Below are positions 1 to 45,492 of a stretch of 45,492 bases of DNA, piece by piece. The stretch comes from a virus. The first letter of the stretch is position 1; every line of letters starts with the position of its first letter. Below the pieces are notes generated by a model. It saw nothing but the letters and a program-made list of their open reading frames with translations, did not search any database and was not told the DNA's origin. The position numbers and the translations under genes are program-made. The DNA is taken from IMG/VR virus record IMGVR_UViG_3300025093_000038, positions 1 to 45,492 of that record. One strand, written 5' to 3'.

Positions 1-7435: not shown

Positions 7436-10174
7436 GTGACCAAGCCCTATGACGCGGTCGACCTTTGTGCCGGGCCCGGCGGCTGGGACGTCGCTGCCCG
7501 ACGTCTTGGCCTCCACGTGCTCGGCATTGAGCTCGACCACGCAGCCTGCGCAACCCGCGCCGCGGCCGGACACCCGACCCTGCAGGCCGACATGACCGTC
7601 GTGGACCCGAACGGGATCAACATGGCACCGATGTCCGGTCAGATCGGCTCGCCGCCGTGCCAGGGGTTCAGCCCCGCCGGGAAGGGCCAGGCGCGGGACG
7701 ACTCGATCCGTCTCCTCGAGGAGTTGGAGCCCGTGCGCACACTGCGGGACCTCGAGACCGTCATCGCGGGCTGCCACGAGTGGATGACCCACCCCGGTAC
7801 CGCTCTCGTGCTTGAGCCGCTTCGGTGGGCGATGACCACGTTCCCGTCGTGGATCGCGTGGGAGCAGGTGCCGACCGTGCAACCCATCTGGGACGCCTGC
7901 GCCGTCATCCTGCGCCGCCTCGGCTACAGCGTCGCCACCGGCCGTCTGCAGGCCGAGCAGTACGGCGTACCCCAGACCCGGAAACGGTCCATCCTCGTGG
8001 CCCGGGACCCGTACCTAGTCGCGGAACTCGGTCCAGTCGCCCTGCCCACGCCCACTCACTCGCGCTACCACAACCGCGACCCGAAGCGCCTCGACGAGGG
8101 CGCGCCCCCGTGGGTCAGCATGGCCGAGGCCCTCGGGCGGGGCGCGACCGCTCGTCCCTCGATGACCGTCACCGGCGGCGGCTCGGCGACAGGCGGGGCG
8201 GAGCCCTTCGGCAACGCCGCGCGACAGGGCCTCGCGAAGGAGCTGGAAGCCGGGCGCTGGCAGTTCGCCGGCGCGGGAGCCGCCGCGAACGAGACCGCCC
8301 GGCAGCGCCGACGCCCGGACGACGAGCCCGCGCACACCATCACCGGTGGCCGGACCGCAGTCTGGACCCCGACGCCCGCGATCGACGGAGAGACCCCCGC
8401 CGACTGCGCATGGAGCGAGGACCGGCCGGCTCCGACCATGGTTGCCTCGTTCGCGGCTGACGTCGTCGCCACACCGAAGTACCGCAAGGCCGGCGACGGG
8501 CCGCGGCAGTCGACCCCCGGCTCGATCCGCGTCACGCCCCAGGAAGCGGCCGTACTGCAGTCGTTCCCCGCCGACTACCCGTGGCAGGGCACGAAGACGA
8601 AGGTCTACCAGCAGATCGGGAACGCCATCCCGCCCCTGCTCGCCGAGGCCGTGCTCCGCGCCGTGCTCGGGATCGAATCGAGCACTGACACCACCGGTGC
8701 AGCCGACTCGGCTGTCGACTCGGCTGTCGACGCGGACGAGATCGCTGACGTGACCACCTACTACGAAGACGACACAGTGACCGTGCACGCAGGTGACTGC
8801 CTCAATCTGCTGCGCGCTGACGCCCTCGGTTACGAACACGCTCTCGGGTACCACCCCCTGCGCCTGTTCCCCGACGCGTCGGTTGACGCGATCGTCACTG
8901 ACCCGCCGTACGGCCTGGGGTTCATGGGCAAGGAGTGGGACGCGCTCCCGCCCGGCCGGGAGTGGGCGGCCGAGTGCCTTCGCGTCCTGAAGCCGGGGGG
9001 CCACCTGGTGGCGTTCGGCGGGTCCCGCACCTGGCATCGTCTCGCGGTCGCGATCGAGGACGGGGGCTTCGAGATCCGTGACTCCCTGGCCTGGCTCTAC
9101 GGGTCCGGCTTCCCCAAGTCCCTCGACGTGGCCAAGGCCATCGACAGTGCAGGCGGCGCCTCGCCGGCCAGCCAGGCGGCGGTACTTCGGACTGCCCGTG
9201 AACGAGCCAGCATGACCCGGGAGCAGATCGCGGAGGCCGTGGGTTGCACCCCGTCGTCGGTCCGAGACTGGGAAGAAGGCCGCTCGCGCGCAGTCGGTCG
9301 ACCGGTCGAGCACATCATTCCGTCGTCGCGCTACCGGTCTGCCCTCGCTGACCTGCTGGGCTACACCGCAGACGAGCGGTCGGTCACCGGAGTTGCGGTA
9401 GACCGCCGCGGAGACGGGACCGTGGTCGGGCTCGGCCACTCAGGCAAGGTCTATGGCGACCCCTCCACGCCAGAGGCTGGCCGGTGGGCCGGGTGGGGCA
9501 CCGCGCTCAAGCCCGGCTTCGAACCCATCGTCATTGGCAGGAAGCCCCTGGCTGGCACGGTCGCCGCCAACGTCCTGATGCATGGGACGGGTGCCATCAA
9601 CGTGGACGCCTGCCGCATCGAAGCCACCGACGATCAGCTGGCCGAGAAGTACGCCAGCGTCCAGAACGCTGGCGTTCGGTCGAACACCGTCTACGGCCGC
9701 GACAACCGCAGCCGCAGCGGTGCTGCACCTCACGACGCTGGGCGTTGGCCAGCCAACGTCGTGCTCGACGAGGCGCTGTCCGACGAGCTCGACCGCGTCA
9801 CCCGTCACATCGACGGCGCATCCCGGTTCTTCTACGTCGCCAAGGCCGACAACGACGAACGCGTCACTGTCGACGGCGTCGCGCACCCCACCGTCAAGCC
9901 GCTTGACCTGATGCGCTGGCTTGTCCGGCTGGTGACCCCGCCCGGCGGCACCGTGCTCGAGCCGTTCGCCGGGTCGGGCACCACGGTCGAGGCGTGCCTC
10001 TTGGAGGGCTTCGACTGCGTCGCGGTCGAGCGTGACGAGTCCTATCTGCCGCTGATCCGTCAGCGCATCGACCGGCACCGCAACCCGATCCGTGCCGTGA
10101 AGACCGCAGCACTCCCTGGCGAGGACCTCGGCATCTTCGCCCTCTTCGACACCCCGAACGGAGCTCCCGCATGA
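7436..10174 (+). CDS. fused C5-cytosine and amino DNA methyltransferase with HTH insert
   Basis: A 912-aa bifunctional enzyme. Residues 1 to about 412 are a C5-cytosine methyltransferase: motif I DLCAGPGG (9-16), PPCQGF with catalytic C75 (73-78), EQV in place of the usual ENV (143-145), QTRKR (180-184) and motif X YQQIGNAIPP (391-400). Residues about 440-885 are an amino-methyltransferase: DPPYG (489-493) and EPFAGSGTT (842-850), with HPTVKPLDLMRWL (817-829). Between them, residues about 586-640 form an XRE-type helix-turn-helix (MTREQIAEAVGCTPSSVRDW). GTG 7436 is chosen for its AGGAGGA site. Two chemistries in one chain would give the phage two protective marks. Confidence 0.92.
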   Translation: MTKPYDAVDLCAGPGGWDVAARRLGLHVLGIELDHAACATRAAAGHPTLQADMTVVDPNGINMAPMSGQIGSPPCQGFSPAGKGQARDDSIRLLEELEPVRTLRDLETVIAGCHEWMTHPGTALVLEPLRWAMTTFPSWIAWEQVPTVQPIWDACAVILRRLGYSVATGRLQAEQYGVPQTRKRSILVARDPYLVAELGPVALPTPTHSRYHNRDPKRLDEGAPPWVSMAEALGRGATARPSMTVTGGGSATGGAEPFGNAARQGLAKELEAGRWQFAGAGAAANETARQRRRPDDEPAHTITGGRTAVWTPTPAIDGETPADCAWSEDRPAPTMVASFAADVVATPKYRKAGDGPRQSTPGSIRVTPQEAAVLQSFPADYPWQGTKTKVYQQIGNAIPPLLAEAVLRAVLGIESSTDTTGAADSAVDSAVDADEIADVTTYYEDDTVTVHAGDCLNLLRADALGYEHALGYHPLRLFPDASVDAIVTDPPYGLGFMGKEWDALPPGREWAAECLRVLKPGGHLVAFGGSRTWHRLAVAIEDGGFEIRDSLAWLYGSGFPKSLDVAKAIDSAGGASPASQAAVLRTARERASMTREQIAEAVGCTPSSVRDWEEGRSRAVGRPVEHIIPSSRYRSALADLLGYTADERSVTGVAVDRRGDGTVVGLGHSGKVYGDPSTPEAGRWAGWGTALKPGFEPIVIGRKPLAGTVAANVLMHGTGAINVDACRIEATDDQLAEKYASVQNAGVRSNTVYGRDNRSRSGAAPHDAGRWPANVVLDEALSDELDRVTRHIDGASRFFYVAKADNDERVTVDGVAHPTVKPLDLMRWLVRLVTPPGGTVLEPFAGSGTTVEACLLEGFDCVAVERDESYLPLIRQRIDRHRNPIRAVKTAALPGEDLGIFALFDTPNGAPA

Positions 10175-10383
10175 GCCAGCCCACCCACCCCGAGCCCGGC
10201 CGGCTCCGCTACGTGGCCAACGACCTCGACTTCACACTGTTCGTGGAGGCCATCGAGAAGGTCGCCCGCCTGATGGGAACACCGGAGTGGCAGCGGTTCG
10301 CCGCGTCGCACCCGCCGAAGCTGGCCATCGACGGCCGGGAGTACTCCCGTCGTCAGCGTGCCCGTCAGGGACGGCGCAGGTGA
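10171..10383 (+). CDS. hypothetical protein, 70 aa
   Basis: ATG 10171 overlaps the methyltransferase stop. Short soluble protein with a central amphipathic helix (DFTLFVEAIEKVARLMGTPE) and a very basic tail (SRRQRARQGRRR), so nucleic-acid binding is possible. No family recognised. Confidence 0.6.
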   Translation: MSQPTHPEPGRLRYVANDLDFTLFVEAIEKVARLMGTPEWQRFAASHPPKLAIDGREYSRRQRARQGRRR

Positions 10384-11264
10384 GCCCGGAAGACCCGCGC
10401 CACGGCTCGAACGCCGGGGTCATGGCGCACCGCAACGCCGACGTACCGCTGTGCGAGCTCTGCAAGGCGGCGCAGCGGCGGACCCGGAAGGTCTACCGAC
10501 TCCGGGAACTCACCCAGGGACCGGCACGCGTACGGCTCGGCGAGGAAGCAGCGCGGAAGGTCGAGTTGATCCCCGTCAACCACCTCGCCGCTGTCTCGGG
10601 CGTCCACGCCTCCAAGATCACCCACTACCGCCGCTACGGCCCCGACACGCTCGTCTACCCCGCCACCCGTGACGCGATCCTGAACGCGCAGCCCGCCTAC
10701 ACGGTCGTGGGTCTGCAGCGGCGCCTGCGGGCGCTGTCCCGGATCGGGTGGACCATGCCGGCGGTCGCGAAGGCGACGGGTGTCGACGTGGACGCGTTGA
10801 AGAAGCTCCGCAACGCCCCCGACGGGTCACGGGTCTGCGTCCGCCAGGCCGTCGCCGACGGGATCGTCGCTGCCTACGACTCCATGTCGATGACCCCCGC
10901 ACCGGCGGGCAACACGGCCACGACAGCGGTGAGACGTGCCGCCGCCGAGGGGTGGGTGTCGCCCCTCGCCTGGGACGACATTGACGACGCCGACGAACGC
11001 CCCGACGGTGCGTCCTGCGCCACCCCGGGCTGCACCCGCACACGCAGCGGCGGCGGCCGTCTGTGCCGCTCCCACCAGGAGGGCCGCGACGCGACCCGCA
11101 CGTGGGCGATGGCGGAGCTGGTCAGCGAGTGGGAGCACCTCCGTTCCTGCGGCGTCTCGGAGGCCACTGCGCTCGTCCAGCTGGACACGACCCTCGAGGC
11201 CGTCCAGCGCGCCTACAGCCGTGCCGCCACCTCATCGACAGACCAGGAGAGGACTGCTTCCTGA
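10380..11264 (+). CDS. HTH DNA-binding protein, 294 aa
   Basis: GTG 10380. The N-terminus CELCKAAQRRTRKVYRLREL matches the CxxCR/K-rich opening of actinophage DNA-binding proteins. About 60-85 (VNHLAAVSGVHASKITHYRR) and 120-145 (MPAVAKATGVDVDALKKLRN) are two helix-turn-helix-like segments. WVSPLAWDDIDD (about 192-203) is a phrase shared with actinophage 'helix-turn-helix DNA binding domain' proteins. A C-terminal zinc-like patch (CATPGCTRTRSGGGRLCRSH) follows. It directly precedes the replication initiator and may regulate early transcription or replication. Confidence 0.8.
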   Translation: MSPEDPRHGSNAGVMAHRNADVPLCELCKAAQRRTRKVYRLRELTQGPARVRLGEEAARKVELIPVNHLAAVSGVHASKITHYRRYGPDTLVYPATRDAILNAQPAYTVVGLQRRLRALSRIGWTMPAVAKATGVDVDALKKLRNAPDGSRVCVRQAVADGIVAAYDSMSMTPAPAGNTATTAVRRAAAEGWVSPLAWDDIDDADERPDGASCATPGCTRTRSGGGRLCRSHQEGRDATRTWAMAELVSEWEHLRSCGVSEATALVQLDTTLEAVQRAYSRAATSSTDQERTAS

Positions 11265-12124
11265 TGGCCCGCATCCGCACCATCAAGCCCGAGTTCTGGA
11301 CCGACGGGGACGTCATGGACCTCTCCCCGTTCGCTCGGCTGCTGTTCATCGGGTCCTGGAACTTCGCCATGTGCGACTTCGGGCACGTCGCCGACGACCC
11401 GCGCCGACTGAAGATGCAGGTGCTGCCGGGCGACGACGTCGACCCGGTCGCGCTTGTGGATGAACTGCTCGCGTCGGGCCGTATGCGTCGCTTGGCTGTG
11501 GATAACCGGACGTTCTTGCACATCGTGCGGTTCACCGATCACCAGAAGACGGAGAAGCGGTGGTCGCCGCGCTGCGTTGCGTGTCAGGCGCAGGCGACGA
11601 GCGAATCCGCAGGTCAGGGAGGGGATGAGCCCCCAGATGAGGGGCTCCCGCCACCCCCTGACGACCACGACGGACCACCCGGAACCTCCCCCAACCTCTC
11701 CGAAACTCCCCGAACCTCTGCCCCGGAAGGGAAAGGAGGGGAAAGGAAAGGAAGGGAAGGGATAGAAACTGCTGCAGCAGCCGCGCGTGAGCTCCCACCA
11801 GCCGTCGACATCCTCCGCGCCCAGCTCGACGCCAGGAAGCTCATCGTCCGCTGGGACAAGCTCACCGACGCCGACCTGACCGAGATCGTCGACTTCGTCG
11901 AGATCCACGGCGACGGGCCACTCATCAAGGCCGCCCTCGCCGGCTACCAGCCGAACAACCCGCCCGTGTTCGCGCAGGCGTGGCTCGGCACCTGGCGGGC
12001 CCTGCCCGTCCCCGGCACTGGCCTCGGCCTCGTGCCCGACCTGCCGTGCGGCCAGCCCGGCCACTCCGGCACCACCCGCCACTGCACCCAGTGCGCCTCC
12101 GAAGCGAAGGCGGTGTCGTCGTGA
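11264..12124 (+). CDS. replication initiator / replisome organiser
   Basis: 286 aa. The N-terminus (ARIRTIKPEFWTDGDVMDLS and FARLLFIGSWNFAM) is the winged-helix domain found at the start of many phage initiator (DnaD/O-like) proteins. Residues about 105-180 are a low-complexity linker rich in P, G, E and K. A C-terminal helical domain follows (VDILRAQLDARKLIVRWDKL; FAQAWLGTW), ending in a CxxC. The linker-coding DNA holds iterons and a purine tract (next entry), the lambda gene O arrangement. It probably recruits the host helicase, since no helicase is visible here. Confidence 0.8.
   Translation: MARIRTIKPEFWTDGDVMDLSPFARLLFIGSWNFAMCDFGHVADDPRRLKMQVLPGDDVDPVALVDELLASGRMRRLAVDNRTFLHIVRFTDHQKTEKRWSPRCVACQAQATSESAGQGGDEPPDEGLPPPPDDHDGPPGTSPNLSETPRTSAPEGKGGERKGREGIETAAAAARELPPAVDILRAQLDARKLIVRWDKLTDADLTEIVDFVEIHGDGPLIKAALAGYQPNNPPVFAQAWLGTWRALPVPGTGLGLVPDLPCGQPGHSGTTRHCTQCASEAKAVSS
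11627..11780 (+). other. candidate replication origin inside the initiator gene
   Basis: In order: an inverted repeat GAGCCCC (11627-11633) / GGGGCTC (11641-11647); four direct repeats with consensus CGAACCTCYC starting at 11681, 11691, 11701 and 11711, spaced exactly 10 bp; an unbroken 38-base purine run on the top strand (11725-11762, GGAAGGGAAAGGAGG...); and a 12-bp palindrome CTGCTGCAGCAG (11769-11780). Ten is not a multiple of three, so the repeats are read in different frames and are a DNA-level signal. This matches iterons plus an unwinding tract, as in the lambda origin within gene O. Confidence 0.65.
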
Positions 12125-12360
12125 AGGCGATCCCCATCAACGTCCGTGCCGTCATCGTCGGCGGCCCCCACTGCGGCACCCGGTTCGTCGTGGTCGCCGA
12201 CCACCAGCCGAACACCGGCGACCTGCTCGGCACCCCGCCGCGGCGGGTGTCGATGCACCACTCGGGCGCCGACGTCCTCTACGACCTCGACGAGTCGGGC
12301 CAGTCGTCGGACGGCCGCACCGTCTACCGCTACCCGACACCGAAGGAGGCGACCCCGTGA
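12121..12360 (+). CDS. small hypothetical protein, 79 aa
   Basis: GTG 12121 overlaps the initiator stop and ends in a GTGA junction with the HNH gene. All-beta composition (INVRAVIVGGPHCGTRFVVV; then DGRTVYRYPTP). A family of similar short actinophage proteins exists, function unknown. Confidence 0.65.
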   Translation: MKAIPINVRAVIVGGPHCGTRFVVVADHQPNTGDLLGTPPRRVSMHHSGADVLYDLDESGQSSDGRTVYRYPTPKEATP

Positions 12361-12854
12361 AACGCACCCCGCTGGCCCGGAAGGCGCAGATGGCCCGGCG
12401 CCCGTTCACCGCGAAGCCGCCCACGAAGGCCGCCACGGCCCCCAGGCCGCCACGGAAGCCCCCGAGGGACACCGGACCCTCCCGGGAGGTCCGTGCGCTC
12501 GTCCTGGACCGTGCGGACGGCTGCTGCGAGGTGTGCGGGCTGCTGCTGTACGCGGACGGACGATGGTTGGGGCCGTACTCGGTGCACCACCGGCGTCCGC
12601 GCGGCGCCGGCGGCGACAAGAGGCCCGACACGAACAGCCCAGCGAACCTGCTCCTCGTCTGCGGCTCCGCCACCACGCCGGGCGGCTGCCACCTCCTCAT
12701 CGAGTCGAACCGCGCCCACGCCCTGAACCTCGGCTGGCTGGTCCTCCGCAACGGCGACCAGAACCCGGCCGAGACCCCGCTGCAGCTGCACGCCTACCCG
12801 GGCGACTGGTCGCTGCTGCGTCACGACGGCACGGTCGCGGAGTGGGTGCTGTGA
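12357..12854 (+). CDS. HNH endonuclease
   Basis: 165 aa. A basic, proline-rich N-terminus (1-45) is followed by an HNH fold: DRADGCCEVCG supplies the first cysteines, SVHHRRPRGAGG the catalytic HH, NSPANLLLVCG the central N, and GGCHLLIESNRAHAL the last C/H pair. GTG 12357. It lies beside the replication genes; it could be a homing nuclease or a phage nuclease for replication or host-DNA degradation. Confidence 0.88.
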   Translation: MKRTPLARKAQMARRPFTAKPPTKAATAPRPPRKPPRDTGPSREVRALVLDRADGCCEVCGLLLYADGRWLGPYSVHHRRPRGAGGDKRPDTNSPANLLLVCGSATTPGGCHLLIESNRAHALNLGWLVLRNGDQNPAETPLQLHAYPGDWSLLRHDGTVAEWVL

Positions 12855-13339
12855 AGGCCCTGACGGTGCGGCAGCCGTACGCCGCCGCGATCGTGACCCT
12901 CGGGAAGAACGTCGAGAACCGGCCGAAGTACACGAAGCACCGCGGCCGGTTCGCGGTCCACGCCAGCACCACCCCGGCCCACGACACGGCGTTCACGCAG
13001 GTCGAGACCATCACCGGGAAGACGCTCCCGAACCTCGGCGCACCCCGTCTCGGACCGGCGTACCGGATGGGCGCGGTCATCGGGGTCGTCGACCTGGTCG
13101 ACGTGCACACCGAGGACGACTGCCGTGGCGCATGTTCGCCGTGGGCGCTGCGTGCGACCGACATCTGCGCGCAGTGCGTCCGCGGTCGCTGCGCGACGGA
13201 GCACGCCCCCTGCTGGCACTGGGAGCTCACCAACCCGGTCCCGTTGCGGGTCCCGGTCCCGATGTCGGGGCAGCTCGGGTTGTGGAACGTGTCGGCCCAC
13301 CAGGAAGCCAGCATCACCCGCCAGCTCGCCACCCCATGA
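12851..13339 (+). CDS. ASCH-domain protein
   Basis: 162 aa. It opens ALTVRQPYAAAIVTLGKNVE and continues NRPKYTKHRGRFAVHAS, the classic ASCH start (LSIRQPWA...KxxExR...GxxxIHA). GAVIGVVDLVDVH is the central strand pair. ASCH proteins use a PUA-like fold and are thought to bind RNA or modified nucleobases. A cysteine cluster (CAQCVRGRCATEHAPC) inserted near residue 115 looks like an added zinc site. GTG 12851. Confidence 0.85.
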   Translation: MKALTVRQPYAAAIVTLGKNVENRPKYTKHRGRFAVHASTTPAHDTAFTQVETITGKTLPNLGAPRLGPAYRMGAVIGVVDLVDVHTEDDCRGACSPWALRATDICAQCVRGRCATEHAPCWHWELTNPVPLRVPVPMSGQLGLWNVSAHQEASITRQLATP

Positions 13340-13506
13340 CCGGCCCGGCACCCCACACGAAGCGGACGTTCCCGGATGTGACGGCTGCTATCGCGGCTGC
13401 TCTGCGGGTGTCTAGGTCGTCGGGGAAGCCCTTACGTGTCTACGCCTGCCGCCAGTGCGGCGGGTTCCACCTGACCAGCAGACCGAAGAACGGACCACTG
13501 CCATGA
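13336..13506 (+). CDS. small basic CxxC protein, 56 aa
   Basis: ATG 13336 overlaps the ASCH stop. Sequence KPLRVYACRQCGGFHLTSRP near the C-terminus is a common phage mini-domain (YxCxxCxxxHLT). Likely metal-binding and nucleic-acid associated; function unknown. Confidence 0.7.
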   Translation: MTGPAPHTKRTFPDVTAAIAAALRVSRSSGKPLRVYACRQCGGFHLTSRPKNGPLP

Positions 13507-13844
13507 CCGACACCATCGAAGAGGCCCACGACCGCGCCTCCGCGTTCACGACCGTCGACCGCGACCAGACGTTCCCGTTCGTCGAGGACGAGAACTGCAA
13601 TGTCACCGGCTACGGCCACCAGGACGTCACCGAGTTCGCCGAGGCCATCGCCCGGTGGGACCTCCACTGCGGCGCCACGGACGAGCTGGACCTCGAGGAC
13701 ACCTACCAGGTGTGCCACGACTGGGCTATCGAGCACCCGTCCGACGACGAGCGGCTCTTCACGGTCCACCCGGAGACGGGTGAGCCGGTCACTGCGGGCA
13801 CGCCGGGCGCGTACCCGATCACGTGCGTGTGGGGGCAGCGATGA
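13503..13844 (+). CDS. hypothetical protein, 113 aa
   Basis: ATG 13503. An acidic, soluble protein (WDLHCGATDELDLEDTYQVC in the middle). No recognised domain. The next gene starts at ATG 13841 and overlaps its stop. Confidence 0.65.
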   Translation: MTDTIEEAHDRASAFTTVDRDQTFPFVEDENCNVTGYGHQDVTEFAEAIARWDLHCGATDELDLEDTYQVCHDWAIEHPSDDERLFTVHPETGEPVTAGTPGAYPITCVWGQR

Positions 13845-14125
13845 CCGACCACGCCGAGAAGGCCCGGGACGCGCTGGCTGCTGCGTCGGAGACGGGCCAG
13901 GCCGTTGCTGCGCTGGTGGGGATCGGTCACGCCCTGCTCGCTCTCGCTGAGGCGGCGCCTCCGATCCCGCCCGGGCCGTGCGCCTCCGAGGGCACCCCGC
14001 TGACCTTCCTCGGACTCACCTACCCCACCCCCCGATGCAGCCTGCTCTCCGGGCACGCGGGCGCTCACACCGACGGGCGAGACACGTGGGTTCCCGCCCC
14101 CGACTCAACCCCGCAGGAGGACTGA
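13841..14125 (+). CDS. hypothetical protein, 94 aa
   Basis: ATG 13841. Helical alanine-rich first half (AEKARDALAAASETGQAVAA), then a proline-rich part with GLTYPTPRCSLLSGHAGAHT, resembling small actinobacterial proteins with C/H clusters. Function unknown. Confidence 0.6.
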   Translation: MTDHAEKARDALAAASETGQAVAALVGIGHALLALAEAAPPIPPGPCASEGTPLTFLGLTYPTPRCSLLSGHAGAHTDGRDTWVPAPDSTPQED

Positions 14126-14706
14126 TGACCGACACGACGACACCGGCCCCGCTCGAGGGCCGCCGCACGATCCGCCGCTTCGCCCACGAGCTCTACCCCC
14201 ACCCCGACGAGGCCGAGGTCCGCCCCCTCGCGGTGGACGTCCCGTACCTCTACGCCCTCGCCCTGGGCCACGAGGTGTGGGAGTCGGACTGGTTCGACCT
14301 GGGTCGCGGCGAGGACGGCAACCTGATCCCGGGGAGTCTGGAGCTGCGGCTGAGCGTGGAGCGCACCATCGCCCTCGGCAACGCCCGCATGCAGGCGTTC
14401 CTCGCGGACGCCCTCGCCCAGGGCATGACGGGCGACGCGGCGTGGGAGTGGGCGTCGGTCCGGAACCACCCGGAGATCGGTGGCGAGTTCATCTACGAGC
14501 GGGCCGTCCACTACGGCGTCGACCCGGACCTGATCAAGCCGTACCCGGTCCTGGCGGAGTGCGCCCACCACACCCACTCGATCCCCCACGAGTCGGGCCG
14601 CTTCAACACCCAGAAGCGCATCCACGTGCCGGAGTCGGCGTGCATGGACTGCACCGAGCCCCTCCCGGTCACCGAGGACGACGACACCACCGAGGAGACC
14701 CGATGA
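14125..14706 (+). CDS. conserved actinophage protein, 193 aa
   Basis: ATG 14125 with AGGAGG just upstream (14115-14120). Soluble alpha/beta protein; VDVPYLYALALGHEVWESDW (about 39-58) and AWEWASVRNHPEIGGEFIYE (about 111-130) are the most distinctive segments. The C-terminus carries CAHHTHSIPHE and CMDC, a possible zinc site. No function recognised. Confidence 0.7.
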   Translation: MTDTTTPAPLEGRRTIRRFAHELYPHPDEAEVRPLAVDVPYLYALALGHEVWESDWFDLGRGEDGNLIPGSLELRLSVERTIALGNARMQAFLADALAQGMTGDAAWEWASVRNHPEIGGEFIYERAVHYGVDPDLIKPYPVLAECAHHTHSIPHESGRFNTQKRIHVPESACMDCTEPLPVTEDDDTTEETR

Positions 14707-15494
14707 CGAACCCGACCGTGCGCCGCGTCTCTGACGACCGGGGCAGCCACATCGAACCGCCGCTCGACGAGAACGCCTCGCCCATCGAGAAGCTGCGGTG
14801 GGCCGCTGCTGTTGCGATGGCGGACGCCGGCATCGAAGTCCACGTGTCCGAGATCGGCGACGGGTACGGCCTGGACTGGGTCGGCGGAGACGGGGCGACC
14901 GTCAGTCACAGCGCGACGGACTACCGGACCTGCTGGTACCGGATCGGCGCCATGGCCGACGGGGCCGACATGGTTCGCCGGGCCGCCGCCTCGACTGCCT
15001 CGCTGGCCGAGAGCGTGCGATCCCATCTCTCCGGTCTCGCGATCTCCGACGAGGAGCGCGCGTCCGCCCATGCCGCCCTTGCTGGCCCGAGGCCACAGCG
15101 CGCCGAGATCGACCGCCTTGCCCGATGGCTGATCGCCGTCTGGGAGGAGGTCGACAGTCGCGTGAGGGCGTCGCACGTCGCGACCTTCGCCGACATGGCC
15201 CGCGCTCTCCTCGCTGCTGCTCAGACTGCTGTCACGACCACCGAGGCCAGCGAGGTCGTCGAATACCGGCTGATCGTCGTGACGGCGGGCGGAGAGCACG
15301 TCGACACCGTGCGCGTGGAGCCGCGCTACCCGGAGCTCCGTGCTCGCGAGATCCACGAGCACCTCGGGCGGGGCGGCACCTACAACGGTCAGCGGTTCAC
15401 CGGCACCCGGATCGAGCGCCGCGCCGTCACGTCTTTCGCCGACCGCGCCACGCCGTGGGTGCCGGTCGACACCGAGGGCGGTGAGCCCGAGTGA
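14703..15494 (+). CDS. hypothetical protein, 263 aa
   Basis: ATG 14703. Three regions: an N-terminal alpha/beta part with GIEVHVSEIGDGYGLDWVGG; a long helical middle (about 90-185) rich in alanine and arginine with coiled-coil character; and a C-terminal beta part (VVEYRLIVVTAGGEHVDTVR). The first and last parts look like separate small domains. No family recognised. Confidence 0.65.
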   Translation: MTNPTVRRVSDDRGSHIEPPLDENASPIEKLRWAAAVAMADAGIEVHVSEIGDGYGLDWVGGDGATVSHSATDYRTCWYRIGAMADGADMVRRAAASTASLAESVRSHLSGLAISDEERASAHAALAGPRPQRAEIDRLARWLIAVWEEVDSRVRASHVATFADMARALLAAAQTAVTTTEASEVVEYRLIVVTAGGEHVDTVRVEPRYPELRAREIHEHLGRGGTYNGQRFTGTRIERRAVTSFADRATPWVPVDTEGGEPE

Positions 15495-15700
15495 GCGCCG
15501 CCGACGTCGCTGTCCGCGTGCCGGTTCTGCTCATCGCTGTCGTGGCGCTCGCGTTCCTGGCGTGTCTCGTCTACGCCGCGGTCGCCGCCCCGCGCCGCGC
15601 CGCCCGTGAGGAGGCCCGGTTCGGGCTCGGTCTCCTCGTGGTCCTCGCTGTCCTCTTGGCCCTGATCTGGGGACTCGCGAACGGCGGTGAGGTGTGGTGA
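15491..15700 (+). CDS. small two-pass membrane protein, 69 aa
   Basis: GTG 15491. Two hydrophobic helices, about 8-33 (VRVPVLLIAVVALAFLACLV then YAA) and 46-63 (LGLLVVLAVLLALIWGLA), joined by a basic loop (APRRAAREEAR). Positive-inside topology puts the loop in the cytoplasm. Membrane function unknown. Confidence 0.65.
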   Translation: MSAADVAVRVPVLLIAVVALAFLACLVYAAVAAPRRAAREEARFGLGLLVVLAVLLALIWGLANGGEVW

Positions 15701-16071
15701 GCGACTACGCCGAGCAGCGACCGCAGGTCGCTCCTGACCGTTGCCTGCAGTGCGAGGAGACCAAGGCAGCCGTTCGGGCCAACCGGCTGTTCTGCTGCAC
15801 GGTCTCGCGCGGGGAGGTCACCGAGGTCGACGAGGAGTGGGAGCGCCACCGCTGGGCTGACTGGAGCCACCTGGAGCTCGTTCGTGCGGGCATTCGACCC
15901 GAGGCGGTCGACCTGCATCGCCGCACCTCTGCTCCGACCTTGCAGTGGGTGCCGTGTGAGGACACCCGCTACGGACACCAGCCTGCCGACGAGGAGGCCA
16001 CGGCGGCATGGGGCGTGCCCGCCGGGGTCTGCGTCCACTGCGGTCGCCGCGAGGGCGGTGAGCCGTCGTGA
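15697..16071 (+). CDS. Cys-rich hypothetical protein, 124 aa
   Basis: GTG 15697 gives the usual GTGA overlap; GTG 15694 is one codon longer. Cysteine pairs occur at both ends: CLQCEETKAAVRANRLFCC near residue 16 and CVHCGRREGG at the end. The middle (EEWERHRWADWSHLELVRAG) is helical. Possibly two zinc sites; unknown role. Confidence 0.65.
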   Translation: MSDYAEQRPQVAPDRCLQCEETKAAVRANRLFCCTVSRGEVTEVDEEWERHRWADWSHLELVRAGIRPEAVDLHRRTSAPTLQWVPCEDTRYGHQPADEEATAAWGVPAGVCVHCGRREGGEPS

Positions 16072-16271
16072 CGTTCGTGGCTGCGTTCCCGGGTCTGTGT
16101 GACCGCTGCGACGGGGCGGTGCGTGTGGGCGAGGAGCTCACCTACGAGGGCAGCGGCTACGCACGCCGCCTGGTTCACGTGTCCTGCCCGCCTCCCCCGA
16201 CACCGCGGGGTGTGTGTCCGTCCTGCTTCATCGAACTGCCCGTGTCGGGTGTCTGCGAGGAGTGCGCGTGA
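16068..16271 (+). CDS. double zinc-ribbon mini protein, 67 aa
   Basis: GTG 16068. CDRCDGAVRVGEELTYEG with a later HVSC, then CPSCFIELPVSGVCEEC: two knuckle pairs in 67 residues. This general layout is common in actinobacterial phage and plasmid accessory proteins. Function unknown. Confidence 0.65.
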   Translation: MTFVAAFPGLCDRCDGAVRVGEELTYEGSGYARRLVHVSCPPPPTPRGVCPSCFIELPVSGVCEECA

Positions 16272-16408
16272 GCCGCCCGCCGTCGGAGCAGTGGTGGACC
16301 ATCAACGGCGCCGAGCTCCTCGCGGCTCTGGGGCGTGCGCACGACGGCGACGACCCGGGCGTGGTGTACCTGGAGCTGCTGGTGAACAGCACGACGGAGA
16401 CGCCATGA
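16268..16408 (+). CDS. very small protein, 46 aa
   Basis: GTG 16268 in a GTGA junction, ending in an ATGA overlap at 16405-16408. A predicted single helix (WWTINGAELLAALGRAHDGD) followed by a strand. Supported mainly by junctions and GC3; function unknown. Confidence 0.55.
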   Translation: MSRPPSEQWWTINGAELLAALGRAHDGDDPGVVYLELLVNSTTETP

Positions 16409-16731
16409 CCGACGTCGCGTTCCACTGGGCGCCGTCGTCTCGCCGGAAGGGCATCGCCCGGCGGGGTCTGGTGCCGGGGTCGTTGTCCCGGAACCGGCTG
16501 TGGCGGCCACCGTTCGTGTGCCTCTCCCGGTCGCCGGCGTACGCCCTCGGCTCGTCGGCCGCACAGACGCCGGTGGAGGAGCCGATGGATCTCTGGGAGG
16601 TCGACCTGGACGGTCTGCCCTACGAGTCGCTCGAGGTGGTGGCGTGGCACGACGAGCTCCGCGTGTACGTCCACGTCCCGAAGGCGGCCCTGACCTTGCT
16701 GGCAACCCATGACCCGGAGGTGCATGCGTGA
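16405..16731 (+). CDS. possible ADP-ribosyltransferase-fold protein, 108 aa
   Basis: ATG 16405. The order VAFHWAPSSRRKGIARRGLV, then PPFVCLSRSPAYALGSS, then DELRVYVHVPKAAL resembles the compact ART fold: a first strand with His, an xxRxxI..GLxPG helix-loop, a strand before a helix, and a late Glu strand. Similar short proteins occur in actinophages. If so, H7 and the Glu near residue 89 would be the catalytic ligands. This is inference from pattern only; it may be an unrelated family. Confidence 0.6.
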   Translation: MTDVAFHWAPSSRRKGIARRGLVPGSLSRNRLWRPPFVCLSRSPAYALGSSAAQTPVEEPMDLWEVDLDGLPYESLEVVAWHDELRVYVHVPKAALTLLATHDPEVHA

Positions 16732-17024
16732 CGACATCGAACGAGCCCACGCTCCACCGGTGGGAGGAGCCCGAGCCGACGGGCTGTGGCTGGACGCCCA
16801 AGCCCCCGCCAGCCGCAGCGCGGGACGACGCACCGAAGCCTGGTGACGTGCTCGACGTCTACGGCCCGTTCCCGGGGCCTGACGGTGTGGACTGGTGGGC
16901 GTACTGCCGCCCGACTCCTGACCCCATCCTGAGCCCGTACGCCGGCCGCGTGACCGTCGTCGACGACCGACCCGACCCGCCACCACCACCGCCGCGGCGG
17001 CTGTTCGAAGGAGACCAGGCATGA
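16728..17024 (+). CDS. proline-rich hypothetical protein, 98 aa
   Basis: GTG 16728. Rich in proline and tryptophan, with PGDVLDVYGPFPGPDGVDWW in the centre and a poly-proline tail. Low complexity; no domain recognised. Confidence 0.6.
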   Translation: MTTSNEPTLHRWEEPEPTGCGWTPKPPPAAARDDAPKPGDVLDVYGPFPGPDGVDWWAYCRPTPDPILSPYAGRVTVVDDRPDPPPPPPRRLFEGDQA

Positions 17025-17371
17025 CCGACGCGTGGAAGCCGCCTCCATCACTGCCTACCCGCTGGATCGCCCCGTGCCCGTCGTGCAGCCTGATCATGTT
17101 CGTGTTCGCCGCATGCCACTGCGGAACCGTCCTCACCCCGCAAAACGTGACGCCCCCGCCTATGCCTCACCCGGGCGCCAAGGTCGATGAGCACGCTCTC
17201 TGGCAGGCACTCCTCGCCGGCGAGTCCCCTCGTGACGCAGGCGAACGGTTGGGCATCCACCCGAAGCGGGTCTACGGCATCTGCCTGAAGTGGTCGGGTC
17301 GAGGGATCTACGAGTACGGCACCTCTGCCGACCTCGGCTGGATCGACGGTGCCGCCTACGACACCACCTGA
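17021..17371 (+). CDS. zinc and HTH-like protein, 116 aa
   Basis: ATG 17021. N-terminal CPSCSLIMFVFAACHCG is a candidate zinc knuckle. About 56-80 (HALWQALLAGESPRDAGERL then GIHPKRVY) fits a helix-turn-helix like those of sigma-factor-like or MerR-type small regulators. Last gene of the early operon before a hairpin, so it may be a regulator of the next segment. Confidence 0.65.
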   Translation: MTDAWKPPPSLPTRWIAPCPSCSLIMFVFAACHCGTVLTPQNVTPPPMPHPGAKVDEHALWQALLAGESPRDAGERLGIHPKRVYGICLKWSGRGIYEYGTSADLGWIDGAAYDTT

Positions 17372-17405
17372 AGCCACCCGCACCACCACTCCGCACGTCC
17401 CCTGC

Positions 17406-17437
17406 GCCCCGGACAGCTCCCTGCTGCTGTCCGGGGC
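17406..17437 (+). terminator. 11-bp GC-rich hairpin, terminator-like
   Basis: GCCCCGGACAG (17406-17416) pairs perfectly with CTGTCCGGGGC (17427-17437) around a 10-base loop. No U-run follows; instead GTTCCCCGTTCCC leads into the ribosome site of the next gene. It probably ends or attenuates the early operon. Member of the recurring hairpin module. Confidence 0.6.
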
Positions 17438-17475
17438 GTTCCCCGTTCCCGCACACATTCACGAGGAGCCCCCGC

Positions 17476-18483
17476 ATGACCGTCTGCCGCCCCTCCGAGC
17501 ACGACCGGCACGCCCGCGTCGTCCCGGGCCGCCACGCCGACCAGCCCGACCACCACCCGGCCCACGACTGCCCCGGCTGCGCTCCCTGCCCCGAGGCGCA
17601 CTGCCGTGTCGACCACGCCACCCACGTCACCGGACCGGACACGACGTGCGCCGAGTGCGTCGCCCTGGCCCGCGACAACCTCCACGAGATCGCCCGGCTC
17701 TGCGGCTCCCTCCCTGACGAGGTCGAGGCTCGTGGTGTCGACTCGGAGGCGATGATGCTCCTCGCACCTTCCACGAACCCGGAACGGTGGGGCCATGCCG
17801 CAGCGTCCGCTCTCGGCGGCCGCGTGATTCCTGCCGGCTGCGACGCCACCGAACTCGACGACCTCGAAGCATGGCTCGCCCGGGCCGACCACGACACCCA
17901 CCCCACCTGGGTCCTGGGCCAGTGGGACATGCAGTGGCGCGCCGACCTCGACCACGACCACCCGAACCCGGACGGCCCGTTCGACCTGAAGACCGCGGTC
18001 GCCTACCTCGACCAGCAGCTCACCTACATGGCCACCTACCCGCTCACCGACTTCCGTGGGTTCGCGAACGCCCTGAAGCGGTGCCGCACCCACATCGAAC
18101 GCGTCCTCCACGCCGACGACTACGTCCAGGCCGGCGCCCCCTGCCTGAAGTGCCACGTCAAGCTCGAGCGGCTCTGGGCGGTCAAGGACAACAAGGACGA
18201 CGGATGGCAGTGCCCGCGCTGCAAGGAGTTCATCCCCGACGCCAGGTACGGCGTCGTCGTCGCAGCCGACCTCATCGAGCACGGCACCCACCTCACCGCG
18301 GTCGAGATGGAAGCCAAGTTCGCCAACCAGTTCGCCAAGCCCCTCACGGCCGGCAGGGTCCGCGTCTGGGGGTCGCGCGGCCACGTCCGCAAGCAGGGCG
18401 TCAACCACGAGGGCCGCATCCTCTACAGCGTCGACGACACCCTCGCCCGGGCCACTGCGGCCGACGACACTCAGGCCAGTTGA
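17476..18483 (+). CDS. zinc/HTH DNA-binding protein, 335 aa
   Basis: ATG 17476 with GAGGAG upstream. The N-terminus is Cys/His-rich (CPGCAPCPEAHC; CAEC). A second cysteine cluster (CLKCHVKLERLWAVKD, then CPRCKEF at about 238-259) is a zinc ribbon. The C-terminal 70 residues (GVVVAADLIEHGTHLTAVEM; GRVRVWGSRGHVRKQGVNHE) resemble the HTH/reader module of actinophage DNA-binding proteins. Alone between two hairpins, it may be a late-gene regulator. Confidence 0.75.
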   Translation: MTVCRPSEHDRHARVVPGRHADQPDHHPAHDCPGCAPCPEAHCRVDHATHVTGPDTTCAECVALARDNLHEIARLCGSLPDEVEARGVDSEAMMLLAPSTNPERWGHAAASALGGRVIPAGCDATELDDLEAWLARADHDTHPTWVLGQWDMQWRADLDHDHPNPDGPFDLKTAVAYLDQQLTYMATYPLTDFRGFANALKRCRTHIERVLHADDYVQAGAPCLKCHVKLERLWAVKDNKDDGWQCPRCKEFIPDARYGVVVAADLIEHGTHLTAVEMEAKFANQFAKPLTAGRVRVWGSRGHVRKQGVNHEGRILYSVDDTLARATAADDTQAS

Positions 18484-18488
18484 CGTAC

Positions 18489-18517
18489 TTGGTTCCTAGC
18501 CAGAAGTGTGGTGAAAT
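18489..18517 (+). promoter_or_regulatory. candidate sigma-70 promoter for the HNH/terminase segment
   Basis: TTGGTT (18489-18494), 17-bp spacer, TGAAAT (18512-18517) in a relatively AT-rich patch just after the gap opens. It is the clearest promoter-like pair in the gap. Matches are partial. Confidence 0.3.
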
Positions 18518-18548
18518 TCGTGGCAAGTCCACCCACCCCTGAACACCA

Positions 18549-18589
18549 CGCCCCGAGCCACTTGGCCGGGGCGTTCGTCGTTCCCGAGG
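18549..18589 (+). promoter_or_regulatory. hairpin plus ribosome-site module before HNH gene
   Basis: Stem CGCCCCG(a)GCC (18549-18559) pairs with GGCCGGGGCG (18564-18573), with one bulged A and loop ACTT. TTCGTCGTTCCCGAGG follows directly, and GTG 18596 starts a few bases later. Same design and nearly the same linker as at 7378, and related to 17406 and 18960. Confidence 0.55.
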
Positions 18590-18595
18590 CCGACC

Positions 18596-18940
18596 GTGGC
18601 TAAGCGGGTCTGCACCGAACCGGGATGCCCGGCAGTCATCGACGCCGGCACACGCGGCGGCCGCTGCGCCACCCACCGCCGACACCGTGAGGCCGAGCGG
18701 GGCACACGCCAGGCGCGCGGCTACGACGCCGCCCACGTCCGCCTGAGGGCCAGCTACCAGCGCCGCATGAACGACGGCGAGCGCTTCACCTGCTGGCGAT
18801 GCGGTGGCCCGATCGACCCGGGCCACTGGACGCTCGGGCACTGCGACGACGACCGGTCGGTCCACCACGGGCCGGAGTGCCCGCCGTGTGACTACGCCAC
18901 GGCCGGCCGCACGGGATGCCCGCATCCCAGCCACAACTGA
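18596..18940 (+). CDS. HNH endonuclease-like protein, 114 aa
   Basis: GTG 18596. CTEPGCPAVIDAGTRGGRC then HRRHREAERGTRQARGYDAA is the standard opening of small actinobacterial HNH nucleases. CWRCGGPIDPGHWTLGH and CPPCDYATAGR form the zinc/HNH part. The usual central Asn of the final xCN motif is Asp here (CDYAT), so activity could be reduced. Such genes sit next to terminase in cos-type phages, where HNH proteins aid terminase cleavage. Confidence 0.75.
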   Translation: MAKRVCTEPGCPAVIDAGTRGGRCATHRRHREAERGTRQARGYDAAHVRLRASYQRRMNDGERFTCWRCGGPIDPGHWTLGHCDDDRSVHHGPECPPCDYATAGRTGCPHPSHN

Positions 18941-18959
18941 ACACCGACATCAACAGGTA

Positions 18960-19010
18960 GGGCCCCGCGCTGCGCTAACAGCCGGGGCCCTCGGTCATTC
19001 CCGGGAAGGG
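18960..19010 (+). promoter_or_regulatory. hairpin plus ribosome-site module before second HNH gene
   Basis: Stem GGGCCCCG (18960-18967) pairs with CGGGGCCC (18983-18990). TCGGTCATTCCCGGGAAGG follows and GTG 19018 starts after it. Loop CGCTGCGCTAACAGC. Fourth copy of the recurring module. Confidence 0.55.
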
Positions 19011-19017
19011 GAACGAC

Positions 19018-19539
19018 GTGGCTCACCGTACCTGCAGCATCGACGGTTGCGCGAGACCTCACCGCGCCCGCGGCTACTGCTCCACCCACTACAACCGTCT
19101 CCACATCGGTGAGGCCGCACGCCACCCGCGAGCGGCTGCACCGTGCGTGGTGTGCGCCACCGTGGTCACCCGCAGGGTGGACGCCGGCTACGCCACCACG
19201 TGCAGCGTGCGGTGCCGCACGATCGTCCAGCACGGACACCGCCTCGCCCCGGTCGCCGCCTACTCGTGGCGCAGCGATGCGGCCAAGCGTGCGCGCAACG
19301 CGGGCGCAGTGATCGTCGAGGTCTTCGACCGCGACGAGATCTTCACCCGCGACGGGTGGGTGTGCCAGGGATGCGAAGTCCCATGCACCGAGCCGAACCC
19401 GTTCGTCCTCACCGCCGCGACCGTCGACCACGTGGTCGCGCTGGCAGCTGGTGGTGAGCACAGCAGGGCCAACGCGCAGACCATGTGTCTGTCGTGCAAC
19501 TCCGCGAAGCACGAGGGCGTTATCTCATCCATGGTATGA
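19018..19539 (+). CDS. HNH endonuclease, 173 aa
   Basis: GTG 19018. Two N-terminal zinc-like repeats (CSIDGCARPHRARGYCSTHY and CVVCATVV...CSVRC). Residues about 100-165 form the nuclease: VFDRDEIFTRDGWVCQGCEV, the ATVDHVVALAAGGEH His/Asp core, and NAQTMCLSCNSAKH as the final helix with N and H. This is a typical terminase-proximal HNH protein, which in HK97-like and related phages is needed for specific cos cleavage with the large terminase. Confidence 0.85.
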   Translation: MAHRTCSIDGCARPHRARGYCSTHYNRLHIGEAARHPRAAAPCVVCATVVTRRVDAGYATTCSVRCRTIVQHGHRLAPVAAYSWRSDAAKRARNAGAVIVEVFDRDEIFTRDGWVCQGCEVPCTEPNPFVLTAATVDHVVALAAGGEHSRANAQTMCLSCNSAKHEGVISSMV

Positions 19540-19548
19540 GGATCGCCC

Positions 19549-19569
19549 GGCTACCCCAGGGGGGTAGCC
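19549..19569 (+). terminator. short perfect hairpin after HNH gene
   Basis: GGCTACCCC (19549-19557), loop AGG, GGGGTAGCC (19561-19569). Nine perfect base pairs directly after the HNH stop. No U-run. Probable intergenic terminator or RNA stabiliser. Confidence 0.5.
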
Positions 19570-19581
19570 CGAACCCGGATC

Positions 19582-19619
19582 GTCTGGATACCGCGGAGGA
19601 GGTCCCTCGCAGTCCAGAC
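19582..19619. other. nested dyad in the HNH-terminase gap (possible cos or terminase site)
   Basis: Outer arms GTCTGGA (19582-19588) and TCCAGAC (19613-19619) enclose a bulged inner dyad GCG(g)AGG / CCTCGC. The remaining gap (19620-19700) holds GTTTTCCCACGGGC and little else recognisable. In cos phages the packaging site normally lies between or next to HNH and small terminase genes, so this is the best candidate. Sequence alone does not prove it. Confidence 0.35.
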
Positions 19620-19710
19620 ACCTGAGTTTTCCCACGGGCTCGGCCCGGTACGTCACCAAACGCATAGGCATCTACCTCCAGCCGTGCGTCGGGACCCTGG
19701 AGGGTGAGAG

Positions 19711-20142
19711 ATGGCTTCGACCTACCCCGCTGGCCTCCGTCCTGGCGGCCGCAAGCTCTGGCGCGAGATCACCACAGCCCACGAGCTCAACATCATGCAG
19801 CGCGTCCAGCTCGAGGAAGCGTGCCGAGCGAAGGACCGCCTCGACCAGCTCGACCTCGTGCTCCGCGGCGACGCGAACACGTGGATGACGCTCGCCGAGG
19901 ACATGAGCGGCGACGGGAACGTGTACGAGCTGCGCATCACGAACGCGCTCGGCAAGTCCAACGACACCGCGAACCTGCTCAAGCAGCTCCTCGCGGCCCT
20001 GCGTCTGCCTGACGATCAGACCGGGAAGGTCCCGCAGCGCCGTGGCCCCCGCGGAGCGCAGAAGCCGACCATGCCCGGTGGTGCGGCCGCCGGCGGGAAG
20101 GTGTCCTCGCTCGAGCGGGCCCGCGCCAAGCGGTCCAGCTGA
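19711..20142 (+). CDS. terS: terminase small subunit
   Basis: 143 aa; ATG 19711 with GGAGGG ahead. Layout fits P27-type small terminases: N-terminal PAGLRPGGRKLWREITTAHE, a helical core (LNIMQRVQLEEACRAKDRLD; ELRITNALGKSNDTANLLKQ) and a basic flexible tail. It recognises the packaging site and recruits the large subunit. ATGA overlap with the large subunit gene. Confidence 0.85.
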   Translation: MASTYPAGLRPGGRKLWREITTAHELNIMQRVQLEEACRAKDRLDQLDLVLRGDANTWMTLAEDMSGDGNVYELRITNALGKSNDTANLLKQLLAALRLPDDQTGKVPQRRGPRGAQKPTMPGGAAAGGKVSSLERARAKRSS

Positions 20143-21809
20143 TGTTCGTCCCCCAGTTCGAGGGGCACGTCTGCTCGCTGGGCTACCTCGCCGTGGACTG
20201 GCTGTCCGTCAACGCCTGCCACGGCCCCGGGGACGTCCAGGGCGAGCCGATCGACCTCGAGGCCGACCAAGAGGTCGCCGACCACATCATCGAGTGCTAC
20301 AAGCTCGACGAGGTCACGGGCCGCCGCGTCTACGACGAGGCCGTGTTCTCTCGCGCGAAGGGGCGCGCGAAGTCCGAGGTCGCCGGCTGGATCGTCGTGC
20401 TCGAAGGGTTCGGGCCCTGCCGGTTCGCTGGCTGGGCCAAGGGCGGTGAGCCGTACCCCGTCCCCGAGGTCCGAGAGTTCTACGAGCCCGGCGAGCCGAT
20501 GGGTGAGCCCGTCCGGTCCCCGCTGATCAAGTGCCTCGCCACCGAGGAGTCCCAGGCCGGCAACACGTTCGAGAACGTGGCCTACATCGTCTCGGACTGG
20601 GGCCAGGAGATGCGGCCCGAGATCTACGGCGGCGCTGGCGGTGTGCGGCAGTACCAGTCGGCGTCCGCGATCTACCTCCCCCAGGGTGGCGAGATCCGGG
20701 CCTGCACCTCCGGTGCGGCGTCGAAGGACGGCGGCAAGGAGACCCACGTCGTCGCCGACGAGACCCACCTCTACGTGCTGCCGGCGCTGCGTTCGATGTA
20801 CGCGACGGTGTCGCGCAACCTCGGCAAGCGGAAGATCGCCCAGCCGTGGCTGCACCAGACGTCGACGGCGTACCGGCCGGGCGAGATGAGCGTCTTCGAG
20901 GACACGCTCACGAAGTGGCGCAAGGGCGAGCTGCGGTCGAGGGTCTACGTGAACCACCGCGAGGCCAAGGGCAAGATCGACCTGGCCGACGAGAAGCGCA
21001 CGATGGAGCAGCTGCGCTACGTGTACGGCGACTCTGCCGGGTGGCAGGACCTTGAGCGGAAGTACGAGGAGCGCAACGACACCCGGATCTACGAGGACGA
21101 AGAGCAGTTCATCCGCTACGCCCTGAACCGCCCGCAGTCGGGCAAGGACGTGTGGATCGCCAAGGACATCGTGGAGCGGCAGTCGCGGCCGGGAACGGAG
21201 ATCGCTCGAGGTGAGTCGATCGCGCTCGGGTTCGACGGGTCGCTGAACGACGACGCCACCGCGTTGGTGGCGTCGCGGATGAGCGACGGGCTGATCTTCC
21301 CCATCAAGATCTGGGCGGCGCCCGACGGGGCCGCCGCGAACTTCTGGGAGGTGCCTCGTCTCGAGGTGCTCGCCGAGATCCGCGAGACGTTCGCGAAGTA
21401 CCAGGTGGCCCGGCTGTACGCCGACCCCCACGAGTGGCGCTCCGACATCGAGACACTCTCCGAGGAGCTCGGCGAGGACACCGTCATCCCGTGGGCTACC
21501 AGCAACTACGTGAGCATGTCGAACGCCCTGGACCGGCTCCGAACGGACCTCAAGCAGGGTGGCGAGCCCGTCGGCGACAACCCCATGGGCCGGGTGTTCC
21601 ACAGCGGCGACAAGCTGACGATGGAGCACTTCAACAACGCCTACGTGGCGCGGCGTGGCCGGCTCCGGCTGGTGCGCAAGGAGCACGACAAGTCGCCTCG
21701 CAAGATCGACGCCCTGGTCGCCGCGACCTTGGCCTACGAGGCCCGCGCGGACGCCATCGCGGCCGGCTGGACCGCTGAACGCTCACCGAGCATCTTCTTC
21801 CTGACCTGA
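20142..21809 (+). CDS. terL: terminase large subunit
   Basis: 555 aa. N-terminal ATPase: FSRAKGRAKSEVAGW (about 69-83) is the divergent Walker A of this group, and THVVADETH (about 201-209) is Walker B with catalytic DE. C-terminal RNase H-like nuclease: LGFDGSLNDDATALV (D365), LYADPHEW (D428) and KIDALVAATLAYEA near 525 give the three acidic metal ligands. It translocates DNA into the prohead and cuts it. ATG 20142 overlaps the small subunit stop. Confidence 0.93.
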   Translation: MFVPQFEGHVCSLGYLAVDWLSVNACHGPGDVQGEPIDLEADQEVADHIIECYKLDEVTGRRVYDEAVFSRAKGRAKSEVAGWIVVLEGFGPCRFAGWAKGGEPYPVPEVREFYEPGEPMGEPVRSPLIKCLATEESQAGNTFENVAYIVSDWGQEMRPEIYGGAGGVRQYQSASAIYLPQGGEIRACTSGAASKDGGKETHVVADETHLYVLPALRSMYATVSRNLGKRKIAQPWLHQTSTAYRPGEMSVFEDTLTKWRKGELRSRVYVNHREAKGKIDLADEKRTMEQLRYVYGDSAGWQDLERKYEERNDTRIYEDEEQFIRYALNRPQSGKDVWIAKDIVERQSRPGTEIARGESIALGFDGSLNDDATALVASRMSDGLIFPIKIWAAPDGAAANFWEVPRLEVLAEIRETFAKYQVARLYADPHEWRSDIETLSEELGEDTVIPWATSNYVSMSNALDRLRTDLKQGGEPVGDNPMGRVFHSGDKLTMEHFNNAYVARRGRLRLVRKEHDKSPRKIDALVAATLAYEARADAIAAGWTAERSPSIFFLT

Positions 21810-21823
21810 GACAAGGGGGCACC

Positions 21824-23188
21824 GTGGCACTCAGCCCCTACGAGGAGGACCTCCTCAGCAGCCTCAGCCGCAGCCGGGACCGCCGCCACCGCGCCGACAT
21901 CCTGAACGAGCGGTTCCGTGAGGGCGAGGCCCGCATCGAGCACCTCGGCATGGCCATCCCGCCCGAGATGCGGCGGTTCATGGTGTTCGTGAACTGGTGC
22001 GACACGCTCGTCACCAGCCACACGGACCGCCAGCAGGTGCGGTCGCTGTTGCTGCCGGGCGAGGAGACGACCTCGGCGGAGCTGCGGGCGATCTACGACG
22101 CGTCGAACATGGACACGCAGCTGTCGATGTTCTCCGACGACTCGTGGACGTTCGGCCGGTCGTTCTTCTCGGTCGGCGCGAACGAGGACGACCGGAACCT
22201 GCCGATCGTGCGGGCCGAGTCGCCGCTGCAGATGTGCGCCCGGGTCGACATCCGTCGGCAGCAGATGACCGCGGCCGCCCGGTTCTACAAGCCCGAGGAC
22301 GACATCTCCGACGGTCGGTCGACGCACTTCGCTCTGTACCTGCCCAATGTCACCGTGTGGGGCCAGCGCGGCAAGGACGGGAAGTGGGTGGAGACCGACC
22401 GCAACGAGCACAAGCTCGGGGCGGTGCCCGTGATCATGCACCTGCACCGTCGGCGCTCCGGGAAGTGGCTCGGGCGTCCCGGGATCAGCATCGTCGTGCC
22501 GCTCGTGGAGTCGGTGACGCGCACCATGACGAACATGCAGTTCGCCCAGGAGGCGGCCGGCATCCCCCGCATGTACATGACCGGTGTCGCGGCCGGCGAC
22601 TTCGTCGACAAGACGGGGAAGCCGATCCCACGCTTCGAGGCGTATTGGAACGCGATCCACCTCCTCGCGAAGGAGAACTCGAAGGTCGGGCAGCTCTCCG
22701 CCGCCGACCTGAAGAACTTCGAGACGGCTGTCGCGGTCAACGGGAAGCTGGCGTCGTCGCTGACGAAGCTGCCACCCGACTACTTCGGCATCACCACCAC
22801 CAACCCGTCCGGAGAGGGCGCGATCCGGGCCGCCGAGGCGCGCCTCATCCGGTCGTGCGAGTCGTTCAACACCCAGGTCGGAGACCCCCTCGGCTGGACC
22901 ATGGCGCTGGCCCTGCGGATCGCGACGGGCCAGACCGTGGAGGGCAACCGGATCCGGGTCGACTGGTTCGACCCGGCGACCCCCACGGTGGCGCAGCGGA
23001 TGGACGCCATCACCAAGGCGAAGTCGGTGGGGATCCTCTCCCGCGAGGGCGCGTGGGACGAGCTCGGCTGGTCCGAGGCGCGCAAGGACAAGGAGCGGGC
23101 CTACTTCGAGGCCGAGCGTTCCGATCCGACGTTGGAGTCTGTGGAGAGGGCGTTGAGCGGTGCCAACCCTTCCGCCCTCGGCAACTAG
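21824..23188 (+). CDS. portal protein
   Basis: 454 aa; GTG 21824. SPP1 gp6-like portal: an N-terminal helical part (NERFREGEARIEHLGMAIPP; MVFVNWCDTLVTSH), clip/stem region in the middle with GKWLGRPGISIVVPLVESV, and the conserved NPSGEGAIRAAEARLI (about 326-341), typical of portal crowns. Forms the dodecameric ring joining head and tail and docks terminase. The next gene overlaps it by 29 bases. Confidence 0.9.
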   Translation: MALSPYEEDLLSSLSRSRDRRHRADILNERFREGEARIEHLGMAIPPEMRRFMVFVNWCDTLVTSHTDRQQVRSLLLPGEETTSAELRAIYDASNMDTQLSMFSDDSWTFGRSFFSVGANEDDRNLPIVRAESPLQMCARVDIRRQQMTAAARFYKPEDDISDGRSTHFALYLPNVTVWGQRGKDGKWVETDRNEHKLGAVPVIMHLHRRRSGKWLGRPGISIVVPLVESVTRTMTNMQFAQEAAGIPRMYMTGVAAGDFVDKTGKPIPRFEAYWNAIHLLAKENSKVGQLSAADLKNFETAVAVNGKLASSLTKLPPDYFGITTTNPSGEGAIRAAEARLIRSCESFNTQVGDPLGWTMALALRIATGQTVEGNRIRVDWFDPATPTVAQRMDAITKAKSVGILSREGAWDELGWSEARKDKERAYFEAERSDPTLESVERALSGANPSALGN

Positions 23189-24209
23189 GCACCAGCGCCG
23201 CATCGTCCGTCTCCTCGCGATCGCCCGGGCGTCTATCCGGCGGTCGTGGGGGCGGATGGACGCCGCGGCCGCGTCGTGGGAGGACCAGTACCGCGAGCAG
23301 GTCGCGCCCCAGGCCATCGGGATCATCGTGGCCGCCCAGACGCTCGCCGCGCGGGAGTCCGACGAATACGTCGCCGACGTCCTCAACGACCTCGCGTTCG
23401 GGCCTCGTACCGAACCCGGCGTGCTGAACCCGACCGGGTTCGCCGGCGTCTCTGGTGACGGTCTCCCGATCGCGACGCTGCTCGAGCAGTCCGTCACTCG
23501 CGCCGGGCAGCGCTACAACGCCCTGCGGGAGCAGACGGTCGGCGAGGGCGTCACGGTGCGTCTCGCGCCCGACCTGGACCTGGCGCAGGAGGCGCTCGAC
23601 GACGGTCAGGCGTTCATCGACGGCGTCGTGGAGACCATCCTGGCCGACACCGCCCGGGCCGCGGAGCTCGCGGCCATGGCGCAGCGGCCGTGGGTGGCCG
23701 GGTGGGTGCGGCAGGCGGAGGCGAGCGCCTGCTCGCGGTGCATCGTGCTGTCGGGCAAGTTCTACCTCTTCAACGAGGGGTTCGACCGGCACCCACGGTG
23801 CCGGTGCAGCCACCTCCCGGCCCCCGACGGGCGTACGACGGCGGGCAAGGAAGCCCTCGACCGCCTCATCGGGGCCGAGTCCCCGGAGGCGCACTTCTGG
23901 GCGCTCACCGAGGCCGAGCAGGACCGGGTGTTCGGCAAGGCCGGCGCCCAGGCCATCCGTGACGGCGCCGACATCTCCCGGGTCGTCAACGCCCGCCGCG
24001 GCATGAGCCGGTCCCAGGACACGAACCGCCTCAAGCGGGTCCGCGTCAACGGCCAGTGGGTGTACACGACCACCGAGGCCACCACCCGCCGGGGCCGCCG
24101 CGGCAGCCAGGCCCGGGGGGTTCGGCTCATGCCCGAGTCGATCCTCGAGATCGCCGGCAACGACCCCGCCGAGAGAGTCCGCCTCCTGCGGCTCCACGGC
24201 TACCTCTGA
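23160..24209 (+). CDS. MuF-like minor head protein
   Basis: 349 aa. Helical N-terminus (about 1-150), then the MuF signature: RQAEASACSRCIVLSGKFYL followed by FNEGFDRHPRCRCSHLP (about 180-215), a cysteine/histidine cluster. A basic C-terminus with GRRGSQARGVRLMPESI ends it. Acts in capsid assembly or is ejected with DNA; no protease triad is evident. GTG 23160 overlaps the portal 3' end. Confidence 0.87.
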   Translation: MPTLPPSATRHQRRIVRLLAIARASIRRSWGRMDAAAASWEDQYREQVAPQAIGIIVAAQTLAARESDEYVADVLNDLAFGPRTEPGVLNPTGFAGVSGDGLPIATLLEQSVTRAGQRYNALREQTVGEGVTVRLAPDLDLAQEALDDGQAFIDGVVETILADTARAAELAAMAQRPWVAGWVRQAEASACSRCIVLSGKFYLFNEGFDRHPRCRCSHLPAPDGRTTAGKEALDRLIGAESPEAHFWALTEAEQDRVFGKAGAQAIRDGADISRVVNARRGMSRSQDTNRLKRVRVNGQWVYTTTEATTRRGRRGSQARGVRLMPESILEIAGNDPAERVRLLRLHGYL

Positions 24210-24210
24210 C

Positions 24211-24231
24211 TTCCCGCCACCACGGCGGAAG
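24211..24231 (+). terminator. weak hairpin between MuF and scaffold genes
   Basis: TTCCCGCC (24211-24218) faces GGCGGAAG (24224-24231) with one bulge. No U-run. May tune expression of the strongly needed capsid genes that follow. Confidence 0.3.
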
Positions 24232-24283
24232 GCGCCCACGGTCGCGCTCAAGACCGGACGCTGACGAGCTACGGAGCACACAC

Positions 24284-24982
24284 ATGACCAGCAAGCCGAG
24301 CCCCTTCCAGTTCTCTGGCCCGATCACCCTCGACACCCTCGACCAGCTCTTCTCGCACCACCGCAGCCTCACCGGCGGATGGTCGATGGAGGCTGGCGAC
24401 GGTGACGGCGGCGGATCGGGAGACGGCGGGCAGGGCGGTGGCAGCGGGGACAACTACAAGCCCCCGGCCACGCAGGCCGACCTCGACCGGATCGTCCAGC
24501 AGCGAGTGGCGCGAGAGCGCGACAAGTTCGCCGACTACGACGACCTGAAGAGCAAGGCCGACCGCCTCGCCGAGATCGAAGCCGCCAACCAGTCCGAGAA
24601 CGAGAAGGCGGTCCAGGCCGCCCGCGAGGAGGGCGAGAAGACCGCGAGCCAGCGGGCCGACGCCCGCATCGTGCGAGCCGAGGCCAAGGCGGCCGCGGCG
24701 ACCGCGAAGTTCCGAGACCCCGCCGACGCCGTCGCGTTCCTCGACCTCACGAAGGTGAAGGTCGGCGACGACGGCAACGTCGACGAGGCCGCCCTCAAGG
24801 CGGAGCTCGAGGACCTGGCGAAGCGCAAGCCCTACCTCGTCGACGACGGACGTCCGAACCTCAAGCCCGACCACTCCCAGGGTGGCGGCGGCGGGGACGA
24901 CAAGCCCGGGTCGATCAAGCAGGTCATGGCCGCGCGCGCAGCAGCGCGAGCGGAGAAGCAGCCATCCACCTCATCGTCCTAG
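24284..24982 (+). CDS. scaffolding protein
   Basis: 232 aa. Glycine-rich early part (about 38-60), then a long charged coiled coil (about 65-150: DLKSKADRLAEIEAANQSEN; VQAAREEGEKTASQRADARI), and a C-terminal helix with basic end (KQVMAARAAARAEK) of the kind that contacts capsid protein. Location directly before the decoration and major capsid genes fits. ATG 24284. Confidence 0.82.
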   Translation: MTSKPSPFQFSGPITLDTLDQLFSHHRSLTGGWSMEAGDGDGGGSGDGGQGGGSGDNYKPPATQADLDRIVQQRVARERDKFADYDDLKSKADRLAEIEAANQSENEKAVQAAREEGEKTASQRADARIVRAEAKAAAATAKFRDPADAVAFLDLTKVKVGDDGNVDEAALKAELEDLAKRKPYLVDDGRPNLKPDHSQGGGGGDDKPGSIKQVMAARAAARAEKQPSTSSS

Positions 24983-24991
24983 GAGGACTCC

Positions 24992-25357
24992 ATGCCCGGT
25001 CTCAAGACCACGCAGTACGGCACGGGTGACTACTCGGCGCTCCTGAACACCGACGGCCTCGACGAGGCCGTGTCCGGTGTGCTCGACGTCAGCACGTTCA
25101 CCGCAGCCACCCACTTCCCGAACGGGTACTTCCCGTCCATGCTCCCCGTCCGTGTCGACGACCGGGACGTCATCCGCCCCTGGACCGACACCGCCGGCGC
25201 CCGCCTCGGTTTCCTCAAGGGCGACTTCAAGACCGACGGCGTCGAGGACGTCAACTGTGCCGTGATCGTCCGCGGCAACGTCAAGCCCGCGAAGCTGCCG
25301 ATCGCGTTCACCGTCCCCACGACTGCGCCGCAGCCGCAGTTCGCGTTCTGGAGCTGA
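24992..25357 (+). CDS. head decoration protein
   Basis: 121 aa, near lambda gpD (110). ATG 24992 with AGGAGG upstream. HFPNGYFPSMLPVRVDDRDV lies in the N-terminal half, and NCAVIVRGNVKPAKLPIAFT near the end is the beta-rich tract typical of trimeric capsid-stabilising proteins. Followed at once by the major capsid gene. Confidence 0.8.
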   Translation: MPGLKTTQYGTGDYSALLNTDGLDEAVSGVLDVSTFTAATHFPNGYFPSMLPVRVDDRDVIRPWTDTAGARLGFLKGDFKTDGVEDVNCAVIVRGNVKPAKLPIAFTVPTTAPQPQFAFWS

Positions 25358-25362
25358 TCCCC

Positions 25363-26409
25363 ATGCCGCTGTGGACCGACCTCATGACCCCCGTCGAGGC
25401 GACGGGCATCGCCCGCGACGAGCAGTACGTCATCGAGCAGCGACGGGGCGGCACGCTCGCCCGGTTCCTGCCGAACGTCTCGGTGGACTCCGACCACGTG
25501 AAGTTCTACCCGTCCAGCACGGGTCTCGTGGACGCCGCCCGCTACCGCTCCTTCAACGCCCCGCCCGAGATCGGCAAGGGGCAGGGCGTCAAGGCCAGCA
25601 CGATCGACCTCCCGTCGATCGCGCGGAACGAGCCCATCGACGAGCTCACCCAGAAGGAGCTGTCGCGTCTCTCCGACGACCGGGTCCGCAAGAGCATCGA
25701 GGCCGCGATCAAGCGCGACGTCGAGGCCATCTCGATGCGGCAGGAGCTGTCGCGCGGCTCCGCGATCCACGCCGGTGCGCTCGTCGTCGACCAGGACAAC
25801 TTCTGGATCAACGACATCTTCGGCCGTGACGCCGCGCTCTCGGTGGTCGCGGGCACCGGGAACTGGTGGAACGACCCCGCCGTCGACCGCCTCGTCCAGG
25901 CCAGCCTCTGGCAGGACGTGTACGCCGGCCTCAACAACGGCGCCAACCCCGGCGTCATGCTGTTCGGCAGCCGTGCGGCGTACAACGCGTACGCGGCCGG
26001 CAACCAGTTCAAGACCATCGTCGGGACGGCCACCCGGCCGCCGCTGCAGGCGGAGGTCACGGCGTACTCCAACGCCGCGGGCCTGCCCCCGGTCGAGATC
26101 TACGACCGGTCCGTCTCGCTCGAGGGGACGCTCACGAAGGTCCTCAACCCGAAGTTCGTCTACTTCCTGCCCGAGCCGGTGGCGGTCGACGACGAGAACG
26201 GGTCCCTGCTCGGGGCGACCTACTGGGGCCGCACGGTCTCGGCCGGGTTCGAGTCGTGGGGCATCGAGCCCGACGAGCAGCCGGGCATCGTGTGCGGTGT
26301 CTTCCGCGAGGAGAAGGTCGGGTCCTCGATCGAGGTCCAGGGCGACTCCATCGGTGAGCCCGTCCTCGCGAACCCGAACGCCTCGATGGCCATCCAGGTC
26401 CTGCCGTGA
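25363..26409 (+). CDS. major capsid protein
   Basis: 348 aa, close to lambda gpE (341). It has features of the gpE-like HK97-fold family: central DVEAISMRQELSRGSAIHAG, NPGVMLFGSRAAYNAYAAGN in the A-domain, and a C-terminal tract with SAGFESWGIEPDEQPGIVCG leading to ASMAIQVLP. Strong codon bias fits high expression. Confidence 0.9.
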   Translation: MPLWTDLMTPVEATGIARDEQYVIEQRRGGTLARFLPNVSVDSDHVKFYPSSTGLVDAARYRSFNAPPEIGKGQGVKASTIDLPSIARNEPIDELTQKELSRLSDDRVRKSIEAAIKRDVEAISMRQELSRGSAIHAGALVVDQDNFWINDIFGRDAALSVVAGTGNWWNDPAVDRLVQASLWQDVYAGLNNGANPGVMLFGSRAAYNAYAAGNQFKTIVGTATRPPLQAEVTAYSNAAGLPPVEIYDRSVSLEGTLTKVLNPKFVYFLPEPVAVDDENGSLLGATYWGRTVSAGFESWGIEPDEQPGIVCGVFREEKVGSSIEVQGDSIGEPVLANPNASMAIQVLP

Positions 26410-26702
26410 GCGGGGTCATGAAGGCCACCATCGTCGTGGCCCACCCCGACACGGGGGTGGCCGCGGCGCTGGTGAAGGGCACCGAGGTACCCGGCTGGGC
26501 CGACAAGCTCGTCCACCCCGACGACATCGAGGGCGGCGAGCCGGCTCCCAAGGAGCCGTCCGGCGAGCCGCCGCGCGCCGGCGGCGGGTCCGGGCTCGAC
26601 GTCTGGAAGGCCCACGCCGAGTCCCTCGGCCTCGTGGTCCCCGACGACGCGAAGCGCGACGACGTGATCGCGCTCGTCGACCAGCACAACAGCAGCAACT
26701 GA
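26406..26702 (+). CDS. small protein with C-terminal SAP/HeH-like motif, 98 aa
   Basis: GTG 26406 overlaps the capsid stop. Beta-rich first half (MKATIVVAHPDTGVAAALVK) and a PG-rich linker. The final 35 residues (LDVWKAHAESLGLVVPDDAK; RDDVIALVDQHN) resemble SAP/HeH DNA-binding helices. A near copy of this tail occurs in the gene at 28378. Possible head-DNA or connector accessory protein. Confidence 0.7.
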   Translation: MSGVMKATIVVAHPDTGVAAALVKGTEVPGWADKLVHPDDIEGGEPAPKEPSGEPPRAGGGSGLDVWKAHAESLGLVVPDDAKRDDVIALVDQHNSSN

Positions 26703-26717
26703 GGAGGTGGGGCGGTC

Positions 26718-27110
26718 ATGGCAGTGACTCCCGCAGACGTGGCAGCCACCCTTGGCCGCCCCGCCCCCGCAGACGGATCCGCCGAGTTCGTGCAGTGGAC
26801 CATGTGGATCGGCGACGTACGCCGCAAGATCAAGAACCGGCTCGGGGACCTGGCCGCCCTCGACCAGGACACCCTCGACTACGTGGTGCGCGAGACCATC
26901 GCGTCCAGGGTCGAGAAGTCCCGGGCGTCCTCGACCACCGTCACCGTCGACGACGGCACCGTCACCCACCGCTACGAGACCGACAGCGGCGCGGCCGCGC
27001 TCGACGACGACTGGTGGGGATGGGCCGAGCTCACCCCGAAGGTCGACACCGACGCCCTCTCCACCCGCCCCGGGTTTGCCCCCGACCAGGACTGGGGCTG
27101 GCGGTGCTGA
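26718..27110 (+). CDS. head-tail connector (adaptor) protein
   Basis: 130 aa. ATG 26718 with GAGGAGG upstream. Helical connector style: EFVQWTMWIGDVRRKIKNRL then LAALDQDTLDYVVRETIASR (about 24-66), followed by a small beta part ending DDDWWGWAELTP. Position directly after capsid genes matches gp6/gp15-type adaptors under the portal. Confidence 0.8.
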   Translation: MAVTPADVAATLGRPAPADGSAEFVQWTMWIGDVRRKIKNRLGDLAALDQDTLDYVVRETIASRVEKSRASSTTVTVDDGTVTHRYETDSGAAALDDDWWGWAELTPKVDTDALSTRPGFAPDQDWGWRC

Positions 27111-27523
27111 ACTACGGCGCCGACCTCGACGCCGGCCTAGCCGAGCTCCGCGGCTACGCGCTGCAGCGGATGAAGTCGCGAGTCACCATCCGGCGCCGCG
27201 CCGGCAAGACCACAACCTCGGCCGGCGTCGAAGTCCCGAACTGGGTGACGGTCGCCGTGGACGTGCCGTTCCGATCCGACGGCACCAGCTCGTCCAGCGG
27301 CGGTTCGACCGGCGCCCGGATCGGTGGGGTCACCTTCGAGGAAGCCATCGCCGTCGGCCACCTCCCCCACGACTACACCGACCTCCACGACGGCGACCTG
27401 CTCGAGTGCACGTCGGGCGAGTGGGCCGGCTCGGTGTGGCGGGTCATCAAGGCCATCCGCGCCGACCAGAAGACCGCCCGCCGCCTCCCGCTCGCCGACG
27501 AGGCCCGCCCCAAGGAGTGGTGA
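27104..27523 (+). CDS. head-tail stopper-like protein (DUF6093-like)
   Basis: 139 aa; GTG 27104 overlaps the adaptor stop. Opens with a helix (DAGLAELRGYALQRMKSRVT) then beta strands with RSDGTSSSSGGSTGARIG and ends LECTSGEWAGSVWRVIKAIR. Resembles small actinophage connector proteins that close the head-tail channel. Confidence 0.75.
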   Translation: MLNYGADLDAGLAELRGYALQRMKSRVTIRRRAGKTTTSAGVEVPNWVTVAVDVPFRSDGTSSSSGGSTGARIGGVTFEEAIAVGHLPHDYTDLHDGDLLECTSGEWAGSVWRVIKAIRADQKTARRLPLADEARPKEW

Positions 27524-27921
27524 TGACCCGAGTCGAGTTCAGCGGCATCACCAACCTCGCGAACGACATGACCCGCATCCCCGTCCTCGCGAAGACGCGG
27601 ATGGTGAAGATCGTGCGGGAGCAGATCAAGCACGGCGAGCGCCTCGCCCGCCTCAACGCGCAGAAGACGTCCGGCAGCCGCGGCAAGCGCTTCCCCCGGG
27701 CGATGTCGTCGGAGATGCACGCCGGCGGCGGACTGTTCGGCAACAGCATCTCCGGGGAGTACGGCCCCGACCGGAACAAGCCCCAGGGCGGCATGGCGTT
27801 CGAGGACGGGCCCGGCCCCCAGACACGGCCGCACCGTGCCGTCGGGAAGACCATCCCGCTGATCCGCAACGAGCTGTCGCGGAAGACCGCCCGGATGATC
27901 GACGGGCTGTACTGGCCGTGA
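27523..27921 (+). CDS. HK97 gp10-like neck protein
   Basis: 132 aa. ATG 27523. A positively charged helix (IPVLAKTRMVKIVREQIKHG), then GLFGNSISGEYGPDRNKPQG and GPGPQTRPHRAVGKTIPLIR near the end (the P-x-R-P-H motif common to gp10-like proteins). Acts at the head-tail joining interface. Confidence 0.8.
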   Translation: MTRVEFSGITNLANDMTRIPVLAKTRMVKIVREQIKHGERLARLNAQKTSGSRGKRFPRAMSSEMHAGGGLFGNSISGEYGPDRNKPQGGMAFEDGPGPQTRPHRAVGKTIPLIRNELSRKTARMIDGLYWP

Positions 27922-28328
27922 CGCAGGCCATCTCCCGCGCGCTGATCGTCGCCGACGTGACGGCTCGCCTCCTCGCAGAGGACGTGCAGGCGCTCCGCCT
28001 GGACGAGATCAAGGACCTCGCCGACAGCGGCTCCGGGCTCCCCGACATGTACGTCGAGGTGCACCTCGAGGTCGAGGGGAACGGCGCCACGCTGAACGAC
28101 GGCACCAGCGACCTCACGTCGTGGGTGCTGGTCCTCGTCGCCTGCGGCAAGACCGTCGCGAACGCCGAGCTGCTCCTCGACCGTGCCGCTGCCGCTCTCT
28201 ACGGGGAGCGGATCTCCCGCGCGGACGGTGAGGTGTCGACGCCGATGCAGCGTCAGCCCGGCGACTCCCCCGACCAGGAGCGAGCCGGCTACTACGCCGC
28301 GTCCGACGAGTACACGTTCACCTTCTGA
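27918..28328 (+). CDS. tail terminator protein
   Basis: 136 aa; GTG 27918. Helical start then beta sheet (MYVEVHLEVEGNGATLNDGT) and LTSWVLVLVACGKTVANAEL. The length and order match tail terminators that cap the tail tube before head attachment. It is followed by a short spacer and a small paralogous gene. Confidence 0.75.
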   Translation: MTQAISRALIVADVTARLLAEDVQALRLDEIKDLADSGSGLPDMYVEVHLEVEGNGATLNDGTSDLTSWVLVLVACGKTVANAELLLDRAAAALYGERISRADGEVSTPMQRQPGDSPDQERAGYYAASDEYTFTF

Positions 28329-28377
28329 GCCCGGTCCCACCCTGCACACCACCAGCCCGCACACGGGAGGAACACCC

Positions 28378-28722
28378 ATGCCCACACCCGACTACGTCCG
28401 CGTGAAGCAGGCCGAGACCGGCCACCAGCTGTCCGTGCCGCGACGCCACTTCGAGCGCGCCGCCGAGGGCGCCTACGAGCTCCTCGACAAGCCCGCCACC
28501 GACGCCGGCGGGCAGCCGCTGCCGCCGAAGTACAACATCACGCCCCGCCCCAAGACCGACGCCGGCGACGGCGACGGAGTGACGGAGCCGCCCCGCTCGG
28601 GCGCCGGCTCCGGCGTCGAGGCGTGGCGGACCCACGCCACCGGCCTCGGCATCGACGTGCCCGAGGGCGCGACCCGCGACGACGTGATCGCGCTCGTCGA
28701 CAACACCCCGAAGGGACTCTGA
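28378..28722 (+). CDS. small protein sharing SAP/HeH-like tail with 26406 gene, 114 aa
   Basis: ATG 28378 with GGGAGG ahead. N-terminal half (VRVKQAETGHQLSVPRRHFE) resembles phage accessory proteins encoded near tail genes. The C-terminal motif VEAWRTHATGLGIDVPEGAT then RDDVIALVDN nearly copies that at 26406, including a 27-base identical DNA tract. Likely a shared DNA-binding or assembly module. Confidence 0.7.
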   Translation: MPTPDYVRVKQAETGHQLSVPRRHFERAAEGAYELLDKPATDAGGQPLPPKYNITPRPKTDAGDGDGVTEPPRSGAGSGVEAWRTHATGLGIDVPEGATRDDVIALVDNTPKGL

Positions 28723-28725
28723 CCG

Positions 28726-29262
28726 ATGGTTCTCCCCGTCCGTTTCGCGCAGAAGCGCGCGTTCGGCAACGACTCGTGGGGCTTCGCGCCCGTCGTCGCC
28801 GACCTCCAGCTGCCCACCATCACCGAGCTCGAGGCCATCTCGGGCATCAACCTCTCCTGCGGCGTCTTCGGCGACCAGGAGGGCTTCACCGGCACCACCG
28901 AGAAGATCTCGCTGCCGCGGATGGCGTGCGACACCGACCAGTTCGAGGTCAACGGCACCACGTCGTTCGCGATGGCCGACCTGATGGTGCTGTTCGACCC
29001 GCAGGCCGCCGAGGGCGCGCCCGGCAAGAAGGCGTGGGAGACGCTCGAGGACATGATCGAGGGCGTCCTGTGGCGCCGTCAGGGCGTGCCCGCGAAGACC
29101 GACCTCGAGGTCGGTCAGTTCATCGACCTCGTGCCCGTGCAGCTCGGCACGAAGATCCCGTCCAAGACGTCCACCGGCGCCGACGGCGTCTACGCGTTCA
29201 TGCAGCCCGCGTCGATCGTCGGCCCCCCCGCGTGGAACGTGCCGCTCCTCGACGCTGCCTGA
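28726..29262 (+). CDS. major tail protein
   Basis: 178 aa. ATG 28726. Beta-rich: APVVADLQLPTITELEAISG; DTDQFEVNGTTSFAMADLMV; FIDLVPVQLGTKIPSKTSTG. Size and position between tail terminator and tail chaperones identify the tube subunit. A hairpin follows its stop. Confidence 0.85.
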   Translation: MVLPVRFAQKRAFGNDSWGFAPVVADLQLPTITELEAISGINLSCGVFGDQEGFTGTTEKISLPRMACDTDQFEVNGTTSFAMADLMVLFDPQAAEGAPGKKAWETLEDMIEGVLWRRQGVPAKTDLEVGQFIDLVPVQLGTKIPSKTSTGADGVYAFMQPASIVGPPAWNVPLLDAA

Positions 29263-29273
29263 CCCCCTGACGG

Positions 29274-29308
29274 CCCGCCGCCGGCTTCGCCGGGAGGTCG
29301 GCGGCGGG
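29274..29308 (+). terminator. hairpin after major tail protein gene
   Basis: CCCGCCGCC (29274-29282) pairs with GGCGGCGGG (29300-29308). An alternative inner stem CCGGC/GCCGG (29281-29285 / 29289-29293) could form instead. No strong U-run. Likely limits read-through from the abundant tail-tube gene into the chaperones. Confidence 0.5.
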
Positions 29309-29339
29309 TCTTCCATCCCGGTATCCCGGCAGGAGAGTC

Positions 29340-29858
29340 ATGACCGAGAAGCGCAAGCCCCGCAGTGACGACGTTCCGCTGTTCGACCCCGACGACTGGG
29401 CGGTCCTCAACGACCTGCGGCGGGCGCTGCAGCAGGCCGAGGAGCAGGCGGCCAACGCGGAGGCCCTGAAGTCCACCACGATCGGTGACCTGCCCGACGT
29501 CGACGGCGCCCGCGCCGCCTACGACGAGGCCCTCGATGCTGCGATCGAGCGGGCCGAGACCGTGACCCTCGAGGACATCGGGTTCGGGCGGTGGACCGAC
29601 CTCGTCGCGAAGCACCCGCCCCGCCCCGGCCACGAGGGAGACCGGGAGAACGGCTACAACGTGCTCACGTTCCCCCGCGCCCTCCTCGGCTTCAACGACG
29701 GGAAGCGGCGCACCATCGCCGCGCCGCTGTTCGGCAGCGACGAGGAGCGCGCCGACTACGTCGAGGACCTCAACGCCGCCGACGCCGAGGCGCTGTTCTT
29801 CAAGGCGATGCAGCTGAACCGGATGCAGGCCGCCGACCCTTTCGCCGTGGCGCGCTAG
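29340..29858 (+). CDS. tail assembly chaperone, short product (gpG-like)
   Basis: 172 aa; ATG 29340 with AGGAG upstream. Mostly helical (DDWAVLNDLRRALQQAEEQA; GARAAYDEALDAAIERAET). The stop is at 29856-29858. Just before it, frame-0 codons read C CCT TTC, an XXXYYYZ slippery site (29837-29843). This allows the longer fusion product described next, the standard chaperone arrangement upstream of the tape measure gene. Confidence 0.85.
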   Translation: MTEKRKPRSDDVPLFDPDDWAVLNDLRRALQQAEEQAANAEALKSTTIGDLPDVDGARAAYDEALDAAIERAETVTLEDIGFGRWTDLVAKHPPRPGHEGDRENGYNVLTFPRALLGFNDGKRRTIAAPLFGSDEERADYVEDLNAADAEALFFKAMQLNRMQAADPFAVAR

Positions 29859-30316
29859 AGCGGTTCCCCGCCACCATCGGCCGAGACCTCGAGATCAGCG
29901 AGGCGCTCGGCCTGACGCGGGAGCAGCTGTACGACCTCCCCGACGACGAGCTCGAATGGCGCCGAGCTGCGTGGGAGGCGAAGAGGACGTCGTGTCCCCA
30001 GTGCGGGGGGCCGGCCGGTCGGTGTGCGGACTCGGAGAAGGACTGGTTTCCGCAGCGGACCGTCTGCTACGCGACGAGGGAACAGCAGGTCGCTGAGCGG
30101 CTCTACGAGCTGCTCCACAAGAAGCGGCCCTACCACGACGGCACCGAGACGTCGTGGGCGGAGAAGGCGTCGATCGCGCACCCGTTCCACTACCACGACG
30201 GCACCCGCATCTGGGTGGCCGAGACCGACGTGAACCCCGACGACGACTTCCTCACTCCCCCCGACCCGTTCGGGCTACTCAACGCAGGAGGTCCCGACGA
30301 TGGCAGTGCGTCGTGA
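29340..30316 (+). CDS. tail assembly chaperone, frameshifted long product (gpGT-like)
   Basis: Ribosomes slipping -1 at CCCTTTC (29837-29843) continue in the overlapping frame to 30316, giving about 325 aa. Continuity is clean: ADPF then RRGALERFPATIGRDLEI. The extension holds a helical region (GLTREQLYDLPDDELEWRRA) and an unusual CPQCGGPAGRC...CYAT cysteine cluster (about residues 215-240). It overlaps the tape measure start by 17 bases. Coordinates span both frames with the shift at 29843. Confidence 0.8.
29837..29843 (+). promoter_or_regulatory. programmed -1 ribosomal frameshift site
   Basis: CCCTTTC fits X XXY YYZ in the frame of the short chaperone (C CCT TTC). Fifteen bases later comes the zero-frame stop TAG (29856-29858). 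The -1 frame is open to 30316. Confidence 0.8.
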
Positions 30317-33300
30317 GAAGGTCATCGTCGAGCTCGAGGACCGGTTCAGTCCGACCGCCGCGACGATGGCGGGGAACGCGCAGCTGCTTGAGCGACGTCT
30401 GCAGGAGCTGTCTCGGGCGTCCGACCAGCACACGACGTCGGCGACGAACCACGCCAACGCCCTCAACGGGCAGAACACGGCGCTGGGCAACCAGACGACC
30501 ACCCTGACCGCGTTGACGTCGGCGACCGACAACCACGCCACGTCGGTGAACAACCTCAACACGGTCTTCGGGAACAGCCAGAACCACGCGAGCATCCTCG
30601 GCGGCAACGGTCCCGGGTCGCTCAACAGCGTGGGCAACGGGGCCAACAACATCGGCCGCCAGTTCGACCGGGCATCGGGGCGCGTGGGGCTCCTCGTGGA
30701 CGCGCTGATCGGGATCGGTCCCGCGGCCATCCCGATCGGCGCGGTCGCCGCACCGGCCGTGTCCGGGCTCGCGGGGATGCTGGGCATCGCCGTGGCCGCG
30801 GCCGGGACTCTGGTGCTGGCGTTCCAGGGCGTTGGGGACGCCGTGTCGGCCGTGAACGCGGCCCGTCTCGACCCGACCGTCGACAACCTGGTGAAGGCGA
30901 ACGAGGCGATCGCCAACCTTGGTCCCGAGGCGACCCAGTTCGTCGGGGTCCTCTCGTCGATGCGCGCCGAGTGGGCCGGCCTGCAGCGCGCGGCGGCTGG
31001 TGGGTTCTTCCCTCAGGTCACCAAGGAGCTCGACGAGATGGGTCCGCTGCTCGAGCGGACCGAGACTCTGCTGTATGCCATCGGCCAGGCCGCCGGCGTC
31101 GAGGTCGCGAACGGCATCGACTCCCTCAACGGGGACCGGTGGGAGGACTTCTTCGAGTTCCTCGGTCGTGAGGCCGCTCCGACGCTGCGTGACATCGCCG
31201 CCACCACCGGCAGCGTCGCCCACGGGCTCGCCGAGATGTGGATGGCGTTCCAGCCCCTCAACCGCGACTTCGGCGACTGGCTCGTGCAGCAGGCCGCCGA
31301 CTTCGACGACTGGGCCGCTGCTCTCGAGGACAACCAGGGCTTTCAGGACTTCGTCGACTACATCCGCGACAACGGACCCCGCGTCGCCGAGACCTTCGGC
31401 GCCATCGGCGGGGCGATCCTCGACATCGTTCAGGCAGCGGCTCCGCTCGGCGGGCCGGTCCTGCAGATCCTCGAGACCCTCGCCGACGTGGTCGGGGCTC
31501 TCGCCGACTCCGACTTCGGTGGGCCGCTGATCGCCGGTCTGGCCGCGATGACGCTGTTCCGTCGCGGCGCGCAGGCCACCAGTGCCCTGATGGGATCGGC
31601 GTTCGTTGGATCGATCCGCCAGACCGCGTCCGGGGTCCGCACCCTCGGCGCGGACTGGCGCACGGCCACCGCTTTCGGTGCGACCACGACCGCGCAGATC
31701 ACCGCGCAGCAGACCGCTGCCGCCCGTCTCCGCCAGACCCTCGGCGGCCTAGGCAAGGGCGCCGCCATCATGGGTGGCCTCGGGATCGCGGCCGCCGGCG
31801 CCGCCAACGGGATCAGCCTCACCAACACGATGAGCCTCGGCCTCATGGGCCTCATCGCCGGCCCGTGGGGTGCGGCCGTCGGTCTCGGTGTCGGTGCACT
31901 CATGGACTTCTCGGCGGCCTCCGACGCGGCCGGGGAGTCGCAGCTGCAGGCGTCCGACATGGTCGAGGCGTTCCGCTCCACCCTCGACAAGCAGTCCGCG
32001 GCCCTGACCGACGCCACTCGCGATCAGGTGGCGTTCGCGCTGGCGCAGGCCGACATGGGCGACTACGCCGAGACCCTCGGGCTGTCGATGTCCGACCTCA
32101 CCGACCTGGTGATGGCCAGCGACAGTGCGTGGCAGTCCTGGTACCAGACGAACGGCGCCGTCAGCTACGACGCTCCCCAGGAAGAGGTCGACGCCCTCGC
32201 CCGGTTCCTCGACGGCATGGGCGAGGTCCGTGGCGCCCTCAGTACCGCTCGCCAGCAGCAGGAAGACGTCGCTGCAGCCACCGAGGAGTCGACCGAGGCG
32301 TACAACCTCTCCGCCGACGCCCTCGACCGGCTCGCGACGTCGTTCGCGGCGTGGAGCGACCTGCTGTCCGGCCGTGACGCGCTCGTCGCGTTCGAGAAGT
32401 CGATGGCCGACCTCAACACCACCCTCGCCGACGGCGGCCTGAACCTCGACCGCAGCACCGAGGCGGGGCTCGCGAACTACGAGGCCCTCACCGCGGCCAG
32501 CCAGGCGACCATGGCGTGGGTCGACACCCTCCCGGCTCCGGAGAAGGCCGCGGGGATCCGGTACGCCCGCGACCAGATCATGGACATGCTCACGGCGATG
32601 GGCGCCACCGAGGTGGAGGCCGACGCGTGGGCGAACTCCGTCGGGTTGTCCGCCCAGCGGGTCGAGGACACCGTCAACGCGTCCAGCGAGGCCGTGTCCG
32701 GGCTCTTCGACGCGTTCGCCGCCCTCCCGGGCGACGTGCAGACCGACATCCGCGCCAACGGCATCCCCCAGACGGCCGAGGCCGTCGACGCGCTGCGGGT
32801 GAAGTACAACCTGACCCCGTCCGAGGTCGACACCCTGATGCGTCTGCAGTCGGGGGCGGCGGAGGCTGGGATCAGCCGCTACAGCGGGCTGATCAACGCG
32901 CTCCCGAACGAGAAGCGGGTCACGATCCGCACGGTCTACAAGACCGAGGGTCGGCCGGCGCCGGGCGTGAACATGCAGATCGCGAAGGCCGACGGCGGGA
33001 TCCTCTCGTCGGTCGGTCCCGGTCGGGCGGTCATCGCCTACGCCAGCGGCGGCCTCGACATCGCCAACGGTCACCTGCCGGAGCTCACGAAGCCCGGCAC
33101 CCCGATGCGCATGTGGTCGGAGCCGGAGACGCAGGGCGAGGCATACATCCCGCTCGCCAACGACTGGCGGCGTCCGCGGGCGATCTCGACGCTCCTGCAG
33201 ACGGCGGCGCTCCTCGGGGTGCAGCAGTTCGCTGGCGGCGGGATCCGCGAGGACACGTCCAGCTACTACGGGCGCACCCAGTCCGCCTACGCCGCGCCGG

Positions 33301-33509
33301 CCGTCGTCGTCTCGGGTGGCGGAGGGGGCGCCGAGTTCGCGCGCCTGCAGTCGCTCGTGGCGGAGCAGTCCCAGCTCATAGCACGGCAGAGCCGGGCGCT
33401 TGAGCAGCTCCCCCGCCGCATCGCTGATGCGACGTACCAGGCGGGTGTCGACGCGGGGTCCGACCGGGCCCAGCGGATCAACGCGATGGCGAAGGGGGGC
33501 CGCGGGTGA
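30300..33509 (+). CDS. tail tape measure protein
   Basis: 1069 aa, the longest gene. Starts with a helical, asparagine-rich coiled coil (about 20-110), then hydrophobic segments (about 135-180: LLVDALIGIGPAAIPIGAVA; AAPAVSGLAGMLGIAVAAAG; further ones near 480-540). The C-terminal region is helical. No peptidase domain is obvious. At about 1.5 angstrom per residue it predicts a tail near 160 nm. Sets tail length and helps DNA pass the membrane. Confidence 0.93.
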   Translation: MAVRREKVIVELEDRFSPTAATMAGNAQLLERRLQELSRASDQHTTSATNHANALNGQNTALGNQTTTLTALTSATDNHATSVNNLNTVFGNSQNHASILGGNGPGSLNSVGNGANNIGRQFDRASGRVGLLVDALIGIGPAAIPIGAVAAPAVSGLAGMLGIAVAAAGTLVLAFQGVGDAVSAVNAARLDPTVDNLVKANEAIANLGPEATQFVGVLSSMRAEWAGLQRAAAGGFFPQVTKELDEMGPLLERTETLLYAIGQAAGVEVANGIDSLNGDRWEDFFEFLGREAAPTLRDIAATTGSVAHGLAEMWMAFQPLNRDFGDWLVQQAADFDDWAAALEDNQGFQDFVDYIRDNGPRVAETFGAIGGAILDIVQAAAPLGGPVLQILETLADVVGALADSDFGGPLIAGLAAMTLFRRGAQATSALMGSAFVGSIRQTASGVRTLGADWRTATAFGATTTAQITAQQTAAARLRQTLGGLGKGAAIMGGLGIAAAGAANGISLTNTMSLGLMGLIAGPWGAAVGLGVGALMDFSAASDAAGESQLQASDMVEAFRSTLDKQSAALTDATRDQVAFALAQADMGDYAETLGLSMSDLTDLVMASDSAWQSWYQTNGAVSYDAPQEEVDALARFLDGMGEVRGALSTARQQQEDVAAATEESTEAYNLSADALDRLATSFAAWSDLLSGRDALVAFEKSMADLNTTLADGGLNLDRSTEAGLANYEALTAASQATMAWVDTLPAPEKAAGIRYARDQIMDMLTAMGATEVEADAWANSVGLSAQRVEDTVNASSEAVSGLFDAFAALPGDVQTDIRANGIPQTAEAVDALRVKYNLTPSEVDTLMRLQSGAAEAGISRYSGLINALPNEKRVTIRTVYKTEGRPAPGVNMQIAKADGGILSSVGPGRAVIAYASGGLDIANGHLPELTKPGTPMRMWSEPETQGEAYIPLANDWRRPRAISTLLQTAALLGVQQFAGGGIREDTSSYYGRTQSAYAAPAVVVSGGGGGAEFARLQSLVAEQSQLIARQSRALEQLPRRIADATYQAGVDAGSDRAQRINAMAKGGRG

Positions 33510-34936
33510 AGACGACGTACCCGATCCTGCGGCTCGTCACGGCCCCCAAGCGGTCCGCGCGGGTGTTGTTCGACTTCCAGCACCCCGGGGACCACGAGCA
33601 CCCCCGCACCTACCCGGACGACGAGCTCACGATGGGTGAGCCGTCCCTCGCCGGCGACGCCGGGGCTGCGGGGCGGGTGTACGGCCGGCGGGAGCCGTCG
33701 TGGGGGTTCGTGATCTGGGGTGACAAGCCCGGGGCCCGGAAGGTCGTCGCCCGGCTCTCGCGTGAGCTGGTGCGGCCGCGGTCGTGGCTGATGTACCAGC
33801 TCGACGAGAAGACGGGTCCGACGTTCTTCCGGACCTACGCCACCGACCCCGGTCCGCTGTCGCTCAAGCAGGTGTGGAACGACAAGGCGCGCAGGGACGT
33901 GTGGCTGGTCGACGTGCGGCTCGAGGCCGACGCGTTCGGTCTCGGCGAGCTCGTCACCCACCCCGTGAAGGCGCTCGGCAACGACCCGGCGACCGGTGGA
34001 GTCGTGTACGAGCTGCCGCCCATCCTCGGTGACGCACCCACCCCCCTGAAGCTGTCCGCGATCCCGGCGGTGTCGGCCGGGAACTGGGGTGCGCGGCGGC
34101 TGTTCATGTCGCTGTTCTCCGTCATTCCCGACGCGGTGGGTGCCGGGCCGGTGCTGTGGGATGCCTCCACGTTCGGGGTGCCCGCCGGGTCCGGGACGGG
34201 TGCGGTGACTGCTGACGGGTCCTGGTTCGGTCCCGGCTACCGGGAGGTCACGTTCACCGACCCGACGATGATCAGCCGGCTGTCGACGAACGCTGCGCCG
34301 ACGTCGATGCCGCCGCTGCGGCCGGGCCGTTACCTGGCGTTCGCGCGGGTCGGTGTCACGAACGTCGACACGGTCGTCGACCTGCAGTGGGGCGACACGG
34401 GCAAGGTCGCCCGGTTCAAGCCGCCGACGGGCGTGGCGGGGTTCATCTCGTGGGTGCCGCTCGGCGACTTCAGCACCCCCCGCGGGGTGGATCTGGACGT
34501 CATCACCATCGACGACACCGCCGCCGCCCGCACTGGGTTCCTCAAGGCCGCCCGGGTCTCGGGGACCGGGAACCTGCGGGTCAACGGGCTGCTGTTCGTG
34601 CCCGTCGACATGCCCGGTGTCGAGTCCGTCACCAGCCTCACCACCCGCTCTACCAACCGGCCCACGAACCTGCAGTACCGGCACGTGTGGGATGGGGAGG
34701 TCGGGGCGCTGTGGCGTGCCGCGACCGGTGGGGTCATGGAGTCCATCGACACCATCGAGCACGGCGAGTACCCCGTCGCCGTGCCTGGGGAGCGGAACGT
34801 CCTCACGCTGCTGCAGCAGACCGAGTCCGAGGACTGGCCGTTCGCGCTGCCCGAGATGTCCGACAGCCTCACCCACACCACCCAGCTGACCGTCTCCTAC
34901 CACCCGTGGGTGCTGTACGTGGAGGGCGACCAGTGA
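33506..34936 (+). CDS. distal tail (minor tail) protein, 476 aa
   Basis: First gene after the tape measure; GTG 33506 overlaps it. N-terminal part (YPILRLVTAPKRSARVLFDF; GEPSLAGDAGAAGRVYGRRE; VVARLSRELVRPRSWLMYQL) matches the actinophage Dit-like protein role. The middle (about 250-390) is a jelly-roll-like insert (YLAFARVGVTNVDTVVDLQW), perhaps carbohydrate-binding. C-terminal TQLTVSYHPWVLYVEGDQ completes the tail fold. Confidence 0.8.
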   Translation: MKTTYPILRLVTAPKRSARVLFDFQHPGDHEHPRTYPDDELTMGEPSLAGDAGAAGRVYGRREPSWGFVIWGDKPGARKVVARLSRELVRPRSWLMYQLDEKTGPTFFRTYATDPGPLSLKQVWNDKARRDVWLVDVRLEADAFGLGELVTHPVKALGNDPATGGVVYELPPILGDAPTPLKLSAIPAVSAGNWGARRLFMSLFSVIPDAVGAGPVLWDASTFGVPAGSGTGAVTADGSWFGPGYREVTFTDPTMISRLSTNAAPTSMPPLRPGRYLAFARVGVTNVDTVVDLQWGDTGKVARFKPPTGVAGFISWVPLGDFSTPRGVDLDVITIDDTAAARTGFLKAARVSGTGNLRVNGLLFVPVDMPGVESVTSLTTRSTNRPTNLQYRHVWDGEVGALWRAATGGVMESIDTIEHGEYPVAVPGERNVLTLLQQTESEDWPFALPEMSDSLTHTTQLTVSYHPWVLYVEGDQ

Positions 34937-36531
34937 GCTACCTCGGTGTGCACATCCACGACGGCGCCGGCCACCGCACCGTCACCCGCGTCTGCACCGG
35001 CCTCGAGTTCACGCGGATCGCGCCCGGCGGCTACTCCTACGCCCGGATGCGGCTCAACCTGCCCCGCAACGCGTTCGACGACCTCGGGCCGGCCGACCGG
35101 GTGTGGATCACCGACCCCCGCACCGGCGACACCGTGTGGGAGGGGTTCGCGGAGAACCCCGGCCCGGTCGACGGCGCCGCCGGCCAGGAGTGGGACCTCA
35201 CCGCGGTCGGGTCGATGGTCGTGGCCGACGACCTCGCGAAGCCGGTCGTGTACATCGACACCGACCTGAACGCGTGGGAGCCCGACAACCGGTCCTCGAT
35301 CCCGGCGTTCGCGACCATGCAGGTCACCGGGTACCCGCGCGGCGAAGCCCGCGACGGCCTGCTGCTGGGGTTCCAGACGGGGCAGAACGTGCTCCTCAGC
35401 AACAACGCGTCGATGGCCTACGCGAGGCTCTCCGACGCCGGGCAGGGGTTGGCGGCCATCGCCGTGACCGGCCGGTCGGGGAAGAACGACTCCGGCTACC
35501 GCGTCCAGCTGCACACGCGCTCCGGCACCATCGACGACTCCCGGGTGTTGTTCTCCGACATCGGGATGGTCGACGAGTGGAACGACGCCATCCGCGTCAT
35601 CGGCACCTCGTCGGGTCCGCCCGCCGGCGTGCACCGGGTCGCGCTCCGCCTCATCCGCACAACGGGGTCGGGGAACGTCGCCGACGACAACACGTGGACG
35701 TTCCTCACCCGCATCTCCGTGGTCGGGCGACGCATGGACAAGTACGGGGAGCTCGACACGGGCCCCGACGACATCGTGTCCGCCACCCACGTCGAAGCGC
35801 ACTGGGTGGTCGCCGACGTCGTCGCCCGGTTCCTGCCCATGGTCGACCCGGCCCGCTCCGAGATCGCCGCGCCGACGTCGCCGTACCCGATCGACCAGCT
35901 CGTGTGGACCGAAGGGGTGCGGGCGTCGGGGATCTTCGACGCCCTCGAGCAGTGGCAGCCCGAGATGTTGTGGGAGATCCTCGACTCCCGGCCCGCCCGC
36001 GGGTTCCGCTCGAACTACCGGCCGTGGCCGACCGACGTCCGCTACGTCCTCTCCGCGCAGAAGGACTCGTTCCGGTCTCCGGGCGCCGAGGTCGACCTCT
36101 GCAACCGGGTCCTCGTCGAGTGGACCGACGCCCGCGGGAACCGGCAGACCCTCACCGTCACCAGCACCGTCCCCGAGCTCGACGCCGTCGGCCGTGTCCA
36201 CGACGCCCAGCCCGTCACCCTCCCCGTCGGTCGCGGATCCGCTGCCCTCGCGCAGCGGGCCGGGGAACTCGTCCTCGCCCAGAAGGCGAAGGCCCCCGCG
36301 GCGGGCCGGGCGGTCGTCAGCCGCCGCATCTTGGACCGCAAGACCGGCAGCAGCGTCATGCCGTGGGAGATCGAACCCGGCTACCCGGCTCTCGTGCGGG
36401 AGAGGAACCTCGTGCTGCCTATCACCGAGAACCGGTACGACGACGAGGCCGGCGCCGCCCAGCTCGAGCTCGGCCGGCCGGTGCTCACTGAGACGCAGCT
36501 TCTCGCCCAGCTGATGCGGAAGACCCGGTGA
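34933..36531 (+). CDS. tail hub / minor tail protein, 532 aa
   Basis: GTG 34933. Begins with a beta domain (GVHIHDGAGHRTVTRVCTGL; YSYARMRLNLPRNAFDDLGP) typical of Tal/gp27-like tail hubs. A jelly-roll-like central part (about 130-275, with NDSGYRVQLHTRSGTIDDSR) follows, then a hub-like C-terminal half (FDALEQWQPEMLWEILDSRP; LVLAQKAKAPAAGRAVVSRR). Probably forms the baseplate hub through which the tape measure passes. Confidence 0.8.
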   Translation: MSYLGVHIHDGAGHRTVTRVCTGLEFTRIAPGGYSYARMRLNLPRNAFDDLGPADRVWITDPRTGDTVWEGFAENPGPVDGAAGQEWDLTAVGSMVVADDLAKPVVYIDTDLNAWEPDNRSSIPAFATMQVTGYPRGEARDGLLLGFQTGQNVLLSNNASMAYARLSDAGQGLAAIAVTGRSGKNDSGYRVQLHTRSGTIDDSRVLFSDIGMVDEWNDAIRVIGTSSGPPAGVHRVALRLIRTTGSGNVADDNTWTFLTRISVVGRRMDKYGELDTGPDDIVSATHVEAHWVVADVVARFLPMVDPARSEIAAPTSPYPIDQLVWTEGVRASGIFDALEQWQPEMLWEILDSRPARGFRSNYRPWPTDVRYVLSAQKDSFRSPGAEVDLCNRVLVEWTDARGNRQTLTVTSTVPELDAVGRVHDAQPVTLPVGRGSAALAQRAGELVLAQKAKAPAAGRAVVSRRILDRKTGSSVMPWEIEPGYPALVRERNLVLPITENRYDDEAGAAQLELGRPVLTETQLLAQLMRKTR

Positions 36532-36869
36532 GCGGCACCGTGGTGTGCGGCCGGTACGCGCCCGGGTCGTCGTTCGACCCGCACACGTTCGACGACCTCA
36601 CCGACGCCGCAGTGGTGGAGGGGATCGAGTGGGCGGGCCCGGTGCTGTGCGTGACGTTCGCCGACGACCTCGACGACCAGGTCGCGGCGGCGGTGCGGCT
36701 GCGGATCGTGTCCCCCAGCCGCCAAGACGAGGCCGCCAGGGCCTCCCTCCTGGGCGTCGCTGAGGTGCTGGTGGCCCAAGACCCCACCGACCCGCTCGCC
36801 GTGCTCGTGCGCGACGCCCTCGAGCTCGTGCTCCGCCCGCACGTCTCGCACGAGGGGATCCACGAATGA
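36528..36869 (+). CDS. small minor tail-region protein, 113 aa
   Basis: GTG 36528. Two parts: a beta-like start (VVCGRYAPGSSFDPHTFDDL) and helices (QVAAAVRLRIVSPSRQDEAA; LLGVAEVLVAQDPTDPL). No recognised family. It sits between the hub and a membrane protein in the same operon. Confidence 0.65.
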   Translation: MSGTVVCGRYAPGSSFDPHTFDDLTDAAVVEGIEWAGPVLCVTFADDLDDQVAAAVRLRIVSPSRQDEAARASLLGVAEVLVAQDPTDPLAVLVRDALELVLRPHVSHEGIHE

Positions 36870-37381
36870 GCGACCACCGAGACGACCCGCTCGACCGGTT
36901 GGAGCATCAGGTCGAGAGCCTGGCCATCGAGCACAAGGTCATGACCGCCCAGTCCGCGTGGGAGGCGACGAACCGGATCGGGTTGCTGTGGGTGCACTCC
37001 GCGATCGGCGTCCTGGCGGGTGTGATGATTCTGACCGCCGGCACCGCCGTCTCCCTCGAGAGCATCTTCGGCCCGGCCGCCGTGCCGATCACCGGGTGGA
37101 TGCCGCTGATTGGCGGTGTCCTCCTCGCGGTCGGTCTCCGGTCCCACCCGCGATCTGTGCCGCTCGAGGTGGTTGGCCTGTTCCTGCTGCTCGGCTGGGA
37201 CCTGGTCCTGACCGTCGGCTTCCTGGTCGCCTACTTCACTGACCTCGGTCTCACCACCAGCCGCCCGTACCCCGTCGCGGTGTACAGCGGGCTGGCCGCC
37301 CTGATCTGCGTCCATCTCTGGACTCTCCGCAAGGTGATGCGCGTTCGTCGCGAGCACCGAGAAAGGCACCCTGATGCCTGA
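36866..37381 (+). CDS. four-helix membrane protein, 171 aa
   Basis: ATG 36866. About four hydrophobic helices (HSAIGVLAGVMILTAGTAVS; VPITGWMPLIGGVLLAVGL; VVGLFLLLGWDLVLTVGFLV; VAVYSGLAALICVHLWTL) after a charged N-terminus and before a basic tail. Could be a holin-like or superinfection-exclusion protein. Position inside the tail module is unusual for a holin, and a dedicated holin lies at 43676. Confidence 0.7.
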   Translation: MSDHRDDPLDRLEHQVESLAIEHKVMTAQSAWEATNRIGLLWVHSAIGVLAGVMILTAGTAVSLESIFGPAAVPITGWMPLIGGVLLAVGLRSHPRSVPLEVVGLFLLLGWDLVLTVGFLVAYFTDLGLTTSRPYPVAVYSGLAALICVHLWTLRKVMRVRREHRERHPDA

Positions 37382-37772
37382 CGTCCCTCTCTGGGTTCAG
37401 ATCCTCGGCGGGCTCGTGACCGCTGCCGTGGCCGGCGCGGGAGGTGTGCTCGCGTGGGTCCGCTTCCGCAACGTCGAGCACCCCGCCTCCCAGGCCCAGA
37501 CCGCGCACCTCCGCGCCGAGACGGAGAACCTCACCGTGAAGACGCTGCGCGAGACGCTGCAGGAAGTGCGCGAGCAGTCCGAGGGCCGGCAGGCCGAGAT
37601 CACCCAGCTGTGGGCTCGCCTCGACTCTCGTGACGCCGCCATCGAGGCACTGCAGCAGCGGGTCGAGGAGCAGGACCGTGAGCTGCGCGACCTGCGTCGC
37701 CGCCTCGACCAGACCCCCGCCGCTCCCCCAGCGACCATCCCCCCGACGACTGAGGAGTCTGCGAGTGTCTGA
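37374..37772 (+). CDS. membrane-anchored coiled-coil protein, 132 aa
   Basis: ATG 37374. One N-terminal helix (WVQILGGLVTAAVAGAGGVL) then a long coiled coil (about 45-115: HLRAETENLTVKTLRETLQE; ALQQRVEEQDRELRDLRRRL) and a proline/threonine-rich tail. Such TM-plus-coil proteins in tail regions may act as accessory holins or spanin-like factors. Pairs with the membrane protein before it. Confidence 0.7.
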   Translation: MPDVPLWVQILGGLVTAAVAGAGGVLAWVRFRNVEHPASQAQTAHLRAETENLTVKTLRETLQEVREQSEGRQAEITQLWARLDSRDAAIEALQQRVEEQDRELRDLRRRLDQTPAAPPATIPPTTEESASV

Positions 37773-38148
37773 CCTGACGTTCCTCGCCCGCCTCGCATCC
37801 CCCACCCTCGGGAAGCTCGACGATCACAAGGCCGCCGGTGCGACGTGGGAGTGGGTCCACCACGACCTGATCGACGAGGACGGGGAGCCGTTCGACTTCA
37901 CCGGCTGCACCATCACCGTCGAGATCTCCGACACCCAGACCGGCGCCCTGATCCTGGCCATGCCCGGCACCCCCGGGATCGGTGGGTTCACCCACGGCGC
38001 CACCGCCGTCCAGACCGCGGCCCTCGCTCCCGGTGTCGCCCTCGACGAGCCCCGCCGCTGCAAGTGGCGGTGCGTCATCTCCCGCGACGGCGTGACCGTC
38101 AAGCTCTGGGATCGCACGGTCTCCGACTTCCTCATCGACCCCGCCTGA
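37765..38148 (+). CDS. beta-rich tail-region protein, 127 aa
   Basis: GTG 37765. Mostly beta structure (GATWEWVHHDLIDEDGEPFD; GCTITVEISDTQTGALILAM; CKWRCVISRDGVTVKLWDRT), resembling small upper-baseplate-type phage proteins. Function uncertain; expressed with the fibre genes. Confidence 0.7.
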   Translation: MSDLTFLARLASPTLGKLDDHKAAGATWEWVHHDLIDEDGEPFDFTGCTITVEISDTQTGALILAMPGTPGIGGFTHGATAVQTAALAPGVALDEPRRCKWRCVISRDGVTVKLWDRTVSDFLIDPA

Positions 38149-38165
38149 GCAGGAGGAGACCCACG

Positions 38166-38867
38166 ATGGAGCTCTACCCCACCAAGTCCTACGTCAACTG
38201 GGGCCCCGCCATGGGCAAGGCCGGGCGACCCGGCCAGGATGGCCAGGACGGCGCCAGCATCGTCGGGCCCGAGGGCCCGATCGGTCCCGCCGGTCCCGGC
38301 ACGGGCGCCGGCGCATGGCAGCCCTCGACGGCGTACACCGCCGGCCAGGTCGTCCAGGCACCCGACGGGTCGATCATCAGCCGCAACGCCACCAGCAGCT
38401 CGCGGCCGACGTTCGACGCCACCGAGCGGACCGCGTGGACCGCCGTGTCCGCGAAGACCGGCACCATCGAGAACGACGCCCTCGCAACCGCTGTGACGCC
38501 GCTCGCGGAGGCCGCGCTCGCCGCTGCGCTGGCTGATGACGAGACCCTCGGCCCGTTCATCGAAGGCGTCGCAGAGACCGCGGTGGGTGACGCTGTCGCA
38601 GAGCTCTCCCTGGCCCGGGTCGTGTTCTTCGGCGACGACCTCGACTACCCCCGCCCGGCCGGCGCTGCTGCCGTGCTGTGGATCGGCGTCGGCGTGCCCG
38701 TCTCGGCGCTCGATGTCGACCTCGTGATCCAGATGCCGGCACCCCCGCCGCCGCCCCCGCTCGAGCCCGACCACGAGTACCTGCCCGCCGGTCTCGTCGG
38801 CAGTGGCGGCTCCACGAACCCGCCTGACCACACCTACATCCCCGCCGGCCTCGTCGCCGCGTCCTGA
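38166..38867 (+). CDS. collagen-like tail fibre protein
   Basis: 233 aa, ATG 38166 with AGGAGG. Residues 17-46 are Gly-X-Y repeats (GKAGRPGQDGQDGAS...GPEGPIGPAGPG) that form a triple helix. AWQPSTAYTAGQVVQAPDGS (about 50-69) is a small carbohydrate-binding-like module of phage fibres. Near the C-terminus two copies of PDHxYxPAGLV flank a glycine linker. Trimeric fibre. Confidence 0.8.
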   Translation: MELYPTKSYVNWGPAMGKAGRPGQDGQDGASIVGPEGPIGPAGPGTGAGAWQPSTAYTAGQVVQAPDGSIISRNATSSSRPTFDATERTAWTAVSAKTGTIENDALATAVTPLAEAALAAALADDETLGPFIEGVAETAVGDAVAELSLARVVFFGDDLDYPRPAGAAAVLWIGVGVPVSALDVDLVIQMPAPPPPPPLEPDHEYLPAGLVGSGGSTNPPDHTYIPAGLVAAS

Positions 38868-38880
38868 AGGAGACAGACCC

Positions 38881-39576
38881 ATGGTTGACGTAGCCCAGTG
38901 GACCGACGCGGCCGGTGCCGCTGACCTCTCCCAGCCCGACCCGCTACAGCGCCCCGAGCTCGTCGCCATCAACGGCGTCCAGGTGGCACAGTTCCGGCTC
39001 GGCAACTACGGCATCACCCCGAAGCCCACCGGCTTCGACGCCCCCGGCCTGGTCGACTTCCTGCGCAACAAGCCCGCCTGCACGGCGATGCTGCTGTTCC
39101 GCAAGACCAGCGACCAGACCACGACGTCGCGTTCCATTCTGGGCTTCTCTACCGGCACGAGCGCGGCACTGACCCGTTTCCGTGTGCAGCACACCACCGC
39201 CGCGCGCTACCAGCTCGTCGCACGTCGCCTCGACGCTGATGCTCAGGTCTCCGTCACCTCCGCTGAGCCGGTCGTGACTGGCGAGTGGGACGTCATCACC
39301 GCCGAGATCGACTGGGCCAACGGCACCCGTCGCATCCGTGTCGACGGTGCCGAGGTGACCGGTGTGTCCCCGTCGCACGGCAACACCTCCGACACCTCGT
39401 CGCTGCGCGTCACCATCGGCGGGTCGCCCAGCGCCGACACCGCGACGTCCGTCTCCGAAGTCCTCGGCGGCCAGATGGTGGGCCTCCGGTTCTGGGACGC
39501 CGTCCTCTCGCCGGCCGACCTCGCCTACTACGAGAGCCAGACGGCGGCTCTGCGCAACGACCTGATCGGAGCCTGA
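38881..39576 (+). CDS. concanavalin/LamG-like tail protein
   Basis: 231 aa. ATG 38881. The sequence has the lectin-like order: an N-terminal part with LVAINGVQVAQFRLGNYGIT, then TAMLLFRKTSDQTTTSRSIL, WDVITAEIDWANGTRRIRVD and VGLRFWDAVLSPADLAYYES at the end, as in LamG/ConA domains that bind glycans. Likely host-surface recognition. Confidence 0.8.
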   Translation: MVDVAQWTDAAGAADLSQPDPLQRPELVAINGVQVAQFRLGNYGITPKPTGFDAPGLVDFLRNKPACTAMLLFRKTSDQTTTSRSILGFSTGTSAALTRFRVQHTTAARYQLVARRLDADAQVSVTSAEPVVTGEWDVITAEIDWANGTRRIRVDGAEVTGVSPSHGNTSDTSSLRVTIGGSPSADTATSVSEVLGGQMVGLRFWDAVLSPADLAYYESQTAALRNDLIGA

Positions 39577-39579
39577 CCG

Positions 39580-41715
39580 ATGCCCACCCCGATCCTCCTC
39601 GAGACCACCGCCGGTGCCCAGGCCAAGGCCGACTCCGCGTTCCAGGCAGCCGTGGTCGAGGCCGTCGCCGCCGCCGCCGAGGCCGAGGCCCGAGCCCGGG
39701 CCGCAGCCGACACCGACGCCACCCCCAAGATCAACGCGGCACGCGCGCAGGCCATCAACGCCGCCGACCTCGCAGCGCGCGGCAAGTACGTCGCGAAGCC
39801 CGCCGGGCCGGTGAAGCGCTTCGACATCCGCGACTACCTCACCGAGGGCCAGGCGCTGCCCAACGACGGCGTGCTCGACGCCTCCCCGCTGCTGCGCCTG
39901 GTCTACGAGGCCGCGTGGGCGTGGCATCTGACCACCATCGCGTTTCGCGTCGGCGGCATCCCCGCCGAGGTCTACGCCCCGCCCGGCCTGTACCGGATGC
40001 TGCAGTCACTGCTGCTGAAGTCCGCCATCGGTGTCTGCGCAGACGGGCACGCCACCACCCACTTCCGGCCCGAGGGCACCGCCTGCTTCCTCAACGGACC
40101 GCTGTGGTTCGCGGAGCCCGCCGAGGGCTGGACCTACTTCGACGACGTCACCTTCCAGGGCTTCACCGTCGACTGCGGGAACCAGAACAACCCGGCCGGC
40201 TACGACGGCACCGTGAAGGCGTTCTACACCAACAACATGCGCCGGATGCGCGTCCAGGACGTCCACATCCTCGACTGCTACGCCAGCGCCTTCGGTATGG
40301 ACTTCCTCATCGAGTCCACGTTCTACGACTGCTACGTCTACGGCGCCGGCCGCAGCAACGTGTCCGAGAACAGCCTCGGCCCCACCTGCTCCGGCTTCGC
40401 GCCGGGCACGGGCCGGTTCGCTGAGGAGTCGGTCATCTGGACCAACTGCGTCGCCGAGGGCTGCAAGGGCGCCGGCTGGCTGCTCGAGCAGGTCCCCCAG
40501 CGCGCCGCCTTCCTGCGCACCCCCGGCTACACCCTCGTGAACTGCAAGAGCGTTAGGAACAAGTTCGGGCTCTCCAATGCCGGGTGTGGAGGCGTCACCG
40601 CCATCGGCTGCGACTTCTCCTTCAACACCCACTCCGGCATCGTCGTCTCCGGCTCCGGCGCGCGCGCCGCCGGACGCAACGGCCTCATCTCGTCGTGCAC
40701 GTTCTTCGCCAACGGCGGAGGCACCGTCGGCGCCGACGGCCGCGGCGGCCACGGCATCTCGTTCGTCTACGGCGCCAACCCCGACGGATGGTCGCTCGTC
40801 GGCAACCTCTTCCTCGACAACCTCGGCTACGCCGTCCACGTCGACTCGAACTGCGCCCCCGTCAACGGCGGCCTGCGCATGACCGGGGGGATCGTTCGAG
40901 GCAACCAGGGCGGCGTCAAGGTGCTCTACCTCAACCGCCGCCTGCGCGGCATGCTCGTCGAGGGCGTGCTCTTCGAGGACAACACCGAGGCCGCCCTCTG
41001 GTTCGAGGACGGCCTCACCGCACCCCAGATCATCGACAACACCTTCACCCGCAACCCCATCGCGATCCGCTGGTGCCCCGAGCGCAAGACCACCACACCC
41101 GTCGTGCGGGGCAACGTCCTCACCGACAACATCGAGGCGATGCTGAACACGCCACTCGACGACGACCTGATCGAGGGCAACCTCGTCACCCAGACCGTCA
41201 ACGTCGCGCTCGAGGCCCTGGCCGGCGCCCAGCCGGTCTTCGTCTCGGACGAGTCCGGATCGACGCAGCGGTTCACCAGCGATCTCGCCTGGGACGGAGC
41301 ACAGCCCTCGACCACCTACCTGGTGCGCGAGACCGCCCCGACCTCGAACACGCTGGCCCAGCTCCGCGGAGCAGCAGACCAGTCGCGGATCAACATCGGC
41401 CGCGCCACCGGCAACGCGAACTGGCTCGCCGGCGCCCGCGCCGCGGACGGCACCACCGTGGTCAACGTGACCGTGCCCGGCCCCGTCGCCCCGGCCGTGC
41501 TCGCCGCGGTCCGCACCGAGAACGCGCTCACCCTCCACGTCCACGGCGTCGGCACCAACACCGCAGCCGTGGCCGGATGGTCCGCGTCCCCGACCGTTAC
41601 CAGCGCGGTGCGCCCCGCCGGCTTCTCCCACCTCGTGACGTTCCCCGGCGCCCACGACGAGGCCAAGCGCACCGCGATCATGGCGCGACTGACCGCCGAG
41701 TACCTAGGCGTCTGA
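39580..41715 (+). CDS. tailspike with right-handed beta-helix
   Basis: 711 aa. Residues 1-75 are an alanine-rich coiled coil that trimerises and attaches the spike. Residues about 75-560 are a pectate-lyase-like parallel beta-helix: VYAPPGLYRMLQSLLLKSAI opening, then repeated turns such as NMRRMRVQDVHILDCYASAF and GLISSCTFFANGGGTVG. The C-terminal about 150 residues form another beta domain. Probably depolymerises or binds surface polysaccharide. Confidence 0.87.
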   Translation: MPTPILLETTAGAQAKADSAFQAAVVEAVAAAAEAEARARAAADTDATPKINAARAQAINAADLAARGKYVAKPAGPVKRFDIRDYLTEGQALPNDGVLDASPLLRLVYEAAWAWHLTTIAFRVGGIPAEVYAPPGLYRMLQSLLLKSAIGVCADGHATTHFRPEGTACFLNGPLWFAEPAEGWTYFDDVTFQGFTVDCGNQNNPAGYDGTVKAFYTNNMRRMRVQDVHILDCYASAFGMDFLIESTFYDCYVYGAGRSNVSENSLGPTCSGFAPGTGRFAEESVIWTNCVAEGCKGAGWLLEQVPQRAAFLRTPGYTLVNCKSVRNKFGLSNAGCGGVTAIGCDFSFNTHSGIVVSGSGARAAGRNGLISSCTFFANGGGTVGADGRGGHGISFVYGANPDGWSLVGNLFLDNLGYAVHVDSNCAPVNGGLRMTGGIVRGNQGGVKVLYLNRRLRGMLVEGVLFEDNTEAALWFEDGLTAPQIIDNTFTRNPIAIRWCPERKTTTPVVRGNVLTDNIEAMLNTPLDDDLIEGNLVTQTVNVALEALAGAQPVFVSDESGSTQRFTSDLAWDGAQPSTTYLVRETAPTSNTLAQLRGAADQSRINIGRATGNANWLAGARAADGTTVVNVTVPGPVAPAVLAAVRTENALTLHVHGVGTNTAAVAGWSASPTVTSAVRPAGFSHLVTFPGAHDEAKRTAIMARLTAEYLGV

Positions 41716-41717
41716 CG

Positions 41718-42014
41718 ATGACGTTGAGCTTGAGCTGCCACTACTTCGACCCCAACGGCCAACCGGTCGACTACAAGGACGCCAACCACTCGCAAGCACG
41801 GTTGTGGTGCGACAGTTGCGGCGAAGTGCTCATCGAAGGGCCCGACGTCACGATCGCGCGGTGGACGATCGCTAGCGCCACCAACGGACGCACGCACGTC
41901 ACCGCAACCGACAACGGGGCGACGATCCATCTCTGTGCCGATCCCGCGGAACTCGTCTCTGCCGTGATCGATTCGTGGGGTCGAGCTGACTCCGGCTTCA
42001 CGCCCGCCTACTGA
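41718..42014 (+). CDS. small hypothetical protein, 98 aa
   Basis: ATG 41718, right after the spike. One CxxC (LWCDSCGEVLIEGPDVTI) and beta-rich sequence (IARWTIASATNGRTHVTATD). Codon use is less GC3-biased than the structural genes around it, hinting at different origin. Followed by a strong hairpin. Role unknown. Confidence 0.65.
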   Translation: MTLSLSCHYFDPNGQPVDYKDANHSQARLWCDSCGEVLIEGPDVTIARWTIASATNGRTHVTATDNGATIHLCADPAELVSAVIDSWGRADSGFTPAY

Positions 42015-42064
42015 CCCAACCCCCACGTGGGGACGCCCGGGCCCTGCACCACCCACCCCCTGAC

Positions 42065-45492: not shown

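Follow-up and report, generated by a model that had tools for sequence, protein, structure and literature searches.

The window analysed here, 45,492 bp in length, corresponds to the IMG/VR record IMGVR_UViG_3300025093_000038, and its G+C content is mostly 68-73% per kb. The genes include those for terminase, portal, major head and tape-measure proteins, and a DNA polymerase III beta clamp (DnaN-like, with all three Pfam domains) is encoded at 5692-6924, upstream of a replication initiator gene (Table 1). Of the window ORFs that were scanned, none was recognised as coding for a helicase or loader; in several relatives a gene for one adjoins the initiator gene. Neither a sigma-70 promoter nor a terminator was found in 10900-12400. 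Elsewhere in the window, one ORF of 956 aa (7304-10174) has a C5-cytosine methyltransferase domain fused to an HTH and to an N4/N6 methyltransferase domain, an unusual composite DNA modification enzyme, and another methyltransferase-like ORF lies at 565-1518. ARAGORN predicted a tRNA-Arg (tcg) on the + strand at 35904-35998, within the structural gene region, which may be a false positive because it overlaps a long ORF.

Table 1. Features of the initiator gene and the proposed origin (window coordinates)
Feature	Position	Strand	Basis
Replication initiator gene, 286 aa	11264..12124	+	PHROG matches; annotated relatives
N-terminal winged-helix domain, residues 1-118	11264..11617	+	AlphaFold2; fold match; conservation
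DnaA-box-like site TCATCCACA, one mismatch	11455..11463	-	weak
Exact DnaA-box consensus TTATCCACA, possible accessory site	11497..11505	-	sequence match
Linker-coding DNA, residues 119-178, proposed origin	11618..11797	+	low-confidence linker in AlphaFold2 model
Four 10-bp iterons, consensus CGAACCTCYC	11681..11720	+	repeats in sequence; in-phase half-sites in relatives
GGARR array (seven units + GGA), proposed unwinding / single-strand-binding element	11725..11762	+	codon statistics, period, stability
C-terminal helical domain, residues 179-286	11798..12121	+	AlphaFold2, confidence moderate to low

The initiator matches three profiles annotated 'replication initiation protein' (phrog_16167, E=2.4e-26; phrog_1408, E=1.8e-21; phrog_2149, E=6.1e-16), in each case through the N-terminal domain only, which belongs to these families by profile match. 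For the protein, no Pfam family at E<=0.01, no NCBIfam match and no solved homologue by sequence was found. The closest named relatives of the gene, in the Arthrobacter phages Hum25 and Pitbull, carry the annotation 'RepA-like replication initiator', and a DnaB-like helicase comes after them. AlphaFold2 models the N-terminal domain with pLDDT mostly >90 and an H-H-H-E-E wing, and this is the only part of the initiator conserved across the family. Its best PDB fold match is 4pt7 'initiator' (RepA_N; prob 0.98, with an E of 7e-3 that is of weak significance), other winged-helix proteins are close behind, and 4ro3 is also among the matches. The N-terminal domain is the probable iteron-binding domain, and the C-terminal domain probably recruits the helicase or its loader. 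Between them, residues 120-178 form a low-confidence linker in the model, of low complexity and predicted to be disordered, and the linker-coding DNA was placed at about 11618-11797 from these domain limits. The initial annotation had located the repeats in a gap between two initiator domains, which agrees with this linker.

The four 10-bp repeats of the linker-coding DNA, GGAACCTCCC at 11681, CCAACCTCTC at 11691, CGAAACTCCC at 11701 and CGAACCTCTG at 11711, are present at the starts first reported. Their lag-10 identity is 21/30 against 13.4 expected (P=2e-4) when the encoded protein is held fixed and codons are drawn from the window's own usage. Close by lies a purine run of 38 nt, occupying exactly 11725-11762 as had been noticed, and the 45,492-bp window contains no other purine or pyrimidine run of >=18 nt. 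This run encodes EGKGGERKGREG; with the protein fixed and the window codon usage applied, in which purine-only codons account for 4.4% of the Arg codons and 31% of the Gly codons, its probability is P=5e-6, and none of 5000 recodings gave a run longer than 28 nt. The run is also an array of strict period 5, reading GGAAG GGAAA GGAGG GGAAA GGAAA GGAAG GGAAG GGA. By these probabilities, protein constraint explains neither the repeat phasing nor the purine run.

The tract is 55% G+C, and by nearest-neighbour energies no other 40-bp stretch of the window is as unstable as that at 11731. The duplex is weak there since GC and CG steps do not occur in an all-purine strand. Such a strand also contains no T, and TAA, TAG and TGA all begin with T; therefore it holds no stop codon in any frame. 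In relatives the tract ranks, at the median, in the top 10% of its locus for low stability, and in the top 5% in 18 of 33 G+C-rich loci. A family-wide rule that the tract is the least stable duplex was rejected on this moderate effect, and ease of melting may for the same reason not be its main role.

To compare the iterons, 18 genes were used, namely that of the window and its closest relatives. Ahead of the purine array, these genes carry half-sites of the AACTC/ACTC type at spacings of 10, 20, 30 or 40 bp, and both the half-sites (75 vs 32 +/- 4 under synonymous shuffling) and the in-phase pairs of them (89 vs 10 +/- 4) are in excess. The half-sites are spread over the three codon frames as 26/21/28, and some relatives carry inverted AACTC/GAGTT half-sites. 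Across relatives the linker protein is not conserved and the DNA motifs are. The C-terminal domain is exchanged among the 18 close relatives, falling into six unrelated clusters against one N-terminal cluster, with the iterons kept throughout; the DNA motifs thus travel with the N-terminal domain and not with the linker protein or the C-terminal domain. The proposed check on relatives therefore came out in favour of the DNA: the linker protein varies and the C-terminal domain is swapped, and phased repeats and purine array are kept in all three codon phases. The six C-terminal clusters behind one N-terminal cluster could also mean that the linker DNA serves chiefly as a recombination junction for swapping C-terminal domains. 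This would leave unexplained the 10-bp phased iterons and the array in unswapped genes, and a junction based on microhomology has no need of a 5-nt register, so that we regard it as extremely improbable.

The array was followed in relatives collected as 80 viral and 80 genomic loci, plus named phages. Purine runs of >=14 nt occur in 91 of the 123 initiators left after removal of redundancy, and runs of >=20 nt in 64; the runs start 342-702 nt into the gene. In the 67 runs of >=20 nt, the recurrence of GGA at 5 nt scores 0.82 vs 0.49 +/- 0.02 under purine-only synonymous recoding; GGA is fixed at this spacing while the next two purines vary, and in-register GGA uses the codon phases equally (105/107/119). 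A within-gene synonymous shuffle gave significance at 0.01 in only 42/123 genes, a conservative figure since it is the tract that provides the purine codons, and this test was superseded by whole-window codon usage and the register test. Initiators without a pure purine run mostly carry arrays of GGAAT (period 5), GGAACAG (period 7) or GGAACAGG (period 8), and in some of them CTGATTC arrays (period 7) lie on the opposite strand. The GGA-based non-purine arrays often follow 10-11 bp repeats. Because genes lacking the purine run have such arrays, the constant element is a tandem GGA-based repeat and not purine content alone. A clear GGARR array is absent from Mx8 and a few others. The same module is present in phage-like plasmids.

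These comparisons bear on a protein-level explanation, in which a charged flexible linker (GKGRERKG) would be selected and the DNA repeats would be a by-product of low-complexity codons and of slippage during replication. As this explanation would expect, disorder is predicted for the low-complexity linker, and GKGRE-type linkers recur in other initiator families. However, the very rare purine-only Arg codons (4.4%, P=5e-6), the GGA fixed every 5 nt in all codon phases with the following two purines varying, the non-purine GGAAT and GGAACAG arrays at the same place and the iterons in three frames all speak against it. The protein-level explanation is strongly disfavoured, and its probability is in our judgement very low.

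Other features were seen in the linkers of relatives. A perfect 7-9 bp hairpin stands close 3' of the purine array in some genes (L021, L026, L030, L031, L033, L038, and also L041, L088, L110, L112 and L140), and hairpins after the array are enriched family-wide (18/89 genes at P<=0.05), though not in the window; the hairpin is possibly a third origin element, for priming or loading. An extra in-frame domain lies in the linker upstream of the iterons or array in L002, L005, L190, L207, L240 and L249. By eye the insert is HNH-like in L190, L207, L240, L249 and L002, and in phage Mx8 (L005) it resembles in appearance a GIY-YIG/T5orf172-type domain. The pattern looks like invasion of the linker by homing-type nucleases that leave the origin intact.

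A protein-independent scan for exact (GGARR)5 across IMG/VR gave 119 stretches among the matches listed. The initiator N-terminal domain lies upstream on the purine strand in 86/119 of these and on the other strand in 0; in the control scans, the same domain was found at 6/119 (period 6) and 12/87 (period 4). The 103 non-redundant ORFs of the listed matches include 74 with a match to phrog_1408, 8 to Lin1244_N, 6 to DnaT and 2 to DUF1376. Of the listed stretches other than the 86, 13 belong to further families with an initiator, primosome or replication-protein annotation. At least 99 of the 119 matches listed (83%) are thus located in replication initiator genes; convergence is not claimed, because some of these families may be distant homologues. 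The HNH Pfam was present in 5/103 of the non-redundant ORFs among the matches listed. The initial annotation had presented the origin as one of an actinobacterial phage, and the type occurs elsewhere as well. In the control loci L290-L408, period-6 purine arrays (GGARRR) were also seen in a number of genes for initiators and DnaD-like loaders (phrog_9474, 14 members; phrog_270, 8; DnaD-like, 5); these arrays are perhaps another type or just Glu/Lys-rich linkers.

The strand bias of the scan is open to a reading at the RNA level, by which tandem GGA or Shine-Dalgarno-like mRNA motifs would pause ribosomes between the two domains, give rise to an internal product or serve as the target of a translational regulator. 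An array on the coding (sense) strand (86 vs 0 among the matches listed) that contains AGGAGG-like words would suit this reading, but no in-frame ATG, GTG or TTG occurs within about 60 nt after the array in the window, some members have the array on the opposite strand (CTGATTC), and the phased iterons just upstream are left unexplained. We consider it quite improbable.

For R-loops the non-template strand is expected to be the G-rich one, as it is here, and the origin may be real with the purine tract working through a transcription-formed R-loop, a G-quadruplex or a triplex, and not through binding of single-stranded DNA by the initiator. The sense-strand bias among the (GGARR)5 matches listed and the need of the lambda origin for transcriptional activation (PMC5043065) are consistent with this alternative. 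Nevertheless, arrays with a T or C in each unit (GGAAT, GGAACAG) and G2-only arrays are tolerated, and the strict 5-nt register suggests that the sequence is read, over mere purine content. The alternative is unlikely in our view, and still one to be taken seriously.

Several candidate parts were set aside. The initial annotation had included a 12-bp palindrome and a flanking inverted repeat. Both exist and neither stands out: the palindrome CTGCTGCAGCAG (11769-11780) has a best stem of 5 bp (P=0.74 vs synonymous shuffles), and the inverted repeat (11613-11624/11651-11662; 83% over 12 nt) is one of 25 similar pairs in 700 bp, and as chance-level features they were rejected as origin parts. DnaA boxes were rejected as a conserved part, being near the initiator gene in only 10/157 loci; the two DnaA-box-like sites may help the origin in the window phage. 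GC skew, which had been suggested as a way to map the origin, is negative nearly throughout the window, with no switch at 11.7 kb.

Taken together, the linker-coding DNA of the initiator gene is very probably the replication origin of this phage. In the proposed mechanism, the winged-helix N-terminal domain would bind the four phased iterons at 11681-11720, and its assembly on one face of the helix would strain the adjacent GGARR array at 11725-11762. The array would then melt, with its repeats captured as a single strand, after which the C-terminal domain could bring in the host replisome together with the helicase or loader. With its all-purine coding strand, such a tract offers a G+C-rich phage a weak duplex through which translation can proceed.

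The RepA_N plasmid replicons are the best functional parallel, closer than lambda in layout. As described for pSK41, a winged-helix N-terminal domain of about 120 residues binds the origin repeats (PMC5703833, PMC7145576), four Rep boxes lie centrally in rep, in the DNA coding for a linker of residues 121-199 (PMC5703833), and the C-terminal domain is host-specific (PMC5703833, PMC7145576). As in the RepA_N plasmids (pSK41, pTZ2162; PF06970) and PLE RepA, the window has origin repeats in central linker-coding DNA, and the C-terminal domain of its family is likewise exchangeable (one N-terminal cluster, six C-terminal clusters). In contrast, the window initiator has no PF06970 match, and its iterons, direct repeats of 10 bp, precede a GGARR array that the descriptions consulted for these replicons do not mention. 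The initiator may therefore work like that of a RepA_N replicon and is not filed as one, because the Pfam test fails.

The label 'lambda-like' fits the layout and not the parts. The lambda ori in gene O likewise places an origin inside the initiator gene, with iterons beside a low-stability tract. Its iterons, however, are inverted repeats of about 19 bp beside a 40-bp A+T-rich region (PMC5043065); the window has neither, having 10-bp direct repeats and a 55% G+C GGARR array, and its protein matches no O-like phrog. The oriL of SPP1 has repeats within gene 38, encoding the replisome organizer (PMC6316719), and resembles the window in layout, with direct repeats bound by the gene product and an unwinding element that is A+T-rich, unlike GGARR. 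In the DnaA-trio of bacterial oriC, a short tandem motif is read as a single strand by the initiator (PMC10797057). The likeness, a short tandem motif beside double-strand binding sites, is a functional parallel only, since the trio consists of 3-nt G/AAT units with an AAA+ reader, whereas the window has GGARR units of 5 nt and an initiator in which no AAA+ domain was recognised. For the mycobacteriophages Miko, Rachaly and Jeeves, which are likewise actinophage replicons, the origin was suspected to lie immediately upstream of repA or inside it, and no repeats were identified in the regions examined in that study (PMC7157519).

The proposed origin is thus an iteron origin embedded in the initiator gene, with an apparently undescribed GGARR array that the initiators of many phages have in common. 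In the literature searched, no origin element of the GGARR, purine, GGAAG or pentanucleotide kind was found to be described; the novelty of GGARR is unproven because subscription papers fall largely outside that literature. That tandem GGARR, with its GGAAT and GGAACAG(G) relatives, is a previously undescribed, distinct and sequence-read class of origin element, found in several initiator families and bacterial phyla, is a tentative proposal that we hold with somewhat more doubt than confidence. On the same tentative footing, the array might be a translatable, stop-free unwinding element, in a 5-nt register on one strand, that is read by the initiator or by a shared host protein. It could then, with equal reserve, be analogous to the A+T-rich DUE and the DnaA-trio and distinct from both.

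A located origin is missing for most phage genomes. If the proposal is true, phased iterons followed by GGARR would be a DNA signature for both the origin and the initiator gene, serving many temperate phages, prophages and phage-plasmids of Actinomycetota, Pseudomonadota and other phyla. The clade-specific part (the iterons, tied to the N-terminal domain) would be separable from the shared part (GGARR), and therefore a conserved partner of the latter can be sought. Origin melting could also be probed by synonymous mutation within G+C-rich coding DNA.
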